Made by a program: the position numbers and the translations under genes. DNA of 64,000 nt from Gemmatimonadota bacterium (GTDB taxonomy: Bacteria; Gemmatimonadota; Gemmatimonadetes; Gemmatimonadales; GWC2-71-9), in assembly GCA_040388535.1 (NCBI GenBank), contig JAZKBR010000001.1, positions 145,764-209,763 of the forward strand, given 5' to 3'. Under the pieces are notes generated by a model, which was not told the origin of the DNA, did not search any database, and was given only the letters and a program-made list of their open reading frames with translations. This document shows positions 1 to 64,000 of this stretch, piece by piece; the stretch's first letter is position 1, and each line of letters starts with the position of its first letter.

Positions 1-1530
1 CGTCGCGCTGGACGCTCTCTGCTGTTGCTGCTGATCGGCGCCCCGGCGCTGCTGCCGGCACAGGGCGCTCCCACGACCCCCCGCCAGCTGTCTCTGCCGC
101 AGGCACTTGACCTGGCACGGAAGAACTCGCCGACCTACCGCCAGTCGTTGAACGATTCCGATCCAGCGGCAGCGGCAGTCCGGTCGGCGAACTGGGCACT
201 CTATCCGACCCTGGGCGCCGGTACCGGCATCAGTTATACCGGGAGCGGCAAGTCGACCTTCAATGGCACCGTCTTCTCCCAGGCATCGCCCACGGTCTCG
301 TCAAACTACCGCCTCTCGGCGAGCTGGGATGTCAGCGCGGGCAAGTTCATCGGGGCGTCGCAGAGCAAAGCGCAGCAGCGTGCCACCGAAGAGAACATCA
401 CCGGCGCCGGCATCAATCTCACGCAGACGGTGACGTCGCAATATCTCACTGTACTCCGCGCCACCGCGACCGTCGGGGTCGCGCGGCAGCAGGTCGCCCG
501 GAATCAGGACTTCCTCGATCTGGCCCGGGCCCGCAACCAGGTCGGCCAGGCGACCATCCTCGATGTCCGGCAGGCGGAAGTCACCAAGACCCGCGCCGAT
601 GTCCAGCTCTTGCGCGCGCAGCAGAGTGAGACCGACGCGAAGATCGAGCTCTTCCGCCTGATGGGGGTGCCCTCGGGTGATGACCTCGAAGCGGTGACCT
701 TGTCGGAAGCGTTCCCGCTCGTCGAGACGAAGTTCGACCTCAACGAGCTGCGCGCGATGGCCAAGGAGCACAACCCGGGCCTCCGCACCCTCGACGCACA
801 GGCAGACGCAGCACGGCTTGGGGTCAAGTCGGCCAAGTCGGAGTTTCTGCCGTCACTGTCGCTCTCGACCGGACTGAACGGCTACACCCAGCAGTACACG
901 GATGTAAACGCGCTGTTGGCGAACCGGCTGTCCGGAGCGCAGGGGAGCGCAGCCAACTGCCAGTTCCAGAACGGCATCCTGTCGCGGCTGACCTCGCCGC
1001 ACCCGGCGCCGAATGGCGGCATCATCGCCGACTGCAACGCGTACGCGGGGCTCGATGCCACCGGGGCGTCGCTGGACCCGACGGTGACGCAGGCGATCCG
1101 TAGCGGTAATAGCGTCTTCCCGTTCTCGTTCACGCGGCAGCCGATCTCGGTGTCGGCCTCCATCAGCGTCCCGATCTGGGATGGCTTCTCTCGCTCGACC
1201 CGCGTCTCCCAGGCCCGTGCCCAGGAAGACGATGCCCGGGAATCGCTGCGGGCCCAGGCGCTCTCGGTCGACGGGCAGCTGCAGTCACGCGTGCTGGCAG
1301 TGCGGACCTCCTGGGAAGCAGCCAGGATTCAGGATCTCAACCGGACGGCAGCGCGCGAGCAACTCCGTCTGGCGCAGGAGAAGTACCGGATCGGCAACGG
1401 TTCGGCGCTGGAAGTCTCGGACGCCCAGAACGCGGTGACCCAAGCCGAAGCAGACTATGTCTCCGCAGTGTATGACTATCATCTCGCCGTCGTCGGCCTC
1501 GAAGCCGTCGTCGGTCGCCCACTTCGCTGA
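1..1530 (+). CDS. TolC-family outer-membrane efflux channel (5' end cut by window)
   Basis: The reading frame is open from base 1, so the true start lies outside the window; the TTG at 25 lies inside the hydrophobic core of the signal peptide (run of Leu, then APALLPAQG) and is unlikely to be the start. The mature protein has the two-fold repeat of outer-membrane efflux proteins: long Ala/Gln/Arg-rich amphipathic helices (around residues 120-230 and 375-490) alternating with Ser/Thr/Gly-rich beta segments. The C-terminus LAVVGLEAVVGRPL is typical of the family. It would form the trimeric channel through the outer membrane for the adaptor and ABC pump encoded just downstream (18-bp gap). The substrate cannot be read from sequence. 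Confidence 0.9.
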   Translation, partial: RRAGRSLLLLLIGAPALLPAQGAPTTPRQLSLPQALDLARKNSPTYRQSLNDSDPAAAAVRSANWALYPTLGAGTGISYTGSGKSTFNGTVFSQASPTVSSNYRLSASWDVSAGKFIGASQSKAQQRATEENITGAGINLTQTVTSQYLTVLRATATVGVARQQVARNQDFLDLARARNQVGQATILDVRQAEVTKTRADVQLLRAQQSETDAKIELFRLMGVPSGDDLEAVTLSEAFPLVETKFDLNELRAMAKEHNPGLRTLDAQADAARLGVKSAKSEFLPSLSLSTGLNGYTQQYTDVNALLANRLSGAQGSAANCQFQNGILSRLTSPHPAPNGGIIADCNAYAGLDATGASLDPTVTQAIRSGNSVFPFSFTRQPISVSASISVPIWDGFSRSTRVSQARAQEDDARESLRAQALSVDGQLQSRVLAVRTSWEAARIQDLNRTAAREQLRLAQEKYRIGNGSALEVSDAQNAVTQAEADYVSAVYDYHLAVVGLEAVVGRPLR

Positions 1531-1548
1531 AGAATAGAGGACAGCCAG

Positions 1549-2825
1549 ATGTCTCGTGGATCCAAGATCGGACTCGGAATCGGACTGGTCGTGATCGTGC
1601 TCGGTGCGGTCACCATCCTCGGTGGCGCCCGCGGCAAGAACAAGCCCGTCGAGGTCAAGCTCGAACAGGTCGGTAATCGTGACTTGGTCGCCGCGGTTAC
1701 GGCCAGCGGCAAGATCGAGGCGAAAAGCCAGGTCGATATCTCGTCGGAAGTCACGGCGCGTATCACCGCGATCACGGTCAAGGAAGGCGACCTGGTGAAG
1801 AAGGGTCAGTTGCTCGTCGAGCTCGACCAGGTGCAGTTCAAGGGCGCCGTCGATCGTGCCACCGCCTCGCTGACCTCGGTCGAGGCGCAGCTGATGCAGT
1901 CGCGTGCCAACCGCGATCAGGCCAAGCGCGCACTCGATCGTTCGAAGGAACTGAAGAAGACGGCGCCGACGCTGATCACCGATGAGTCGATGGAGCAGGC
2001 CCAGCAGGCGTTCGACGTCGCCGATGCGAATCTCAAGTCGAGCGAAGCCAACGTGATGCAGACTCGCGCCTCACTCAAGGAAGCCCAGGACAACCTCGCA
2101 CGCACGCGGCTCTTCTCGCCGATCTCGGGTCGGGTCGTCCGGCTGGCGGTCGAGGAAGGCGAAGTCGCCGTGCCAGGCACCTTCTCGCGTGAAACCGGCT
2201 TGCTGATGCGGATCGCCGATCTCTCCGTGATCCAGGCCAAGGTCAAGGTCGACGAAACCGACGTCGTGCGGCTCGCGTTGGGCGATTCGGTCTCGGTTTC
2301 GATCGACGCCTTCCCCGACACGGCGTTCGTGGGCAAGGTCACCAAGGTCGGCAACAGCGCGGCGACCACGGCGGCCGGCAGCAGCGGCACCGCAGATCGC
2401 GCGGTCGACTTCGAAGTGGAAGTCACCCTGACCAATCCACCGGCCGACGTGCGGCCGGACCTGAGCATGACGGCGCGGATCATCACCGATACGCGGAAGA
2501 GCGTCCTCAGCATTCCGATCATCGCACTGACCGCTCGCGCGCATGAGGTCGTCGGCAGCGAGACGAAGCCCGCGGCACCGAAGAGCCCGGCCGACACGGC
2601 CAATGGCAAGAAGCCGAAGGAGCGTGAGGGTGTCTTCGTCGTGAACAATGGGGTCGCGATGTTCCGCGCCGTGAAGGTCGGCATCGCCGGCGACGAATAT
2701 TTCGAGGTGCTGGACGGGCTGAAGGCCGGCGAAACGCTGGTGGCCGGCTCCTATCAGGCGATCCGCGACATGAAGGACTCGACGAAGGTGAAGGCAGCGC
2801 CCGCAGGGATGGAGGTCAAGAAGCC

Positions 2826-2829
<4 letters not shown>
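1549..2829 (+). CDS. HlyD/MacA-like periplasmic adaptor (membrane fusion protein)
   Basis: A 426-residue protein with an N-terminal membrane anchor (about residues 6-27), then a lipoyl/barrel-sandwich half ([19 protein letters not shown]), a helical hairpin rich in Gln, Ala and Lys (about 100-185), the second lipoyl half ([14 protein letters not shown]) and beta-barrel and membrane-proximal domains. It links the inner-membrane ABC complex to the TolC-like channel. A Lys/Pro-rich insert lies near residues 345-365. The stop overlaps the GTG start of the ATPase by 4 bp (GTGA), which implies translational coupling. Family assignment is firm; the MacA-like label rests on the MacB-type partners. 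Confidence 0.9.
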
Positions 2830-3539
<710 letters not shown>

Positions 3540-3540
3540 G

Positions 3541-4778
<1,238 letters not shown>

Positions 4779-4782
<4 letters not shown>

Positions 4783-6044
4783 GCAAGACCCTGGGTCGTG
4801 GCAACCTCCTTGCCCGCGCCGCAGAGGGTGTCACTCTCGCCCTCGATTCGGTGCGTGCGAGCAAGCTCCGTGCTGCGCTGACCATTCTCGGGATTGCGAT
4901 CGGAGTGATGGTCGTCATCGCGATGGCCTCGATGATCACCGGCATCCAGGGCTCGGTCAGCGAGATCGTCCAGCGCGCGGGGCCGAAGTCGTTCTACGTC
5001 ATGCGCTATTTCCGCGCCGGGCTGCAGATCTCCGACGGCACCGATGAGATGTCGCCGTGGCGCCGCCGCCCGCAGGTCACCCGCGAAGAGGCGGAGATGA
5101 TCAGCAGGCTCCCGTCGGTAGCGGCCGTCAACCTGCGCGAGAGTTCGAGTTCGCGGGTCTCGTACCGTGACAAGTCCTTCGAGGACACCCAGATCGAGGG
5201 GATGAGCCCCGCGTGGCTCGAGGTCGAAGGCGGCGAGCTCAAGGATGGCCGCAACTTCACCCCGGTCGAAGACCTCAGCGGCTCCTTCGTTGTGGTCATC
5301 AACAAGGCGGCAGCCGACAAGCTGACGCCCGGTCTGGACCCGGTCGGCAAGGTCATCAAGATCTTCGGGCTGCCGTTCACGGTCGTGGGGCTGTACGAGG
5401 ACCCATCGGGGCTCTTCTCCGACCAGAAGCAGCCGAAGTTTGTCGTGCCGCACACGACGTTCGTGAAGGCGGCCACCTTCAACTGGGGCTGGCTGCAGGT
5501 GTCGGTATTCCCGACGAGCCTCAGCACCCAGACGGCCACGATGGATGAAGTCACCGTGGCGCTGCGAGTCTACCGTGGCCTCAAGCCGGGCGAAGCGAAC
5601 AACTTCGATCTGGTCTCGGGTGATCAGTTCATGGAGTCGTTCAACAGCATGACCGCCGGCTTCTTCCTGGTGATGCTGGTGCTCTCGAGCGTCGGCCTGA
5701 TGGTCGGCGGCGTTGGGGTCGTCGCAATCATGATGATCTCGGTCACCGAGCGCACCCGTGAGATCGGCGTCCGCAAGGCGCTGGGGGCCACCCGCGGCGA
5801 AATCCTCTTCCAGTTCCTGGTCGAGGCCGCCACGCTCACCCTGCTCGGCGGACTCTGCGGGATGGCAATGGGGGCCCTGATTGCGTGGGGGATTCACTCA
5901 CTCACGCCGATCCCGGCAGAAATCCCGCTCTGGTCGGTTGCCGCCGCGATCGGCGCGTCGATCGTCACCGGCGTCCTCTTCGGCCTCTACCCCGCCAACA
6001 AGGCGGCGAGACTGGATCCGATCGAGGCGTTGCGGTACGAATAG
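4779..6044 (+). CDS. FtsX/MacB-type ABC permease, pair 1 member B
   Basis: A 421-residue permease with the same layout: N-terminal membrane helix (KLRAALTILGIAIGVMVVIA), periplasmic domain and three C-terminal helices with ERTREIGVRKALGATRGEI. The ATG overlaps the previous stop by 4 bp. It is the counterpart of the permease at 7437, sharing the N-terminal TILG segment, the SFYVMRYF/SFYVIRFY stretch and the LKPGEANNFDL/LRPADPNNFDV stretch. The gene ends two bases before a heptamer-repeat element. Confidence 0.92.
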
Positions 6045-6046
6045 GA

Positions 6047-6171
6047 CGAGAAGGGAGAAGGGAGAAGGGAGAAGCGCGAACGGCACAGGGGCCGGTATCT
6101 CATTGAGGTGCTGGCCTCGCGGCTTTCCTCCCTTCTCGCTTCTCCCTTCTCCCTTCTCGCTTCTCGCTTGT
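6047..6171. repeat. Composite element: inverted GAGAAGG arrays around a palindromic core
   Basis: Left arm 6047-6077 is a run of the 7-bp unit GAGAAGG and variants; right arm 6128-6171 is the inverse (CTTCTCC/CTTCTCG). Between them lies an imperfect palindrome at 6090-6116 (starts GGCCGGTA, ends GCTGGCC). The element sits between two co-directional permease genes of one cluster. The arrays contain no stop codons in frame, so the downstream reading frame extends back through them, but the MPYSEAL start at 6190 matches the paralogue N-terminus. Confidence 0.9.
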
Positions 6172-6189
6172 AGGTCTTACTTTTCATGG

Positions 6190-7434
6190 ATGCCCTACTC
6201 CGAGGCCCTCCGCCTCGCCCTCGCCACGATCTGGGGCGCCAAGCTCCGATCCTTCTTCACCCTCCTCGGCATCATCGTCTCCGTCGGCTTCCTCGTCACC
6301 GTGGTCGCCGTGATCCAGGGAATGAATTTCTATGTTCGGGAAAACCTCACCGGCGCGATGATCGGCACCAACGCCTTTCAGGTGCGCCGCACGCCGATCT
6401 CGGTCGGGCTGCTCGACGATGAGGAAGTGCGCCGGCTCAGCATGCGCCCATTGATTTCGCGCGACGACGCCGCCATGGTGGCGCGAGCACTCCCGGACGC
6501 GGAAGCCGTGGCGCTGCAGTCGGGCTGGCCGACGCCGGCGTCGGATGTCGTCTATCGCAATCAGAGTGTCGGGGGAGTCCTGATCTTCGGTATCACCCCG
6601 CCCTACCAGCTGGTGCAGGACTACATCTTCGCCGCGGGGCAGGAACTCACGGAACCCGATCTCGAGCGTCGTCGCGCCGTTGTCGTGCTCGGCTGGGACG
6701 TGGCCTACAAGCTCTTCCCCACGCCGGAGATGGCCATCGGCAAGAGGGTCCGCGTGGCGGGACGGGAGTTCGAAGTGCGCGGCGTCACCGCCAAGAAGGG
6801 CACCACGCTGGGGCAGTCGTTCGATGGCTTCGTGCTGATGCCCCTGTCATCGTTCGAGTCGATCTACGGGCGGCGCTCCACCACCGTGATTTCGGTGAAG
6901 ATGCGCGACGCAGAGGAGATCCCGTCGGCAATGAATCGGGCCGAGGAGGCGATGCGGCTGGCGCACCGGCTGCGCCCGCGTCAGGAGAACGACTTCACCG
7001 TAGACAAGGCCGACGCGCTTATCGCCTTCTGGCAATCGCTCACGGCACTGCTCTTCGCCGTGGTACCGGCCGTGGTCTGTATCGGCATCGTGGTCGGCGG
7101 GATCGTGATCATGAACATCATGCTGATGTCGGTGAGTGAGCGCACCCGCGAGATCGGTGTACGCAAGGCACTCGGGGCCAATCGACGTGACATTCTCCGT
7201 CAGTTCCTCGTCGAGACCATCCTGTTGAGCAGCTTCGGAGGCATCATCGGGGTCAGTGCCGGGTGGATTCTGGCCCAGGCTGTGGCCGCCTTCACCCCGC
7301 TCCCGGCACGGGTAACGTGGTGGTCGGTCGCCATCGCCCTGGTCCTTGGCGTCACGACGGGCATCGTGTTCGGCGTCTATCCCTCGTCGCGCGCCGCGCG
7401 ACTCGACCCCATCGCCGCGCTGCGACAGGAGTAA
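6190..7434 (+). CDS. FtsX/MacB-type ABC permease, pair 2 member C
   Basis: A 414-residue permease. The start was set at ATG 6190 (MPYSEALRLALATIWGAKLR) because it aligns with the start of the member-A permease at 3541 (MPLFEAVRLAL...); the longer open frame upstream runs through the heptamer repeat and is not coding. Layout as in the family: N-terminal helix with SFFTLLGIIVSVGFLVTVVA, periplasmic core, and three C-terminal helices with ERTREIGVRKALGANRRDI. It shares IQGMN.Y and the G.N.FQ.R stretch with member A, so it appears to be a duplicated copy. Confidence 0.92.
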   Translation: MPYSEALRLALATIWGAKLRSFFTLLGIIVSVGFLVTVVAVIQGMNFYVRENLTGAMIGTNAFQVRRTPISVGLLDDEEVRRLSMRPLISRDDAAMVARALPDAEAVALQSGWPTPASDVVYRNQSVGGVLIFGITPPYQLVQDYIFAAGQELTEPDLERRRAVVVLGWDVAYKLFPTPEMAIGKRVRVAGREFEVRGVTAKKGTTLGQSFDGFVLMPLSSFESIYGRRSTTVISVKMRDAEEIPSAMNRAEEAMRLAHRLRPRQENDFTVDKADALIAFWQSLTALLFAVVPAVVCIGIVVGGIVIMNIMLMSVSERTREIGVRKALGANRRDILRQFLVETILLSSFGGIIGVSAGWILAQAVAAFTPLPARVTWWSVAIALVLGVTTGIVFGVYPSSRAARLDPIAALRQE

Positions 7435-7436
7435 CG

Positions 7437-8684
7437 ATGGCCTTCCGCCTGGCAAACGTGTCGGAAGGGGTCGTTCTGGCCTTCGAAGCAATGCGCGGCA
7501 ACAAGCTTCGCTCCGCGCTGACCATCCTCGGTGTGGTGATCGGTGTCACGACCGTGATGGTGATGGCCTCCCTGGTCGAGGGCATTCGCTCCCAGATCTT
7601 CGCATCGATTGCGAATGCATCGCCACAGTCGTTCTACGTCATCCGCTTCTACTCCTCGACGCCACTCAATCCTGACCGGTTGCCGGCCGAAGTGCGCATG
7701 CGCCCCATCCTCTCAGAGGCCGACGCCGAGGCACTCTCCAAGGTGCCGGGAATCCGGCACGCCGGGCTCTGGGTGCAGGTACCGCAACGGATGAGTTTCG
7801 CCGGCGAGGGCTCGCAGCCGTTGCTGGTCTACGGGGCCGACAATTCCTACGTGGAAATTCAGGGCGGCACCCTGTTGCGCGGGCGGTGGTTCTCGAAGGG
7901 CGAGCTCAGCGCGGGGACCCAGGTACTGGTCATCGAGGACAAGGCCGCGCAACGCCTCATGGGGAGCCTCGACCCGCTTGGGCGCGTGGTCAGGATCGGG
8001 GGACGGCCGTTCACCGTGATCGGAGTGTTTGCGGAACCTGATAACATCTTTGCTCCGCCAGGTGCCACGAACGGTGGCGTGATTCCTTTCCGGGCTGCGC
8101 AGCAGAACTTCCATTACGACGCGACCAACGGGCTCTTCCTCGCAACGCTCGCGGAGCGCGGCACCCGCGTGGTCGACGCACAGGATGCTGCCATCGCCAA
8201 TCTTCGGCGCGCTCGCTCACTGCGGCCCGCCGACCCCAACAACTTCGATGTGCTCACCCAGGACAAGATCCTCGAGACCATCGACAAGCTCACCTCGGCG
8301 TTCTTCCTGGTGATGATCGCGCTCTCCTCGGTTGCGCTTCTCGTCGGTGGGATCGGCGTGATGGCGATCATGATGGTCTCGGTGACAGACCGCACTCGCG
8401 AGATCGGGATCCGGAAAGCGCTTGGCGCCACCCATAACGAGATCCTCTGGCAGTTTCTGGTGGAGGCCGCGACGCTCACTGCCTTCGGTGGCCTGCTCGG
8501 CATCGCAATGGGAATGCTCGGCGGTGAATTGCTCAAGCTCGTGTTGCATCTGAACAGCGGACCGCCACTCTGGAGCGCGGTGATCGCGAGCGGCGTGTCG
8601 GTGCTGATCGGGCTGGTGTTCGGCGTCGTCCCCGCGAATCGCGCAGCGAGGATGGATCCGGTGGAGGCGCTGCGGTATGAGTAA
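7437..8684 (+). CDS. FtsX/MacB-type ABC permease, pair 2 member D
   Basis: A 415-residue permease starting two bases after the previous stop (MAFRLANVSEGVVLAFEAMR). The longer frame from 7263 overlaps the upstream gene and is not used. It has an N-terminal helix (ALTILGVVIGVTTVMVMAS), a periplasmic domain and three C-terminal helices with DRTREIGIRKALGATHNEI. It is the counterpart of member B. With member C it forms a second permease pair of the same efflux cluster, but no second ATPase, adaptor or channel is present. Confidence 0.92.
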   Translation: MAFRLANVSEGVVLAFEAMRGNKLRSALTILGVVIGVTTVMVMASLVEGIRSQIFASIANASPQSFYVIRFYSSTPLNPDRLPAEVRMRPILSEADAEALSKVPGIRHAGLWVQVPQRMSFAGEGSQPLLVYGADNSYVEIQGGTLLRGRWFSKGELSAGTQVLVIEDKAAQRLMGSLDPLGRVVRIGGRPFTVIGVFAEPDNIFAPPGATNGGVIPFRAAQQNFHYDATNGLFLATLAERGTRVVDAQDAAIANLRRARSLRPADPNNFDVLTQDKILETIDKLTSAFFLVMIALSSVALLVGGIGVMAIMMVSVTDRTREIGIRKALGATHNEILWQFLVEAATLTAFGGLLGIAMGMLGGELLKLVLHLNSGPPLWSAVIASGVSVLIGLVFGVVPANRAARMDPVEALRYE

Positions 8685-8818
8685 GAGAAGGGAGAAGGGA
8701 GAAGGGAGAAGGGATGCCGAAGTTGTCATCCTGAGCGAAGCGAGGGAGCCTGAGCTCCGCCCCCTCGCTTCGCTCAGGGTGACACGCTTCTCCCTTCTCC
8801 CTTCTCCCTTCTCCAGTA
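8685..8818. repeat. Composite element: GAGAAGG arrays flanking a REP-like hairpin
   Basis: The left GAGAAGG array (8686-8715) and right CTTCTCC array (8788-8817) form inverted arms. Inside, 8724-8784 is a palindromic REP-like unit: TGTCATCCTGAGCGAAGCGA on the left and its near-exact inverse (TCGCTTCGCTCAGGGTGACA) on the right. It begins directly at the stop of the last permease and ends about 10 bp before the BshB1 start, so it separates two transcription units reading the same way. Confidence 0.9.
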
Positions 8819-8828
8819 CCTTTCTTCC

Positions 8829-9545
8829 ATGACCGTCGACCTCCTCGTAGTAGCCCCGCATCCCGACGACGCCGAATTGCTCGCGGGAGGCACCCTCGCC
8901 AAGGCCGCTGACCAGGGCCACCGTACCGGCATCCTCGACCTCACGCGCGGCGAACTTGGCTCACGCGGCTCGCCCGAGCTTCGCGCCGAGGAGGCGGACG
9001 CAGCATCGTTGATCCTCGGCGTGTCGATGCGGCTCAACGCGGGCCTCCCCGACGGCCACCTCGACAACAACGACGCAATGCGCCGGGTCGTGGTCGAGCA
9101 ACTGCGCGCGCTGCGGCCTCGCGTGGTGATTCTCCCCTACATCGTGGGTCGGCATCCGGACCACCGCATCGCATCGGAGCTGGTGCGCGACGCCTGTTTC
9201 CTCGCGGGGCTCCGCAACTATCCCGCGGCGGGTGAGCCATTCAAGCCGTTCAAGCTCTGTTTCGCCCTCGCGTATCGAGAGGATCCGGTCCCGCCGACCT
9301 TCATTGTCGACATCTCCAGTACCTTCGAACGAAAGCTTGCTGCAGTTGCCTGCTATGCATCGCAATTCGGTGGTGTGACCCAGGCGGGCGAGCTCTACCC
9401 CAACGGCCAAACCCTCCCGGATCTGCTTCGGACCCAGCACGCGCACTACGGCTCGCGAATCCGCGCGGCCTATGGCGAGCCGTTCTGGACCGCCGAAACG
9501 ATGCTGGTCGACGACATCATGACCCTCGAAGTCGGCTCCCTCTAG
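8829..9545 (+). CDS. bshB1: BshB1, N-acetylglucosaminyl-malate deacetylase (bacillithiol synthesis)
   Basis: A 238-residue LmbE-superfamily zinc deacetylase. The metal motif PHPDDAE (residues 10-16) and the second metal/catalytic motif HPDH (109-112) are intact. The stretch TRGELGSRGSPELRAEEAD and the segment CYASQFGG near residue 178 are typical of the BshB1 subgroup. That group removes acetyl from GlcNAc-malate, the second step of bacillithiol synthesis. The other bsh genes are not in the window, so the pathway role rests on family resemblance; a mycothiol-type or other sugar deacetylase is the alternative. Confidence 0.85.
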   Translation: MTVDLLVVAPHPDDAELLAGGTLAKAADQGHRTGILDLTRGELGSRGSPELRAEEADAASLILGVSMRLNAGLPDGHLDNNDAMRRVVVEQLRALRPRVVILPYIVGRHPDHRIASELVRDACFLAGLRNYPAAGEPFKPFKLCFALAYREDPVPPTFIVDISSTFERKLAAVACYASQFGGVTQAGELYPNGQTLPDLLRTQHAHYGSRIRAAYGEPFWTAETMLVDDIMTLEVGSL

Positions 9546-9671
9546 CCGGGTACCAATCGCGTAACTCCTTCCCTCGCAACACTTACGGGAACCACGGGCA
9601 GGGCAGATGATTCCGGGATGCTGTTGCGCCCGGGAATTCCGCGAAGGACCGCCCCGACTAGATTTGGGGCC

Positions 9672-10841
9672 ATGGAACCCGTCTACCTCGATCACGCCGC
9701 GACGACTCCGGTGCGCCCCGAAGTTCTGGAGGCGATGCTCCCTTTCCTGAATGCCTCCTGGGGCAACCCTTCGTCGTCGCACCGCTTCGGTCGCGCCGCC
9801 AAGGCCGGACTCGAGCAGGGCAAGCGCGAAGTTGCCGAAGCACTCGGCGTTGAGCCGAATCAGGTGATCTTCACGTCGGGCGGCACCGAGGCCGACAACC
9901 TCGCGGTCATCGGGGCTGCTCTTGCCGCTCGCGCGCAGGGCCGGCCGATGCACGTCGTCACCACCGCGATCGAGCACAAGGCGGTGCTCGCCGCTGCCCA
10001 CGCCGTGGTGCATCTTGGCGGCAGCGAAACGATCTTGCCGGTTGATGATTGCGGGATGGTGGATCTCGACGCGCTCGATGATGCGCTCGCGACCCATCCG
10101 GCGCTGGTGTCGGTGATGTGGGTCAACAACGAAGTCGGTGTGGTGCAGCCGATGGCCGAAATCGGCGCGCGATGTCGTGCCGCGGGTGTGCCGCTGCACA
10201 GCGATGCCGTGCAGGCCTACGGCAAGCTGCCGATCGACCTCGACGCGGTCGGCTGTTCCCTCCTCTCCATCAGCGGACACAAGCTGGGCGCGCCCAAGGG
10301 AATCGGAGCGCTCATCGTCCGCGACCGCCACATCATCGAATCCATCATTCACGGCGGCGGCCAGCAGTTCGGTATCCGGCCAGGCACCGAGAATGTCGCG
10401 GGCGCAGTCGCCCTGGGGCGAGCGGCGCTGCTCGCGCGGCAGGAACTCGATGGCCACGTGAGCAAGATGATCCGGCTTCGCGACGAACTTGCCAACCGCC
10501 TGCGGGCCAGCGTCCCCGACCTCGTGGTGCAGTGCGAGTATTCGGTGCGCGCTCCCCACGTGCTCAGCATCTCGGTCCCTGGGGCCGAGGCAGAAGCGAT
10601 GCTGATGCATCTGGATATGGCGGGAGTGGCGTGCAGCGGTGGCTCGGCCTGTTCGACCGGGTCGGTGGAACCATCGTATGTGCTCGTCGCGATGGGAATC
10701 GATCGCTCACTGGCCCTCGGCACGCTGCGTTTCTCGCTCGGTCACGAGACCACCGAGGCGGACATCGCCCGCGTCGCCGAAATCTTCCCGGGGATTGTCG
10801 ACCGGGTTCGCAAGCTGGGAGTCTCGCTCGGTCGTGCCTAG
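9672..10841 (+). CDS. Cysteine desulfurase (NifS/IscS family)
   Basis: A 389-residue PLP enzyme that releases sulfur from cysteine as a persulfide. The start at ATG 9672 gives [22 protein letters not shown], the standard family N-terminus; the frame extends upstream to 9618 without similarity. The PLP lysine is Lys-204 in [10 protein letters not shown]. The catalytic cysteine is Cys-327 in GGSACSTG, with the short active-site loop of the IscS/NifS class. It overlaps mnmA by 8 bp. This suggests that it is the dedicated sulfur donor for tRNA 2-thiolation, as B. subtilis YrvO is for its neighbour MnmA. Confidence 0.93.
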
Positions 10842-11907
10842 CCCGGGGAAGGTCCTTGTCGCGATGAGCGGCGGGGTCGATTCGTCGCTCGCGGCAGCCC
10901 TGCTCGTCGAGCAGGGCTACGACGTTGTGGGTGCGACGATGAAGCTCTTCTGCTACGGCGACGACGTGCCCGATCGCCCCTGCTGCTCGCTCGACTCCAT
11001 CTACGATGCGCAGGCCGTGGCTCACAAGCTTGGCATCCCGCACTACGTCCTCAATCTCGAGGATCGTTTCTCGGAACGCGTCATCGATAATTTCGTGGAC
11101 GAGTACTCCCGTGGACGAACCCCGATTCCCTGCGTGCGCTGCAACTCGTTCACCAAATTTCGTGACCTGCTCGCCCACGCAGATGCGCTGGGCTGCGACG
11201 CGATCGCGACGGGCCACTATGCCATCGCCCGCGACGGCGCACTCTACCGCGGCGACGATCGCTCGAAGGACCAGAGCTACTTCCTCTGGGGGATCGACCA
11301 GGCAGTCGTGGCCCGGATGCTCACGCCCGTTGGCGAGCTGAGCAAGGTCGAAACCCGGCAGCGCGCCCGCGCGATGGAACTTCTCACCGCCGACAAGCCC
11401 GAGAGCGTCGAGATCTGCTTTGTACCCGATGACAACTATGTCGGCGTGCTCGAGAAGCGCCTACCCGCCGATGCCCCGGCACTGAGTCGCGGCCCGCTCG
11501 TCACCACCACCGGCGAAGTGATCGGCGAACACGACGGCTTCGCGCGCTACACCATCGGCCAGCGGAAGGGGCTCCCCGGCGGGCGCTCGTTGCCACTCTT
11601 CGTGGTCGGCATCAATCCGGTGAGTCGCGAAGTCGTGGTCGGTGGCGCCGATGACCTGCTCGGCCATGCGGTCACGCTCGAGGAGATCAACTGGCTCGCG
11701 ACTCCGTTGCGCGTTGGTGACAATTGTCTCGCGCAACTGCGCTACCGCGCCGAGGCGGTCCCGGCTGTCGTTCGCGCCGTCGGTGACGATACCGTCTCGC
11801 TCGATCTGCTGACTCCCGTGCGCGCGATTGCACCGGGCCAGTCAGGTGTGCTCTATGACGGTGCTGCCCGGGTACTGGGCGGCGGCGTCATCCGCCAGGC
11901 CGCCTGA
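10834..11907 (+). CDS. mnmA: MnmA, tRNA-specific 2-thiouridylase
   Basis: A 357-residue enzyme that makes 2-thiouridine at U34 of Glu, Gln and Lys tRNAs. The P-loop-like motif is SGGVDSS (residues 12-18). The two catalytic cysteines are present: Cys-103 (CVRCN) and Cys-195 (EICFVPDD). GHYA and [10 protein letters not shown] are also conserved. The start is taken as GTG 10834, because it gives the usual short lead before KVLVAMSGG; the frame upstream lies within the desulfurase gene. The 8-bp overlap suggests the sulfur donor and thiolase are co-translated. Confidence 0.95.
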
Positions 11908-11915
11908 GACTCCGG

Positions 11916-14057
11916 ATGCACGCCGACCCGAAGGCCCAGCCGCTCCACCTTGTTACCGATGACGACGACGCGCCCGCCGGGCCGGTCATCGACTTCCGCG
12001 ATCCCGCCTGGTACCTCAACCGTGAGCTCTCCTGGCTCGAGTTCAACCGCCGCGTGCTCCACGAAGCGCTCGATCCCCGGACGCCGCTCTTCGAACGCGT
12101 GAAGTTCGCGGCGATCTTCGCGAGCAATCTCGACGAGTTCTTCCAGGTGCGGGTCGCCGGCGTGCGCGAGCAGGTCGCGGCGCGAGTACTGGAGCACGGC
12201 GCCGACCGGATGACGCCGACGCAGCAACTAGTCGGGATTCGAAGTACGGTTCGCCAGATGGTCGAACAGCACTCGCGCTGCGTGGTGGGCGAGTTGATCC
12301 CCGCCCTGGCAAGTCACGGCGTCCGGGTTCACGATCGCTTCGAGGACCTCCCCGAGGCCGACCGCGATCACCTCCGGGCCTTCTTCCATTCGCACGTCTT
12401 TCCGATCCTGACCCCCCTCGCGGTCGACCCCGCGCATCCGTTCCCGCACATCTCGAATCTGTCGCTCTCGCTGGCCGTGACCCTCGCCGATGAGACCGGG
12501 CGGCCGCGGTTCGCCCGGGTGAAGGTGCCGAAGCGACTGCCTCGCTGGGTGCCGCTCACGCGACCCAACGAATTCCTGCCGCTCGAATACCTGATCGGCG
12601 CGCACCTCGAGTCGCTCTTCCCCGGCGTCCGGATCATCGGCTGGCACATCTTCCGGATCACCCGGAATACCGATCTCAACCTCGAGCTCGGCCCGCTCGC
12701 GAGTGATGACGCCGAAGATCTGCTCTCACTGATCCAGGAAGAGGTGCAGAACCGGCGCTTTGGCGAGGTGGTCCGCCTCGAAGTGCACAAGTCGATGCCG
12801 GCGGCGCTGCGCACCAGGCTCATCGAGGAATTCAACGAGGCTGATGCCGGTGAAGGGCTGCCCCTCACCGAGGACGATGTCTTCGAGGTCTCGGGACCGC
12901 TCGATGGCAGCCAGTTCGCATCGATCGCCGCACTCGACTTCCCCACCCTCAAGGATCCGCCGTTCACGCCGACGACACCGCGCCGGCTCGCCGAAGGGCG
13001 CGATTTCTTCACGGCCATTCGGGAAAGCGACGTCTTCCTCCATCACCCGTACGATTCATTCCAGAACTCGGTCGAGCGGATGATCACGGCGGCATCAGCG
13101 GACCCGGATGTCCTCGCCATCAAGATCACGCTCTATCGGACCGGTGGCGAGATCGCCCGCTTGCTTGCAGAGGCCGCCGAGCGTGGCAAACAGGTCGCGG
13201 TGCTGATCGAATTGCAGGCGCGCTTCGATGAAGAGAACAACATCAGCTGGGCGAAGCGGTTCGAGGATATCGGCGTGCACGTGAGCTACGGCGTTGCCGG
13301 GCTCAAGACCCACGCGAAGGTATTGCTGGTGGTGCGGCGCGAGGGGGATGCCATCCGGCGCTATGTCCACATCGGCACCGGCAATTACAACCCCGTCACC
13401 GCCCGCTTCTACACCGACTTCGGCCTGATCTCGGCCGACCCTGATCTGGGCGCCGATCTCTCGGATCTCTTCAATGTGCTCACGGGCTTCGCCGCGCCGA
13501 GTGGCTATCGCAAGCTGCTGGTGGCGCCACGCTGGCTCAAGCCGCGACTGTTGCAGCTCATCGGGCGCGAGATCGATCACGCGAAGGCAGGGCGGCAGGG
13601 ACGCATCATCGCGAAGATGAATGCGCTGGTCGATCAGGAGATCATCGAGGCACTCTACCGCGCCTCGGCCGCCGGCGTAGAGATCGACCTCATCATCCGC
13701 GGCATCTGCTGCCTGCGCCCGGGCGTGGCCGGCGTGAGCGAACGGATCCGCGTCATCTCGATCCTCGGCCGCTTCCTCGAACACTCCCGCGCCTTCCTGT
13801 TCCGGAACGGCGGCAAGGAAGAGGTCTTCATTTCGTCGGCCGACCTGATGCCGCGTAACCTCGAGCGCCGGATCGAAGCCGCGGTCCCGATCGACGACCC
13901 GCGGCACCGCGCCGATCTGCGTCGCCTGCTCGAGATGATGCTGGAAGACAACCGGCAGGCGTGGGTCCTCGGACCAAATGGCCATTACACCCAGCGAAAT
14001 CCCGCGCCAGGGGAACCCGAGCGCGGGACGCAGAAGATCCTGATTGAGCGGCGATAG
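11916..14057 (+). CDS. ppk1: Polyphosphate kinase 1
   Basis: A 713-residue PPK1, close to the usual length (about 690-720). The N-terminal domain begins YLNRELSWLEFNRRVLHEA. The ATP-site region contains DVLAIKITLYRTG. The autophosphorylated histidine is His-466 in LKTHAKVLL; RYVHIGTGNYNP follows at about residues 483-494 and SSADLMPRNLERRIE near residue 645. It polymerises the gamma-phosphate of ATP into polyphosphate reversibly. It starts 8 bp after mnmA and ends at a heptamer element. An Asp-rich stretch (DDDDA) near residue 15 precedes the conserved core. Confidence 0.96.
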   Translation: MHADPKAQPLHLVTDDDDAPAGPVIDFRDPAWYLNRELSWLEFNRRVLHEALDPRTPLFERVKFAAIFASNLDEFFQVRVAGVREQVAARVLEHGADRMTPTQQLVGIRSTVRQMVEQHSRCVVGELIPALASHGVRVHDRFEDLPEADRDHLRAFFHSHVFPILTPLAVDPAHPFPHISNLSLSLAVTLADETGRPRFARVKVPKRLPRWVPLTRPNEFLPLEYLIGAHLESLFPGVRIIGWHIFRITRNTDLNLELGPLASDDAEDLLSLIQEEVQNRRFGEVVRLEVHKSMPAALRTRLIEEFNEADAGEGLPLTEDDVFEVSGPLDGSQFASIAALDFPTLKDPPFTPTTPRRLAEGRDFFTAIRESDVFLHHPYDSFQNSVERMITAASADPDVLAIKITLYRTGGEIARLLAEAAERGKQVAVLIELQARFDEENNISWAKRFEDIGVHVSYGVAGLKTHAKVLLVVRREGDAIRRYVHIGTGNYNPVTARFYTDFGLISADPDLGADLSDLFNVLTGFAAPSGYRKLLVAPRWLKPRLLQLIGREIDHAKAGRQGRIIAKMNALVDQEIIEALYRASAAGVEIDLIIRGICCLRPGVAGVSERIRVISILGRFLEHSRAFLFRNGGKEEVFISSADLMPRNLERRIEAAVPIDDPRHRADLRRLLEMMLEDNRQAWVLGPNGHYTQRNPAPGEPERGTQKILIERR

Positions 14058-14058
14058 C

Positions 14059-14190
14059 GGATGATGGATGACAGATGATGGATGACGGATGACGGATGAA
14101 AGCAAAGGGTCGGTAGCTCGGTGAGCTGTCGACCCTTGATCACAATCCGTCATCTGTCATCTGTCACCTGTCATCCGTCATCCATCATCC
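14059..14190. repeat. Composite element: GATGACA/GATGACG arrays around a palindrome, between convergent genes
   Basis: The left arm 14059-14099 is built of GATGACA/GATGACG/GATGATG heptamers; the right arm 14145-14190 is the inverse (TGTCATC, CGTCATC). The centre 14105-14137 is a strong palindrome (AAGGGTCG ... CGACCCTT with inner AGCTC/GAGCT). It lies between the convergent ppk1 and dnaJ genes and could act as a two-way terminator. The right arm runs into dnaJ and supplies its TGA stop at 14185-14187. Confidence 0.9.
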
Positions 14191-15285
14191 AAGTTTTTCA
14201 TTAAACTCGCGAAAGGCTTGTTCCTGCTCCGGCGTGAGCTTCTCCGGAATCTTCACGGTCACCGTGACGACCTGATCGCCCTTCTGGCCACTCTTCTCCA
14301 CGCCCTGCCCCTTGATGCGAAACTTCCGCCCCGGCTGCGTACCAGCCGGAATGCGCAGCTTCACCTTGGTGCCGGCAACCGTCTTCACCTGAACGGTTGA
14401 ACCGAGCAGCGCCTGCGTCAGAGTGATCGGAATCTCGCACTTGATGTCGAGGCCGTCGCGCGTGAAGAAGCGATCGGGCTCCACCGTGAAGCTCACCAGC
14501 ACATCGCTCGCTGGCCCGCCCGCCTTCTGACGTGGCCCCTGCCCCTTCATCCGCACCCTCGTGCCGGTCTCGGTACCTGAAGGCACCGTGATCAGGATCT
14601 GCTTCTCGGTGCGCTGCTCGCCGCTGCCGTTACAGGTGTGGCAACGCTGCGAAGGAATCTTGCCCCGCCCGCGACACTGCGGGCAGGGGCGCTGCACCGC
14701 GAAACCACCCTGACCGAACGAGATGGTGCCGCGTCCGTTGCATTCAGGGCAGGTTGTGAAGGTGGCGCCCGGTTCGGCACCATTGCCGCCGCAAGTGACG
14801 CAAACGTCGGTCATCGATAGAGTAACCGGCACCTTGCCGCCGACAACCGCCGTGCGGAACGGCACCGTGACGGTGACCTCGACGTGCTCGGCGCCCTCGC
14901 GCTCTTCCGGGCCGCGGCGTCCCTTCCCGAAGATCGACGAGAAGATGTCTCCGAGGCCGAACGAACCGAAGTCGGCGGCGTCGAACGACTCGTCACTCGG
15001 CGGCGACCCGCCCGGGCGTGGCCCACTGGGCCGCGACTGGGGCCGACTCCCGAAGTTGCTGAAGGCGCCGAGGCGACGCATCTGGTCGTACTTCGCCTTC
15101 TTTTCCGGATCCGACAACACGCCGTTCGCCTCGGAGATCTGCTTGAACTTCTCCATGGCAGCCGGATTGTTGGGATTCGCATCCGGATGGTACTGCTTGG
15201 CGAGTTTCCGGTACGCCTTCTTGATCTCGTCAGGTGTGGCCGAGTCGGGAACGCCGAGCAGGGCGTAGAAGTCCTGGTTCGCCAC
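14185..15285 (-). CDS. dnaJ: DnaJ chaperone (Hsp40)
   Basis: A 366-residue type I DnaJ. The J domain (residues 4-70) has HPD at 33-35. A Gly/Phe/Ser/Pro-rich linker (about 75-125) follows, then a zinc domain with four CxxCxGxG-type repeats ([32 protein letters not shown]) and the C-terminal substrate-binding domains. It stimulates DnaK ATPase and holds unfolded clients. GTG start, directly abutting the grpE stop. dnaK itself is not in the window. The stop codon falls in a heptamer repeat, so the last residues may have been set by the repeat. Confidence 0.96.
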
Positions 15286-15840
15286 TCAGGCTACGCCCTG
15301 CTCCGAATACACCTGCACGCGCGCGGGCCGGATCACGACGCCCTTGAAGCGATAGCCGGTCTGGAAGGTCTGCTTGACCGTGTGATCCTGTTCCGGCGTC
15401 TCCGGGGCCACCACCGCGACCGCATCGTGCATCGTCGGATCGAACGGCTCGCCGGTCGGTTCGATGCGCTCGAGTCCGGACGCCTCGAGATCCTTGCGCA
15501 CCTTCTTCTGGATCAGATCGAAGGCGCTTCTGAAGGCCTCACCCGAGGTCGTCGCCGGGTCGGACGCAGCCAGCCGATCGACGTCGTCGAGAATATCCAG
15601 CAGCCGCTCGGCCAGAGAGGATGCTCCGCGGTCGAACGCCTCGGTCTTTTCCTTGGTCGTCCGCCGGCGGTAGTTGTCGTACTCGGCGGCGAGCCGGAGG
15701 TAGCGGTCCTCGGAATCGGCAAGCGCGCGGACCAATTCATTATCGGAAGCCTCTGCGTCCGCGTATCCCTGCCCTTCGGTCTCCAGACTCTCGGGCGCGG
15801 TCGGCAGATCGGCGTCATTCGTTTTGGGCGTCTCAGACAT
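15286..15840 (-). CDS. grpE: GrpE nucleotide exchange factor
   Basis: A 184-residue protein: acidic N-terminal tail, long coiled-coil helix (ALADSEDRYLRLAAEYDNYR) and C-terminal beta domain with PFDPTMHDAV and GYRFKGVVIRPARVQV, all typical of GrpE. It releases ADP from DnaK. The start was placed at ATG 15840 (MSETPKTND); 15 further in-frame upstream residues lack similarity. It forms a two-gene unit with dnaJ (adjacent, no gap). No CIRCE operator was seen upstream. Confidence 0.95.
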   Translation of the reverse strand: MSETPKTNDADLPTAPESLETEGQGYADAEASDNELVRALADSEDRYLRLAAEYDNYRRRTTKEKTEAFDRGASSLAERLLDILDDVDRLAASDPATTSGEAFRSAFDLIQKKVRKDLEASGLERIEPTGEPFDPTMHDAVAVVAPETPEQDHTVKQTFQTGYRFKGVVIRPARVQVYSEQGVA

Positions 15841-15962
15841 CAGTCCAGATACTCCGGTCAAACGGGTGTGCTGAAAGGAACGCAACCGGTGTGCCCTAAA
15901 GCAATGCCGGATTGGCAGATGGCGAACGCGTTGCAGGCACGAAACACACGCCTTCCCATGAA

Positions 15963-16084
15963 TGTCGCCCTGAGCGAAGCGAGGGGGCGGAGCATGGCTT
16001 ACAGGCTGTCACCCTGAGGAAAGCGAGGGGGCAAGGCATCGCTGCGGTTCCCTGCTTCGCCCCCTCACTTCGTTCAGGGTGACA
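15963..16084. repeat. REP-like triplet (two direct, one inverted copy), no heptamer arms
   Basis: 15963-15987 and 16007-16032 are direct copies of the unit TGTCRCCCTGAG followed by an AAGCGAGGGGG tail; 16059-16084 is the inverted copy ending TTCAGGGTGACA. It is the same REP core as at 8724-8784 but without flanking heptamers. It lies in the 250-bp gap between cinA (stop at 16091, only 7 bp away) and grpE. The rest of the gap, 15841-15962, shows no recognisable feature. Confidence 0.88.
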
Positions 16085-16090
16085 ACGAGT

Positions 16091-17326
16091 CTACCCTGCG
16101 ACTCTCCGCCACAGGGCAAACAGCGCCGTCTGCACCGCCCGCGCCCTGATCTCGCTCCGGTCTCCGGAAAATTGCAGCCGCCGGGATTGGACCTTCTCAC
16201 CAATCAGGGTGGCGATCCAGACGGTCCCCACCGGCTTCTCGTTGGAGCCCCCACCGGGGCCGGCAACGCCCGTGATGCTGATCGCTGTGCTGGCGCCGAG
16301 CCGGGACGCGATGCCGCTCACCAGCGCCTCGGCCGTTTCCTGCGAGACTGCGCCGTGCGCCGCGAGCACTGCGGCAGGGACGCCGGCGAGCTGCTCTTTC
16401 GACGCGTTGGAGTAGGTCAGGGCGCCGCCCAGGAAGACATCCGACGAGCCGGGGATTTCCGTCAGGCGCGCGCCGAGCATGCCGCCAGTGCACGACTCCG
16501 CTACAGCGAGCGTCTGCTGGCGCGCCCGCAGCCGGCCCAGGAGCAGCGCGGCGAGATCATCCTCGCCATCGCCCCAGGCGTGGGCCCCGACGTTCTCATG
16601 GAGGCGCGCGCTGGCATCGGCAAGCCGGGAGTCGGCCTCGGCAGGCGTGAGCCCCCACGCGTCGACCCGAACGTCGACCCCGGCCACTCCAGGGAGGTAC
16701 GCCAGTGTGAGCGGGGCGAGCGCATCTTCGAGCGCGCCGATTCCTTCGGCCAGCATCGATTCGCCGATGCCGCTCGTGCGCACCGTGGTCGAACGAATCA
16801 CCGTATCGTGGCCGCGCGAGGCGAGCCGGGGCAGCACCTCGTGCTCCATCAGCTTGATCATCTCGCTCGGTACGCCTGGCAACATCACCACTACGCCGCG
16901 TGGCGATTCCAGCCAGAGCCCGGGCGCACTGCCCCAGTGATTCGTGAGCACCGTCGCCCCGCGAGGCACCATCGCCTGGGTGCGATTGCTCTCGACCAGC
17001 ATTCGCCCCAGTCGACTCCACCGCTCAGTAAGCATTGTCCAGATCGCGTCATCGAACTGCAGCGGCATGTCGAGGAGTTCCGCGACGACGTTCTTCGTCA
17101 TGTCATCGCGCGTGGGGCCGAGGCCACCGGTGGTGATCACGAACCCGGTGCGCGAGAGCGCGGCATTGACGGCGTCCTCGATCGCAGCTGGGGCATCGGC
17201 GACTGACGTGCGGCGGACGACCTGCCCTCCAACGGCGGCGAGCGCCTTGCCGAGCCAGGCGGAGTTGGTGTCAATCGTGAAACCGAGCAGCAGCTCGGTC
17301 CCCACAGTTACCAGTTCGATATACAC
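16091..17326 (-). CDS. cinA: CinA-family protein (putative NMN amidohydrolase)
   Basis: A 411-residue full-length CinA. The N-terminal MoaB/MogA-like domain (about 1-170) has VTVGTELLLGFTIDTN and TTGGLGPTRDDMT. The C-terminal domain (about 255-410) has AVAESCTGGMLGARLT and SITGVAGPGGGSNEKPVGTVWIA, the signature of NMN deamidase (PncC) and CinA. Members recycle pyridine nucleotides by deamidating NMN, and some have ADP-ribose pyrophosphatase activity. The gene ends 7 bp before a REP cluster and starts 7 bp after pgsA. Confidence 0.93.
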   Translation of the reverse strand: MYIELVTVGTELLLGFTIDTNSAWLGKALAAVGGQVVRRTSVADAPAAIEDAVNAALSRTGFVITTGGLGPTRDDMTKNVVAELLDMPLQFDDAIWTMLTERWSRLGRMLVESNRTQAMVPRGATVLTNHWGSAPGLWLESPRGVVVMLPGVPSEMIKLMEHEVLPRLASRGHDTVIRSTTVRTSGIGESMLAEGIGALEDALAPLTLAYLPGVAGVDVRVDAWGLTPAEADSRLADASARLHENVGAHAWGDGEDDLAALLLGRLRARQQTLAVAESCTGGMLGARLTEIPGSSDVFLGGALTYSNASKEQLAGVPAAVLAAHGAVSQETAEALVSGIASRLGASTAISITGVAGPGGGSNEKPVGTVWIATLIGEKVQSRRLQFSGDRSEIRARAVQTALFALWRRVAG

Positions 17327-17333
17327 GGAATGA

Positions 17334-17975
17334 TCAGCGGAAGAGGCGACGGTACTGCACCAGATACACCACGAACGAATAGATCGTCAGCGTGAGGGCA
17401 ATGCCAAGGGTGGCGGCCACGAAGCCGCCGTGAAACTGGTGCCACCAGAGTGCGAATCGCGACGATTGCCAGCCGAGCGGCCGGACGGCATCACGGAATG
17501 CGAACCACGCCAGTGTGCCGCCGATGAAGACGTTCTGCAAGGCGGCTTTCATCTTCCCGGCGTTGCCGGCGGCAATCACCACACCCTTGCTCTGCGCCCA
17601 GGCGCGAAACGCCGTCATCGCGAACTCACGACCGATGAGCAGCAGGCAGACCCAGAGCGGGATACTTCCCCAGACCGGAATGTCGTAGAGCTCGTGACGC
17701 TGCTGCGAAATCCACCAGATGGGGCCGAGGGTCGCGAAGAGGAGCAGCTTGTCGGCGAGCGGATCGAGCGTGCGGCCGAGATCGGACTCCAGCCCCCGCT
17801 CGCGCGCGATGCGGCCGTCGATCACATCGGTGACCGCGGCCGTCACGAAGATCACGAAGCAGGCGAGCTTGGGCCAGTACCCTTGAATGAAGGGGAGGAA
17901 GGCCACCACCGGCGTGATCGCAATGCGTGCGACCGTCAGGATGTTGGGGAGGGTCCAGACCGTAGGGCGGGTCAT
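17334..17975 (-). CDS. pgsA: PgsA, CDP-diacylglycerol-glycerol-3-phosphate phosphatidyltransferase
   Basis: A 213-residue integral membrane enzyme of the CDP-alcohol phosphatidyltransferase family. The catalytic motif is complete: D50, D53-G-R-I-A-R58, then D71 and D75 ([11 protein letters not shown]). It makes phosphatidylglycerophosphate, the precursor of phosphatidylglycerol and cardiolipin. The start at ATG 17975 gives [18 protein letters not shown], the usual family N-terminus, and overlaps the mglA stop by 4 bp (ATGA). The open frame extending upstream to 18164 is an antiparallel shadow of mglA sequence. Confidence 0.93.
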
Positions 17976-18646
17976 CCCAGTGTCTTGAGTACCAGCTTGC
18001 TGACCGCCTTCAGGGTATCGAATACGCCGTCGCCGCGAACCGCGACGCCTTCGAAGGTCGGCACTCGCTCGACCCAGACGCCATTCTGTTCCGAGACGAG
18101 GTAGGCGCCCGGGCGGTATGGGTCGGGCGTCACCTTCTGGCGTTCGGGATCTTCGACCGGCCACCCCGGATTCAGTGCCGCGTCGAGATCGCCGATGGCG
18201 GCCGCATTGGGGAGGTCTCGCTTGTTGTACTGGATGACAAACGGCAGATGGGTGAGGTCGTAGCCGTGCTGCGCCATGTTGTCGTACAGGTTCTGCATCG
18301 CTTCGAGGTTGGCTTCCATCCGGTCGATCTGCGAGTCGGCCACGAACACCACACCGTCGACGCCCTTCAGGATCAGCTTGCGCGACGCGTTGTAGTAGAC
18401 CTGACCCGGCACGGTGTAGAGATGGAAGCGGGTGCGAAAGCCGCGAATGGTGCCGAGATCAACAGGGAGAAAATCGAAGAAGAGGGTGCGCTCGGTTTCG
18501 GTCGCGAGCGAGATCAGCTTCCCCTTCGACGACGGCGCGACCTTCTCGTAGACATACTCGAGATTGGTCGTCTTGCCACCGAGCCCGGGCCCGTAGTAGA
18601 CGATCTTGCAGTTGATTTCGCGTGATGCGTAGTTGATCAAGGACAT
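17972..18646 (-). CDS. mglA: MglA-type Ras-like GTPase
   Basis: A 224-residue GTPase of the MglA family that sets cell polarity or motility in Myxococcus and is widespread outside motile bacteria. P-loop [10 protein letters not shown] (residues 19-28), switch region with [22 protein letters not shown] (61-82, with TVPGQ in place of the Ras DTAGQ) and the base-specificity motif NKRD (141-144) are intact. The start at ATG 18646 gives [21 protein letters not shown], the standard N-terminus. A roadblock protein, its likely GTPase-activating partner, is encoded 13 bp upstream. It is co-directional with recR and pgsA. Confidence 0.93.
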
Positions 18647-18659
18647 CCTGGTCGACCTC

Positions 18660-19157
18660 TCAGGCGCCGAAGAGTTTATCGAGTTCGTCCTCGGCCGCAT
18701 CCACGAACCCGGCGTCCACCTGGGTCGTGGTGCCCGCATCACGGGCGAACATCGCGGTGAAGATCGTGGTGAGCTCCGACACTGCGCTGCGCATCCGCAG
18801 CTTCACCAGGCCGAGGGTGGTACGATTGTCGAACAGGACGACAAGAATGACGCGCCGGGCGATGTCGGCGAGGTAGAGCGATTCCTTCTCACCCTGATGA
18901 AAGAGCGCGCCGAACTCCGGCTCACCGAGGAGGCGGGCCAACTGATCGTTCGCCGAAAAATCGGCAGCCGTCAACGAGGCGAATGCGGTCGGGTCGAAGG
19001 TTGGCGTTTCACCAACGGTGATGAGCATCTGCCCGGCGCGGTCAACCAGCAGGGCCGTGCGCCCCGAGGCATCTCGCAGGAAATCCACCAGCACCCCGCG
19101 GATCCGTTGCGAATCTTCCTCGTGAAAGGCCCACGATGCCGCACGTGGGGCGGTCAC
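18660..19157 (-). CDS. Roadblock/LC7-domain protein (MglB-like partner of MglA)
   Basis: A 165-residue protein with a roadblock/LC7-like fold: [33 protein letters not shown], then [49 protein letters not shown], matching the beta-strand and helix order of the family. In Myxococcus and Thermus MglB acts as the GTPase-activating protein of MglA. The start is GTG 19157, which overlaps the preceding stop by 4 bp (GTGA). A C-terminal acidic helix ([13 protein letters not shown]) follows the domain. The role is inferred from fold and from its position next to mglA. Confidence 0.82.
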
Positions 19158-19429
19158 GCGATCGCCTCGAGCTGGGCAATCAGGCGGCGCGCGCGGCCCT
19201 GCAACACGGGGACCGTTTCCCACGCGACGTAGTCGAGGAGGAGCGGCAACGCCTCCGGCTCCTGTGATCGCTCGAGCCAGCCCAGTGCCGCAAAGCGCCG
19301 GTGCCGCCGATCGGAGAAGAGATTGCGACGATGACGATGGTCATACCCACCGGCCAGCAGCCATCCTCCGAGGACGCCAACTGCGGCGGCACCGAGAAAG
19401 GTGGTGGTCGGAAAGGGACGACGGGACAT
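19154..19429 (-). CDS. Small membrane-anchored protein with HEAT-like segment, unknown function
   Basis: A 91-residue protein in the operon between recR and the roadblock gene. A single N-terminal membrane helix (FLGAAAVGVLGGWLLAGG, about residues 10-27) is followed by a basic stretch (HRHRRNLFSDRRHRRF) and two short helices (RFAALGWLERSQEPEALPLL, then a repeat ending in RRLIAQLEA) that resemble HEAT-type repeats. The start is ATG 19429, overlapping the recR TGA by one base (TGATG). Both ends are translationally coupled to neighbours, which supports a real gene and suggests a link with the MglA/roadblock pair. I do not recognise the family. Confidence 0.75.
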   Translation of the reverse strand: MSRRPFPTTTFLGAAAVGVLGGWLLAGGYDHRHRRNLFSDRRHRRFAALGWLERSQEPEALPLLLDYVAWETVPVLQGRARRLIAQLEAIA

Positions 19430-20019
19430 CACAACTCCTCGCGAGCGGTCAGGGCATGGGTCAGGGTGACCCCGTCAACGTATTCCAGCTCTCCACCAAC
19501 CGGCAGGCCGCGTGCCAGACGGGAGACGCGCACTCCGGCGTGTCCGGCGAGGACCTGCTGCAGGTACGTGGCCGTGGCCTCCCCCTCGAGCGAGGAATTG
19601 GTGGCCAGAATCACCTCGCGCACCTCTCCCGCTACCAGCCGCCGCTCAAGCAGGTCGATCCGCAGTGCATCGGGGCCAATGCCATCGAGCGGCGATAACC
19701 GGCCGCCCAGCACGACGTAGCGACCACGAAAGGCGCCCGATCGCTCGAGCACCGCCACCCCGCTGGGTTCCTCCACGATGCAGAGTACGCCCGAATCGCG
19801 GCGCGGATCACTGCAGATCGTGCAGACTTCACCCTCGGTGGGCTGCCCGCACTGGGTGCACGGATGCACCCGCTCGGCCACAGCGACCAGCGCGCCGGCC
19901 AGCGAGGCCATCCGATCCCGAGGCTGTTGCAGGAGATGGTAGGCGAGCCGCTGCGCGGTCTTCCGCCCCACTCCCGGAAGCCGCGCGAGTTCGCCAATGA
20001 GCGTCTCGAGGGCGCTCAC
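19429..20019 (-). CDS. recR: RecR recombination mediator
   Basis: A 196-residue RecR, the usual length. Helix-hairpin-helix LPGVGRKTAQRLAYHLL (residues 14-30), a four-cysteine zinc site (Cys-54, 57, 66, 69), then a TOPRIM domain (SGVLCIVEEPSGVAVLERS) and a C-terminal segment with VSRLARGLPVGGELEYVD. It loads RecA in the RecFOR pathway. GTG start; four bases separate it from the ybaB-like stop. The dnaX-ybaB-recR order is conserved in many bacteria. Confidence 0.96.
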   Translation of the reverse strand: MSALETLIGELARLPGVGRKTAQRLAYHLLQQPRDRMASLAGALVAVAERVHPCTQCGQPTEGEVCTICSDPRRDSGVLCIVEEPSGVAVLERSGAFRGRYVVLGGRLSPLDGIGPDALRIDLLERRLVAGEVREVILATNSSLEGEATATYLQQVLAGHAGVRVSRLARGLPVGGELEYVDGVTLTHALTAREEL

Positions 20020-20023
20020 GGAA

Positions 20024-20383
20024 TCAGGGTGCCGCGTCGTCCGCCGCCGCGATGACGCCGTCGGTCGCTTCGGTGGCGACGATCTCGACCCGACGCTGCG
20101 CCTCGGCGATCGCCGACATCACAAGATCCGCGAGCAAGGCAGCGTCACGCTGCTCGAACGCTTCGGGAGCGATCACGAGGTCGCGGACGCGATGCAGCCC
20201 ATCAACGCTCACGCGGACGAGGCCACCGCCTGCAGTGGCTTCGGCACGCGCCCGGGTCAGGGCGGTGTCCAGATTGACCAGCTGCCGCTCGACGCGCGAA
20301 CGGAGCTGAAGTGATTCCTTCGATTCTGCTGATGTATCCCGCATCATCCTGCCTTCGGAAGCCGGTACGGTGGGAGGGCTCAC
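20024..20383 (-). CDS. YbaB/EbfC-family nucleoid-associated protein
   Basis: A small protein with the YbaB fold: helix (SRVERQLVNLDTALTRARAE), core TAGGGLVRVSVDGLHRVRDLVI, then LLADLVMSAIAEAQRR. It differs from the usual family sequence (no Met/Gln-rich helix) but its place between dnaX and recR supports the call. The GTG at 20383 overlaps the dnaX stop by 4 bp and gives 119 residues; ATG at 20347 (107 residues, after an AGGCAGG) is an equally possible start. YbaB proteins bind DNA as dimers. Confidence 0.82.
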   Translation of the reverse strand: MSPPTVPASEGRMMRDTSAESKESLQLRSRVERQLVNLDTALTRARAEATAGGGLVRVSVDGLHRVRDLVIAPEAFEQRDAALLADLVMSAIAEAQRRVEIVATEATDGVIAAADDAAP

Positions 20384-22080
20384 CCCTCGTCCACGAGCTC
20401 CAAATCTAACGAGTCTGCTGCCGCATCCAGCGCCGGATCACGGGTCCGGAGCTCCCGGAGCCGATCGGCCCGCAAGTCCTCGGCGGAAAGGCGCTTTCCC
20501 TTGGGTTGAGTCGGGGCCGAGCCACTGGCACCCTGCTCCAGCTTCACCGTCATGGTGACGCCCATCCGGGCCGAGAGGATAGTCTCGACCACGGCAAGCT
20601 GGCGCTCGACCCCCTCCTGAAACACGGCGCTGTCCGGTCCGAACGCCAGAACCACCTTCCCCGGCGCCTGGAGCCGTGCTGTGGCATGATCGAGCGCCTG
20701 AGCCAACAACCGGCTCTGCCGGGTCGCAGTGGCCAGCACGTCGGGCCAGATCGCCAGGAGCGCCTCGGCGCTCTGCGGCACCGCCATGCTCGGTGCTGCT
20801 CCCTCTGGCGCCGCAGGACTCGACGCCGGAACCGGGCTCGCCGGCGCTGCAGGGGTGACGGCCGCCCGCGCCGAGGGCGCACTTCGCTCCTGAGGTATCG
20901 GCTGCACCGGCGCGCCGGCTGAGGGAACCCAGGCAGCGGGAGTCTCACCACGGAGCAAGGCCTTGAGGTCGAGCATCCGATCCATCATCGCCCAGCGGAG
21001 CAGCAGGGTCTCGAGGACGAGGCGGGGGTTCGCGCTTCGGCGGATCGCCGGCTCGGTGTCGGTGAGCAGCTTGATCATCCGGACCACGTCTTCGGCGCTC
21101 AGGCGCTCGGCCGCGGCCGCCAGGACGGCCCTCGTCGATTCCGGCAGCCCTTCCGGTTCCGCCCCGTAGTGACGCATCACGAGGGCCCGCAGCAGGTCGG
21201 CGAGGCCACCGGCGAATTCCACCAGATCGGCGCCGGCGTCGGCGACGGTATCCATGACACTGAAGACATCGGCGGGACGACGATCGGCCACCAGCGTCAG
21301 GATGGCGGCGTAGGCCGCGTCGTTGACGAGGCCGAGGACATCGCGGACCCGTTCGGCGGTGAGCGGCCCATCACCAAACGAGATGCACTGATCGAGCACC
21401 GACAGGGCGTCACGCATGCCGCCATCGGCGTGACGCGCGATCAGCAGCAGCGCGTCATCTTCGGCGTCGAGTTTCTCGGCGTCGAGCACGGCGCGCAGGC
21501 GCGACTGAATCGCCAGCGGGCCGATACGCCGGAAATCGAAGCGCTGCAACCGCGACATCACTGGTGCGGCCGTGTTGGCAATCTTTTGCGGCTCGGTGGT
21601 CGCGAAGACGAACACCACCCCCGGCGGCGGCTCCTCGAGGATCTTCAGCAGCGCATTCCACGCTTCACGCGTGAGCATGTGCGCTTCGTCAATGATGTAG
21701 ACCTTGTGATGACCGGGTTCGGACGCGGCGTACATCGCCCGTTCACGAAGGTCGCGCGCGTCATCGACGCCGCGATTGGAAGCTGCGTCGATCTCGACGA
21801 CGTCGAGATTGGCCGAGCCGTTCCAGATGCGGAGACAGGCGCCGCACTCACCACACGGCTCACCGGTGGGGTGTTCGCGATCGCGTCGCTCACAATTGAG
21901 CGCCATCGCCAGGATGCGCGCGGCGGTCGTCTTGCCCACGCCACGAGGGCCGGTGAGCAGATAGCCGTGCCCGACACGATTCTTGGCGACGGCACCACGC
22001 AGGGCGGCGGCGACGTGGTCCTGGACGAGGAGGTCGGCAAACCGGCGAGGCCGGTAGCGGCGGGCGAGAGCGATCGACAT
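20380..22080 (-). CDS. dnaX: DNA polymerase III subunit gamma/tau
   Basis: A 566-residue clamp-loader ATPase. The start ATG 22080 gives MSIALARRYRPRRFADLLVQ, the usual N-terminus; the frame upstream runs into the SRP RNA gene. Walker A is GPRGVGKTT (44-52); a cysteine cluster (C63, CGECGAC at about 76-82) forms the zinc site; Walker B is YIIDEAHML. The usual SRC arginine-finger motif reads SRL (MSRLQRFDF). A Pro/Ala-rich linker (about 400-460) leads to a tau-type C-terminal domain. It loads the sliding clamp and links polymerases at the fork. No obvious frameshift signal for a separate gamma form was seen. Confidence 0.95.
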   Translation of the reverse strand: MSIALARRYRPRRFADLLVQDHVAAALRGAVAKNRVGHGYLLTGPRGVGKTTAARILAMALNCERRDREHPTGEPCGECGACLRIWNGSANLDVVEIDAASNRGVDDARDLRERAMYAASEPGHHKVYIIDEAHMLTREAWNALLKILEEPPPGVVFVFATTEPQKIANTAAPVMSRLQRFDFRRIGPLAIQSRLRAVLDAEKLDAEDDALLLIARHADGGMRDALSVLDQCISFGDGPLTAERVRDVLGLVNDAAYAAILTLVADRRPADVFSVMDTVADAGADLVEFAGGLADLLRALVMRHYGAEPEGLPESTRAVLAAAAERLSAEDVVRMIKLLTDTEPAIRRSANPRLVLETLLLRWAMMDRMLDLKALLRGETPAAWVPSAGAPVQPIPQERSAPSARAAVTPAAPASPVPASSPAAPEGAAPSMAVPQSAEALLAIWPDVLATATRQSRLLAQALDHATARLQAPGKVVLAFGPDSAVFQEGVERQLAVVETILSARMGVTMTVKLEQGASGSAPTQPKGKRLSAEDLRADRLRELRTRDPALDAAADSLDLELVDEG

Positions 22081-22107
22081 CGGGTATTCCCGCGCGGTAG
22101 GAAAAAC

Positions 22108-22211
22108 GAAGTGCCCCAGGCACCCCGAAGCGACACCGGACATCGCTTAGCGCTGCTGCCGCTAGGCTCTGACGCGGTTCACGCGCCGGCACCCTTCGGA
22201 CCTGGGGCACC
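22108..22211 (-). ncRNA. ffs: Small SRP RNA (4.5S type) with UAGC apical loop
   Basis: On the minus strand the ends pair: GUGCCCCAGG at the 5' end with CCUGGGGCAC at the 3' end, then CCGAAG with CUUCGG further in. The middle holds UGAACCGCGUCAG and AGCAGCGCUAAGCG, matching the helix 8 asymmetric-loop sequences of bacterial SRP RNAs (B. subtilis: UGAACCGUGUCAG and AGCAGC). The apical loop closed by GCC/GGC is UAGC (plus-strand gcta at 22161-22164) in place of the usual GGAA-type loop. A U-rich tail follows the last helix. It lies directly upstream of dnaX, as scr does in B. subtilis. End points are good to a few bases. Confidence 0.88.
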
Positions 22212-22214
22212 AGC

Positions 22215-22252
22215 AAAATAGCCCGGGGCCCCCCGGATCGGGAGCCCCGGGC
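22215..22252 (-). terminator. Rho-independent terminator after the M14 peptidase gene
   Basis: On the minus strand a perfect 9-bp stem (GCCCGGGGC with GCCCCGGGC) encloses a 14-nt loop and is followed by UAUUUU. It lies between the peptidase stop (22302) and the SRP RNA. The TATTTT run (22220-22215) is placed where a -10 box for the SRP RNA would be expected, about 5 bases before the 5' end, so it may serve twice. No -35 box was recognised. Confidence 0.75.
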
Positions 22253-22301
22253 CGGGCCGGGAAGTTCGTATCCTTTGCTGCAGTGCGCCGGGTCGGGCGC
22301 C

Positions 22302-25010
22302 CTACGGCCGCCCACTTCCAAACAGCACCGCGTTGGTAAACAGCATCGCCGTCCCGCGCCAGAAACCGCGGAACAACGGATTCTCGGCGAATGCAATGAC
22401 ACTCCCGCGCCCCGCCGATTCCACGCTCGCCCACACGGAACCGCTGAGATACTTCGCCGTGTTGCCGGGCCACGAGAATCCGGCGAGCACCGGATCCTTC
22501 TCGTCGAACACCACCACATTCTCGCCGGTCTTTGAAGGCTTCAGGAAATCACCCGGCACCGGCACCGCGAGCTTGTCGCGGGTGTAGCCCCAGGTGAGCC
22601 AGTGCGACAGATCAAGCGTTGCGCGCGCGATCGCCCCCGGGACTCCCTCGGGCCGGCTGTTGCCCTTGGCACTCGGGCTCACAAACGGCGCCCGCGCGCC
22701 GGTCGAGGTGATCGCGGTATCACCCGGCTCGAGTTTCTTCTTGTCGTCCTTGGGCTCGTCGGCCACGCTCCGCAATCCCATCTCCTTGTTCTCGAGCACG
22801 GACGTCGCCGAGCCGAGCGCAATCAGGGCCCCACCGCCGCGCACCCAGTCGCGCAACCGGTTCATTCCGCTGGCGCCCAGCGCCCCGGCATAACTCCCCT
22901 CGGGGAGAATGATCACGTTGAAGCGCTCGAGCGACGCGCCGCTCAGGCGTCGTGCATCGACCGCAGTGAAAGTCTGGTGCAACTCCTTCTCGAGATACCA
23001 CCAGACATCGCCGAACGACGTCTGCGAGACACCATCGCCACCCACCACGATGATCTTCGGTGCCCGCACCGGTATCATCGTCGGACTTCCCACGCCGGCG
23101 CTCCCCGCGTCGGGGAACCCCGACTGGATCGCCTTCACTGCCACACCGTTCGCCGGGCCGAGTGCCGCAATGCGCCCGTGCACCGTTTCGGGGTTGCGAC
23201 CGACACGTAGCAGGAAGGTTCCCGCGGGATAGGTCGTGCCATCCGCTCGGGTCGGCTCCGTTGCCACGTTCACCACGAACCCCTCAGCGAGCAACCGCAT
23301 CGCCAGCACCTCGGCGGCCCGTGTGCCCCCGGCAAAGAGGTAGGCGCTCTGGGCACGCGGCGGCGCGTCGATCAACACCTGGGCGGTTCCGATATCGGCG
23401 AGAGGGCGGCTGGCGCTGGGGGCCGGTTCGTCGGTCCAGGCTGCATCGAGACCATGCACCAGTGGCAGGGCCCACGCGGTCACATCGTAGAACTCGTAGT
23501 CCTCGCGAGGTGCGTCGTCGCCGCGGCGACGGTTGCGCTCCCAACGATCGAGCGCCTGCCGCGCAAAGGCGGAGTCGATCGTCGACTTCGGTTCGAGCAT
23601 CGCGGCGGCGAGTCGGCCCTGCGGCTGCGCGAAGTCCACCACGTAGGATCCTGCCGGAAAGGTCTTTCGCGCCGCGGGTCCGCCGAGATAGTCGTTGGCG
23701 CGGAGCGCCGTCCACGGCTCGGTGAGCACCGATGCTTCCACACCCTGGAAGGCAAGAAGGTCGATCACTTCGCGCGTCCGTGCCGGATCATTCCCCGGAA
23801 GAATCACGACGCGGCGCACCGCGCGCCCGACCGGTTCGGCGAGTGCGGTCGCGAAGAACTCGTAGTAGTCCTTGAGCCGCGCTTCACGGTTTGCCGCGAG
23901 GGTCGCGGCCGTCGCCATGGTCGCGACGAAGTGATGCGCGATGCCATCGCGGAAGGTGGTCACCGTGCCGTCATCCTTCGTGGTCGCGAGCCGCGGTCCG
24001 CCGTCGGTTTCGAAGGTCATCCCGGTCGCTCCGTTCAGCGAAGGCCAGGAATCCCAATAACCGGCGTAGAAGAGGTCGAACTCATCGCGTACGAAGAAGG
24101 GCCAGCTGTTGGCATCGAACGCCGCGGCATTTCCCTTCCCGAATGCCTCGAGCCACTTCACGCTCGCAGCGGGCAGATTCTGGTTGATCGGCATCGCGGC
24201 GGGCGGGAAGAAGTACTGTGCCGTGGTGCTGTGCAGGTCGACGAAGACCTGCGGATGCCAGCGACGCACGGCCCCGGCTGTCGCGCGCGACTCCGCCTGC
24301 GACAGCGCCACCAGATCGCGATTCATGTCGAAGCGATAGTGGTTGAGCCGCCCCTGAATCGACCACGGTTCGCCGCCCTCGAGCGCCATCGACTCACCGC
24401 TGCCGAGGGCGAGCGAGTTGCTCCACGCAGCGAAGCGCTCGTGCCCGTCGGGGTTCTGCGACGGATTGATGATCACGACCGTGTTGTCGAGGATCGCCTT
24501 GACCTGTGCCGACTCGGAGGCAAGCAGGGTGTACGCGGTCATCATCGCCGATTCGAAACCAGCGGGCTCGTTGCCGTGGATCGAGTGCGAGAAGAGGGCA
24601 ATTGCCGGCGTCCTGGCGGCAATCGCTGCCGCGTCGGCGCGGGATGTCTTCCGCGGATCGGCCAGCGCGGCAACGTCAGCCCGGATCTGCTCCAGCCGCG
24701 CGATGTTGGCCGGGCTGGAAATGATCAATAGCCGCATCACCTTCCCTTCAGCGGTCGCCCCCGTGACCTCCGTGCGGACCCGGTCGGGCGCCGCGGCAAT
24801 CATCGCATCGAGCGTGCGTTGCTGCTCGTGGTACATCGTCTGGCGGCTGCCGATGGGGTGCCCCAGCAGCGAATCAGGACGCGGTACTCCGGCGCGATAG
24901 GGGGCGTAGCCATAGAACGACCAGTTGTTACCTCCCTGGGCGCTGAGGACCGACGGCACGAGCAGGAGTGCGGCGAGCAGGAGTCGGCGAAATGGCAGCA
25001 GGACTGTCAT
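22302..25010 (-). CDS. Secreted M14-family zinc carboxypeptidase
   Basis: A 902-residue protein with an N-terminal signal peptide (LLLAALLLVPSVLSAQ). The metallocarboxypeptidase domain (about 60-390) has zinc ligands His-145 and Glu-148 (SIHGNEPAG) and His-260 (FVDLHSTTAQYF), plus INPSQNPDGHER and RFDMNRDLVA for substrate binding. The C-terminal half carries a class I glutamine amidotransferase-like region (about 670-760, with FNVIILPEGSYAGAL) and further beta-rich sequence. Such large M14 proteins are common in Gemmatimonadota and Bacteroidota and probably degrade peptides in the periplasm or outside; the natural substrate is unknown. It ends before a clear terminator. Confidence 0.88.
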   Translation of the reverse strand: MTVLLPFRRLLLAALLLVPSVLSAQGGNNWSFYGYAPYRAGVPRPDSLLGHPIGSRQTMYHEQQRTLDAMIAAAPDRVRTEVTGATAEGKVMRLLIISSPANIARLEQIRADVAALADPRKTSRADAAAIAARTPAIALFSHSIHGNEPAGFESAMMTAYTLLASESAQVKAILDNTVVIINPSQNPDGHERFAAWSNSLALGSGESMALEGGEPWSIQGRLNHYRFDMNRDLVALSQAESRATAGAVRRWHPQVFVDLHSTTAQYFFPPAAMPINQNLPAASVKWLEAFGKGNAAAFDANSWPFFVRDEFDLFYAGYWDSWPSLNGATGMTFETDGGPRLATTKDDGTVTTFRDGIAHHFVATMATAATLAANREARLKDYYEFFATALAEPVGRAVRRVVILPGNDPARTREVIDLLAFQGVEASVLTEPWTALRANDYLGGPAARKTFPAGSYVVDFAQPQGRLAAAMLEPKSTIDSAFARQALDRWERNRRRGDDAPREDYEFYDVTAWALPLVHGLDAAWTDEPAPSASRPLADIGTAQVLIDAPPRAQSAYLFAGGTRAAEVLAMRLLAEGFVVNVATEPTRADGTTYPAGTFLLRVGRNPETVHGRIAALGPANGVAVKAIQSGFPDAGSAGVGSPTMIPVRAPKIIVVGGDGVSQTSFGDVWWYLEKELHQTFTAVDARRLSGASLERFNVIILPEGSYAGALGASGMNRLRDWVRGGGALIALGSATSVLENKEMGLRSVADEPKDDKKKLEPGDTAITSTGARAPFVSPSAKGNSRPEGVPGAIARATLDLSHWLTWGYTRDKLAVPVPGDFLKPSKTGENVVVFDEKDPVLAGFSWPGNTAKYLSGSVWASVESAGRGSVIAFAENPLFRGFWRGTAMLFTNAVLFGSGRP

Positions 25011-25068
25011 AGGGATCTGCGGAAGGGAGGGAGGGAAACCAGCGGGAGTCGCCAGCTATGAGTTTACG

Positions 25069-25186
25069 AGGAGAAGGGAGAAGGGAGAAGGGAGAAGGGA
25101 GAAGGGTGATGGGAAGGGGGAGTCTCTAGTCTCTAGTCTCAAGTCTCTAGTCTCCCTTCTCCCTTCTCGCCTCTCGCTTCTCGTCT
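25069..25186. repeat. Nested heptamer arrays: GAGAAGG, AGTCTCT, CTTCTCC
   Basis: 25071-25106 is a GAGAAGG array, 25121-25155 a run of five AGTCTCT units, and 25152-25184 the inverse CTTCTCC/CTTCTCG array. The outer arms are inverted repeats; the middle array is of a different heptamer. The right arm overlaps the 3' end of the YihY-family gene and encodes its last residues. No palindromic core is present here. Confidence 0.9.
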
Positions 25187-26181
25187 GTCGGTGTCGGCGG
25201 CGGTGGCGCCGCCTGCGCGGCAGCCAGCAGCTTCGCCGTGTGAGCGCGGTCCCAGACGTCCGCCGCGGCGGCACCAATCAGGAAGACCAGAGACATGTAC
25301 CAGAGCCAGAGGATGATCAACAGCGCGGCGCCGACATTGGCGTCGACCGAGTATTGGCCGCCGCGGTTCAGGTACGTCAGGTAGAGCCCGAACAACCGCT
25401 TGGCGATTTCGAATCCCGCCGTCGCGACCGTGCTGGCGAGCAGTGCCCCCGACCACGCGAGTCGCTTCGGCGAGGCGTAGCGGTACAGGGCCATGAAGAG
25501 CGACATCGAGAAGAGGATTGCCACCATGGCGCCGAGGATCTGGCCCAGGCCGCTCACGAAAAAGGTCCACGGCGGGTCGAGCGCGACGCCCCGAGCCTTG
25601 AAGAGGGCCAGCCCTGCCGAGACCATCGTGTTCGCGAGCGCGAGCACCACGACAACGGCAACCATCGCCAGATCGCGCAACTTCGCAAAGAGGTAGCCGA
25701 CGAGATAGCTCACCACGAAGCCACCAGGGGCAGGGCGGGCCCGGACCTGGAAGATCGACGAGAGACAGGTCCGGATGGCTCCAAAGAGGCGGGTGCTGAA
25801 CCAGAGGAATGCCGGGATGGCGAAGAGCGTCAGCTGGCTCCGGTAGCCGCGGATCTTGTCGAAGATGCTCTCGACCAGCGCGAACGGGTCGTCGGTGGTG
25901 AAGTGGCTATGGTCGGGGAGGAAGGCCGAGAGCACCGCAGCAGGATCGGCCGAGCCGAAATTGGCCGTCTGGCTGAGGAGATAGCCCAGCCCCGCGATGA
26001 TCAGGATTGCCAGCGGGATCAGCGCCAGCATTGCATCGAACGTGAGTGCCGAGGCCAGAAACGGCAGGTTGGCGCGGTCGAGCACCTCGAGGAGGTGGAG
26101 CAGCCAGCGCGGCAGTCCCGCCACGCCAGAGAGCCCGCTGGGTGGCGGGCTCTGTGGGGGAGGTACGGCGGCTGCCTTCAC
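25147..26181 (-). CDS. YihY/BrkB-family inner-membrane protein
   Basis: A 344-residue protein with about six membrane helices and the family hallmarks: FLASALTFDAMLALIPLAILIIAGLGYLL near the start, ALIVESIF-like spacing, then GALLASTVATAGFEIAKRLFGLYLTYLNRGGQYSVDANVGAALLIILWLWYMSLVFLIGAAAADVWDR. The family (formerly called ribonuclease BN by error) has no settled function. The C-terminal tail after residue 320 is Pro/Ala-rich and the last dozen residues (EKREARREKGD) are encoded by the heptamer repeat. GTG start directly abuts the stop of the YtxH-like gene upstream. Confidence 0.9.
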   Translation of the reverse strand: MKAAAVPPPQSPPPSGLSGVAGLPRWLLHLLEVLDRANLPFLASALTFDAMLALIPLAILIIAGLGYLLSQTANFGSADPAAVLSAFLPDHSHFTTDDPFALVESIFDKIRGYRSQLTLFAIPAFLWFSTRLFGAIRTCLSSIFQVRARPAPGGFVVSYLVGYLFAKLRDLAMVAVVVVLALANTMVSAGLALFKARGVALDPPWTFFVSGLGQILGAMVAILFSMSLFMALYRYASPKRLAWSGALLASTVATAGFEIAKRLFGLYLTYLNRGGQYSVDANVGAALLIILWLWYMSLVFLIGAAAADVWDRAHTAKLLAAAQAAPPPPTPTDEKREARREKGD

Positions 26182-26610
26182 TCAGGCGTCGGTGTCATCG
26201 TCGTCGTCATCATCGGCCACGCCATCGGCCGCGATGGTGGCTCGTCGCCGCGCCCGGGCGTCGGCGAGCCGGCGCTCGAGTTCATCGCGCGCACCGGCCG
26301 CGGTCTCCTGTACCGCACGGCGACCATCGCGCACCTCGCCCTTCACGTCGTCGGCCCACTCCGCCACGGTGGACTTGAGCTTCCGACCGCGGGTCTCGAT
26401 CTCGTCCGTCAATTCGTCGAAGCGATCCTCGGCCTCGGCCTTCAGGCGACGCGCCCGCTTGCTGATGTCCCGGCGGGTCCGCTCACCGGCCTGCGGAGCA
26501 AAGAGGAGCCCGAGGCCGGCGCCGAGCACCGCTCCGAAGAGAAACCACTTCACACCAGATGCGCCGTCGCTTTCGACGACGGTGAACTCGCGATCGTCAC
26601 GCAAACCCAT
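26182..26610 (-). CDS. YtxH-like membrane-anchored protein
   Basis: A 142-residue protein with one N-terminal membrane helix (VKWFLFGAVLGAGLGLLFAPQAGERTRRDI), which includes the GLLFAPQSGxxTR-like motif of the YtxH family, followed by a long charged helix with coiled-coil character (KAEAEDRFDELTDEIETRGR) and an acidic Asp-rich tail. The start was set at ATG 26610 (MGLRDDREF); the longer frame upstream overlaps the aldolase gene. YtxH proteins are stress-linked in Bacillus but have no assigned activity. It abuts the YihY-family gene with no gap, so the two are probably co-expressed. Confidence 0.85.
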   Translation of the reverse strand: MGLRDDREFTVVESDGASGVKWFLFGAVLGAGLGLLFAPQAGERTRRDISKRARRLKAEAEDRFDELTDEIETRGRKLKSTVAEWADDVKGEVRDGRRAVQETAAGARDELERRLADARARRRATIAADGVADDDDDDDTDA

Positions 26611-26627
26611 ACCCACTCTCCTGCGGG

Positions 26628-28043
26628 CTACTCGCCCGCGTCGGGATCGTCTTCGGCCTGTGCCCCGCTGTGCGCCAGGGCGCCGGCAGCGAGTGAAGGC
26701 GCCGTAATATGGCTCCGAACCAGCGTCGATGTCCCCTTCACACCCAACTGGTCGAAGAGGAAGCCGAACGTCTTCTCGAGGTCGGCGCCAATCTTCTGAC
26801 GAACGTCGGCTGGGAGCGACCACATCTCCTGCTTGAACGGCCCGATCGCCTTCTTGCGGGCCTTGTAGTAGAACTGCTCGTCGGAATCGCCGGCCTTCCG
26901 CTCCGACTGCGCATTCGCGTCGAGCCAGCGATAGGCGCGGTCGCGGAGTTCCGACGGGAGCGCCGGGTGGTCCCAGACGATGTTCTGAAAGTTGGTGGCA
27001 AGGTGGATCTCCACCGTCTCGATCCGCGGGAAGTTGCCGAAGGCGTTGCTGGGCAACGTGGACGCCCCGTGCTGGACGGCTCCCCCCATCTGGTAGTCCT
27101 CGCGCCCGGCCTTGCTCAAGGCCTCGAGGGCCACCAGATCGAGCTTGACGTCGGCGATGGTGCCATCCGGGAGGACCACGCCACCGTGCGAGGTCCCGGT
27201 CTGGACCGAGATCTTGCTGATGCCGGCGTAGTCACCCTTGGCCGCAAGGGTCCGATTGAACCCCTGCATGAAGGCGTGGAGCTCCTCCACCGTGGAGTTC
27301 TTGTGACCGACCTCACCGATTTCGGCTCCCACCGAGACGGTGACTCCGGCCGGCTCACGGTCACGGATGAACTGAGTGATCTCGGCCGCGCGCTCGTAGT
27401 TGGTCCGCTGCTGCTCGTCGAGGGTCGGGAAGGAGAGATCAACCAGGGTGGAGGTGTCGACGTCGATGTTGAAGAAGCCGGCGGCGATCTCCTCGGCGAT
27501 AAGCTTCTTGACCTCGCCGACTTCGAGCTCGGGGTCGGCCTGGTACTTGGTGGCGTTGACCTGGCAATGATCCCCCTGGATGAAGAGGGGGAAGTGATAC
27601 CCCTCCCGAAGGGCCGCGCCGATCAGGACCGCCACATACTCGGCCGGACGCTGATCCGTGTAGGCGATCTCGGACCGGGCGATCTCGATGATTATGGCCG
27701 CGCCATCGATCTTGAGGGCCGAACGGAATACGGCCCGGGCGGTATCGTAGGCCATCATCCGGATGTTGATGGCAGGGACGGTGAAGCCGGAACACTCCCC
27801 CCGCCCTCGGGCGAGGTAGAGGTCGTGGATTGACGCCGGCTTGACCCCGGCGGCCTGGCCGAGCTGCCAGAGTAAGGTGCGGGCACCCTCCTTATCGGCG
27901 CTCTCGCCGAAGACCGCCATTGCCACCAGCGCATCCATCGCGTCCGAACGGAGCAGCTCGGGTCGGGACATTTCCACACCACTCCCGGCCCTCGTGACTG
28001 CCCCGCCGAACAGCTCCAGCCCCTTCGTGCTCCCCACGGTCAT
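26628..28043 (-). CDS. Class II fructose-bisphosphate aldolase family, long form
   Basis: A 471-residue zinc aldolase. Core TIM-barrel motifs are visible: GFTVPAINIR (residues 87-96), the zinc-ligand segment IQGDHCQVNA (155-164, His-159), DVDTSTLVDLSFPTLDEQQ, VGAEIGEVGHKNS and ISVQTGTSHGGVVLPDG. The protein is well over 100 residues longer than typical class II FBA, with an N-terminal helical extension of about 80 residues and a C-terminal extension. It should split fructose-1,6-bisphosphate or a related ketose bisphosphate. The start at ATG 28043 follows GGGGAGATGTG. pyk and pgi lie across the gap on the other strand, which favours glycolysis. Confidence 0.85.
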   Translation of the reverse strand: MTVGSTKGLELFGGAVTRAGSGVEMSRPELLRSDAMDALVAMAVFGESADKEGARTLLWQLGQAAGVKPASIHDLYLARGRGECSGFTVPAINIRMMAYDTARAVFRSALKIDGAAIIIEIARSEIAYTDQRPAEYVAVLIGAALREGYHFPLFIQGDHCQVNATKYQADPELEVGEVKKLIAEEIAAGFFNIDVDTSTLVDLSFPTLDEQQRTNYERAAEITQFIRDREPAGVTVSVGAEIGEVGHKNSTVEELHAFMQGFNRTLAAKGDYAGISKISVQTGTSHGGVVLPDGTIADVKLDLVALEALSKAGREDYQMGGAVQHGASTLPSNAFGNFPRIETVEIHLATNFQNIVWDHPALPSELRDRAYRWLDANAQSERKAGDSDEQFYYKARKKAIGPFKQEMWSLPADVRQKIGADLEKTFGFLFDQLGVKGTSTLVRSHITAPSLAAGALAHSGAQAEDDPDAGE

Positions 28044-28665
28044 CACATCTCCCCGAGTCGAATTGGAAACCATCCGTCACAATCTATGGCTCGCCCATGA
28101 CGAGGGCAAACTCCGATTCGACAAGCGCTTGGGTGGCCTCCGGACCCCTCCGAAGAGCGAGATGCGACACTGTCACAACCCTGATTTTCCACATGAGTTG
28201 CGCATGTGAACCAATTGTTGAACATGGAGTTACGAAAATCGAGTAAGGTGGAAAACCCATGTTGACCAGAACTTGTTGCAACCAGACGACTTGGTTACCG
28301 TGAGCCGGAGTTCTCCCCAGATTCCGGCGTGGAAAAGTTTTCCAATCCACAAATGTGAGCAGTCATTTCAGCACTGTGATGTCGCAATTTCACGGTGTGG
28401 AAAGTTCGTGCGTCAATGAGCGGGCACTCATTCCGGCTCCTGAGCTGATGCCGAGTCCGGCTCGTCGGCGTGTGGATAACCACCTCTCCACAATCCACGA
28501 CAACTGTGGTGAAGTGACGATTTTCCGACGTCAAGGGGGCTGGGCGTCGACCCTTCGGAGGGCGCCGGTGATTGCCCCGATGAGAAGGGGGACGATGGAC
28601 GCTATACTTGTGGGCTTCCCTGCCCCGAGAGTGTGTCGGGCCCCTTTCTGGAGTGAGCTGAACTG
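28044..28665. other. AT-richer intergenic region with DnaA-box-like sites (candidate replication origin)
   Basis: This 622-bp gap between divergent genes is AT-richer than the rest of the window. It holds one exact DnaA box, TGTGGATAA at 28471-28479, and near matches: TTTTCCACA 28185-28193, GGTGGAAAA 28247-28255, CGTGGAAAA 28328-28336 and TGTGGAAAG 28396-28404. A perfect 15-bp palindrome TGGAAAAGTTTTCCA lies at 28330-28344. A possible -10 box TATACT (28603-28608) and a weak hairpin (28624-28640) precede pyk. dnaA and dnaN are not in the window, so an origin is a hypothesis; a DnaA-titrating or regulatory site is the alternative. Confidence 0.45.
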
Positions 28666-30111
28666 ATGCCGGGTGAATCGTTTCGTCGGACCAAGATCGT
28701 CGCGACCCTGGGGCCCGCGTGGGAGAGTGAGGAGCGGATGCACACCCTCCTCGACGCTGGCGTCAACCTGATCCGGGTCAATGCCTCCCACGGCACCCCG
28801 GCAATCCGGGAACGGTGGATTCGCCAGATCCACTCCATCCGGCAGGCACGAGGGGAGCCGACCGGCATCCTGGTCGACCTCCACGGACCCCGGATCCGGG
28901 TGGGCAAGCTCCCCGAGGCCATCACGATCACCCCGGGCCAGATCGTCTGGTTTGCCCCTGAAGCCACCGCTCAGGAAGGCGACATCCCAACCACCTACCC
29001 CGAGCTGGCCGGCGACGTGCGGCCGGGATCGCGGATCCTCCTCGACGACGGGCTGCTCGCGGTCGACGTCGTCGCAGTGCGGGGGGACCGGGTGGAGGGA
29101 AAGGTCGTCTATGGTGGCCTGCTCAAACCCAACAAGGGGATGAATCTTCCCGGCGCTGATGTCAGCGCCCCGGCGGTCACCGATCTGGACCGCGAGGAAG
29201 TCCTCCGTGTCGTTGCGTTGGGGATCGAGTACCTCGGTGTCTCGTTCGTGCGCCGCCCCGAGGACATGCAGGACCTCCGGCGGATCATTCCGAAGCACGT
29301 CAAGCTGATCGCCAAGATCGAGAAGGACACGGCCCTCAAGAATCTCGACAGCATCCTCGAGGCCTCCGACGCGATGATGGTGGCACGTGGCGACCTCGGC
29401 GTCGAGCTGCCATTCGAACAGGTCCCGCTGGTGCAGAAGCGGATCATTGCGCGCGCCAACCGGCACGGTAAGCCGGTAATTACCGCGACCCAGATGCTGG
29501 AATCGATGATTACCAATCCCCGGCCGACCCGCGCAGAGGCGTCCGACGTCGCCAACGCGCTGATCGACGGGACCGACGCGGTGATGCTGTCAGCGGAGAC
29601 CGCCGTGGGCTCCTACGCCCTCGAGGCGGTCCTTGCGATGGACCGGATTGCCCGCGAGGTCGAGGCACATCGCCATCGCCCCTCAGAGGGGGAGCGCCGC
29701 CGCTGGCAGATCCCTGCCCCGCACTTCGCCCGCACCGAAGCCGGCCACACACCGGTCGAGGACGCGATCTCCGTGGCCGTCTCTGCCGCGGCAGACCTGC
29801 TTGGTGCCTCGGCAATCGTTTGCTTCACGTCGAGTGGCTTCACCGCCCGGACAGTGTCTTCCTACCGCCCCAAGGTCCCGATCATGGCGTTCACGCCCGA
29901 GGCGGAGACCTACAACCAGCTCGCCCTGGTCTGGGGCGTGGTTCCGGTGCTGATGCCGCATCTCAAGAACTACGATCCGATGTGGCAGATCGCGCGGACC
30001 GAACTGCTGGCCCGCGGCATCGCCCGTGAGGGGTCCCGGATCGTGGTGACCTGTGGCGTCCCCTTCGACGTGCCGGGTACCACCAACCTGCTGAAGGTGG
30101 AGACCATCTAG
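28666..30111 (+). CDS. pyk: Pyruvate kinase
   Basis: A 481-residue enzyme of the last glycolytic step (phosphoenolpyruvate + ADP to pyruvate + ATP). N-terminal RRTKIVATLGPA, LIRVNASHG, the metal/PEP site AKIEKDTALKNLD and ARGDLGVELPFEQVPLVQK, the long signature PVITATQMLESMI followed by NPRPTRAEASDVANA and DGTDAVMLSAETAVGSYALEAV, and a complete C-terminal allosteric domain. The first strand lacks the long N-terminal extension of eukaryotic enzymes. It is followed three bases later by the MBL hydrolase gene. Confidence 0.96.
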   Translation: MPGESFRRTKIVATLGPAWESEERMHTLLDAGVNLIRVNASHGTPAIRERWIRQIHSIRQARGEPTGILVDLHGPRIRVGKLPEAITITPGQIVWFAPEATAQEGDIPTTYPELAGDVRPGSRILLDDGLLAVDVVAVRGDRVEGKVVYGGLLKPNKGMNLPGADVSAPAVTDLDREEVLRVVALGIEYLGVSFVRRPEDMQDLRRIIPKHVKLIAKIEKDTALKNLDSILEASDAMMVARGDLGVELPFEQVPLVQKRIIARANRHGKPVITATQMLESMITNPRPTRAEASDVANALIDGTDAVMLSAETAVGSYALEAVLAMDRIAREVEAHRHRPSEGERRRWQIPAPHFARTEAGHTPVEDAISVAVSAAADLLGASAIVCFTSSGFTARTVSSYRPKVPIMAFTPEAETYNQLALVWGVVPVLMPHLKNYDPMWQIARTELLARGIAREGSRIVVTCGVPFDVPGTTNLLKVETI

Positions 30112-30114
30112 GGA

Positions 30115-30894
30115 ATGCGGCTGACCCTGCTCGGGACGGGGACTTCGATGGGAGTCCCCCAGATCGGGTGCGGCTGCGCCGTCTGCCGGTCGGAGGATCC
30201 GCGCGACCAGCGGAGTCGCACGAGCGCCCTGATCGAAGCCGGTGGCGCGACAATCCTCATCGACACCCCGCCGGAATTGCGATTGCAGTTGCTGCGGAAC
30301 GGCGTCAAGCGAATCGATGCCGTCCTCTATACCCACCAGCACGCTGACCATACCCACGGGATCGACGACCTCCGTTCCTTCTCGCTCAAGCAGGGCGCCC
30401 CGCTGCCGCTCTACGGCCCGGCCGACACGATGGCACACCTTGGTCGGGCGTTCAACTACATCTTCGATGGCAGCATCGTACCGATCGCGGGCACATCGAA
30501 GCCGTCGCTCACGCTCAACCCGCTGCAGCCCGATCGCGCAGTGTCGATCGCCGGAGTCGAGGTATTGCCACTCCAGTTCGAGCACGGTCACGCGACCGTC
30601 TTCGGCTACCGCATCGGCGACGTTGCCTATCTCACCGATGTGAAGCGCGTGAACGAGGCGCAGCGCCAGCAGCTTGCAGGAGTGAAGGTGCTGGTGCTCA
30701 ACGCGCTCTGGTGGCGTGAACACCCGACGCACCTGTCGATCCCCGATGCGATCGAGGTGGCCCACGCGGTCGGCGCGGAACGGACCTACCTTACTCATCT
30801 CACCCACGAGACCGGTCATCGCGAGTTGCTCGCGAAGTTGCCCGCGGGCGTGGAACCAGGCCACGACGGCCTCGTGCTGGAGATCTTCCGATGA
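30115..30894 (+). CDS. MBL-fold metallo-hydrolase, PhnP-like
   Basis: A 259-residue metallo-beta-lactamase-fold protein. The N-terminus LLGTGTSMGVPQIGCGCAVC carries the cysteine cluster seen in PhnP-like phosphodiesterases. The metal motif is THQHADH (His-74, His-76, Asp-78, His-79), with further ligands in FEHGHATVFG, YLTDVK and THLTHETGH. Related proteins hydrolyse cyclic phosphates or phosphodiesters; the substrate here is unknown. It starts 3 bp after pyk and overlaps pgi by 4 bp (ATGA), so it is made with two glycolytic enzymes. Confidence 0.88.
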   Translation: MRLTLLGTGTSMGVPQIGCGCAVCRSEDPRDQRSRTSALIEAGGATILIDTPPELRLQLLRNGVKRIDAVLYTHQHADHTHGIDDLRSFSLKQGAPLPLYGPADTMAHLGRAFNYIFDGSIVPIAGTSKPSLTLNPLQPDRAVSIAGVEVLPLQFEHGHATVFGYRIGDVAYLTDVKRVNEAQRQQLAGVKVLVLNALWWREHPTHLSIPDAIEVAHAVGAERTYLTHLTHETGHRELLAKLPAGVEPGHDGLVLEIFR

Positions 30895-32264
30895 CCCTCC
30901 GCTTCGATGATGCCCTGATGACCCGTGACGCGCTTGACGGCGTCCACGGGCTCGACCCTGCCCTGCGCACCGCACTGGCCGAGCGTTTCCCGGCCGTTCA
31001 GGCCGAGGTTCGTCGCCGTCGCGCAACTGGTGACTACGGCTTTCTCTCGCTGGGGCAGCAGCCGGACACGGTGGCGAAGATCCAGGAGTGGGCCGCACTG
31101 CAACGTGGCCGCTTCGACCACATCCTCTTGCTCGGTATTGGCGGCTCGGCCCTCGGCCCCAAGGCGATGCTCACCGCGCTCAAGCCGCCGGCGTGGAACG
31201 AAGAGAGCCGGGACCGTCGCGATGGCTGGCCGACGCTTACCATCCTCGAGAATGTCGACCCCGTCAGTGTGACGGCTGCGCTCGACCGACTCGATCCGCG
31301 CCGCACCATCGTGAACGTGATTTCGAAGTCGGGCGGGACGGCGGAAACGCTGGCGCAGTATCTGATTGTCCGGCAGTGGCTCGACCGGGCTGTCGGTGCC
31401 GAAGCAGCCAAGGGGCATCTGGTCATTACCACCGATCCGGTGAAGGGCGCGCTGCGAGTCATCTCCAAGGCCGAGGGCATCGTGGCCTTCGATGTCCCGC
31501 CGGAAGTCGGCGGGCGGTTCTCGGTGCTCACACCCGTGGGGCTGGTGCCGGCGGCGCTGCTGGGGATGGACCTCGCGGAGATGCTGGCGGGCGCTCAGGA
31601 AGCGGTTGACGAGGCCGAGGCCGACACTTTGGACCGAAACCCCGCTGCGCGATGGGCGGCGCTCCAGCATCAGGCCCAGGCGACGCGCGCGGCCAACGTC
31701 CACGTGGTGATGCCCTACTCCGACCGGCTCCGCGACCTGGCCGAGTGGTACCGGCAACTCTGGGCCGAGAGTCTGGGGAAGCGGGTCGACCGGAGCGGCC
31801 TCGAAGTCCACCGTGGCCCCACGCCAGTGGGAGCCGTCGGGGCCACCGATCAGCACTCTCAGGTGCAGCTCTTCATCGAGGGTCCCTACGACAAGACGAT
31901 CACGTTCATCCGGGTGAAGGACACGGTCGGAATGCTCGAGATCCCGTCTCGAGAAGCGCGAAGCGAGAAGCGAGAAGATGACGCGCTTGAGACGCACCTC
32001 GGCTACCTCCGGGGCCAGACGCTCGGCAAGCTGCTCGATGAGGAGTTCCTCGCGACGCGCGAGGCGCTGCGCTCGCAGGGCCGGATGAGCTGCACCATCG
32101 AGCTCGACACGGTCGACGCCCGCCACTTCGGCCGGCTGCTGATGTTCTTCCAGATCGCGACCGGCTACGCCGGCATCTACTATGATGTCGATCCGTTTGA
32201 TCAGCCGGGGGTGGAACTCGGCAAAGTGCTGACGTTCAAGGCGATGGGGAGAGAGGGGTACTGA
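30891..32264 (+). CDS. pgi: Glucose-6-phosphate isomerase with a repeat-derived insert
   Basis: A 457-residue PGI of the short bacterial type. Sugar-phosphate-binding SIS domains are visible: LGIGGSALGPKAML, VISKSGGTAETLAQYL, GGRFSVLTPVGL and, near the end, TIELDTVDARHFGRLLMFFQ. It interconverts glucose-6-phosphate and fructose-6-phosphate. Unusually, 31949-31977 is an array of GAGAAGC-type heptamers lying in frame; it encodes the charged stretch SREARSEKREDD (about residues 353-364) between a core strand and the next helix. The gene starts inside the MBL stop and ends directly at a GATGACA array. Confidence 0.93.
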   Translation: MTLRFDDALMTRDALDGVHGLDPALRTALAERFPAVQAEVRRRRATGDYGFLSLGQQPDTVAKIQEWAALQRGRFDHILLLGIGGSALGPKAMLTALKPPAWNEESRDRRDGWPTLTILENVDPVSVTAALDRLDPRRTIVNVISKSGGTAETLAQYLIVRQWLDRAVGAEAAKGHLVITTDPVKGALRVISKAEGIVAFDVPPEVGGRFSVLTPVGLVPAALLGMDLAEMLAGAQEAVDEAEADTLDRNPAARWAALQHQAQATRAANVHVVMPYSDRLRDLAEWYRQLWAESLGKRVDRSGLEVHRGPTPVGAVGATDQHSQVQLFIEGPYDKTITFIRVKDTVGMLEIPSREARSEKREDDALETHLGYLRGQTLGKLLDEEFLATREALRSQGRMSCTIELDTVDARHFGRLLMFFQIATGYAGIYYDVDPFDQPGVELGKVLTFKAMGREGY

Positions 32265-32325
32265 GGATGACAGATGACAGATGACAGATGACAGACGACG
32301 GATGACGGATGACGGATGACGGATG
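32265..32325. repeat. GATGACA heptamer array, left arm
   Basis: Starts immediately after the pgi stop codon: about eight to nine units of GATGACA and GATGACG in tandem. With the inverse array at 32764-32829 it encloses the four-helix-bundle gene. Confidence 0.93.
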
Positions 32326-32404
32326 TCGTTTGACTGCGTTTCTCGATTGATGTTTGCGTTCGAATGCCTCGTATCCGCTCCATTCGCACCACTATCCATT
32401 CGAG

Positions 32405-32740
32405 ATGGCTTCCTACCGAGACCTCCGCACCTGGCTGATGGCGCGCAAGAGCGCCATCCAGATCCATCGCTACGCTGACTCCCATTGGACCCCTTCTCGC
32501 GCCGCCGCACTGGATCAGTTGCGGCGTGCGTCGCTGTCCGTCACACTCAACATCGCTGAAGGGCAGGCATTTGGCCCCGGGCCCCGCTGCAAGTTCCACC
32601 TGCGGGTCGCTCATGGGTCTGCGGTGGAGACAGCCGAGACGCTGGATTTTCTACGTGAACTCGGCGAACCAGTAGAGGATCTTCTCAGCTTGGCCCGACA
32701 GGTGCCGGCGTTGACCTACCGCCTCTGGAAGCGCAGCTGA
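32405..32740 (+). CDS. Four-helix-bundle protein (23S rRNA intervening-sequence protein family)
   Basis: A 111-residue protein with the family pattern: an early Y-R-D-L-x-x-W segment (residues 4-10), then helices with LRRASLSVTLNIAEGQAFGPG (the conserved SIxxNIAEG-type motif), FHLRVAHGSAVETAETLDFL and a last helix. The start is ATG 32405 (MASYRDLRTW). Members occur in intervening sequences of 23S rRNA genes and as stand-alone genes; the Avd protein of diversity-generating retroelements is a relative. No reverse transcriptase or rRNA gene is nearby. The gene is the only one between inverted heptamer arrays. Confidence 0.85.
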   Translation: MASYRDLRTWLMARKSAIQIHRYADSHWTPSRAAALDQLRRASLSVTLNIAEGQAFGPGPRCKFHLRVAHGSAVETAETLDFLRELGEPVEDLLSLARQVPALTYRLWKRS

Positions 32741-32763
32741 CCGGACCACCTGCCGTTCGTAAT

Positions 32764-32829
32764 CTGTCATCTGTCATCTGTCATCTGTCATCTGTCATCT
32801 GTCATCCGTCATCCATCATCCATCATCCC
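32764..32829. repeat. TGTCATC heptamer array, right arm
   Basis: About nine tandem units of TGTCATC, CGTCATC and CATCATC. It is the inverse of the array at 32265-32325 and lies just downstream of the four-helix-bundle gene. Confidence 0.93.
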
Positions 32830-32847
32830 TCGACGTCCCTCTTGGGG

Positions 32848-32880
32848 GCAAAACCAAACGACCCCGCTTTCGCGGGGCCG
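32848..32880 (-). terminator. Terminator of the large BIG2 lipoprotein gene
   Basis: On the minus strand the stem CCCCGC/GCGGGG (plus-strand 32862-32877) is followed by TCGTTTGGTTTT. It lies 40 bp beyond the stop at 32920. The plus-strand flank also has a short T run (CGGTTT), so it may work for both directions. Confidence 0.7.
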
Positions 32881-32919
32881 TCGGTTTACAACAGATCCTG
32901 CAGTCAGCTTGTCAGCTGA

Positions 32920-35748
32920 TTACGGAACCATGGTGGTGTTGACGGTGGCGATAGCATCGCCAACGCTGTTCACACCAACCGCCATGATCTGGTTGGTTGC
33001 AGCAACTGCACCCTGCGCCGCGCCAGTCCAGTCAGCCACGAACGAAGCGTTCGGGAGTGCCCAGACCCACGAGCGGTAGGTACCCTGGTCAGACGCGACC
33101 GGGGTGGTCTGCGAGCCGATGTACGACCAGTGGTCGACGCCCGCCGCAGTCACGCGACGGTAGAAGTCCACCCGGACGAACGGCGGGTTCGGAGCGCCCG
33201 TCGGCGACACAGCCTGTGCGCGCAGCGGGGTGGTGGAACCGAACTGGTTCGTGGTCGCGACCGTCGAGATGATGCGCCAGTGGGTCAGCGCGATGGTCGG
33301 GTTGGCAATGTTCCAGGTGGCGAAGTCGACGCCGTCCTGGACGTTCAGAGCAGGGATCGCAATGAACGCGGAGCGCGCCGGAGCCGGACCACCGGACAGC
33401 GTGCCGCCGAAGTTGAACGACCACGCCACAACAGACGTCGGCTTGACGTTCGTCGGGACGCCGGCACCGGCAACGTTGCTCGCCGGGAAGACGCCAGCCG
33501 TGACAGCCTCGATACGCCGGGTGAACGGCGCGCCGGTCGTCGGGGAATGCGAACCCGTGTACGGCGAGGTGATCACGTCATCGAAGATGGTGCCGACAGC
33601 AGTCTGGCCGTAACGGACGGAGTCCGTCGAGCCGCCGCTGATCATGTTCGGGAACTCGAACTGGAGCGCGATACGCGCGACTTCAGCCGAGTCAGCCGCC
33701 GTGACCTGGATGCCGAAGTTCGCGGCAGTCAGGGTCGCCGGGAGGCCGAGGCCCGTGGCGAACGGCGAGCGGGTGTTGACCAGCGTCTTGCGGAACAGCG
33801 ACGCGGTGGTGTTACCCGCGGCGTCCGTCACGTTCGACGTGTAGCCGTAGTACGACTCGAGCGCCGGAACCGTGATGCTCGGGCCAGCCTGCCAGCCGTC
33901 GAGGCGGAGCGGGCCAACCGCGGCGATCGCGGCCAGAGTGCAGGCAGGCGCGGTGACGAAGTTCGCACCGATCGCGCCAGTGCCAACCGAGCAGAGGCCG
34001 GCGTTGTTGAAGTGACCAGCAGTGCTGAGCGCGTGACGCTGCGCCGAGACACCAGCCAGCGGAGCGCCGGCGTTGTAGAAGCCTGCACGGTCGTCGAGGT
34101 ACTCGACGCGGAACTCATCCGTACCAGCAACCGGCTTCGAAGCGCGGAAGACGGTATCTGCACCAACCGCGGCCGGAAGGAGCGGCGCGGCAGAAACGGT
34201 GCCCCAGCGGATGTTCGGCAGGGTCTTGTCGACGCCGAACGTCTGCGTCGGGGTCGAGGTGCCGAGGTTGTTCAGACGGTCAGACTCGGTACCAGCGGCG
34301 GTGTACGGAGCCGTGCCGCCGAGGCCGATCGCGCCACCGATGGCGTTGACCAGGATGCCGCACTCAGGAATGTCTGCACCAGTGCCGGTCGGCATCGCAA
34401 CGTTCTGCGCGCCAGCGGCGGGGCAGTTCACGACCGAGTAGGTCACTGCGCGATCGCGGGTTCCGCGAAGACCAACACCAGCGTCGGTCGAGGCGAAGTT
34501 GACGAAGTTGAAGCCAGCGTTGACCCAGCCGGTGACGGCCGGAGCAGTGCGGGCGATCGACGGCGTGCTGACGACCGGCGCCTTGTAGTCAAGGCGGAGC
34601 GAGTCAGGGGTCGAACCGAACACCACCGTGTTGGCGATGAGCGGCGAGCCCGGGAAGCCGTTGTCAACACCGTCGATGGCGCCGGTGATGACGAGGTTGT
34701 CACGCGCGCCAGCCGCGTTGTTCTCGTACGAGGTGCAGGACTTCTGCGCGCTCTGCGGCGCAGCGGTGTAACCAAACGTCTGGGTCAGGGCGCCGACGAT
34801 CGGCACGCCAACCACACCACCAGCGGTGAACGCCGAGCAGCCACCAACCGTCCAGGTGACCTTCTCGATGCCGTTACGACCAGCGTTGTACTGCACGGCC
34901 CAGATCTGAGTCGAGGTCAGTGCATTCGCGGCCGGGCCACCCCAGTAGGTGATGCCGTTGACATCATTCGTCGAGGTAACCGGCTTGGTGATCTTGCCGG
35001 CCCAGCCGTCGATGTTGTTCAGCACGATCGGGGTCGCCTGCGTGGCCGTCGGCGTCGATGCGCCGGTCGGGTAGGCCACGGCCGTGATGCTGGTCTGGCC
35101 GTTCAGGTACGTCACCAGCGCCGTCGGCGAAGCCGCTGGCAGGGTGAAGTCGGCCGTGTTGATCGACTGCGAGATCAGGCCGGCCGCCGGGGCAGATCCG
35201 TAGATCGCCTTGGCCGCACGCTTGTTGCCGATGAAGACGTTGATCGAGTCGACCGCGGCGCCGTTGGAATTGAAGTTCATGTTGACTTCAATCTGACCGG
35301 CGACGTTGGTCAGCACGACCGGAAGGGTCAGCAGGCCGGCGGTGACGCTCTGGATCGAGATCTGCACCGGGCCACCGGAGGTGCTACCAGAAACGGTGAC
35401 TGCTGCAACGCCCTTCTTGCCAGCGTCAGCGGTCGACGTGGCGACGATCGTGGTGGTACCAGCGGAAACGCCCGTCACCTTGCCCGTCGTCGGGTCAACC
35501 GTGGCGATCGTCGGAGCCGACGAGGACCAGGTGACTGCGGTCGAGACGCCGGCATCGGCAATCACCGAGGCGGCGAAGATGACATTCTGGCCGACGGCCA
35601 GGGTCTGCGTCCCCGGCGTCACCGTGACGGAGGTAACCCCCGGCGGCGGTGGAGTCGGTGGATCGGAGACGGTGACATCGTCGCCGCAGGCCGCGAGGCC
35701 GAGCGTGACGATACCAGCCGCCAACACGCTACGATAAAACTTGAACAT
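32920..35748 (-). CDS. Large BIG2-domain lipoprotein, unknown function
   Basis: A 942-residue predicted lipoprotein: the signal ends in lipobox LAAC (Cys-21). A Pro-rich spacer (PPTPPPPG) leads to a bacterial Ig-like BIG2 domain (about 40-125, with VGQNVIFAASV, VTWSSSAPTIATVDPTTGKVTGVSAGTTTIVAT). The remaining 800 residues are Ala/Thr/Gly/Val-rich beta sequence with scattered cysteines and no motif I recognise. The start was set at ATG 35748, preceded by AGGAG; the frame extends to 35820 without signal features. Base and amino-acid composition is markedly uniform (many GCG, ACC codons). It probably sits on the outer membrane surface. Confidence 0.85.
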   Translation of the reverse strand: MFKFYRSVLAAGIVTLGLAACGDDVTVSDPPTPPPPGVTSVTVTPGTQTLAVGQNVIFAASVIADAGVSTAVTWSSSAPTIATVDPTTGKVTGVSAGTTTIVATSTADAGKKGVAAVTVSGSTSGGPVQISIQSVTAGLLTLPVVLTNVAGQIEVNMNFNSNGAAVDSINVFIGNKRAAKAIYGSAPAAGLISQSINTADFTLPAASPTALVTYLNGQTSITAVAYPTGASTPTATQATPIVLNNIDGWAGKITKPVTSTNDVNGITYWGGPAANALTSTQIWAVQYNAGRNGIEKVTWTVGGCSAFTAGGVVGVPIVGALTQTFGYTAAPQSAQKSCTSYENNAAGARDNLVITGAIDGVDNGFPGSPLIANTVVFGSTPDSLRLDYKAPVVSTPSIARTAPAVTGWVNAGFNFVNFASTDAGVGLRGTRDRAVTYSVVNCPAAGAQNVAMPTGTGADIPECGILVNAIGGAIGLGGTAPYTAAGTESDRLNNLGTSTPTQTFGVDKTLPNIRWGTVSAAPLLPAAVGADTVFRASKPVAGTDEFRVEYLDDRAGFYNAGAPLAGVSAQRHALSTAGHFNNAGLCSVGTGAIGANFVTAPACTLAAIAAVGPLRLDGWQAGPSITVPALESYYGYTSNVTDAAGNTTASLFRKTLVNTRSPFATGLGLPATLTAANFGIQVTAADSAEVARIALQFEFPNMISGGSTDSVRYGQTAVGTIFDDVITSPYTGSHSPTTGAPFTRRIEAVTAGVFPASNVAGAGVPTNVKPTSVVAWSFNFGGTLSGGPAPARSAFIAIPALNVQDGVDFATWNIANPTIALTHWRIISTVATTNQFGSTTPLRAQAVSPTGAPNPPFVRVDFYRRVTAAGVDHWSYIGSQTTPVASDQGTYRSWVWALPNASFVADWTGAAQGAVAATNQIMAVGVNSVGDAIATVNTTMVP

Positions 35749-36141
35749 TGTATCTCCTGAGATGAGTGGGCCTGACTTCGGTCCGTCCTGCAACTGCATA
35801 CTGGTCCTGCCGTGGTGCATTCCTACCGAGCTACTGAGTGGCCCGAGCAGACGATCGCACGGGCGAGGGCGGGGTTGCGAGCACCGCTCGCGACGAAGTC
35901 CCCGAGACCCGCGTCATTCCGACACCCGTCATCCTCCCGCCACGCCATGCGCGACCGGTCGAATCCGGGGCCAGCCAGCAAAGCTATCGAGGGGATGTCC
36001 GAGGGTCAACACATTGGAGTGTATTGACTTGGAGCCTCTCGACCGCCGGCTCATCACTCCCCGGCATCGTGGCAGGACCGATGTGGGGCGTACTGAGCCG
36101 GTGGTACCAGAGGCAATTGCCGTGCTAAATCTTTGGAGTGG
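35749..36141. other. 393-bp intergenic leader and promoter region of the BIG2 lipoprotein
   Basis: No open frame here has similarity to a known family or a good start. The region holds a plausible minus-strand promoter (see 35981-36009) and so would include a leader of about 225 nt before the lipoprotein start. No terminator was recognised for the secreted protein gene that ends at 36142. No heptamer array or REP unit is present. Confidence 0.6.
35981..36009 (-). promoter_or_regulatory. Candidate sigma-70-type promoter for the BIG2 lipoprotein
   Basis: On the minus strand TTGACC (36009-36004) is followed after 17 bases by TAGCTT (35986-35981). The -35 matches the consensus in five of six positions, the -10 in three of six. 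Spacing is ideal. Only the sequence supports this. Confidence 0.4.
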
Positions 36142-36951
36142 TCAGCGACCCGCCAGCCGATGGAAAACAAACTCGGCGGTCCCCCCGGCGTCCTGGGGGC
36201 CTACTGCCCGAATTGGTGAGGATTTAAGCGCCTTTGCGAGGATATCCTTCCCTTCAACCCGTAGCGCTCCGACCATCAGCCGGGTCTCTGCCGGGGCCAT
36301 CGTAGTGGTGACCAGCCAGACGGATTTCCTCGCTCCGGCGTATCCGAACGACATCGACTGTGTCGAACCGACACGAGGGTCGCCTGTCGGGTGACCTACC
36401 CAGGCGATCTTGGTCTTCTCCAGCTTGAGGTCGAGCTGAATGTCGTCGGCCTCCCCGGGCGTGATGACCGGCGACTTTTCATCGATATCGAGGCCGAAAG
36501 CCTGCAACGGTCGGAGGAGTCTGCCCTCGTCGGTGCTCACGCCGAGCAGCAGGGCCGTGGCGCCCGACACTCCCAGCGGCTCGCTCACGGCGACCCACGA
36601 CGTGATCAAGGTGATCGCCTTCCCTGTCTTGGCTTTGGCCACATCCCGACCGTCGACTGCGGCGGCGCCATATCGGGCGATACAGATCGCAGCCGGGATC
36701 CAGGCCGCGAACTGAGGTTCGTCCTGGATGACCCGCGCAAGAAACGGCGAGAGGGAGGTGGCCTTCCCGGCCGGGGAGAGCGCTGCGCCCGCCGGGGCCA
36801 GCTCGGCCGCGACGGCAGGATCGATCAGGTAAGAGATACAGTAGCCACCGCGAGCTTCGGTGAAGCTGAGGCGCATCTCCTTCTCCTGGGCCGCCAGCGC
36901 CCCGGCAAGGGAGACGATCATCACCGTGGCGGTGACTGCGGTTCGAATCAT
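36142..36951 (-). CDS. Secreted protein of unknown function in a thiol-redox operon
   Basis: A 269-residue protein with a signal peptide (VTATVMIVSLAGALAAQE). The mature part has a central Gly/Ala-rich region (CISYLIDPAVAAELAPAG) with two cysteines and a C-terminal beta-rich half; no family was recognised. The start at ATG 36951 overlaps the peroxiredoxin-like stop by 4 bp (ATGA), making it the last gene of a four-gene unit with CcdA, TlpA and peroxiredoxin-like proteins. That context suggests a periplasmic client or partner in thiol chemistry, but this is inference only. The longer frame from 37299 is antisense-type shadow. Confidence 0.78.
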   Translation of the reverse strand: MIRTAVTATVMIVSLAGALAAQEKEMRLSFTEARGGYCISYLIDPAVAAELAPAGAALSPAGKATSLSPFLARVIQDEPQFAAWIPAAICIARYGAAAVDGRDVAKAKTGKAITLITSWVAVSEPLGVSGATALLLGVSTDEGRLLRPLQAFGLDIDEKSPVITPGEADDIQLDLKLEKTKIAWVGHPTGDPRVGSTQSMSFGYAGARKSVWLVTTTMAPAETRLMVGALRVEGKDILAKALKSSPIRAVGPQDAGGTAEFVFHRLAGR

Positions 36952-37532
36952 GGCCGCTCCTTGGCCGCCGCGATCGCGGCGGCGAGATGGATGTAGCTCT
37001 CGGGATCGAGGGGAGCAAACGTGGAATTCACGTAACGTACCCTGCCGTCCCGCCCGACAACCACTATCACGCGGCGGACCTGCTTCCCGCTCACCGCAGC
37101 GTAGCGACGGGAGACCGTGCGGTCGGCGTCGCTCAGCAGCTTGAAGGGCAGCTCGAGTTCCTGCGCGGTACGCTGCTGGGACACCAGGGAATCCGGGGTC
37201 ACTCCGACTACGACAACCCCGGCGCCGAAGAGTGAATCGGCGCGAGTCCGGAACGCCTGCCACACGGCTGCACAATCTGGCGCCGAGCGGCCGGGACAAA
37301 AGGCCAGCACGACAATGTTGCCGAGCTCCTTACCAAGTGCGAAGGGCTGATCGGCTGGTCCGATCCCGGCCGCAGTGGCATAGGGAAGCACCACTGCCGG
37401 TGCGAGTCGCCCGACACGCGGTGGATCCTCGAGCGCGAGCCGGACACTAGGCGGCTTGCCCGCTCCACCCTGTGCCAGCAACGGATTCGTGGCCCCCAGC
37501 ACTACCAGCCCAAGCCCGACCAGCAGCTTCAT
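36948..37532 (-). CDS. Secreted peroxiredoxin-like (AhpC/TSA, thioredoxin-fold) protein
   Basis: A 194-residue thioredoxin-fold protein with a signal peptide (LLVGLGLVVLGATNPLLAQ). The active-site segment reads LAFCPGRSAPDCAAV (about 77-90). Cys-87 is at the peroxidatic position and Cys-79 lies eight residues before it. The usual motif is P-x-x-x-T-x-x-C; here the Thr position is Ala, although a Ser sits one residue earlier, so peroxidase activity is not certain. Other family features: GVVVVGVTPDSL, LPFKLLSDADRTVSRRYA, RRVIVVVGRDGRVRYV. Start and stop overlap the neighbours by 4 bp. TlpA and CcdA encoded upstream could supply electrons. Confidence 0.83.
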   Translation of the reverse strand: MKLLVGLGLVVLGATNPLLAQGGAGKPPSVRLALEDPPRVGRLAPAVVLPYATAAGIGPADQPFALGKELGNIVVLAFCPGRSAPDCAAVWQAFRTRADSLFGAGVVVVGVTPDSLVSQQRTAQELELPFKLLSDADRTVSRRYAAVSGKQVRRVIVVVGRDGRVRYVNSTFAPLDPESYIHLAAAIAAAKERP

Positions 37533-38110
37533 TTGCCGACCACCTTGGCGAGCTCCGCGGAGAGATCCTGAGTGCCGCCGCTGCCGACGTACCGGATCAG
37601 GCCATCGCGATCGACGATCACGACATACGACGTGGCGGGTGCCTTGAATGCGCGGACGGCAACCCCCTTGTCATCGTAGAGGGTGACCCACGGCGGATGC
37701 TCCGAAGTCACATACCGCTGCACTCGCGCCTTCGATTCGTTGACTGTGACATTGACGCCATAGAAGTCGACGCGATCGCCGTATTTCTGCTGGGCGACGC
37801 GCACACGCGGGAGCAATTCCTTGCAGAGGTCGCACCAGGTGGCCCAGAACTCGATGACCGCGGCGCGCTTGCCGGCGACGTGACCGACGCGCGTTGGCGT
37901 GCCCGCGAGGTCATTCACCATCACCACGGGGGCTTTGGTGCCGACGCGAGCGCCATCGTCCTGGGCTGACAATGGTGCGACGCACACGAGCGCAGCCGCC
38001 ACCAGCATCGCCACGAGACGCGCACGGCAGGTGTCGATCGAAACGGGAGAGCCGTACGGCGCGCGCGCCGCACGAACCGGCGCGCTGGTGAGATTACGAT
38101 CGGCGATCAA
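37529..38110 (-). CDS. TlpA-type periplasmic thiol-disulfide protein
   Basis: A thioredoxin-like protein with redox motif EFWATWCDLCKELLP (CxxC at Cys-93 and Cys-96 if the start is 38110) and the family cis-Pro loop region APATSYVVIVDRDGLIRYVG. A hydrophobic segment (about 34-49, ending PLSAQ) anchors or exports it. The start chosen is TTG 38110, which overlaps the CcdA stop by 4 bp (TTGA); GTG 38014 or ATG 38008 are alternatives but leave a signal peptide without a positive N-region. It probably passes electrons from CcdA to periplasmic substrates, including the product of the next gene. Confidence 0.85.
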   Translation of the reverse strand: MIADRNLTSAPVRAARAPYGSPVSIDTCRARLVAMLVAAALVCVAPLSAQDDGARVGTKAPVVMVNDLAGTPTRVGHVAGKRAAVIEFWATWCDLCKELLPRVRVAQQKYGDRVDFYGVNVTVNESKARVQRYVTSEHPPWVTLYDDKGVAVRAFKAPATSYVVIVDRDGLIRYVGSGGTQDLSAELAKVVGK

Positions 38111-38811
38111 AGTACGCTCCCCATCTTGACGAAATAATATTCGGCCATCGCGAGCATCACCAAGGCCGCGATACGCTTGATCCAGATCATCCACGCGCCG
38201 GCGCGAGGAAGCGCGCCAAGCGATCCCGCCGACAATCCGACGACGACCAGCACTGCTGTCATCCCGAGCGAGAAGACGAACAGATAGACGAATCCCAGCA
38301 CGGCGCTCTGACTTGCGGCGACCCAGGTCAGCACCGCCGCAAACGCCGGCGCCCCGCACGGTGCCGCGACCAGCCCCGACGTGGCGCCCATCAGGAAGAC
38401 CGCGCCGAGCGAGTCGGAACCGATGCGACTCGCCCACGACAGCAGCCGCGTCGGGGCATTGACGGGCAGCACATCAAGCATCGCGAGCGCCGCGAGAATC
38501 AGCAGGTTGCCGAACGTAAAGTAGGCCCATGGATTCGACGAGATGGTGCCGAAGAGCGTACCGCTGAGTCCGGCGACCAGCCCGAGCGTGGCGTACACCG
38601 TCGCGAGGCCGAGGACATAGACCATGGTGACGACCGCTGTGCGCGCACGCGAGCGACCGACGGCCCCGGAGCCGCCGAGAATCCCGGCGGTGATCGGAAC
38701 CATGGGATAGACGCAGGGCGTCAGCGAGGTCGCGAGTCCGGCGGCGAAGAGCAGCGGGATAGCGGCAAGCGGGCGTTGCTGCAGCGCGTCAGGAAGGGAG
38801 GGGTCGAACAC
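38107..38811 (-). CDS. CcdA/DsbD-type membrane electron transporter
   Basis: A 234-residue protein with six or so membrane helices and the two conserved membrane cysteines: Cys-33 in SLTPCVYPMVPITAG and Cys-152 in GLVAAPCGAPAFAAVL. It corresponds to the central (beta) domain of DsbD without the periplasmic alpha and gamma domains, that is, CcdA type. It moves reducing equivalents from cytoplasmic thioredoxin across the inner membrane; the TlpA-like protein encoded immediately after it is the likely acceptor. GTG start. It is the first gene of the four-gene redox unit. Confidence 0.9.
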   Translation of the reverse strand: MFDPSLPDALQQRPLAAIPLLFAAGLATSLTPCVYPMVPITAGILGGSGAVGRSRARTAVVTMVYVLGLATVYATLGLVAGLSGTLFGTISSNPWAYFTFGNLLILAALAMLDVLPVNAPTRLLSWASRIGSDSLGAVFLMGATSGLVAAPCGAPAFAAVLTWVAASQSAVLGFVYLFVFSLGMTAVLVVVGLSAGSLGALPRAGAWMIWIKRIAALVMLAMAEYYFVKMGSVL

Positions 38812-38832
38812 GCCACCAATCTAATCAGGGTT

Positions 38833-38877
38833 GAAAAAACAGAGCGCCCCGGAGCCGTGATGGCTCCGGGGCGCCGC
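38833..38877 (-). terminator. Rho-independent terminator of the 311-residue lipoprotein gene
   Basis: A 13-bp stem (GCGCCCCGGAGCC and its inverse, plus-strand 38844-38874) with a short loop, followed on the minus strand by TCTGTTTTTTC. It lies 15 bp after the stop at 38892 and separates that gene from the redox operon. Confidence 0.88.
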
Positions 38878-38891
38878 TCATTGAGAGCCTG

Positions 38892-39827
38892 CTAGAACTT
38901 GGTCTTCAGCAGCGACGGAACTTCGGCAGTCTGCTTGTCGCCCGGTTCGAATTCGCGGATTCCACCGCCACCGAAGAAGGAGCCAGGAGCCACCGTGATC
39001 CGATAGGTGCCGAAGTCACGACCTGATCCGTCGAAGGCCTGGCCGTAAGAGGTGGCACGAATCAGGTACTCGACCTGAACGCCCGACGCGTTGACCACGT
39101 CGATGACCGGGTCGTTCACGCAGTAGCTGTCGTCGTCCGAGGTCCGGAAAATGAGACCCGGCTGCTCGAACGCGTACAGGTAGTTGTCCTGGTGGTTGTA
39201 GGCGCCACCAAGGCAGTCGCCGCCTTCGACACGCACGTTCACCGTCGTATTGGGAGCCACGAAGAGACGCCAATCGTCGTAGGGGTAGGTGCCTGACTCG
39301 TTATACCCGGCGCCACGCGCCCAGCGTGGGTCGTCGGTGGTCAGCTCGCCATCGCGCTGGTCGCCAACGAAGAGGCAGTTGCCGCAGTTGTTGAAGGTCA
39401 CCGTGATCATCTGCGGATTGTTCAGCGCCGCCGGGACCGTTACCGGGATCGTCGCCGTGTATTTTCCGATCGGCAGCGCCTGCGCACCCGGCTTGAGCTT
39501 GAACGACACCAGCCACCCGAGCGGCGAGCGCGAGAGGTTCGGCGCGTAATTCATATCGAGCCAGTTGTTCGCGCCGGTGTAGACCGGGGTGCCGAACTGC
39601 GGGTAGCTCGCCACGGCCACGAGGCCGGAAATCAGCACCGTGCGCTGATCGGTCGGGATCGGGTCGGCCGGCTGCTTGGACCAGGACGGGTTGTTCGGCG
39701 CAATGGCGAACTCCCGGGTGCCGAGGTCGAGCGCGGCAGGCTGGGTCGTGGCATTGTCGCCGCACGACGCCAGCAGGGTGAGGGACGCGACCAGGGCGGT
39801 CGCGGAGATCCGTCGGATAAGTCGCAT
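38892..39827 (-). CDS. Lipoprotein of unknown function
   Basis: A 311-residue protein with a lipoprotein signal (LVASLTLLASC, Cys-22). The mature part is beta-rich: an early Ig-like segment (about 45-150, TATIPVTVPAALNNPQMITVTF), a CGNC motif, and a C-terminal region with YNHQDNYLYAFEQPG and IRATSYGQAFDGSGRDFGTYRITV that recalls pre-peptidase C-terminal or DVUA0089-type beta sandwich domains. The start is ATG 39827, after GAGGAGT; the upstream 14-residue extension is ignored. It follows ispG on the same strand at a 60-bp distance and ends at a strong terminator. Confidence 0.82.
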   Translation of the reverse strand: MRLIRRISATALVASLTLLASCGDNATTQPAALDLGTREFAIAPNNPSWSKQPADPIPTDQRTVLISGLVAVASYPQFGTPVYTGANNWLDMNYAPNLSRSPLGWLVSFKLKPGAQALPIGKYTATIPVTVPAALNNPQMITVTFNNCGNCLFVGDQRDGELTTDDPRWARGAGYNESGTYPYDDWRLFVAPNTTVNVRVEGGDCLGGAYNHQDNYLYAFEQPGLIFRTSDDDSYCVNDPVIDVVNASGVQVEYLIRATSYGQAFDGSGRDFGTYRITVAPGSFFGGGGIREFEPGDKQTAEVPSLLKTKF

Positions 39828-39887
39828 CGGGAAAGACTCCTCAATCGGTGGCATCTGGATGGTGGACATTAAGCGCTAAATCTCTGA

Positions 39888-41138
39888 TTATGGGGCACTT
39901 GGCGCAAGAGCGGCCGATTCCGAGCCGGCTCCGTAGGTCCGCGCAACGTAGTTTTCGAGGATCACCAGAAACTCACCGACGATCCCCTCGCCCCGCAGAG
40001 TGGCAAAAAGCTGGCCGTCCACGAAGACCGGCGCCACCGGCTCCTCGAAGGTGCCCGGCAGGGAGATCCCCAGGTTGGCGTGTTTGGATTCGCCGGGTCC
40101 ATTCACGACGCACCCCATCACGGCCACCTTCAGCTCCTCCACGCCAGGGTAGGTCCCCCGCCAGGCCGGCATCCGGGTCCTCAGATGCCCTTCGATCTCC
40201 TCGGCCATCGACTGGAAGAACGTGGACGTGGTTCGGCCACAGCCCGGGCAGGAGGTGACCTGGGGCGTGAAGTGGCGGATGTCGAGCGACTGCAGGATTT
40301 GCTGCGCGACCCGGACTTCCTCACTCCGGTCCCCCCCGGGGCTGGGCGTCAGCGAGACCCGGATGGTGTCGCCGATTCCATCCTGGAGCAGGATCCCGAG
40401 CCCTGCTGCGGATGCCACCATCCCCTTCATCGCCATGCCGGCCTCGGTGAGGCCGAGGTGCAGCGGGTAGTCGCATCGTGCGGCAAGCATGCGGTACACA
40501 TCGACGAGGTCCTGGACGTTCGACACCTTGGCGCTGAGGATGATGCGGTCGTGCCCCAGGCCGATCGCCTCCGCGAACGTTGCCGAGCGCAACGCGGATT
40601 CGAGCATCGCATTCATCATGACGTCGCGCGCGGAGAGCGGATCGGCCGCGATCGCGTTGGCATCCATCATCTCGGTCAGCAACGCCTGGTCGAGTGAACC
40701 CCAGTTCACCCCGATGCGCACCGGCTTGTCGTTGGCGATGGCGACCTCGACAATGGCACGGAAGTGTTCGTCATGCCGCTTGCCGCCGACGTTGCCGGGA
40801 TTGATGCGATACTTGGCGAGCGCGCGCGCACACTCGGGAAAGCGCGTCAGCAGCAGATGCCCGTTGTAGTGAAAATCACCGACGATCGGCACCGTGACGC
40901 CAACCTTTGCGAGCCCGGCCACGATCGCCGGAACCGCGGCAGCGGCGGCCTCGTTGTTGACCGTCACCCGCACCAGTTCGCTGCCGGCGCGCGCGAGCTG
41001 GGCAACCTGGTGAATGGTGCCGGGGATGTCGGCAGTGTCGGTGTTGGTCATCGACTGCACCACGATCGGGTGCAGTGCGCCGACGGCAACGCCGCCGACC
41101 CGGACGGTGCCGGTGCGGCGGCGAGAGACGACGGCCAT
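39888..41138 (-). CDS. ispG: IspG, 4-hydroxy-3-methylbut-2-enyl-diphosphate synthase
   Basis: A 416-residue enzyme of the MEP isoprenoid pathway. N-terminal [27 protein letters not shown] and IGVNWGSL define the TIM barrel. The [4Fe-4S] ligands are Cys-297 and Cys-300 (SCPGCGRTT) and Cys-343, with the glutamate ligand Glu-350 in [11 protein letters not shown]. It converts MEcPP to HMBPP using reduced ferredoxin or flavodoxin. Two-domain bacterial form without the extra domain of plant enzymes. It starts 13 bp after a small gene on the same strand. Confidence 0.96.
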
Positions 41139-41151
41139 CAGTGCTGCTGGC

Positions 41152-41412
41152 TCAGGCGAGGCCGAGCTGGGACACGAAGCGATCCCATTCGGCCGGCGTC
41201 ACCGTACCATCGATCCGCAACGGCTCGAGCGCGGCCATGATCTCGGCCCGGGTTCCGGAGATGCGACGATCACGAAGCTCGGAAACCATCCGCGAGAACT
41301 TGTGTTCGTAGACATCCGCAGGGATCTCACCGCTCTTGTGCGCGGCGGAGAGCTTGGCGAGCTCCTGCGCGGCCCGGGCGGGCGAGATCGAGGCAAGCGG
41401 GGCATCGGACAT
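41152..41412 (-). CDS. Small helical protein of unknown function
   Basis: An 86-residue soluble protein. It has a helix-rich first half ([37 protein letters not shown] pattern, with a turn at GEIP resembling SHOCT-type helices) and a C-terminal half with [18 protein letters not shown] and [15 protein letters not shown]. The start is ATG 41412 (MSDAPLAS), preceded by GAGGAGTATCCG. It stands 13 bp before ispG and is probably co-transcribed with it. No assigned role. Confidence 0.7.
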
Positions 41413-41473
41413 CGGATACTCCTCACGGGGATGGACACGACAGCGGGATGGAGGCGGGAAGAATAACGACACG

Positions 41474-41516
41474 TGAAGGGAGAAGGGAGAGACTAGAGAC
41501 TGGAGACTAGAGGCGG
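41474..41516. repeat. Short mixed heptamer array (GAGAAGG then AGAGACT)
   Basis: Two to three GAGAAGG units pass into three AGAGACT/GGAGACT units. AGAGACT is the inverse of the AGTCTCT heptamer at 25121-25155. A further single GAGTCTCC occurs at 41525. It lies in the 180-bp gap between two divergent genes; the rest of the gap shows nothing recognisable. Confidence 0.8.
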
Positions 41517-41592
41517 CAGGGTTCGAGTCTCCAGCGGAACTCGCGGTCGTGCCCTCCCGTACGACAGGAGGCTCCTACCTCCCGAGAAAACC

Positions 41593-42573
41593 ATGCGCAT
41601 TCCGGCCACCTCGCTCTCCCTGGCGCTCGGCGTCGCCCTCACTGCGGCCGCCCAGCAGCACCCGCCTCGCACCGTTGTGGAACACGTGATCCCGCGCGCG
41701 CGCAATTTCCCCCACGATCCGGCGGTCGGGGCCGACGGCATCGTCTGGTACACGGACCAGGTCAATTCCTACATCGGCCGGCTCGACCCGGCCACCGGGG
41801 TGATCACCGATACGCCGACGCCGACACCCCACTCCGGCCCACACGGAATCGAGGTCGCCCCCGACGGCGCCGTCTGGTACACCGGGCAGACGGCAGGTGT
41901 ACTGGGGCGGCTCGACCCGAAGACGATGGCGATTACCGAGTATCCGTTGCCGGACATCGCGAAGAATCCGCACACGCCGATCGCGCATCGTGGCCAGATC
42001 TGGTTCACCGACGCCAACAACAACACCTATGGCCGACTCGATCCTGCCACGGGAAAGGTCGATGTCTGGGAAGTACCCGTCCCTGGCTCGATCCCGTACG
42101 GCATGCGCTCGGCGCCCGATGGCTCGATCTGGATCGCCCACCTCGGCACCAACATGCTCGGTCACGTGAACAGCACGACGGGCCAGTTCACGCCGGTGCA
42201 GCTTCCCCACCCCGGCGCGCGACCACGCCGGCTCGCGGTGACTCCGGACGGCAAGGTCTGGTACACCGACAACGCCCGTGGCTTCCTCGGAATGCTCGAC
42301 CCCGCGACCGGGAAAGTGCGCGAGTGGGCCTCGCCAAGCGGCGCCGATTCCGGGCCGTACGGGATCGCGATCGGCACCGACGGCAGGCTCTGGTACAACG
42401 AGCAGTCGAGCAACCTGATGGTGGCGTTCGATCCGACCACCGAGAAAATGGAAACGGTCAAGATTCCCTCGGGGAATGCCGTGGTGCGGCATATGGTGAC
42501 TGATGTCGCGCGCAAACGCCTCTGGCTCGCGCTCAGCGGAAGCGGACGGATCGGGATGATTGACCTGAAGTAG
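41593..42573 (+). CDS. Secreted Vgb-like beta-propeller (streptogramin-lyase fold)
   Basis: A 326-residue protein with a signal peptide (TSLSLALGVALTAAAQQ) and six to seven repeats of the type DG-x-x-WYTD....GRLDPATG (for example DGIVWYTDQ, DGAVWYTGQ, RGQIWFTDA, DGSIWIAHL, DGKVWYTDN, DGRLWYNEQ). This is the beta-propeller of virginiamycin B lyase and NHL-type proteins. Secretion makes a true antibiotic lyase less likely; many homologues are of unknown function. It is flanked by heptamer arrays on both sides. The stop codon TAG directly precedes a GATGACA array. Confidence 0.85.
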   Translation: MRIPATSLSLALGVALTAAAQQHPPRTVVEHVIPRARNFPHDPAVGADGIVWYTDQVNSYIGRLDPATGVITDTPTPTPHSGPHGIEVAPDGAVWYTGQTAGVLGRLDPKTMAITEYPLPDIAKNPHTPIAHRGQIWFTDANNNTYGRLDPATGKVDVWEVPVPGSIPYGMRSAPDGSIWIAHLGTNMLGHVNSTTGQFTPVQLPHPGARPRRLAVTPDGKVWYTDNARGFLGMLDPATGKVREWASPSGADSGPYGIAIGTDGRLWYNEQSSNLMVAFDPTTEKMETVKIPSGNAVVRHMVTDVARKRLWLALSGSGRIGMIDLK

Positions 42574-42860
42574 ATGATGGATGACAGATGACAGATGACA
42601 GATGACGCAGGAGGGAGGACGGTATGTCATCCTGAGCGGAGCGACCGTAGGTCGCGAAGTCGAGGGAGCACCCTCCCCCCGTTGAGGCCACCTCCTTCGA
42701 CTGCGCTCGCCCTTCGTTGCACTCAGGGCAGGCTCTTCGGCTCGCTCCGCTCAGGATGACAACATCCACAATCCGTCATCTGTCATCTGTCATCTGTCAT
42801 CTGTCATCTGTCATCTGTCATCCGTCATCTGTCATCCGTCATCCGTCATCCGTCATCCTG
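42573..42860. repeat. Composite element: GATGACA arrays flanking an extended REP unit
   Basis: The left array is at 42573-42607; the right array, the longest in the window, is at 42772-42860 (about 12 units of TGTCATC/CGTCATC) and reaches to within 2 bp of the kdpE stop. Between them 42625-42761 is a REP-like palindrome: TGTCATCCTGAGCGGAGCGA on the left, GCTCCGCTCAGGATGACA on the right, with internal inverted pieces. It lies between convergent genes. The core resembles that at 8724-8784 but the arms are of another heptamer. Confidence 0.9.
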
Positions 42861-42861
42861 C

Positions 42862-43551
42862 TCACTCCGCCCTGAATCGATATCCCACCCCCGGCTCCGT
42901 CAGCAGCCAGTGCGGTCGCGCGGGATCGTCTTCGATCTTGCGTCGGAGCTGCGCGGTGTAGACGCGGAGATAGTGCACCTGTTCATCCGTGTGCAGCCCC
43001 CACACCTCGCGCAGCAGCTGGGTATGGGTGATTACCCGCCCCGGGTGTCGCAGCAACGCACCGAGCAGCTTGAATTCGGTTGGCGTCAGATGGAGTTCAA
43101 CGCCATCGCGATGCACCGTGTGCGCCACAAAGTCGAAGCGAATGGGACCAACCGTCACCACCGGTTCCGGTGATTCCCGACGGCGCGCGTGCCGGAGGGC
43201 CACACGGATCCGCGCCTGGAGCTCCTCGACACCGAACGGTTTCGTGAGATAGTCGTCGGCGCCGGCGTCCAGGGCGGCGACCTTGTCGCCTTCACGGCCG
43301 CGCGCCGAGATCACGATGATCGGCACTTCACTCCACTCGCGAATCCGGCGCACCACCTCCAGTCCGTCGAGGTCGGGCAGCCCGAGGTCAAGGAGCACGA
43401 GGTCCGGTCGCCGCCCGGCGACCTGGGCCAGCCCTTCGCGGGCGGTCGCGGCCTCGACGAGCTCGACGGGCTCGGTGCCGAAGGCGGCGCGAAGAAAGCG
43501 CCGCATTGGCATCTCGTCTTCGATGAGCACGATCGTCGTCGGTGAGCTCAT
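42862..43551 (-). CDS. kdpE: KdpE response regulator
   Basis: A 229-residue OmpR-family regulator: receiver domain with phospho-acceptor Asp-55 (LVLLDLGLPDLDG) and Lys in DDYLTKPFG, then a winged-helix DNA-binding domain (LTPTEFKLLGALLRHPGRVITHTQLLREVWG, VHYLRVYTAQLRRKIEDDP). Its ATG overlaps the kdpD stop by 4 bp. It should activate the kdpF promoter under potassium limitation. A binding site was not identified with confidence. Confidence 0.95.
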   Translation of the reverse strand: MSSPTTIVLIEDEMPMRRFLRAAFGTEPVELVEAATAREGLAQVAGRRPDLVLLDLGLPDLDGLEVVRRIREWSEVPIIVISARGREGDKVAALDAGADDYLTKPFGVEELQARIRVALRHARRRESPEPVVTVGPIRFDFVAHTVHRDGVELHLTPTEFKLLGALLRHPGRVITHTQLLREVWGLHTDEQVHYLRVYTAQLRRKIEDDPARPHWLLTEPGVGYRFRAE

Positions 43552-46238
43552 GCCACCGCCTCGGGGACGGGGGCCGGCTGATCGCCCGGCAGCGGAAGCC
43601 GGATGATCACCTGGAGTCCGCCACCGTCCCGCAACTCAGCATAGATCGTCCCACCGTGCGCTGCGATGATCGCCCGGCAGATCGCGAGCCCCAGGCCAAT
43701 CCCGCCGGCGGAAGCACCGGCGCCGCGATGGAACTTCTCGAAGATCCGGTCGAGCTCTGCCGCAGCAACCCCCGGTCCGCGATCGGCGACACCGATCTCG
43801 ACGGCGTCGCCGGTGCGATGCGCCCATACGGTGATCTCCTTCCCCGCGCTGCCGTAGCGCACGGCGTTCTCGAGCAGATTGACGAGGACTTGTTCGATCA
43901 GCAGTCCATCGACGCGGAGCAAGGGAAGATCGGCCGGCACCTCCACTGCTACCCGCAACCCCGCGAGCGCATTGTCCACCCGGAGGAGCGCCACCCCGAT
44001 GACTTCCTCCACGGATTGCCACTCGCGCTGGACCTGCAGCGAGCCTGACTCGACTCGCACCATATCCAGCAAGTTGCTGATCAGGCGCCCCATCCGACGC
44101 GCCTCTTCGAGAATGGTGGTGAGCAAATCTTCACGTGTTGCGGGATCCAGGGCGTCGAGATCGCGGCGCAGCGTCGTCGCGGCGCCCTCGACAGCCGCGA
44201 GTGGCGTGCGCAAATCGTGCGAGAGGGACGAGAGCAGCGCCGTCCGGAGCCGTTCGCCTTCGATTTCGACCTGGTCGTGCTGGGTACGTTGCATCAGCCG
44301 CAAGCGCTCCAGTGCGAGAGCCGCCTGACCCGCGACAGCGTCGAGAAACTGCCGGCGCTCTGGTGCACGCAACAGCTCACCCGTCTTCGGCCTGACACCG
44401 AGCGCGCCGACGGCGCCCTCCGCGACGGCCAGGGGTGCCCAAAACGCGGTGGCCGTCGGCAAGGTTGCAGTGCCGAAGCCGGCACTCTCGCGGCGATCTC
44501 GCGCCCAGCGCGCCACGGTGAGTTCCTTGTCGTCAAGGGTGATGGCGGATGGCGCCGCCAGCTCCAGCGTATCGCCTGCTCCCGTGACGAGCACGGCGAC
44601 CTCGGCGCCGATCGAATCACGGATCCGTCGACTGACGGCCTCGGCGACAAACGCCGGGGCAGTGGCAAGCGCGAGTTCCTTGGCGAGTTCCAGGAGCGCA
44701 CCGGTCTGACGCTCGCGCGCACGTGCGGCGATCGCCTGCTCGCGGCTGCGCGAAGTGAGGCGCGAGACCGCGATGGCGACCAGCAGCATCACGACAAAGG
44801 TCACGAAGTAGCGACCGTCGCTCACGGCGAAGGTGTAGTACGGCGGGACGAATGCAAAATCAAACAGGGCAATCGACGCGATGGCGGCGGCGATGCCAGG
44901 GCCGGGGCGAGACCGCCCACCCGCAAACGCAACCGAGAGCAGAAATCCCATCGCGATGTCGGTGGTCGAGAGCACATCGCGCACGACGAAGCCGAATCCT
45001 GCGGCCACCGTCACCCACATCAGGGCAACGCCGTACTCGCCGACCGATCCTCGCCAGAGCGAGAGCCGCGCCTCCTCCGCGCGTGTAACCGGACCCTCGC
45101 GCAACGCGAGGACGTGGACATCGATCCCCTCTTGCGCCGCGAGCAATCGATCTACGGGCGAGCGGCGGAAGCGTCGCGTCCAGCTCGCACCATGCGCCCG
45201 ACCCACGACCAGGCGGGTCACGTTCTCCTCGTGGGCCCAGGCGATGAGCTCGGCCCCGACATCAATGCCGGTGACCGTCTGGGCGCGAGCGCCGAGTTCT
45301 TCCGCGAGTCGCAGCGCCTCGACGACGGCGCTGCGATCCGGAGCCGACGCCCGGCGGACTTCGACCGTCTCGACGTGCAAGACCAGACACTCGGCGCGCA
45401 GCGCGGTGGCCAACCGCCAACCCGCACGAACCAGCCGCGGCGCATCGGGGCTCGCCGGAATCGCCACGAGCACCCGCTCGCCAGCTGGCACGGCACGCCG
45501 GATTCCGGCCTCTTCGCGCCAGTCGAGCATCTCGGCATCGACCTGCTGCGCGGTGCGGCGAAGCGCCAGCTCGCGCAGTGCCATCAGGTTGCCGCGAGTG
45601 AAGAAATGTTCCAGCGCGCGCTCCGCCTGCGCCGGAAGGTAGACCTTGCCGGCACGGAGCCGCTCGAGCAGGACATCGGGCGAGACATCGACGAGTTCGA
45701 GTTCGTCGGCCTCATCGAGCACCGCATCGGGAATCGTCTCGCGCACTGTCACGCCGGTGATCTGCGCCACGACGTCGTTCAGCGACTCGATGTGCTGAAT
45801 GTTGACGGTGGTGTAGACGTCGAGTCCGGCAGCGAGCAGCTCCTGCACGTCCTGCCAGCGTTTGGCGTGGCGCGAGCCGGTGACGTTCGTGTGTGCCAAC
45901 TCGTCGACGAGGATCAATGCCGGTCGGAGGGCGAGCGCTCCATCGAGATCAAACTCCTCCAGCACCTTGCCACGATAGGCGTGCTGGATCATGGGAAGGC
46001 GCTGAAGGCCCTGAAGCAGGGCAGCGGTGTCGACGCGGCCATGGGTCTCCACGACACCCGCAATCACGTCCTTCCCGGCGAGCGCCATCGCCCGGGCAGC
46101 CTCAAGCATCGCGAAGGTCTTGCCGACACCGGGCGATGCTCCGAGGAAGATCTTCAGGCGACCGCGTCGCTGACGCCCCGCCGCGTCGCGCATCCGGGCA
46201 AGCAACGCATCGGGGTCTGGGCGGGACGCATCGGTCAT
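43548..46238 (-). CDS. kdpD: KdpD sensor histidine kinase
   Basis: An 896-residue full-length KdpD. N-terminal KdpD domain with Walker A GASPGVGKT (33-41) and DELAHTNVTGSRHAKRWQDV; a universal-stress-like domain (about 250-380); four membrane helices of DUF4118 (about 395-500); a GAF-like region; HisKA with SSLSHDLRTPLAAVEG (His-674); and a HATPase domain (NLLENAVRYG, DRGPGVAAAELDRIFEKFHRG, GIGLGLAICRAI). It senses potassium or turgor stress and phosphorylates KdpE. The gene begins 10 bp after the porin stop. Confidence 0.96.
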   Translation of the reverse strand: MTDASRPDPDALLARMRDAAGRQRRGRLKIFLGASPGVGKTFAMLEAARAMALAGKDVIAGVVETHGRVDTAALLQGLQRLPMIQHAYRGKVLEEFDLDGALALRPALILVDELAHTNVTGSRHAKRWQDVQELLAAGLDVYTTVNIQHIESLNDVVAQITGVTVRETIPDAVLDEADELELVDVSPDVLLERLRAGKVYLPAQAERALEHFFTRGNLMALRELALRRTAQQVDAEMLDWREEAGIRRAVPAGERVLVAIPASPDAPRLVRAGWRLATALRAECLVLHVETVEVRRASAPDRSAVVEALRLAEELGARAQTVTGIDVGAELIAWAHEENVTRLVVGRAHGASWTRRFRRSPVDRLLAAQEGIDVHVLALREGPVTRAEEARLSLWRGSVGEYGVALMWVTVAAGFGFVVRDVLSTTDIAMGFLLSVAFAGGRSRPGPGIAAAIASIALFDFAFVPPYYTFAVSDGRYFVTFVVMLLVAIAVSRLTSRSREQAIAARARERQTGALLELAKELALATAPAFVAEAVSRRIRDSIGAEVAVLVTGAGDTLELAAPSAITLDDKELTVARWARDRRESAGFGTATLPTATAFWAPLAVAEGAVGALGVRPKTGELLRAPERRQFLDAVAGQAALALERLRLMQRTQHDQVEIEGERLRTALLSSLSHDLRTPLAAVEGAATTLRRDLDALDPATREDLLTTILEEARRMGRLISNLLDMVRVESGSLQVQREWQSVEEVIGVALLRVDNALAGLRVAVEVPADLPLLRVDGLLIEQVLVNLLENAVRYGSAGKEITVWAHRTGDAVEIGVADRGPGVAAAELDRIFEKFHRGAGASAGGIGLGLAICRAIIAAHGGTIYAELRDGGGLQVIIRLPLPGDQPAPVPEAVA

Positions 46239-46248
46239 GAGCAGAAGG

Positions 46249-47334
46249 TTACTGCCCGGAAGGGTGGTCGCGTAGTGTGAGGGAGAGCGAGGTCACCAAT
46301 GCCGCGCTGTTTCGCGACGTGGCCGCCCCATCCGGCCAGATCGCGCCGCCGCTCCGGTACCAGCGTCCTTCCGTCCGCCACTGCACTCCTTCCGGCAACC
46401 GGACATTGAGCCCCGCGGACGCGGAGGTCACGTCGAAGCCTCCGGCCACGGCAACAGGAATGAGCACCCCGTCACGATCGAGATACCGTTCCACCCGAAG
46501 CGCCAATGCACTCGTCGCCGAGAGTCGTGCCTCGCCGATGATCGTCACGCTTCCCCACGTTGCCCGCCGTCCACCATTCAGGCGTTGCCACCCGGCGTCG
46601 GCAGTGGCCCAGATCGTCAGGCCCGAGTCGGGACGCCAGGTGGCCATCAACTGCTGGAAGTTCCGGGTCGCTCCATCGGGTGGCTCACTGCCGAGGTAGG
46701 AGGCCCAGCCGAGCGAAAACTTCGGTCCAACCGCCCAGTCGATCCTGGCGCCAACCGCCTTGCCGCTGTTGTTCTCACTGATGTTCTGCCACCCGTTGAT
46801 CAGGTGCAGCTGGGCGGTCACCTTCGAGCTGGCCGCCCAGGTGGCCTTCACTCCGGTGGAGTAGTACGGCGTGTAGTCCGCAGTGAATGAGCGGGTATAG
46901 GTCGGGTTGTCTCGCGAGATCCATGATTCCTGACCGATATGCGAGAAGTAGATCCCGGCATCGACCCACAAGGCGGGGGCAACGCGCACCCCGGCCACCG
47001 CTTCCTGGATATGCCGTGCCAAGGAGGGCCCACTGTTGCTGCCGATGGTTGGTTCGCCAGCGTAGTTCGCTTGCACCGACGTGCCAGCCTGCAAGGCAAG
47101 CCGCCCGCGAACCCGCTCGCTAGCGACCGTCGCCTCGATATGCGCGAGATTGATGTTGAACTCGTTGTGCCGCACGGCCTGCGTCGTGAAGGCGCGATCG
47201 AAGCTGAGGGGCTGACCGGTATCCCAGGCGTAGTAGCTATCGATGAAGGCGCCGAGACTCACCTGCGGCGCTTGTTGTTGACCGACCAGTGGTGCGGCCA
47301 GCAGGAGGAGCGGGACGAACCGCATGGATCTCAT
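46249..47334 (-). CDS. Outer-membrane beta-barrel (porin) of the Kdp operon
   Basis: A 361-residue protein with a signal peptide (RFVPLLLLAAPLVGQQ) and a sequence of alternating amphipathic beta-strands with aromatic ends, of the putative porin-2 (OmpL-like) type. It starts VSLGAFIDSYYAWDTGQP and has NEFNINLAHIEATVASERVRGRLALQAG, YYSTGVKATWAASSKVTAQLHLINGWQNI and a final strand near LVTSLSLTLRDHPSG. Its ATG overlaps the kdpC stop by 4 bp, so it is translated with the pump. This suggests that it lets potassium through the outer membrane when Kdp is induced. Confidence 0.88.
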   Translation of the reverse strand: MRSMRFVPLLLLAAPLVGQQQAPQVSLGAFIDSYYAWDTGQPLSFDRAFTTQAVRHNEFNINLAHIEATVASERVRGRLALQAGTSVQANYAGEPTIGSNSGPSLARHIQEAVAGVRVAPALWVDAGIYFSHIGQESWISRDNPTYTRSFTADYTPYYSTGVKATWAASSKVTAQLHLINGWQNISENNSGKAVGARIDWAVGPKFSLGWASYLGSEPPDGATRNFQQLMATWRPDSGLTIWATADAGWQRLNGGRRATWGSVTIIGEARLSATSALALRVERYLDRDGVLIPVAVAGGFDVTSASAGLNVRLPEGVQWRTEGRWYRSGGAIWPDGAATSRNSAALVTSLSLTLRDHPSGQ

Positions 47335-47918
47335 TGCCGAGCTCCGGCAGTGAGTTGCATCAGCGCAAGATTAAGCTGCAGCACGTTGACGCGCGGTTCA
47401 CCAAGAACGCCCAGCTGCCGTGCCTCGGTGTGTTGCGCCACCAGGTCGGCAACGACTGCTTCGGCGAGGCCACGCCTGGCAGCAATCCGGCGGACCTGCA
47501 ACAGCGCCGAGGCCGGCGAGATGTGCGGATCGAGCCCACTCGCCGACGAGGTGAGCAAGTCCACGGGGAGTTTGCCTCCAACGATGTGGTTCTCCGCCCG
47601 GAGGGAGATCGCCCGGGCGGCGAGGGTGTCGAGGAGGCCAGGGTTGATCGGACCGAGATTGGATCCCGACGAGGCCGCGCCGTTGTATTCACCGCTCCCT
47701 GTAGCCGACGGTCGGCCGTGGAACCACTCCGCCCCCGTGAATGTCTGGCCGATCAGGGCCGACCCGACCACTGCGCCGTTGTGCGAAATGAGTGATCCTG
47801 CCGCCGCGCCGGGAAAGGCGAGCCGGGCGATACCACTGACGGCCAGCGGATAGACGACGCCAGTGAGCAGCGAGAGCAACAGAAAGAGCAGCAGTGCAGG
47901 ACGAAGTTCCTTGCGCAC
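47331..47918 (-). CDS. kdpC: KdpC, potassium-transporting ATPase subunit C
   Basis: A 195-residue subunit with one N-terminal membrane helix (LLLFLLLSLLTGVVYPLAVSG) and periplasmic domain motifs GSALIGQTFTGAEWFHGRPSATG, SSGSNLGPINP, LTSSASGLDPHISPASALLQ and RVNVLQLNLAL. It stabilises the KdpFABC complex. GTG start 10 bp after kdpB; the stop overlaps the porin start. Confidence 0.96.
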   Translation of the reverse strand: MRKELRPALLLFLLLSLLTGVVYPLAVSGIARLAFPGAAAGSLISHNGAVVGSALIGQTFTGAEWFHGRPSATGSGEYNGAASSGSNLGPINPGLLDTLAARAISLRAENHIVGGKLPVDLLTSSASGLDPHISPASALLQVRRIAARRGLAEAVVADLVAQHTEARQLGVLGEPRVNVLQLNLALMQLTAGARQ

Positions 47919-47928
47919 GAGAAGATCC

Positions 47929-49995
47929 TCAGGTCAGGTGAAGCGCAACCAGCGCCAGGTCGATGAGCTTGATGCCCGCAAAGGGCGCCACGAGCCCACC
48001 GAGGCCATATACCAGCAGATTGCGTCGAAGCAGCGCCGCGGCGCTCGCCGGACGCCAGGCAACCCCGCGCAGCGCGAGTGGAATGAGCACGACAATGATC
48101 AGTGCGTTGAAGATCACGGCCGAGAGCACCGCGCTCGTGGGCGAGGCGAGTCGCATGACGTCGAGGCGCCCGAGTGCCGGGTAGGTCGCTGCGAAGGCCG
48201 CCGGGATGATGGCGAAATATTTGGCGACGTCATTTGACAGCGAGAACGTGGTGAGCGCTCCACGCGTGATCAGCATCTGCTTGCCGGTCTCGACAATCTC
48301 GATGAGCTTGGTCGGATTCGAATCGAGATCGATCAGGTTGCCGGCCTCGCGCGCCGCCTGGGTGCCAGACTGCATGGCAACCGCCACATCGGCCTGTGCC
48401 AACGCTGGCGCGTCATTGGTGCCGTCGCCGGTCATCGCGACCAGACGACCGCCGGCCTGGTACTCGCGAATCAGCGCAAGCTTCGCCTCCGGTGTGGCCT
48501 CGGCGAGATAGTCGTCGACGCCGGCCTCGGCCGCGATTGCGGCGGCAGTGAGGGGATTGTCACCGGTGATCATCACGGTCTTGATCCCCATGCGGCGCAG
48601 TTCATCGAAGCGCTCACGAATGCCGCCCTTCACGATGTCCTTGAGCCGGACCACGCCGAGCACGCGTGCGCCGTCCGCCACGAGCAAGGGCGTGCCACCA
48701 CTCCGGGCGATCTCGGCCACGGCACCACGCACGGGGTCGGTGAGATACCCACCGGCCTGCACCACGAAGCGTTCCACCGCATCCGCAGCGCCCTTTCGAA
48801 CCTGACGCTCGCCGATGTCGACACCACTCATTCTCGTCGTGGCGCTGAATGGAATCGTCACCGAGTCGGTCTGCGGCCGGGCCTCAGTGCCCAGGCGCTC
48901 GGTGGCGAGGGTTACGATACTGCGCCCTTCAGGGGTTTCGTCCGCCATCGAGGCGAGTCGCGCGGCCTCGGCCAGTTCCGATTCGGCCACGCCCGGTGCG
49001 GGCACGAACGCGGTCGCCTGCCGGTTGCCGATGGTGATCGTGCCGGTCTTGTCTAGCAGCAGCACATCCACATCGCCGGCTGCCTCGACCGCCCGGCCGG
49101 ATCGCGCAACGACGTTCTTGCGCAGCATCCGGTCCATGCCGGCGATGCCGATGGCCGAGAGGAGCGCGCCGATCGTAGTAGGGATCAGGCACACGAGCAG
49201 CGCCACCAGCACGGTAAGCGAGACTGCAGTCCCCTGCCCCGATGTCAGTACCGCAAACTCGGAGAACGGCCGCAAGGTGACCACGACGAGCAGGAAGACG
49301 ATCGTCAGGGCCGCGAGCAGGATATCGAGCGCGATCTCGTTGGGGGTCTTCTGCCGCTTGGCCGCTTCGATGAGCCCGATCATCCGGTCCAGGAAGGACT
49401 CACCGGGATCCACCGAGATCCTGACGATGATCCAGTCGGAGAGCACCCGCGTCCCGCCTGTGACAGCGCTCCGGTCACCGCCTGATTCGCGGATCACCGG
49501 CGCGCTCTCGCCGGTCACCGCGCTCTCGTCGACCGAGGCGACGCCTTCGATGACTTCGCCATCGCCCGGCACGAGTTCATCGGCCGCCACGATCACCACA
49601 TCACCCTTGCGCAGGGCGCTCGCGTGGACGGCGCGCACGGTCAGGCGATCGGCCGGATTCGGGAGATGCCGCGCCATCGCTTCCGATCGCGTGCGACGAA
49701 GCGCTGCGGCCTGGGCCCGGCCGCGGCCTTCCGCCATTGCCTCGGCGAAGTTGGCAAAGAGGAGGGTGAACCAGAGCCAGATCGCAATTGCGATCGTGAA
49801 GCCGACCGGGGCGTCGCGCGTACCGAAGAGGCCCGCCACGGCCAGAATGGTGACGAGAACGCTCCCAACCCACACGGTGAACATCACCGGGTTCCGCAAC
49901 TGGGTGCGAGGATGGAGCTTCTTGAACGCATCGCCGATCGCGGTAACGATCAGCGCCGGGTCGAAGAGCCTGGCCGGTGCATGATGGGTGCTCAT
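47929..49995 (-). CDS. kdpB: KdpB, potassium-transporting P-type ATPase subunit B
   Basis: A 688-residue P-type ATPase. The phosphorylation motif DKTGTIT has its Asp at about residue 315. The actuator motif is TGES ([19 protein letters not shown]), with [38 protein letters not shown] and [21 protein letters not shown] in the hinge. N-terminal [15 protein letters not shown] is typical. It provides the energy for high-affinity potassium uptake. Its ATG overlaps the kdpA stop by 4 bp. Confidence 0.97.
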
Positions 49996-51725
49996 CGTCC
50001 CACTCCCTGCGTGAGTTGCTGGATCTGTTCGACAATCGGGCCGAGCGCGAGCGCCGGGACGAAGGTCAGCGCGCCAACCAGGATGACCACTCCGATCAGC
50101 ATCGTGACGAAGAGGGGGCCGTGCGTCGGCAGCGTTCCCGCGGAGGCCGGCACCAGCTTCTTCGAGGCGAGGGCACCCGCGATGGCAAGCACCGGCACCG
50201 CGACCATGAAGCGACCGGCGAGCATGGCGAGCCCGAGGAGGATGTTGTAGAAATCGGAATTGGCCGTCAGACCGGCGAAGGCCGAGCCGTTGTTGTTGGA
50301 CGCCGACGAGAAAGCGTAGAGGATTTCACTGAAGCCGTGCGCTCCCGGATTGAGGATGCCGGCGCGGCCCGCCGGGAGGGCGGCGCCGAGCGCGGTTCCC
50401 GCGAGGACCGCGAGCGCCGGAATCAGGATCGCTACCATCACCATCTTCATTTCGTAGGCCTCGATCTTCTTGCCGAGGTACTCAGGCGTGCGGCCGACCA
50501 TCAAGCCGCCGATGAAGACGGTCACCAACGCGAAGAGCAGCATGCCGTAGAGGCCCGAGCCGACGCCACCAAAGACCACTTCGCCCAGCTGCATCAGGAT
50601 CATCGGCACCATGCCGCCGATCGGGGTGAAGGAGTCGTGCATGGCATTCACCGAACCGTTCGACGCGGCCGTGGTGGTGACTGCCCAGAGCGCGGAGTTG
50701 GTGATCCCGAACCGCACTTCCTTTCCCTCCATGTTGCCGCCGGACTGGAGATCGCTCGCCGCGAGCTCGGCGCCGGCCGCCGCGAGCGCCGGAGTACCGC
50801 GCTGTTCTGCCGGCACCGTGACCGCAATTGCCAGCGCGAAGATCACTGCCATCGCGGCGAAGATCGCCCTCCCCTGACGCTTGTCGCGCACCATCAGGCC
50901 GAGGGTGAAGCAGCAGGCCACCGGAATGAGGAGGATCGATACCAGTTCAAGCAGGTTGCTGAACGGGGTGGGATTCTCGAACGGGTGCGCGCTGTTGACG
51001 TTGAAGAAGCCGCCGCCATTGGTGCCGAGCTGCTTGATCGCCACCTGCGAGGCAACCGGGCCGACGGCAATGGCCTGCTTCGCCCCCGACTCGAGCGTGA
51101 TTGCGGTGCGGGCGCCGTCGAAAGTCTGCACCACGCCCTGCGAGACCAGCACGACAGCGAGCAGGAGCGCAAGCGGGAGCAGGACCTTCGTCGTGATCCG
51201 GACCAGGTCCGCCCAGAAGTTGCCGATCGTTGGTGTCGAGTGGCGCGCAAAGCCGCGCAGGAGCGCCGCCATCACGGCTATTCCTGCCGCAGCCGAGACG
51301 AAGTTCTGCACTCCGAGGGCGAGCATTTGCGTCAGGTAGCTGAGTGTCGTCTCACCACCGTACGATTGCCAGTTGGTGTTGGTCACGAAGGAGACGGCAG
51401 TGTTGAAGGCCAGCGCCGAGCCGACACCAGGCAGGTGATCCGGATTGAGCGGCAGCATCCCCTGCATCAGCTGCATCAGGAACACCACCACCAGCCCGGC
51501 ACCCGAGAAGAGGAGCAGCGCTGTCGCATACCGTCCCCAGCTCATCTCGTCGTCCGGGTCCACTCCGGCCACGGCCAGGAGCCAGCGGTCGAGCGGGTCC
51601 GTGAGCCTGGAGAGGAAGGTTCGCTCACCCGAGAGCACCCGCGCCAAGTGAGTCCCGAGCGGCCATCCGAGGCCGACGACGACGATGAGGAAGACTCCGG
51701 TCTGGAGCCAGGCATTGGCCGTCAC
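49992..51725 (-). CDS. kdpA: KdpA, potassium-transporting ATPase subunit A
   Basis: A 577-residue channel-like subunit with about ten membrane helices. Motifs: [49 protein letters not shown] (selectivity filter loop), [30 protein letters not shown] and [26 protein letters not shown]. It binds and conducts potassium. GTG start overlapping the kdpF stop by 4 bp. Confidence 0.97.
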
Positions 51726-51814
51726 TGGAATCGCTCCGGGTTGAGCAGGGCCACCACGAGGTAGACCAGGAGCAGCCCGGCAGCTATGGCAGCAAGGATG
51801 AGAAGCAGCGACAC
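51722..51814 (-). CDS. kdpF: KdpF, small stabilising subunit of KdpFABC
   Basis: A 30-residue single-helix peptide: starts VSLLLILAAIAAGLLLV and continues with [13 protein letters not shown], the hallmark of KdpF (family consensus ends LVYLLxALLRPERF). GTG start at 51814, preceded by AGGGG at a good distance; the TGA overlaps the kdpA GTG by 4 bp. Position at the head of the operon agrees with kdpF elsewhere. It is too short for most gene callers to report. Confidence 0.92.
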   Translation of the reverse strand: MSLLLILAAIAAGLLLVYLVVALLNPERFQ

Positions 51815-51821
51815 AAAGACC

Positions 51822-51839
51822 CCTGTCGAACGAGACAGG
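51822..51839 (-). promoter_or_regulatory. Inverted repeat before kdpF
   Basis: CCTGTC and GACAGG, six bases each with a six-base spacer, directly upstream of kdpF. In the transcript the 3' arm overlaps the ribosome-binding AGGGG, so the hairpin might limit kdpF translation. Alternatively it is an operator, for example for KdpE. Only the symmetry is seen. Confidence 0.35.
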
Positions 51840-51908
51840 AGAATCGTATGGCAGACGGAATCAGGGAGTGGTCAGGGAGGCGGGCGGGGGGATCAGGGAA
51901 ACATCAAG

Positions 51909-52031
51909 ATGGATGGTCGATGGTGGATGTCGGGTGACTGATGCTGGATTGTAGATGCTTTGATCCATCATCCACCATCCATCATCCACCATCCACCATC
52001 CATCATCCATCATCCACCATCCACCATCCCT
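51909..52031. repeat. Heptamer arrays of the GATGGTG/GATGATG type, inverted pair
   Basis: The right array 51962-52031 is about ten tandem 7-bp units of CATCATC, CACCATC and CATCCAC character (ATCCACC/ATCCATC). The left arm 51909-51957 is degenerate (GATGGATGGTCGATGGTGGATG). It lies between the DUF4153 gene stop (52036) and the kdp promoter region. The remaining 51840-51908 shows nothing recognisable. Confidence 0.85.
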
Positions 52032-52035
52032 CTCC

Positions 52036-53769
52036 CTATCGGAAAAGCAGCCGCCCATCCCAATGGCTCAGGATCAGCGAATCGGCGGCGCGTTTGCCGT
52101 CGACCGACCTGAGGAGGAGGGCGCCGGCCCGGCGGCCCGAATCGGCGAGAATGCGTAACGCGCTGGCTGGCACGCCGCGGCCGATGATGAGCGAGTCGCG
52201 ATAGATCGCGAAGAGTGGATGCAGGTCGAAGTGGAGTGTGTCGTGACCAACAGCGACATTGACGATGCCATTGCTGGCGCGGAGCGCTTGCACGGTATCG
52301 GGCCCGACCACGTGGCGTGTGGTGTCGTAGGCGTTCACGGTGGCGAGCCACCGGAAGCCTTCGACCGCGGTGGCCTGACCATCATCGTAGGAGAAGTTGA
52401 ATTCGTTGCGATTGATCCGCGAACGCCCTTGCTCGACGTACGCCGCGCCGGCTAGCGCCATGAGCTTCATGCCCAGGGTGTCTCGCTCCGGCCCATCCCG
52501 GTTGATGCGTGTCCAGTCCACACTCGGGAAGGGCTTCCCGATGCGATCGGCGATTTCACCCTCGGCGCGCCGGTCGATGAGGAACCGGAGGGCCGCACTC
52601 GCCTCGGCCTGGCCGCGCACCGAGTCGGTGTCCGCAAGCATGGCGACAAAGCGTCGTCCCTGACTCTGAATCGAAAGACGCGTGACACTCACAGGACCGA
52701 ACAGCGTGACCAGCAACAGGAAGGAGAGCGTCATCGGAATCAGCTTGATGCTGCTGCCGGGCCGGAGCGAGAAGAGGATGGCAGTGCCCAGCAGCCAGAT
52801 TCCCAGCAACATGCCCAGCGTGCGCGGCTCGGTGAGTCCGTACGGTTCGATGCGCTTCCAGAAGGCGGCAAGGAGCATGAGCGCGGCCGGAATCAGGCCA
52901 AGAAAGAACCAGCGCGCGTAGATCCGGATCCAGCCTTCGTGTTCACTGGATCGCAGCGGCTCTACAAGCAGGTACCCGAGTATTCCGGTGACCGACACAC
53001 TCGCCACCAGCCAGCCGATCCAGCCATTGGGCCACTCCGCGCCGGCGACAATTTTCACGAGGTAGGCGAGCAGGATCAGCAGGTAGACGAACGCCAGCGG
53101 CGTCAGGATGTACTGGGCAAAGACCTTGAGGGCCTTGGGGTACTCGTGGTCGTCGGCGAGGGACTCGAGGTTGTCGGGAATGGTGGAGAGGAAGATCCAG
53201 CTGTTCACGACAAAGCAGGTGACGAACCAGATATCGAGATAGAGATCACCGTCGATGTGAACACCAAAGAGCTTGTCGAGCGCGCCGAGCGCGATCGCGA
53301 CCCCGACGAAGATCACCGCCGAGAAGATTGCCGACTTCAGGAACCCGAGAAAGAGCCGTCGATTGTATTGCCAGAAGGCGACACGCTGATGAATCGCCAC
53401 GAACGGCAGGAATGCCACGGCGAGGTGAAGTGCCGCGGAAAATTGCAGGTAGCGGACGCCATCGCCTCGCTCGTTGAGGCCCTGCCAGTCGAGATAGAAG
53501 AGCACCAGCACAGCCACGCCCGCGAGCAACGACCCGGTACGCACAACCGGAGTCCAGCGCCGGACCTCGGACGTGAGTGTGAGGGCAATGGTGAGTGGCA
53601 ACGCCAGGCCAGCAACAAACCCCACCCGGAGTACGCTTGCATCGGTCTGGTGCCTGGAGGCCAGGATGGCGGCGACAGCGGTGACGGCGCCGGCAGCGAG
53701 GGTCCACGGAAAGCGCTGGAGGACGGCGACGGCGCGCGCCGCGAGAATGTCGATGGACGGGAAACGCAT
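52036..53769 (-). CDS. DUF4153-family multi-spanning membrane protein
   Basis: A 577-residue protein. The first 390 residues form about ten to twelve membrane helices. They carry the DUF4153 pattern: FLGFLKSAIFSAVIFVGVAIALGALDKLFGV, WFVTCFVVNSWIFLSTIPDN, YPKALKVFAQYILTPLAFVYLLILLAYLVKIV and WPNGWIGWLVASVSVTGILGYLL. A soluble C-terminal part (about 395-577) follows. The family has no assigned function. Upstream of the start (53770-53942) lies a palindromic repeat; downstream the stop is 5 bp from a heptamer array. Confidence 0.86.
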   Translation of the reverse strand: MRFPSIDILAARAVAVLQRFPWTLAAGAVTAVAAILASRHQTDASVLRVGFVAGLALPLTIALTLTSEVRRWTPVVRTGSLLAGVAVLVLFYLDWQGLNERGDGVRYLQFSAALHLAVAFLPFVAIHQRVAFWQYNRRLFLGFLKSAIFSAVIFVGVAIALGALDKLFGVHIDGDLYLDIWFVTCFVVNSWIFLSTIPDNLESLADDHEYPKALKVFAQYILTPLAFVYLLILLAYLVKIVAGAEWPNGWIGWLVASVSVTGILGYLLVEPLRSSEHEGWIRIYARWFFLGLIPAALMLLAAFWKRIEPYGLTEPRTLGMLLGIWLLGTAILFSLRPGSSIKLIPMTLSFLLLVTLFGPVSVTRLSIQSQGRRFVAMLADTDSVRGQAEASAALRFLIDRRAEGEIADRIGKPFPSVDWTRINRDGPERDTLGMKLMALAGAAYVEQGRSRINRNEFNFSYDDGQATAVEGFRWLATVNAYDTTRHVVGPDTVQALRASNGIVNVAVGHDTLHFDLHPLFAIYRDSLIIGRGVPASALRILADSGRRAGALLLRSVDGKRAADSLILSHWDGRLLFR

Positions 53770-53789
53770 TTCGGATACCTCCGCAGCGT

Positions 53790-53940
53790 GGGGTCCCGTC
53801 GCAGGGGCGCAGCGTGCTGCGCCCCTACCGGGCCCCGATATATGCGACGAAGGGGGTCCCTCCGCGAGTCGGGATCCCCCTTCGTGCCCGGGGCGAACCC
53901 CGAAGTCCCAACGTGGGCGCCGCGAGCGGCGCCCTTACGA
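53790..53940. repeat. Palindromic intergenic repeats (AGGGGCGCAGC type and GGCGCC type)
   Basis: 53796-53821 is a near-perfect palindrome (AGGGGCGCAG ... CTGCGCCCCT). 53848-53903 holds AGGGGGTCCC ... GGGATCCCCCTT with inner inverse parts, and 53917-53934 reads GGGCGCCGCGAGCGGCGCCC. This differs from the REP cores elsewhere in the window. It fills the gap between nrdJ and the DUF4153 gene and shows no open frame with coding character. Confidence 0.78.
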
Positions 53941-53942
53941 CC

Positions 53943-56462
53943 TCATCCGCACTCGCTGAAGCCGCACACGTGACACTTCATGCACCCTTCGGCCATCTCG
54001 AGCTGCGAGCCGCAATCGGGGCAGGCGCCGGCGAGCGTGTGCTGCATACCGCCCATCAGCAGTTGCTCGTTGTCTTGCGTGACCATCACCGGTGGTGCCA
54101 GCACGGTCGGATGCTCGGCCGTGGTGTTGAGCAGTTCCTGCTGAATCCCCTGCTTCTCGATCAGGTACTTCTCGAGCGCGATGCCGACGGCGTCGGGAAC
54201 CGAGAGCACCTTGTTGGGGCCGAGGCCAATCGCGCGGTCGGACGAGATGCCCCGAAGCTGGCGATAGACTGCCTTCGCCGGAATGCCGGAGCGCAGCGCG
54301 AGCGAAATCAGCCGCGCAATTGCCTCGACATCGGCCATCAGCGCGCCGCCGGCCTTGCCGAGCGACATGAAGACTTCGAACGGCTGACCCTTGTCGTCTT
54401 CGGTGATGGTCACGTAGAGATCGCCCAACGGCGTCGGAATCCGGCGCACCGTGCCCGGGAGCGTCTCGGGACGCGAACGCTTCTGGCGACGCTGCAGGTT
54501 CTCGCTTTCGAGTTCGTGCACCGACTGACGCAGCCGTGCAATCTCGGCATCCTTCTCGGCAAGTTCGGAGGCAAGGTCGGCCATCGCGGTGCGATCATCG
54601 GCATCCGCATCGGGGCCGTTGTAGCCGAGGTCGGCACGGGCCTCCGACTTGCCGCTGCTCACGGCCTGATCGGCAACCTTCTTCGCCTGGGAGCCAGTGG
54701 AAAGCACCTGCATGTCACGCGAGCCATCGCGGTAGACGGTGACGCCCTTGCAGCCGAGCGCGAACGCCATCCGGTAGATCTCCTCGACGTACTCCTCGCT
54801 GGCATCATTGGCGAAGTTGCAGGTTTTGGAGATGGCGGAGTCGTTGTACTCCTGGAAGGCCGCCTGCATCCGGATGTGCCATTCGGGCGCAATGTGGTTG
54901 GCGGTGACGAACACCCGCTGCCACTTCGCCGGCACTTCCTCGAAGGTGATGTTCCCCTGCTCCGCGATGCGGCGCATCAGGGTCTCGTTGTACCACCCTT
55001 CGGCCTTCGCGATCGCGACGAAGTCTTCGTTGACGTCCGGCATCAGCACGCCGGCCTGGTTGCGCATGAACGCCACGGCGAAGAGCGGCTCGATGCCTGA
55101 CGAGCAGCCGGCGATGATCGAGATCGTCCCGGTCGGCGCCACGGTGGTCACATTGCAGTTGCGCAGCTTCCGCATCGGACGGATGCGCTCACCCTTCTCG
55201 TCACGCGCGCACGTGGCATCGGGACCCCAGATGCTCTTCTCCCATTCGGGGAAGACGCCGCGGATCGTCGCGAGCCGCTCCGATTCGATCTTCGCTTCCT
55301 CGTCGACGAACTTCTGGATCTTGTTGCCGAGGACCACCGCTTCATCGGAATCGTAGGAGATGCCGAGACGGATGAAGAGGTCGGCCAGCCCCATCACGCC
55401 GAGACCGATACGGCGAATCCGCTGCGCGAGATCGGTGATCTCGGGGAGCGGGTAGCTGTTGGCATCGATCACGTTCTCGAGGAAGTGCGTGGTGAGGTGC
55501 ACCACCCGGCGGAGTCGGTCCCAGTCGATGTCGTTCCCGACAATGAACTCGGCCAGGTTGATCGAGCCGAGGTTGCAGACGTCGTAGGCGAGCAGGGGCT
55601 GCTCACCGCACGGATTGGTGGCCTCGTAGGCCCCGAGGTGGGGCACGGGATTGAAATGGTTGGCGCGATCGATGAAGAAGATCCCCGGTTCGCCGGTCTT
55701 CCAGGCGCCGTGGATGATCAGCTTCCAGACGTCGGAGGCCTTCAGCGTCCCGGTGACGTGCTGGGTGCGCGGATCGATCAGTTCGTAATCGAGGTCGGCA
55801 TCGAGCGCGGCCATGAAGGCATCGGTGACACCGACCGAGATGTTGAAGTTGGTGATCTTGGTCGTGTCGTCCTTGCAGGCGATGAAATCGAGGATGTCCG
55901 GGTGGTCGACCCGGAGGATCCCCATGTTTGCGCCACGACGGGTGCCACCCTGCTTGACCACGTCGGTCGACGAGTCGTAGAGCGACATGAACGAGATCGG
56001 GCCCGAAGCCACACCCATGGTCGAGCGGACGATGTCGTTCTTGGGCCGGAGCCGCGAGAACGAGAAGCCAGTGCCGCCGCCCGACTGATGGACCAGGGCC
56101 ATGGCACGAAGGGTGTCGTAGATCCCGCTCTTGCCGTTGGAAAGGGTGTCATCGACCGGCAGGACGAAGCAGGCCGAGAGCTGCCCGAGCGGGCGACCGG
56201 CGTTCATCAGGGTAGGCGAGTTCGGCATGAACAGCCGCTTCGCCATTACCTCGTAGAAGGCATCGGCGAGGGCGTCGACGGCACCGGCCGACGCACCATA
56301 CTTGGCATCCGGGGCGGCGATCGTCGAGGCAACGCGGCCGAACAGATCCTCGGCCTTCTCACAGGGTCGTCCGGAGTCGTCCTTGAGGAGGTAGCGCTTC
56401 TCGAGGACGGTGATTGCGTTGGGCGACAGTTCCACTGCGCCCCGCACCGGAGACGTGTTCAT
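53943..56462 (-). CDS. nrdJ: NrdJ, adenosylcobalamin-dependent class II ribonucleotide reductase
   Basis: An 839-residue class II enzyme. Substrate-site motifs: FMPNSPTLMNAG, LSACFVLPVDD, SGGGTGFSFSRLRP, QGGTRRGANMGILR, and the active-site NPCGEQ (about residues 283-288), CNVTTVAPTGTISIIAGCSSGIEPLF. The C-terminal part has a coiled-coil and domain with IPAKAVYRQLRGI and ends in a cysteine-rich tail (CPDCGSQLEMAEGCMKCHVCGFSECG pattern) that re-reduces the active site. It makes deoxyribonucleotides independently of oxygen but needs vitamin B12. No cobalamin riboswitch was seen upstream. Confidence 0.96.
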   Translation of the reverse strand: MNTSPVRGAVELSPNAITVLEKRYLLKDDSGRPCEKAEDLFGRVASTIAAPDAKYGASAGAVDALADAFYEVMAKRLFMPNSPTLMNAGRPLGQLSACFVLPVDDTLSNGKSGIYDTLRAMALVHQSGGGTGFSFSRLRPKNDIVRSTMGVASGPISFMSLYDSSTDVVKQGGTRRGANMGILRVDHPDILDFIACKDDTTKITNFNISVGVTDAFMAALDADLDYELIDPRTQHVTGTLKASDVWKLIIHGAWKTGEPGIFFIDRANHFNPVPHLGAYEATNPCGEQPLLAYDVCNLGSINLAEFIVGNDIDWDRLRRVVHLTTHFLENVIDANSYPLPEITDLAQRIRRIGLGVMGLADLFIRLGISYDSDEAVVLGNKIQKFVDEEAKIESERLATIRGVFPEWEKSIWGPDATCARDEKGERIRPMRKLRNCNVTTVAPTGTISIIAGCSSGIEPLFAVAFMRNQAGVLMPDVNEDFVAIAKAEGWYNETLMRRIAEQGNITFEEVPAKWQRVFVTANHIAPEWHIRMQAAFQEYNDSAISKTCNFANDASEEYVEEIYRMAFALGCKGVTVYRDGSRDMQVLSTGSQAKKVADQAVSSGKSEARADLGYNGPDADADDRTAMADLASELAEKDAEIARLRQSVHELESENLQRRQKRSRPETLPGTVRRIPTPLGDLYVTITEDDKGQPFEVFMSLGKAGGALMADVEAIARLISLALRSGIPAKAVYRQLRGISSDRAIGLGPNKVLSVPDAVGIALEKYLIEKQGIQQELLNTTAEHPTVLAPPVMVTQDNEQLLMGGMQHTLAGACPDCGSQLEMAEGCMKCHVCGFSECG

Positions 56463-56638
56463 GCGACCTCGACTTCGTAGTCTGAAAGGTGGGACCCTGG
56501 AGGGTGCTGAGGGGGATCAAGCTAGGGGTCTTTCTGTGGGCGGGCAATCCGGCACAATCGTCAGTCACCATCGGCTAGTCAACAATTCACATCACAAATC
56601 AACCACTGCCGAAAGTTATCAACATTTCCAGCGGTGAC
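56463..56638 (-). promoter_or_regulatory. nrdJ upstream region with DnaA-box-like site
   Basis: A 176-bp AT-richer gap before nrdJ. On the plus strand TTATCAACA at 56616-56624 differs from the DnaA box by one base. A possible minus-strand -35 TTGACT is followed after 17 bases by a weak -10 (GATTGT). No NrdR-type box was recognised. Confidence 0.3.
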
Positions 56639-58858
56639 TCATTCTCGGTCCCGGATCGTCACCCCCCGTCGCCGCACCACCTTTTCCCCAGCCGACTCGA
56701 CCGAGAACTCGAGCAGATAGCTCCCCGGTGCCAGCCCGCCAAGAGCGACCGCCCGGCGCCAATGCACGGGTGAGACGACGTCCCCCAGCGATTCGCGAAT
56801 GGTGATCTCCTCTCCTCGTCCGCCCAGCAGTCGCGCCAAACCTCCCCGTTGCCGACGAATGGTCAGCCGGATCGCCGCGTCGCGAAGCCGGGTCTCCCCG
56901 TAGAGCTCAGCGTACACCGTGAGCGTGTCCTGGGGAGCATAGACGCCGAGCACATCGAGCCAGGCGGTGTCTCGGGGCGTCGGTTGCCATGGCAGCGCCT
57001 GGGAAGGCCTGCCAAGAAGGAGCGCCGAGGCGCTGAGCCCTTGTCCACCGACCGAAGGCACCACAAGCGAGTCGACGGGGTAGACTGCTCCCACGGTGGG
57101 GGTGGCCTCGACCCCGAGGCGTACCAGCTGCCGACCGGGGGGCACGACAACCTCGGCGCGCAGCGCCACCATCCTGGCCTCGGCCGTTGGGCGATCGAGG
57201 TACTGCACGGTATCGAGGGTTGCGGTAGGGACACCCTTCCGGTCGAGGAAGACGGCGCGCACCGTGAGGGCCACCTTCCCTGCCCCTGGCAACGCTCTCA
57301 GGGCGGCAGCGTCGACGGCATACACCAGGTGGACCAGCGGCAGCGAATCGCGAACCCCGGCAGGGAGCCACTGGGCGTGGCCTGCAAGCAAGGTGGGATA
57401 CTGACGCTCCCACGAATCTGTTCGGGTTGCGACGGCGACACTCCGACGACCGCGGACCCGCTCCTCTTCGGTGATCCAGTAAATGCTGTTGGGCCCGGCG
57501 CGAAGGAGGCGGGCCAGGCCAGGGAATTCATCGGCGCGACGCTGCAGCTGATCAAGGGCGACGTCGAGATCGAGGGCGTTCTCGACCAGGCGGAAATCGT
57601 CCTCATCGTCGGTCGCGACGAAGTGCAGCACCAGGTCGCCTTCCGGCCGATCGTAGCGCCAGCTCTCGTTCCCGGAATTGGCCTGGAGCGGATCGACCCG
57701 TCCCGCCGGGCGTGAGCGCGGCCAGACGACGCGTGCGGCCGGGGCACCGTGCCGCAGCCAGATGATGCCACGGTCGTCAAGCTCGGCGTCGCCACTGCGG
57801 TAGAGTTCGAAGCCCCAGCGGTAACGCCGCTTGAACGGCGGCAGCAGGAACTGTTGCCGGGCAATCGCCCAGCGCCGCAGATGTTCAGCGAGGCGGGACG
57901 CCGGCGACCGGAGATCGACCGCCGCACGCGCTGCCCAGAACTGGCGCAGCCATGTCACGCGGGCGGCACCGTGCGCCGCGTCGAACCCGCGTAACACCGA
58001 ATCGTCGACTATCGGTTCGAGGTCCCGCCGCAGCATCGCCACTGACTCCGGATTGTCGCTCGCGGCTGCGTTGAAGTAGGCGCGCTCGACGGCGCTCGGC
58101 CCGCGAGTCAGTTCCTGCAGGGTGTCGCCGGTGAGCGGGAGGGTGCGGGCGAGCTCCACCCAGGCCACCGAGGGGTCGCGCGTCAGCGCCACCGCGCGAA
58201 CGAATGCCTTTCGCGCCGAGTCGGGATTGCCCACCAGCCGCTCGAGCCGCCCCAGTTCGAGCAGCAGCGCCGGGTGCCATCCAGCCGGCGAGGCCGTCGC
58301 CGCGCGTGCCGCCTCGAGCGCCGGAAGCAATGGCGGACCGATGCGCTGTTGCAGCGCGGTCTGGGCGAAGCTGACCAGCCCCTCGACGAACATCGGATCG
58401 AGTCGCACGGCACGCGCGAAGGCATCGCCCGCCTTCCGCTCACGGTCGAGTCCGAGCATGGTCCAGAGTCCACCAGCAAACGCGCCGGCACGATTCGGGG
58501 CGAGCGCCTCGGCGAGCCCGAGGCCCAGCCATGGATACGGCCATTCGGGGCGAAGTTCGGCGGCCCACTCGAACTCGCTCGCAGCGTCGTCGATATCGGA
58601 GCGCTTGCTCGCCTCGACCAGGCGGAGCACGACGAAGCCGCGGCGGAGATGCAGGAGGGGATTGTCGCGCGCGACTTTCGCGTCGTCGAGCGCGCGCTCG
58701 GCCATGCAGTGCAGCAGCGCGGTGTCACGGATGGTGGCAAGCGAGTCGCGGTACTGCTGCAGCGCTGCCCGTTCTGCCGGTGACTGACCGTGGCTGGCAG
58801 CGGGGGCGAGGAGGCAAGCCAGGAGCAGCAATCGCGCACGCCCCGCCGAGCGGATCAT
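56639..58858 (-). CDS. GWxTD-domain secreted protein, third of three
   Basis: A 739-residue protein with a signal peptide (RLLLLACLLAPAASHGQ). An alpha-helical TPR-like half (about 30-330) comes before the GWxTD-type domain, seen here as AELDDRGIIWLRHGAPAARV (about residue 355) and NESWRYDRPEGDLVLHFVATDDEDDFRLVE. A beta-rich C-terminal region ends SYLLEFSVESAGEKVVRRRGV. The family has no known function and is typical of Gemmatimonadota, Acidobacteriota and Bacteroidota. Its ATG overlaps the preceding stop by 4 bp. It is paralogous to the two genes before it and has an insert (RPAGRVDPLQANSG) not seen in them. Confidence 0.85.
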   Translation of the reverse strand: MIRSAGRARLLLLACLLAPAASHGQSPAERAALQQYRDSLATIRDTALLHCMAERALDDAKVARDNPLLHLRRGFVVLRLVEASKRSDIDDAASEFEWAAELRPEWPYPWLGLGLAEALAPNRAGAFAGGLWTMLGLDRERKAGDAFARAVRLDPMFVEGLVSFAQTALQQRIGPPLLPALEAARAATASPAGWHPALLLELGRLERLVGNPDSARKAFVRAVALTRDPSVAWVELARTLPLTGDTLQELTRGPSAVERAYFNAAASDNPESVAMLRRDLEPIVDDSVLRGFDAAHGAARVTWLRQFWAARAAVDLRSPASRLAEHLRRWAIARQQFLLPPFKRRYRWGFELYRSGDAELDDRGIIWLRHGAPAARVVWPRSRPAGRVDPLQANSGNESWRYDRPEGDLVLHFVATDDEDDFRLVENALDLDVALDQLQRRADEFPGLARLLRAGPNSIYWITEEERVRGRRSVAVATRTDSWERQYPTLLAGHAQWLPAGVRDSLPLVHLVYAVDAAALRALPGAGKVALTVRAVFLDRKGVPTATLDTVQYLDRPTAEARMVALRAEVVVPPGRQLVRLGVEATPTVGAVYPVDSLVVPSVGGQGLSASALLLGRPSQALPWQPTPRDTAWLDVLGVYAPQDTLTVYAELYGETRLRDAAIRLTIRRQRGGLARLLGGRGEEITIRESLGDVVSPVHWRRAVALGGLAPGSYLLEFSVESAGEKVVRRRGVTIRDRE

Positions 58859-61140
58859 TTGCTGATGACGAACGCCTGTCGGCGCACGACGCTCGCCCCC
58901 CCGATCGTCGAGACCGTGACCTCGAGGACGTACTCGCCGGACTTGAGCCGTTGCAGCGCCAGTTCGCGATGCACCGGCGCCACGCCACCGGGATGGGTCT
59001 GCGTAAAGCCGATCGCCAGGGCTGGCGTCCCACCGGATGCGACCAGGTCATCGGCGCGTCGGGTGACGGCGGTGTCGCCGGAGACACGATAGACGGCCAT
59101 GTTGGTGCGATAACTGGTCCCTGCTGCGAGTCCGCTCACTTCGAAGTAGAGCTGCATCGGTTCGTGGGCGGCAAAGGTGCGCACGGGATTGACCCACACC
59201 GAATCGGTCGCAGTCTGCATCCAGCCGGCCTTGATGCTCCGCGCTCCGAGTACGATGTCCGAGAGCGCGAGCGATGATGCCACAGGCGGATAGACCGTGA
59301 CGGACTGTCGCGGACTGATACTACCGCGGGAACCATTCTCGATCGCGACCCGCACGGTGTAGCGCCCGGGCGGAACCGTGAGGGGGAAACGGCCGACCAG
59401 ATTCTGTCCCGAGTTCAGCAGGCCCTGGGTGCGCTGCGTACGGCTGGTATCGAGGGACGCCACCAGATTCCCCGCGCTGTCCAGCACGGAAGCGCGAATA
59501 CGCACCGGGTAGCCATACCCGCCGCTGACTGGATCCCGCTGGGCCGCCACGCCACCGGCGCGCACCGCATAGACGATTTGCAGCGTGCCACCAATCTGGT
59601 CGCGGCCCACGGCAAGCACCTGCACCCGGGCGGTCAGCGGCAGCTCGTAGCGCAGCGCAAACGATCCCGGCATCGCGGCGCTGCGCACTCCGACCGCACG
59701 TTCGAGCGCCTGCAGCGACTCGGCCTTGGCCTTCCCTTCGCCGAGCATATCCCGGTACCGCTGGCTCACGTTCCAGCGCGAGAGCATCAGCTCCTGCGCG
59801 ATCTGGGCACTCAGCTCGGCGCCATAGGTCTGCAAGGTGCGCGGCATCGTGTCGGAGTTCGGCGGGCGCTCGCCGTGCGCCGCGAACCAGCGGAACTGGT
59901 TGGTTCGCGCGAAGACGTCGAGAAGCGAGGGATATTCCCGGAAATCGGTATCGCCATCGAGTACGATGAAATGGAACAGCAACTCGGTGCCGTCAGGGCG
60001 ATGATACGCCCAGCTTTCGTTGGGGGGGACGCCGACCAGGGTGACGACGGCCCGTTCGTCAGGTGCGCCATGCCGGACAAATACCAGCCCGCGCGCATCG
60101 AGTTCGTCACCCATCGCGAGCACCACCGGATCCACCCCTTTGGGATCGGCGAGTTTCTGCAGGCGAAACGTCCGTCGGGCGTAATCGAGGCGCAGATAGT
60201 GATCGCGCATCCGCTCGGCGATCGCGGGGAGCTTGTCAGGGTCCTGCGTGGACCAGTATCTACGCATCAGCGCGACGCGTTCGGCCGGCGTTCCGCGATC
60301 GAATGGCCCGAGGATCGAGTCGATTCCCAGGGTTGCAAGATCCCCGCGATACGCGGCGAGCAGGGTATCGGTCGCGCCTGCGAGTCCGGTGAACCAGGGC
60401 TCGACGCCGTCCAGACGCCCCACGATGAAGCGCGCCCGGGCCAGTTCGAAGTGCGCGACCGCACTGTTTGGTTGCAGGGCGAGCAGCGAGTCGAGCGGCT
60501 CCAGCGAGTTCTGCGCGGCGCCGAACTCGCGTTCGATGCGCGCCCGCGCCAGCAGGAGCTGCGGCGTCTTGCCGGCGCGCTGCGTCGCCAGCGCACGGAG
60601 CGTCTGCAAGGCGATCTTGCCGGCGCCTGCGTCACGAAACGCGATCGCACGCTCAGCGACGCGCAGGATGCCATCGACAAATTCCGGATCGAGCGAGGCA
60701 CTCCGCACAAACGCGTCTGTGGCCCGATCGGTCATGCTGCGTCCGAACATCTCCCGCAAGCCATTCGTGAGCACGGATTCATTGGTCGCGAGGCCAAGCG
60801 TCGCGAGACCCATGCCGTGCCAGGCCCAGGGCCAGTCGGCGTGCGCGCGTTGGGCCTCCTCGAACCGCTCCAGGGCATCCTGATAGTGATCTGGTTTCCC
60901 GGTGACCTCGCCGAGCCGGATCGAAAGGAGTCCAGCGCGCAAGGGAACCAGCGCACGCGCGTCGGGGGTCACCATGGTCGTGGCGGTCCGGCTGTACATC
61001 CCCAGGACCACGGCGGTATCGACCTCGCGCTGGAGCGTATCCTGCCAGCGCCGAAGCGCGGCACGTGCGGCCGGCGACTGCGCCACCCCGGGCAGCGGGA
61101 ACGCGAGGGTCAGGGCCAGAAGCGCGGGGGCAAGGCGCAT
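58855..61140 (-). CDS. GWxTD-domain secreted protein, second of three
   Basis: A 761-residue protein with signal peptide (PALLALTLAFPLPGVAQ). Helical repeat half (about 30-330), then ELDARGLVFVRHGAPDERAV (about residue 345) and NESWAYHRPDGTELLFHFIV, then beta-rich domains ending GEYVLEVTVSTIGGASVVRRQAFV. Its start overlaps the previous stop by one base (TAATG); its own stop overlaps the next start (ATGA). Same overall plan as its neighbours, so the three arose by tandem duplication. It has the lowest-charged central part of the three; the function is unknown. Confidence 0.85.
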   Translation of the reverse strand: MRLAPALLALTLAFPLPGVAQSPAARAALRRWQDTLQREVDTAVVLGMYSRTATTMVTPDARALVPLRAGLLSIRLGEVTGKPDHYQDALERFEEAQRAHADWPWAWHGMGLATLGLATNESVLTNGLREMFGRSMTDRATDAFVRSASLDPEFVDGILRVAERAIAFRDAGAGKIALQTLRALATQRAGKTPQLLLARARIEREFGAAQNSLEPLDSLLALQPNSAVAHFELARARFIVGRLDGVEPWFTGLAGATDTLLAAYRGDLATLGIDSILGPFDRGTPAERVALMRRYWSTQDPDKLPAIAERMRDHYLRLDYARRTFRLQKLADPKGVDPVVLAMGDELDARGLVFVRHGAPDERAVVTLVGVPPNESWAYHRPDGTELLFHFIVLDGDTDFREYPSLLDVFARTNQFRWFAAHGERPPNSDTMPRTLQTYGAELSAQIAQELMLSRWNVSQRYRDMLGEGKAKAESLQALERAVGVRSAAMPGSFALRYELPLTARVQVLAVGRDQIGGTLQIVYAVRAGGVAAQRDPVSGGYGYPVRIRASVLDSAGNLVASLDTSRTQRTQGLLNSGQNLVGRFPLTVPPGRYTVRVAIENGSRGSISPRQSVTVYPPVASSLALSDIVLGARSIKAGWMQTATDSVWVNPVRTFAAHEPMQLYFEVSGLAAGTSYRTNMAVYRVSGDTAVTRRADDLVASGGTPALAIGFTQTHPGGVAPVHRELALQRLKSGEYVLEVTVSTIGGASVVRRQAFVISK

Positions 61141-63422
61141 TACGGCACGATGGTGAAGGTTCGGCGGCGCACAGTCTTGGCGCCTGCAGCAGTACTCACA
61201 GTGACATCGAGACTGTAACTCCCGGGCTTGAGCTTCTCAAGCGAGACCTCGCGCTGGACGGCATCGACGCCGCCGGGTCCCTGACGACCGTCGAACGCGA
61301 GCTTGATGGCCGCCCCGCCGCCGCCAAAGAGCTTCGAGAAGACCGACCCTCCCTTCGGTCGGGTCACCACCATTTCGACCCGATACGGAGATGACGGGGC
61401 AAGCCCACTGACTTCAAAGTAGAGCTGCAACGGATCGGTGCGCTTGAAGGTTCTGAGCGGATTGACCCACGCGGTATCGCCGCGCACGGTTCGCCAGGGA
61501 AGATTGACCGCCTTGCTGCCGAGCGCGAGGTCGGAGAGTCCGAGATCGGGACCGAGGGGAGACGCCACGCGCAGGGTGTCCCGGGTGCTGAGCAGTCCGC
61601 TCAGATCGCTTTCGAGCGCCAGTCGTATGGTGAAGGTGCCAGGTGGCACGCGGAGGGCAACTCGCCCAAGGAGATGCTGTTGCGGCGGTACGGCTGCGCG
61701 CGCCGAGAAACGTCGGATTGTGTCCAGCACCGCGATGGTCGAGCCGTCGAGCGACTGGACGCTGGCGCGCAACCGGATCACGTAGGCCACGCCCTGCTGC
61801 ATCGGGATCGGCGTCAAGGCATTCCCGGGAATCGCAAAGGCGATCTGCAACTGGGGCCCGAGGGAATCCGAGCCAACGGCAAGGACATCCAGTTTTGCCG
61901 CGAGCCTGGTGCCGTACCGTAGCGGCCAGCTGTCGGTGTGGGTCCCGCGCGCAATGCTGCGTCGGCCCATGGCCTGCTCCTCGCTGATCATCTGGGACGC
62001 GCCACCACGACCCGCGTTCCTCAGGCGCGAATAGATCGGATGCATTCCTTCGCGCGAGCGAAGCAGCGCCTCGGCCGTGGGCGATGCCAGCAGCGAATCG
62101 CCGTTCCGCATTGTGATCGCCGTCTTGAAGCCCAGCAAATCGAAGATCGACTCGACGAGCCGGTAGTCCTGCACGTCCTGGCGTGCAACAAAGTGAAAGA
62201 TCAGGTCGCCTTCGGTCCGCTTGTAATTCCACGACTCGTTCGGCTCGATACCGGGAGCGTTGTAGGTCGCTCGCTCGTCCGGAGGGCCATGACGCAGGTA
62301 GATGATGCCGCGATCGTCGTAGTCCGTCTGCCCAGAGCGATAGCGCTCGACGATGTCGAATTGCCGATTGACGGAGACCAGCCGGAAATTGCGGCGAACG
62401 AAATCGAGTCGCCGGTAGTGCTCACGAAGCCGCTCCCCCGACGAGTGCAACTCATCGCGGTCTCGCGATTCCCAGAAGCGCCGCACCAGGGCCGTCCGGG
62501 CATCGGGCCGCGCGCCATCAAACGCCTTGAGTGTGGAGTCCGGCATCAGGGTGCCGAGATCGCCGCGGTAGAGCACCAGCGCCGTGCTGTCGGCGAGTTG
62601 CAGGCCGCGATACCAGAGATCGACCGCCTCGCCACGGCCGATGAGGAATCGCGTTCGGGCAAGTTCGATCAGGGTGACCGGGTTGTTCCGGTCGCGCGCG
62701 TACAGGGTCTCGAACGCTGCCAGCGAGGAATCCGGTGAACCGACTTCGCGCTCGACCCGGCCCCGCGCGAGCAGGACCGCAGGATGCTGAGCTACCGCTG
62801 TGTGCGCCGCGCGCCGCAGCGCGGCCAGCGCCACATCGAGGCGGAAATTGATGCGCTGCTTGAGTGCGGTATTGGCGAGTTCGACCAGACCATCGACGAA
62901 GGCAGGATCGACCTCGGCACTCTTCGCAAAGGCATTCGCCGATCGCGTGAGCGCGTCCTTGCCCAGCATCGTCTGCATCCCCTGCACGACCGAGACCTGC
63001 GAATCGCCGACACCGAGTTCGGCGAGCCCGAGCCCGAGCCAGGGCAATGGCCATTTCGGTTCGATCCGGCTCGCCCACTCGAATTCCGACCCGGCATCGT
63101 CATAGTGCCCGTGGCCACCGAGGTCACCCATCCGGAGTGAAAGGAAGCCGAGGCGCAGATGGATCATTGCGCTGTCACGCTGGGTCTTCGCCACGTTGAT
63201 CAGCCGCTTCTCGAGCGACTTCAGCGCGAACGAGTCGCGCACCGCGCCGAGCGAGTCACGGAAGGCCATGATCTCGGCCCGCTGCGTCGTGGACTGTGCC
63301 TGCAAGGCGCGTCCGGGCAGCATTGCCGAGAGGGCCGCAAGGAGCAGTCGCCAACGGAGCAGGTGCGATCGCCGAGTGCGCAAGGGTATTTCCTGGGGTC
63401 TGGGCTGGAGAGGAGGGATCAC
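61140..63422 (-). CDS. GWxTD-domain secreted protein, first of three
   Basis: A 760-residue protein. N-terminal signal with RRSHLLRWRLLLAALSAMLPGRALQAQ. The helical half (about 60-345) is followed by the GWxTD-type segment TDYDDRGIIYLRHGPPDERA (about residue 365), NESWNYKRTEGDLIFHFVA, and a C-terminal beta-rich part ending in GSYSLDVTVSTAAGAKTVRRRTF. The GTG at 63422 overlaps the amidase stop by 4 bp; TTG 63383, preceded by AGGAAA, is an alternative that leaves a compact signal peptide. It is the closest of the three to the canonical GWxTD motif. Its link with a cell-wall amidase suggests an envelope role. Confidence 0.85.
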   Translation of the reverse strand: MIPPLQPRPQEIPLRTRRSHLLRWRLLLAALSAMLPGRALQAQSTTQRAEIMAFRDSLGAVRDSFALKSLEKRLINVAKTQRDSAMIHLRLGFLSLRMGDLGGHGHYDDAGSEFEWASRIEPKWPLPWLGLGLAELGVGDSQVSVVQGMQTMLGKDALTRSANAFAKSAEVDPAFVDGLVELANTALKQRINFRLDVALAALRRAAHTAVAQHPAVLLARGRVEREVGSPDSSLAAFETLYARDRNNPVTLIELARTRFLIGRGEAVDLWYRGLQLADSTALVLYRGDLGTLMPDSTLKAFDGARPDARTALVRRFWESRDRDELHSSGERLREHYRRLDFVRRNFRLVSVNRQFDIVERYRSGQTDYDDRGIIYLRHGPPDERATYNAPGIEPNESWNYKRTEGDLIFHFVARQDVQDYRLVESIFDLLGFKTAITMRNGDSLLASPTAEALLRSREGMHPIYSRLRNAGRGGASQMISEEQAMGRRSIARGTHTDSWPLRYGTRLAAKLDVLAVGSDSLGPQLQIAFAIPGNALTPIPMQQGVAYVIRLRASVQSLDGSTIAVLDTIRRFSARAAVPPQQHLLGRVALRVPPGTFTIRLALESDLSGLLSTRDTLRVASPLGPDLGLSDLALGSKAVNLPWRTVRGDTAWVNPLRTFKRTDPLQLYFEVSGLAPSSPYRVEMVVTRPKGGSVFSKLFGGGGAAIKLAFDGRQGPGGVDAVQREVSLEKLKPGSYSLDVTVSTAAGAKTVRRRTFTIVP

Positions 63423-64000
63423 CTTCTGGGACGTCCGAGGCGGGTCGCCGTGGACATGGCCGATACCTGCCGCAGGAACGTGACAAGGCCGGAGAGGACT
63501 CCGTCGGCGTACCGGCGCTGCCCGGCCACAGTCCGGAGCGCCGCCTCCTGTTCGGGCACCATCAGGAACAATCCTTCGGCGAGCACCGCCGGATACCAGG
63601 TGGGTCGAACCAGCGCGAGGTCGCCTCGGGCGATGCCGAGGTCGCGGAGTCCGAGTGTCGCGAGCAGGCCCGCCTGGACAGCACGGGCGAGCGGCAGGGC
63701 GACCAGATGATTGTAGAACGTACTGGTCCCGTTGTTTGTTGCGGGATTGACCCCATCAGGCAGCGCGTTGTTGTGGATCGAGATCAGGACCTCCGCATTC
63801 ACCGAGTCCGCGAGCGCGACACGCTGCCAGAGGCCGACGCTCTCCATTCCCTGCCGGGTCATCGTCACCCGGGCCCCCTGGGCCACCAGGCGATCGCGGA
63901 GCTGCCGGGCAATGGCGAGGTTGGCTTCCGGCTCACAGAGGCCGGTTGGACCGCAGGCGCCGATCGGAGGGTGTCCGGGATCGACTGCAATGTGGCGCCC
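63419..64000 (-). CDS. N-acetylmuramoyl-L-alanine amidase (Amidase_3), 5' end outside the window
   Basis: The frame is open to the right edge, so the N-terminus is missing. The visible 193 codons hold the three zinc ligands of the amidase_3 family: His in HIAVDPGHPP (near 63971), Glu in GLCEPEANLAIA, and His in LISIHNNALPDG, followed by YNHLVALPLARAVQAGL and the late Glu in PAVLAEGLFLMVPEQE. It cleaves the peptide stem from N-acetylmuramic acid in peptidoglycan. The stop overlaps the GTG of the first GWxTD gene, so the four are likely expressed together. Confidence 0.92.
   Translation of the reverse strand, partial: GRHIAVDPGHPPIGACGPTGLCEPEANLAIARQLRDRLVAQGARVTMTRQGMESVGLWQRVALADSVNAEVLISIHNNALPDGVNPATNNGTSTFYNHLVALPLARAVQAGLLATLGLRDLGIARGDLALVRPTWYPAVLAEGLFLMVPEQEAALRTVAGQRRYADGVLSGLVTFLRQVSAMSTATRLGRPRR

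Follow-up and report, generated by a model that had tools for sequence, protein, structure and literature searches.

The window, by which we mean the whole stretch of 64,000 nucleotides that was analysed, carries behind pgi a small gene enclosed by two inverted arrays of heptamers. In the reading we prefer, to which we give a probability of about 0.55, this unit is a small selfish repeat element, REPtron-like and kin to the intervening sequences (IVSs) of rRNA, whose S23-family protein recognizes its own arrays. What is observed is the anatomy of the unit, its recurrence, the matching of protein and array, the dispersal of a gene's unit in its genome, and orthologous sites that are occupied in some congeners and not in others. 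The wider claim, in our eyes an even bet, is that of a mobile class free of any known transposase or reverse transcriptase, in which a four-helix-bundle protein of ~115-130 aa disperses its own heptamer or octamer arrays across bacteria. To this class the ribosomal IVSs, the S23 genes in operons such as the cas loci, and much of the so far unexplained surplus of heptameric repeats in bacteria would owe their common origin.

The unit behind pgi

The unit begins 1 bp past the stop codon of pgi (TGA, 32262-32264), and the S23 gene, which runs from an ATG to a TGA and whose start codon, like those of the other S23 genes, is inferred, is the sole gene between the arrays (Table 1). The right array consists of 7.4 copies of ATCTGTC at 97%, followed by units of the ATCCATC type. 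Chance is excluded for these arrays, because GATGACAGATGACA is matched 36 times in the window at no more than 2 mismatches, against 0.40 expected from shuffles (maximum 3). The unit lies between pgi and the gene of a Big_2 protein. It meets the IVS criterion of terminal inverted repeats flanking an S23p ORF; the criterion of insertion in rRNA is not met.

Table 1. Coordinates of the pgi-side unit, its neighbours and the gene-less units of the window
Feature	Position	Strand	Remarks
pgi (glucose-6-phosphate isomerase), upstream neighbour	30891..32264	+	
Left heptamer array, (GATGACA/G)8.6	32266..32325	+	94% matches
Leader, left array to start codon	32326..32404	+	79 nt; usually 55-130 nt in relatives
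PF05635/TIGR02436 S23-family four-helix-bundle gene	32405..32740	+	111 aa; profile matches, AlphaFold2, Foldseek
Right heptamer array, inverse of left	32762..32828	-	
Terminator-like hairpin outside the unit	32851..32889	.	Kept past the pgi site in G002, G003, G005, G006, G007
Gene-less unit, inverted GAGAAGG arrays	6048..6169		
Gene-less unit, inverted GAGAAGG arrays	8685..8814		Right behind permease stop; site empty in four congeners
Gene-less unit, inverted GATGACR arrays	14059..14191		
Gene-less unit, inverted GATGACA arrays	42573..42858		Palindromic interior

The protein scores 48.3 bits against PF05635 (cut-off 33.8) and 46.3 bits against TIGR02436 (cut-off 24), above the curated cut-offs across most of the profile, and is thus a member of both families. 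Its AlphaFold2 model has four helices (pLDDT 96.1), and Foldseek matches of this predicted model to 2gsc (TM 0.80) and 2rld (TM 0.84) satisfy the criterion of an Xcc0516-like four-helix-bundle fold. Codon-position analysis places the S23 protein under purifying selection. To our knowledge PF05635 has no known catalytic domain, which counts against the selfish-element reading, and we know of no function established for the S23/IVS proteins since 1993. The window protein carries the motif GxxRxxxSxxxNxxE published for S23 proteins (PMC3936711), and Xcc0516 itself forms a pentameric ring (PMC4990558). The preliminary description had placed the protein in the 23S rRNA intervening-sequence family, and its gene as the only cargo between a GATGACA array at the pgi stop and the inverse array; the profile scores confirm the one, and the sequence and gene calls the other. 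Its picture of a cassette-like, repeat-bounded unit is supported as well, with the movement of the unit as a cassette remaining an inference.

Recurrence, specificity and dispersal of the arrays

Inverted arrays are a common property of this gene family among the relatives. The sample comprised 94 PF05635 genes from 40 related genomes, many of them draft assemblies, and was the better-scoring part of the list; each gene was scored by aligning, without gaps, the 250 bp before it with the reverse complement of the 250 bp after it, and taking the best match. In 81% of the copies the inverted arms exceeded the highest of 282 mismatched-locus controls, a level attained by only 0.3% of 2020 other anchors in these loci; direct repeats above the 99th percentile were found for 7%. 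The arms have mainly period 7 (lags 7, 14, 21, 28) and secondly period 8. When the upstream arm of one copy was compared with the downstream arm of another in its genome, 1.1% exceeded the same level, all three cases coming from two pairs of sister proteins, and each copy therefore has a private unit. No inverted repeat was detectable in 19% of the 94 copies, which counts against the selfish-element reading; these copies may be decayed, domesticated or wrongly bounded.

The unit also follows the lineage of the protein. On the protein tree, which has few columns and many weak forks, the period (7 or 8) takes 3 changes, compared with 8-16 in 300 label shuffles, and the octamers fall nearly all in one clade (SH-aLRT 99), with heptamers elsewhere. 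Likeness of unit sequence likewise tracks protein identity (permutation p=0.002 for period 7 and p=0.0005 for period 8).

Furthermore, the unit of a gene is dispersed in the genome that bears it. The window genome (G000) has 227 GATGACR dimers, G005 has 5, and each of 59 others at most 1; GTGARAC dimers number 71 in G009 and 39 in G007, the two genomes with an S23 gene bearing that unit, and no more than 4 in each of 59 others. Support from GGTGTYA is weaker, with low counts of 12, 5 and 2 in the three genomes that have a gene with that unit and 3 in one other. The gene-less units of G060 are made of GCTATTG/GCTGTTG, the same unit as around the G060 gene (L066). The window genome has two PF05635 genes in total, the second of which lies on contig 7 between inverted GAGAAGG arrays, and the heptamers of both (GAGAAGG and GATGACR) also form array pairs elsewhere in the genome that enclose no gene. 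The REPtron criterion, inverted copies of a dispersed repeat on both sides of the gene, is met. Four genomes for which the search gave no PF05635 gene were sampled over 100 kb each (400 kb), and these samples held no inverted array pairs of period 5 to 11. Dispersal varies, as 100 kb from several gene-bearing genomes likewise held no gene-less units; the gene-rich G053 and G039 are among these, which counts against the selfish-element reading. The G000 stretches used for gene-less units were chosen around arrays, and the density of such units is therefore overstated; selection of that kind affected neither the window nor the samples from other genomes.

The gene-less units satisfy the MITE criterion of terminal inverted repeats. 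Their interiors are only partly homologous, unlike those of a MITE, since some share a TCATCCTGAGCG palindrome or a terminator type and others share none; this too counts against a selfish element. Neither the four gene-less units of the window (Table 1) nor the locus-specific ends that match both the protein lineage and the dispersed arrays of the genome had come into the view of the preliminary description.

Several observations on the interiors and the stray arrays may be added. A palindromic repeat with TGTCATCCTGAGCGAAGCGA lies inside gene-less units at 8715-8786 and 42608-42770, and also in L159, L160 and L161; it occurs outside arrays as well, for instance behind pgi in G001, and is possibly a separate repeat family that uses the unit loops as safe sites. 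Related terminator-like hairpins of the GGGCCGRYATCTC..GAGGTGCYGGCC type are present inside three gene-less units (6075-6127, 14100-14144, and about 5108-5158 of L162). The mixed unit at 25070-25183, with a GAGAAGG array on the left and AGTCTCT then CTTCTCC arrays on the right, looks as if two heptamer families were nested. At 51963-52029 there is a one-sided ATCCACC/ATCCATC array (GATGGTG type); G000 has no gene with such a unit, and a gene on contig 54 of G005 carries it. Within the coding region of the window's pgi, an unpaired GAGAAGC/GAAGCGA heptamer array at 31950-31977 accounts for nine added in-frame residues that are absent from six congeners. Arrays can thus land inside genes and without an inverse partner.

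Comparison of congeners at the pgi site, recognized by the common terminator and mostly by the same downstream gene, gives a view of gain and loss. The site is orthologous, as the hairpin outside the unit is kept in five of them (Table 1). An S23 gene is found on the pgi strand in G000 (GATGACA) and G003 (GAGAGAC), and opposite to it in G002 (GGTGAAC) and G005 (GAGAAGR); behind pgi there is no PF05635 gene in G006 and G007, which have other sequence, or in G001 and G009, which have another gene. The G005 protein at this site is nearest, at 65%, to the contig 7 protein of G000 (GAGAAGG), which sits at a different site, and the G000 protein at the pgi site is nearest, also at 65%, to the contig-54 protein of G005 with its GATGGTG-type unit. 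The heptamer unit goes with the protein and not with the place. The preliminary description had proposed searching for the same gene between heptamer arrays elsewhere and for empty sites behind pgi, and both searches turned out in its favour, the former through the contig 7 gene and the 81% of copies above, the latter through sites that lack the gene or hold different heptamers; a stable pgi neighbour without arrays, which would have refuted it, is not the pattern found in the congeners.

A second site, between a permease gene and bshB1, has gene-less units after the stop codon in G000, G009 and G001, with three different heptamers, and no unit in G003, G004, G006 and G008, where a few to about 20 bp separate the genes. 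No target-site duplication was evident at this site by eye. Five S23 elements with different heptamers (L038, L044, L054, L056 and L061, from G008, G004, G007, G059 and G037) apparently occupy one further site, which adjoins hppA (membrane pyrophosphatase) and in three of them has a ychF-like GTPase on its other side (names read from sequence). It looks like a recurrent insertion site.

Beyond the relatives, a wide set of 83 further genes, picked by a conserved peptide and spread over many phyla of bacteria and archaea, was scored for inverted arms. The arms reached a score of at least 16 in 53%, against 0.6% of the background, and 37% were above the largest mismatched control; 41 genes had period 7 and 7 had period 8. 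Plasmid-borne S23 genes with inverted heptamer flanks occur in Nostoc, Anabaena, Calothrix, Geminocystis, Pseudanabaena, Stanieria, Azospirillum and Riemerella. Several such S23 genes lie inside operons, namely cas6/cas4, cas10/cmr3 and two ribonucleotide reductase genes. L165, L171 and L176 are heptamer-flanked S23 genes with cas6 and cas4, or cas10 and cmr3, on either side; S23 genes have been listed as cas-associated, with 18 counted in cas loci (PMC3936711). The Azospirillum gene among them (L178) lies inside a 23S (LSU) rRNA gene, with GACRGAG-type arrays at both ends, and is a classical IVS with heptamer ends. The Coxiella IVS carries 2-3 tandem GACAGAT repeats upstream of S23p, their number varying between strains (PMC4990558), and GACAGAT is a rotation of the GATGACA of the window unit.

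The Xanthomonadaceae offer a case in which the repeat was known beforehand. A paper of 2015 described GGGAATC repeats and left their origin unexplained; at 70-75 sites in Xanthomonas they are paired in convergent, inverted orientation, a short distance past the 5' neighbouring ORF (PMC4692102). Arrays of this type flank, in inverse orientation, the S23 gene (relatives of XCC0516) in Xanthomonas and Luteimonas salinisoli, and GGGAATC dimers number 19-188 per genome in five Xanthomonadaceae, compared with 0 or 1 in 15 other genomes. The gene has accB and accC as its two neighbours in Xanthomonas, Luteimonas and Dokdonella (names read from translated ends); that it stays at this one site across genera counts against the selfish-element reading. 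An S23 gene with its own dispersed repeat, recurring in many bacterial phyla, points to a previously unrecognized self-spreading element.

How the element may spread, and rival readings

In the mechanism we propose, the autonomous part would be one S23-family gene between inverted arrays of a heptamer that its lineage recognizes. An oligomer of the S23 protein would bind its cognate arrays, either in the DNA or in the RNA hairpin that they form, and would help in trans to plant further arrays, and array pairs without a gene, at other places in that genome. Most of these would come to lie directly after stop codons, where the harm may be small. Cutting and joining would probably be left to host enzymes, since the four-helix-bundle protein has no known nuclease. 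The ribosomal IVSs would be elements of this kind that reside in 23S rRNA. Binding of protein to array, action in trans and mobility are all inferred; no transposition or excision product was seen, which counts against the selfish-element reading.

Other engines and histories were considered and set aside. A reverse transcriptase, suggested by the kinship with Avd, is ruled out as the engine by the absence of RVT_1 from G000, G009, G007, G036, G053 and G060, and a transposase of the RAYT/IS200 type is not required, as Y1_Tnp is absent from G009, G053, G060, G039 and G050, which are rich in arrays or genes. A classical MITE with a conserved interior does not meet the criterion of homologous interiors. 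Arm-to-arm copying as the source of arm identity is rejected because the variant heptamers of one arm do not recur in mirrored order in the other, a finding that counts against the selfish-element reading as well. Long-term vertical residence at pgi is contradicted by heptamer, orientation and protein affinity, and phage carriage found zero matches among 50,697 phage records.

The main rival, which we hold to be unlikely without being negligible, is a host system that acts at the level of RNA. Array pairs would then be 3'-UTR hairpins for termination, stability or processing, S23 would be a co-evolved hairpin-binding factor with a hairpin on its own mRNA for autoregulation, and nothing would be mobile beyond ordinary recombination. 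Several properties of the units speak for it: they begin a few bases past stop codons; the window unit folds as RNA into a single long hairpin (-259 kcal/mol, z = -7.2); RNase III processes the hairpins that IVS RNAs form (PMC4990558); and polarity is fixed with the G-rich arm inward, as 15 of 15 opposite-facing neighbouring array pairs in the G000 stretches face inward and 82 of the 89 units with unequal G and C are G-rich reading toward the gene. However, separate units for the individual gene copies are not something that a host regulon would require. The gain and loss of species-specific arrays at orthologous sites, the multiplication of S23 copies up to 12 per genome, the presence in 23S rRNA and the array in the pgi coding region all look parasitic.

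A hairpin-targeting parasite is slightly harder still to credit. Here the arrays would spread by themselves, through slippage and template switching, and the S23 element would insert into hairpin loops, using heptamer pairs just as it uses the helices of 23S rRNA. IVSs do occupy hairpin loops of 23S rRNA (PMC4990558), and gene-less units often have another hairpin or palindrome inside, but this account leaves unexplained why the length and sequence of the unit follow the protein lineage, why the gene's own unit is dispersed, and why array pairs are lacking in gene-free genomes. The accidental placement of a stable chromosomal gene beside neutral simple-sequence repeats, for which one could cite how common heptamer repeats are among bacteria (PMC4692102), is already refuted by matched inverted arms in 81% of copies against 0.3% of the background and by congeners in which the gene is absent, flipped or elsewhere.

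With the selfish, array-recognizing element as the preferred reading, three questions converge, namely the role of the S23/IVS protein, the mobility of IVSs, and the richness of bacteria in heptameric tandem repeats. Should the link prove right, genes annotated as 'four helix bundle protein', which run to thousands, would belong to a widespread selfish element, each gene's heptamer would be legible from its flanks, and the match of protein and repeat would offer a direct test of binding. The S23 genes in cas operons (PMC3936711) would, on the same condition, shift from possible CRISPR accessories to possible insertions.

Comparison with known systems

The Avd protein of diversity-generating retroelements shares the fold, with Foldseek matches to the DGR RNP structures 8ub7 and 8ub8 at TM of about 0.7. 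The RVT_1 reverse transcriptase of such an element is present neither in G000 nor in most relatives, and that criterion is not met.

Heptameric simple-sequence repeats have been described as GGGAATC in Xanthomonas, as STRRs in Nostoc and Calothrix, and as TAACTGA in Beggiatoaceae (PMC4692102, PMC4679880). These are intergenic heptamer arrays like ours, and S23 loci of Nostoc, Calothrix and Xanthomonas have inverted heptamer flanks; the difference is that neither an associated gene nor a mechanism of dispersal is named in those papers. Among open-licence papers, the only ones searched, no literature linking an S23 gene to dispersed heptamers was found.

The REPtron, a tnpA-REP/RAYT gene with its cognate REPs (PMC8266576), resembles the S23 units in its one gene, in the inverted copies of a lineage-specific repeat at the flanks, in the scattering of that repeat genome-wide, and in the co-variation of protein and repeat. 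Two of its criteria are not met: S23 is a four-helix bundle and no Y1/HUH transposase is encoded, and the repeats are tandem heptamer or octamer arrays instead of GTAG-tagged palindromes.

From the IVS with an S23p ORF known in Leptospira and Coxiella, the window unit differs by its place between protein genes instead of in rRNA, by its many copies per genome in relatives, and by cognate arrays dispersed without the gene. The two agree in the protein family, in the single ORF, in the terminal inverted repeats, and in a similar total size of about 430-560 nt.
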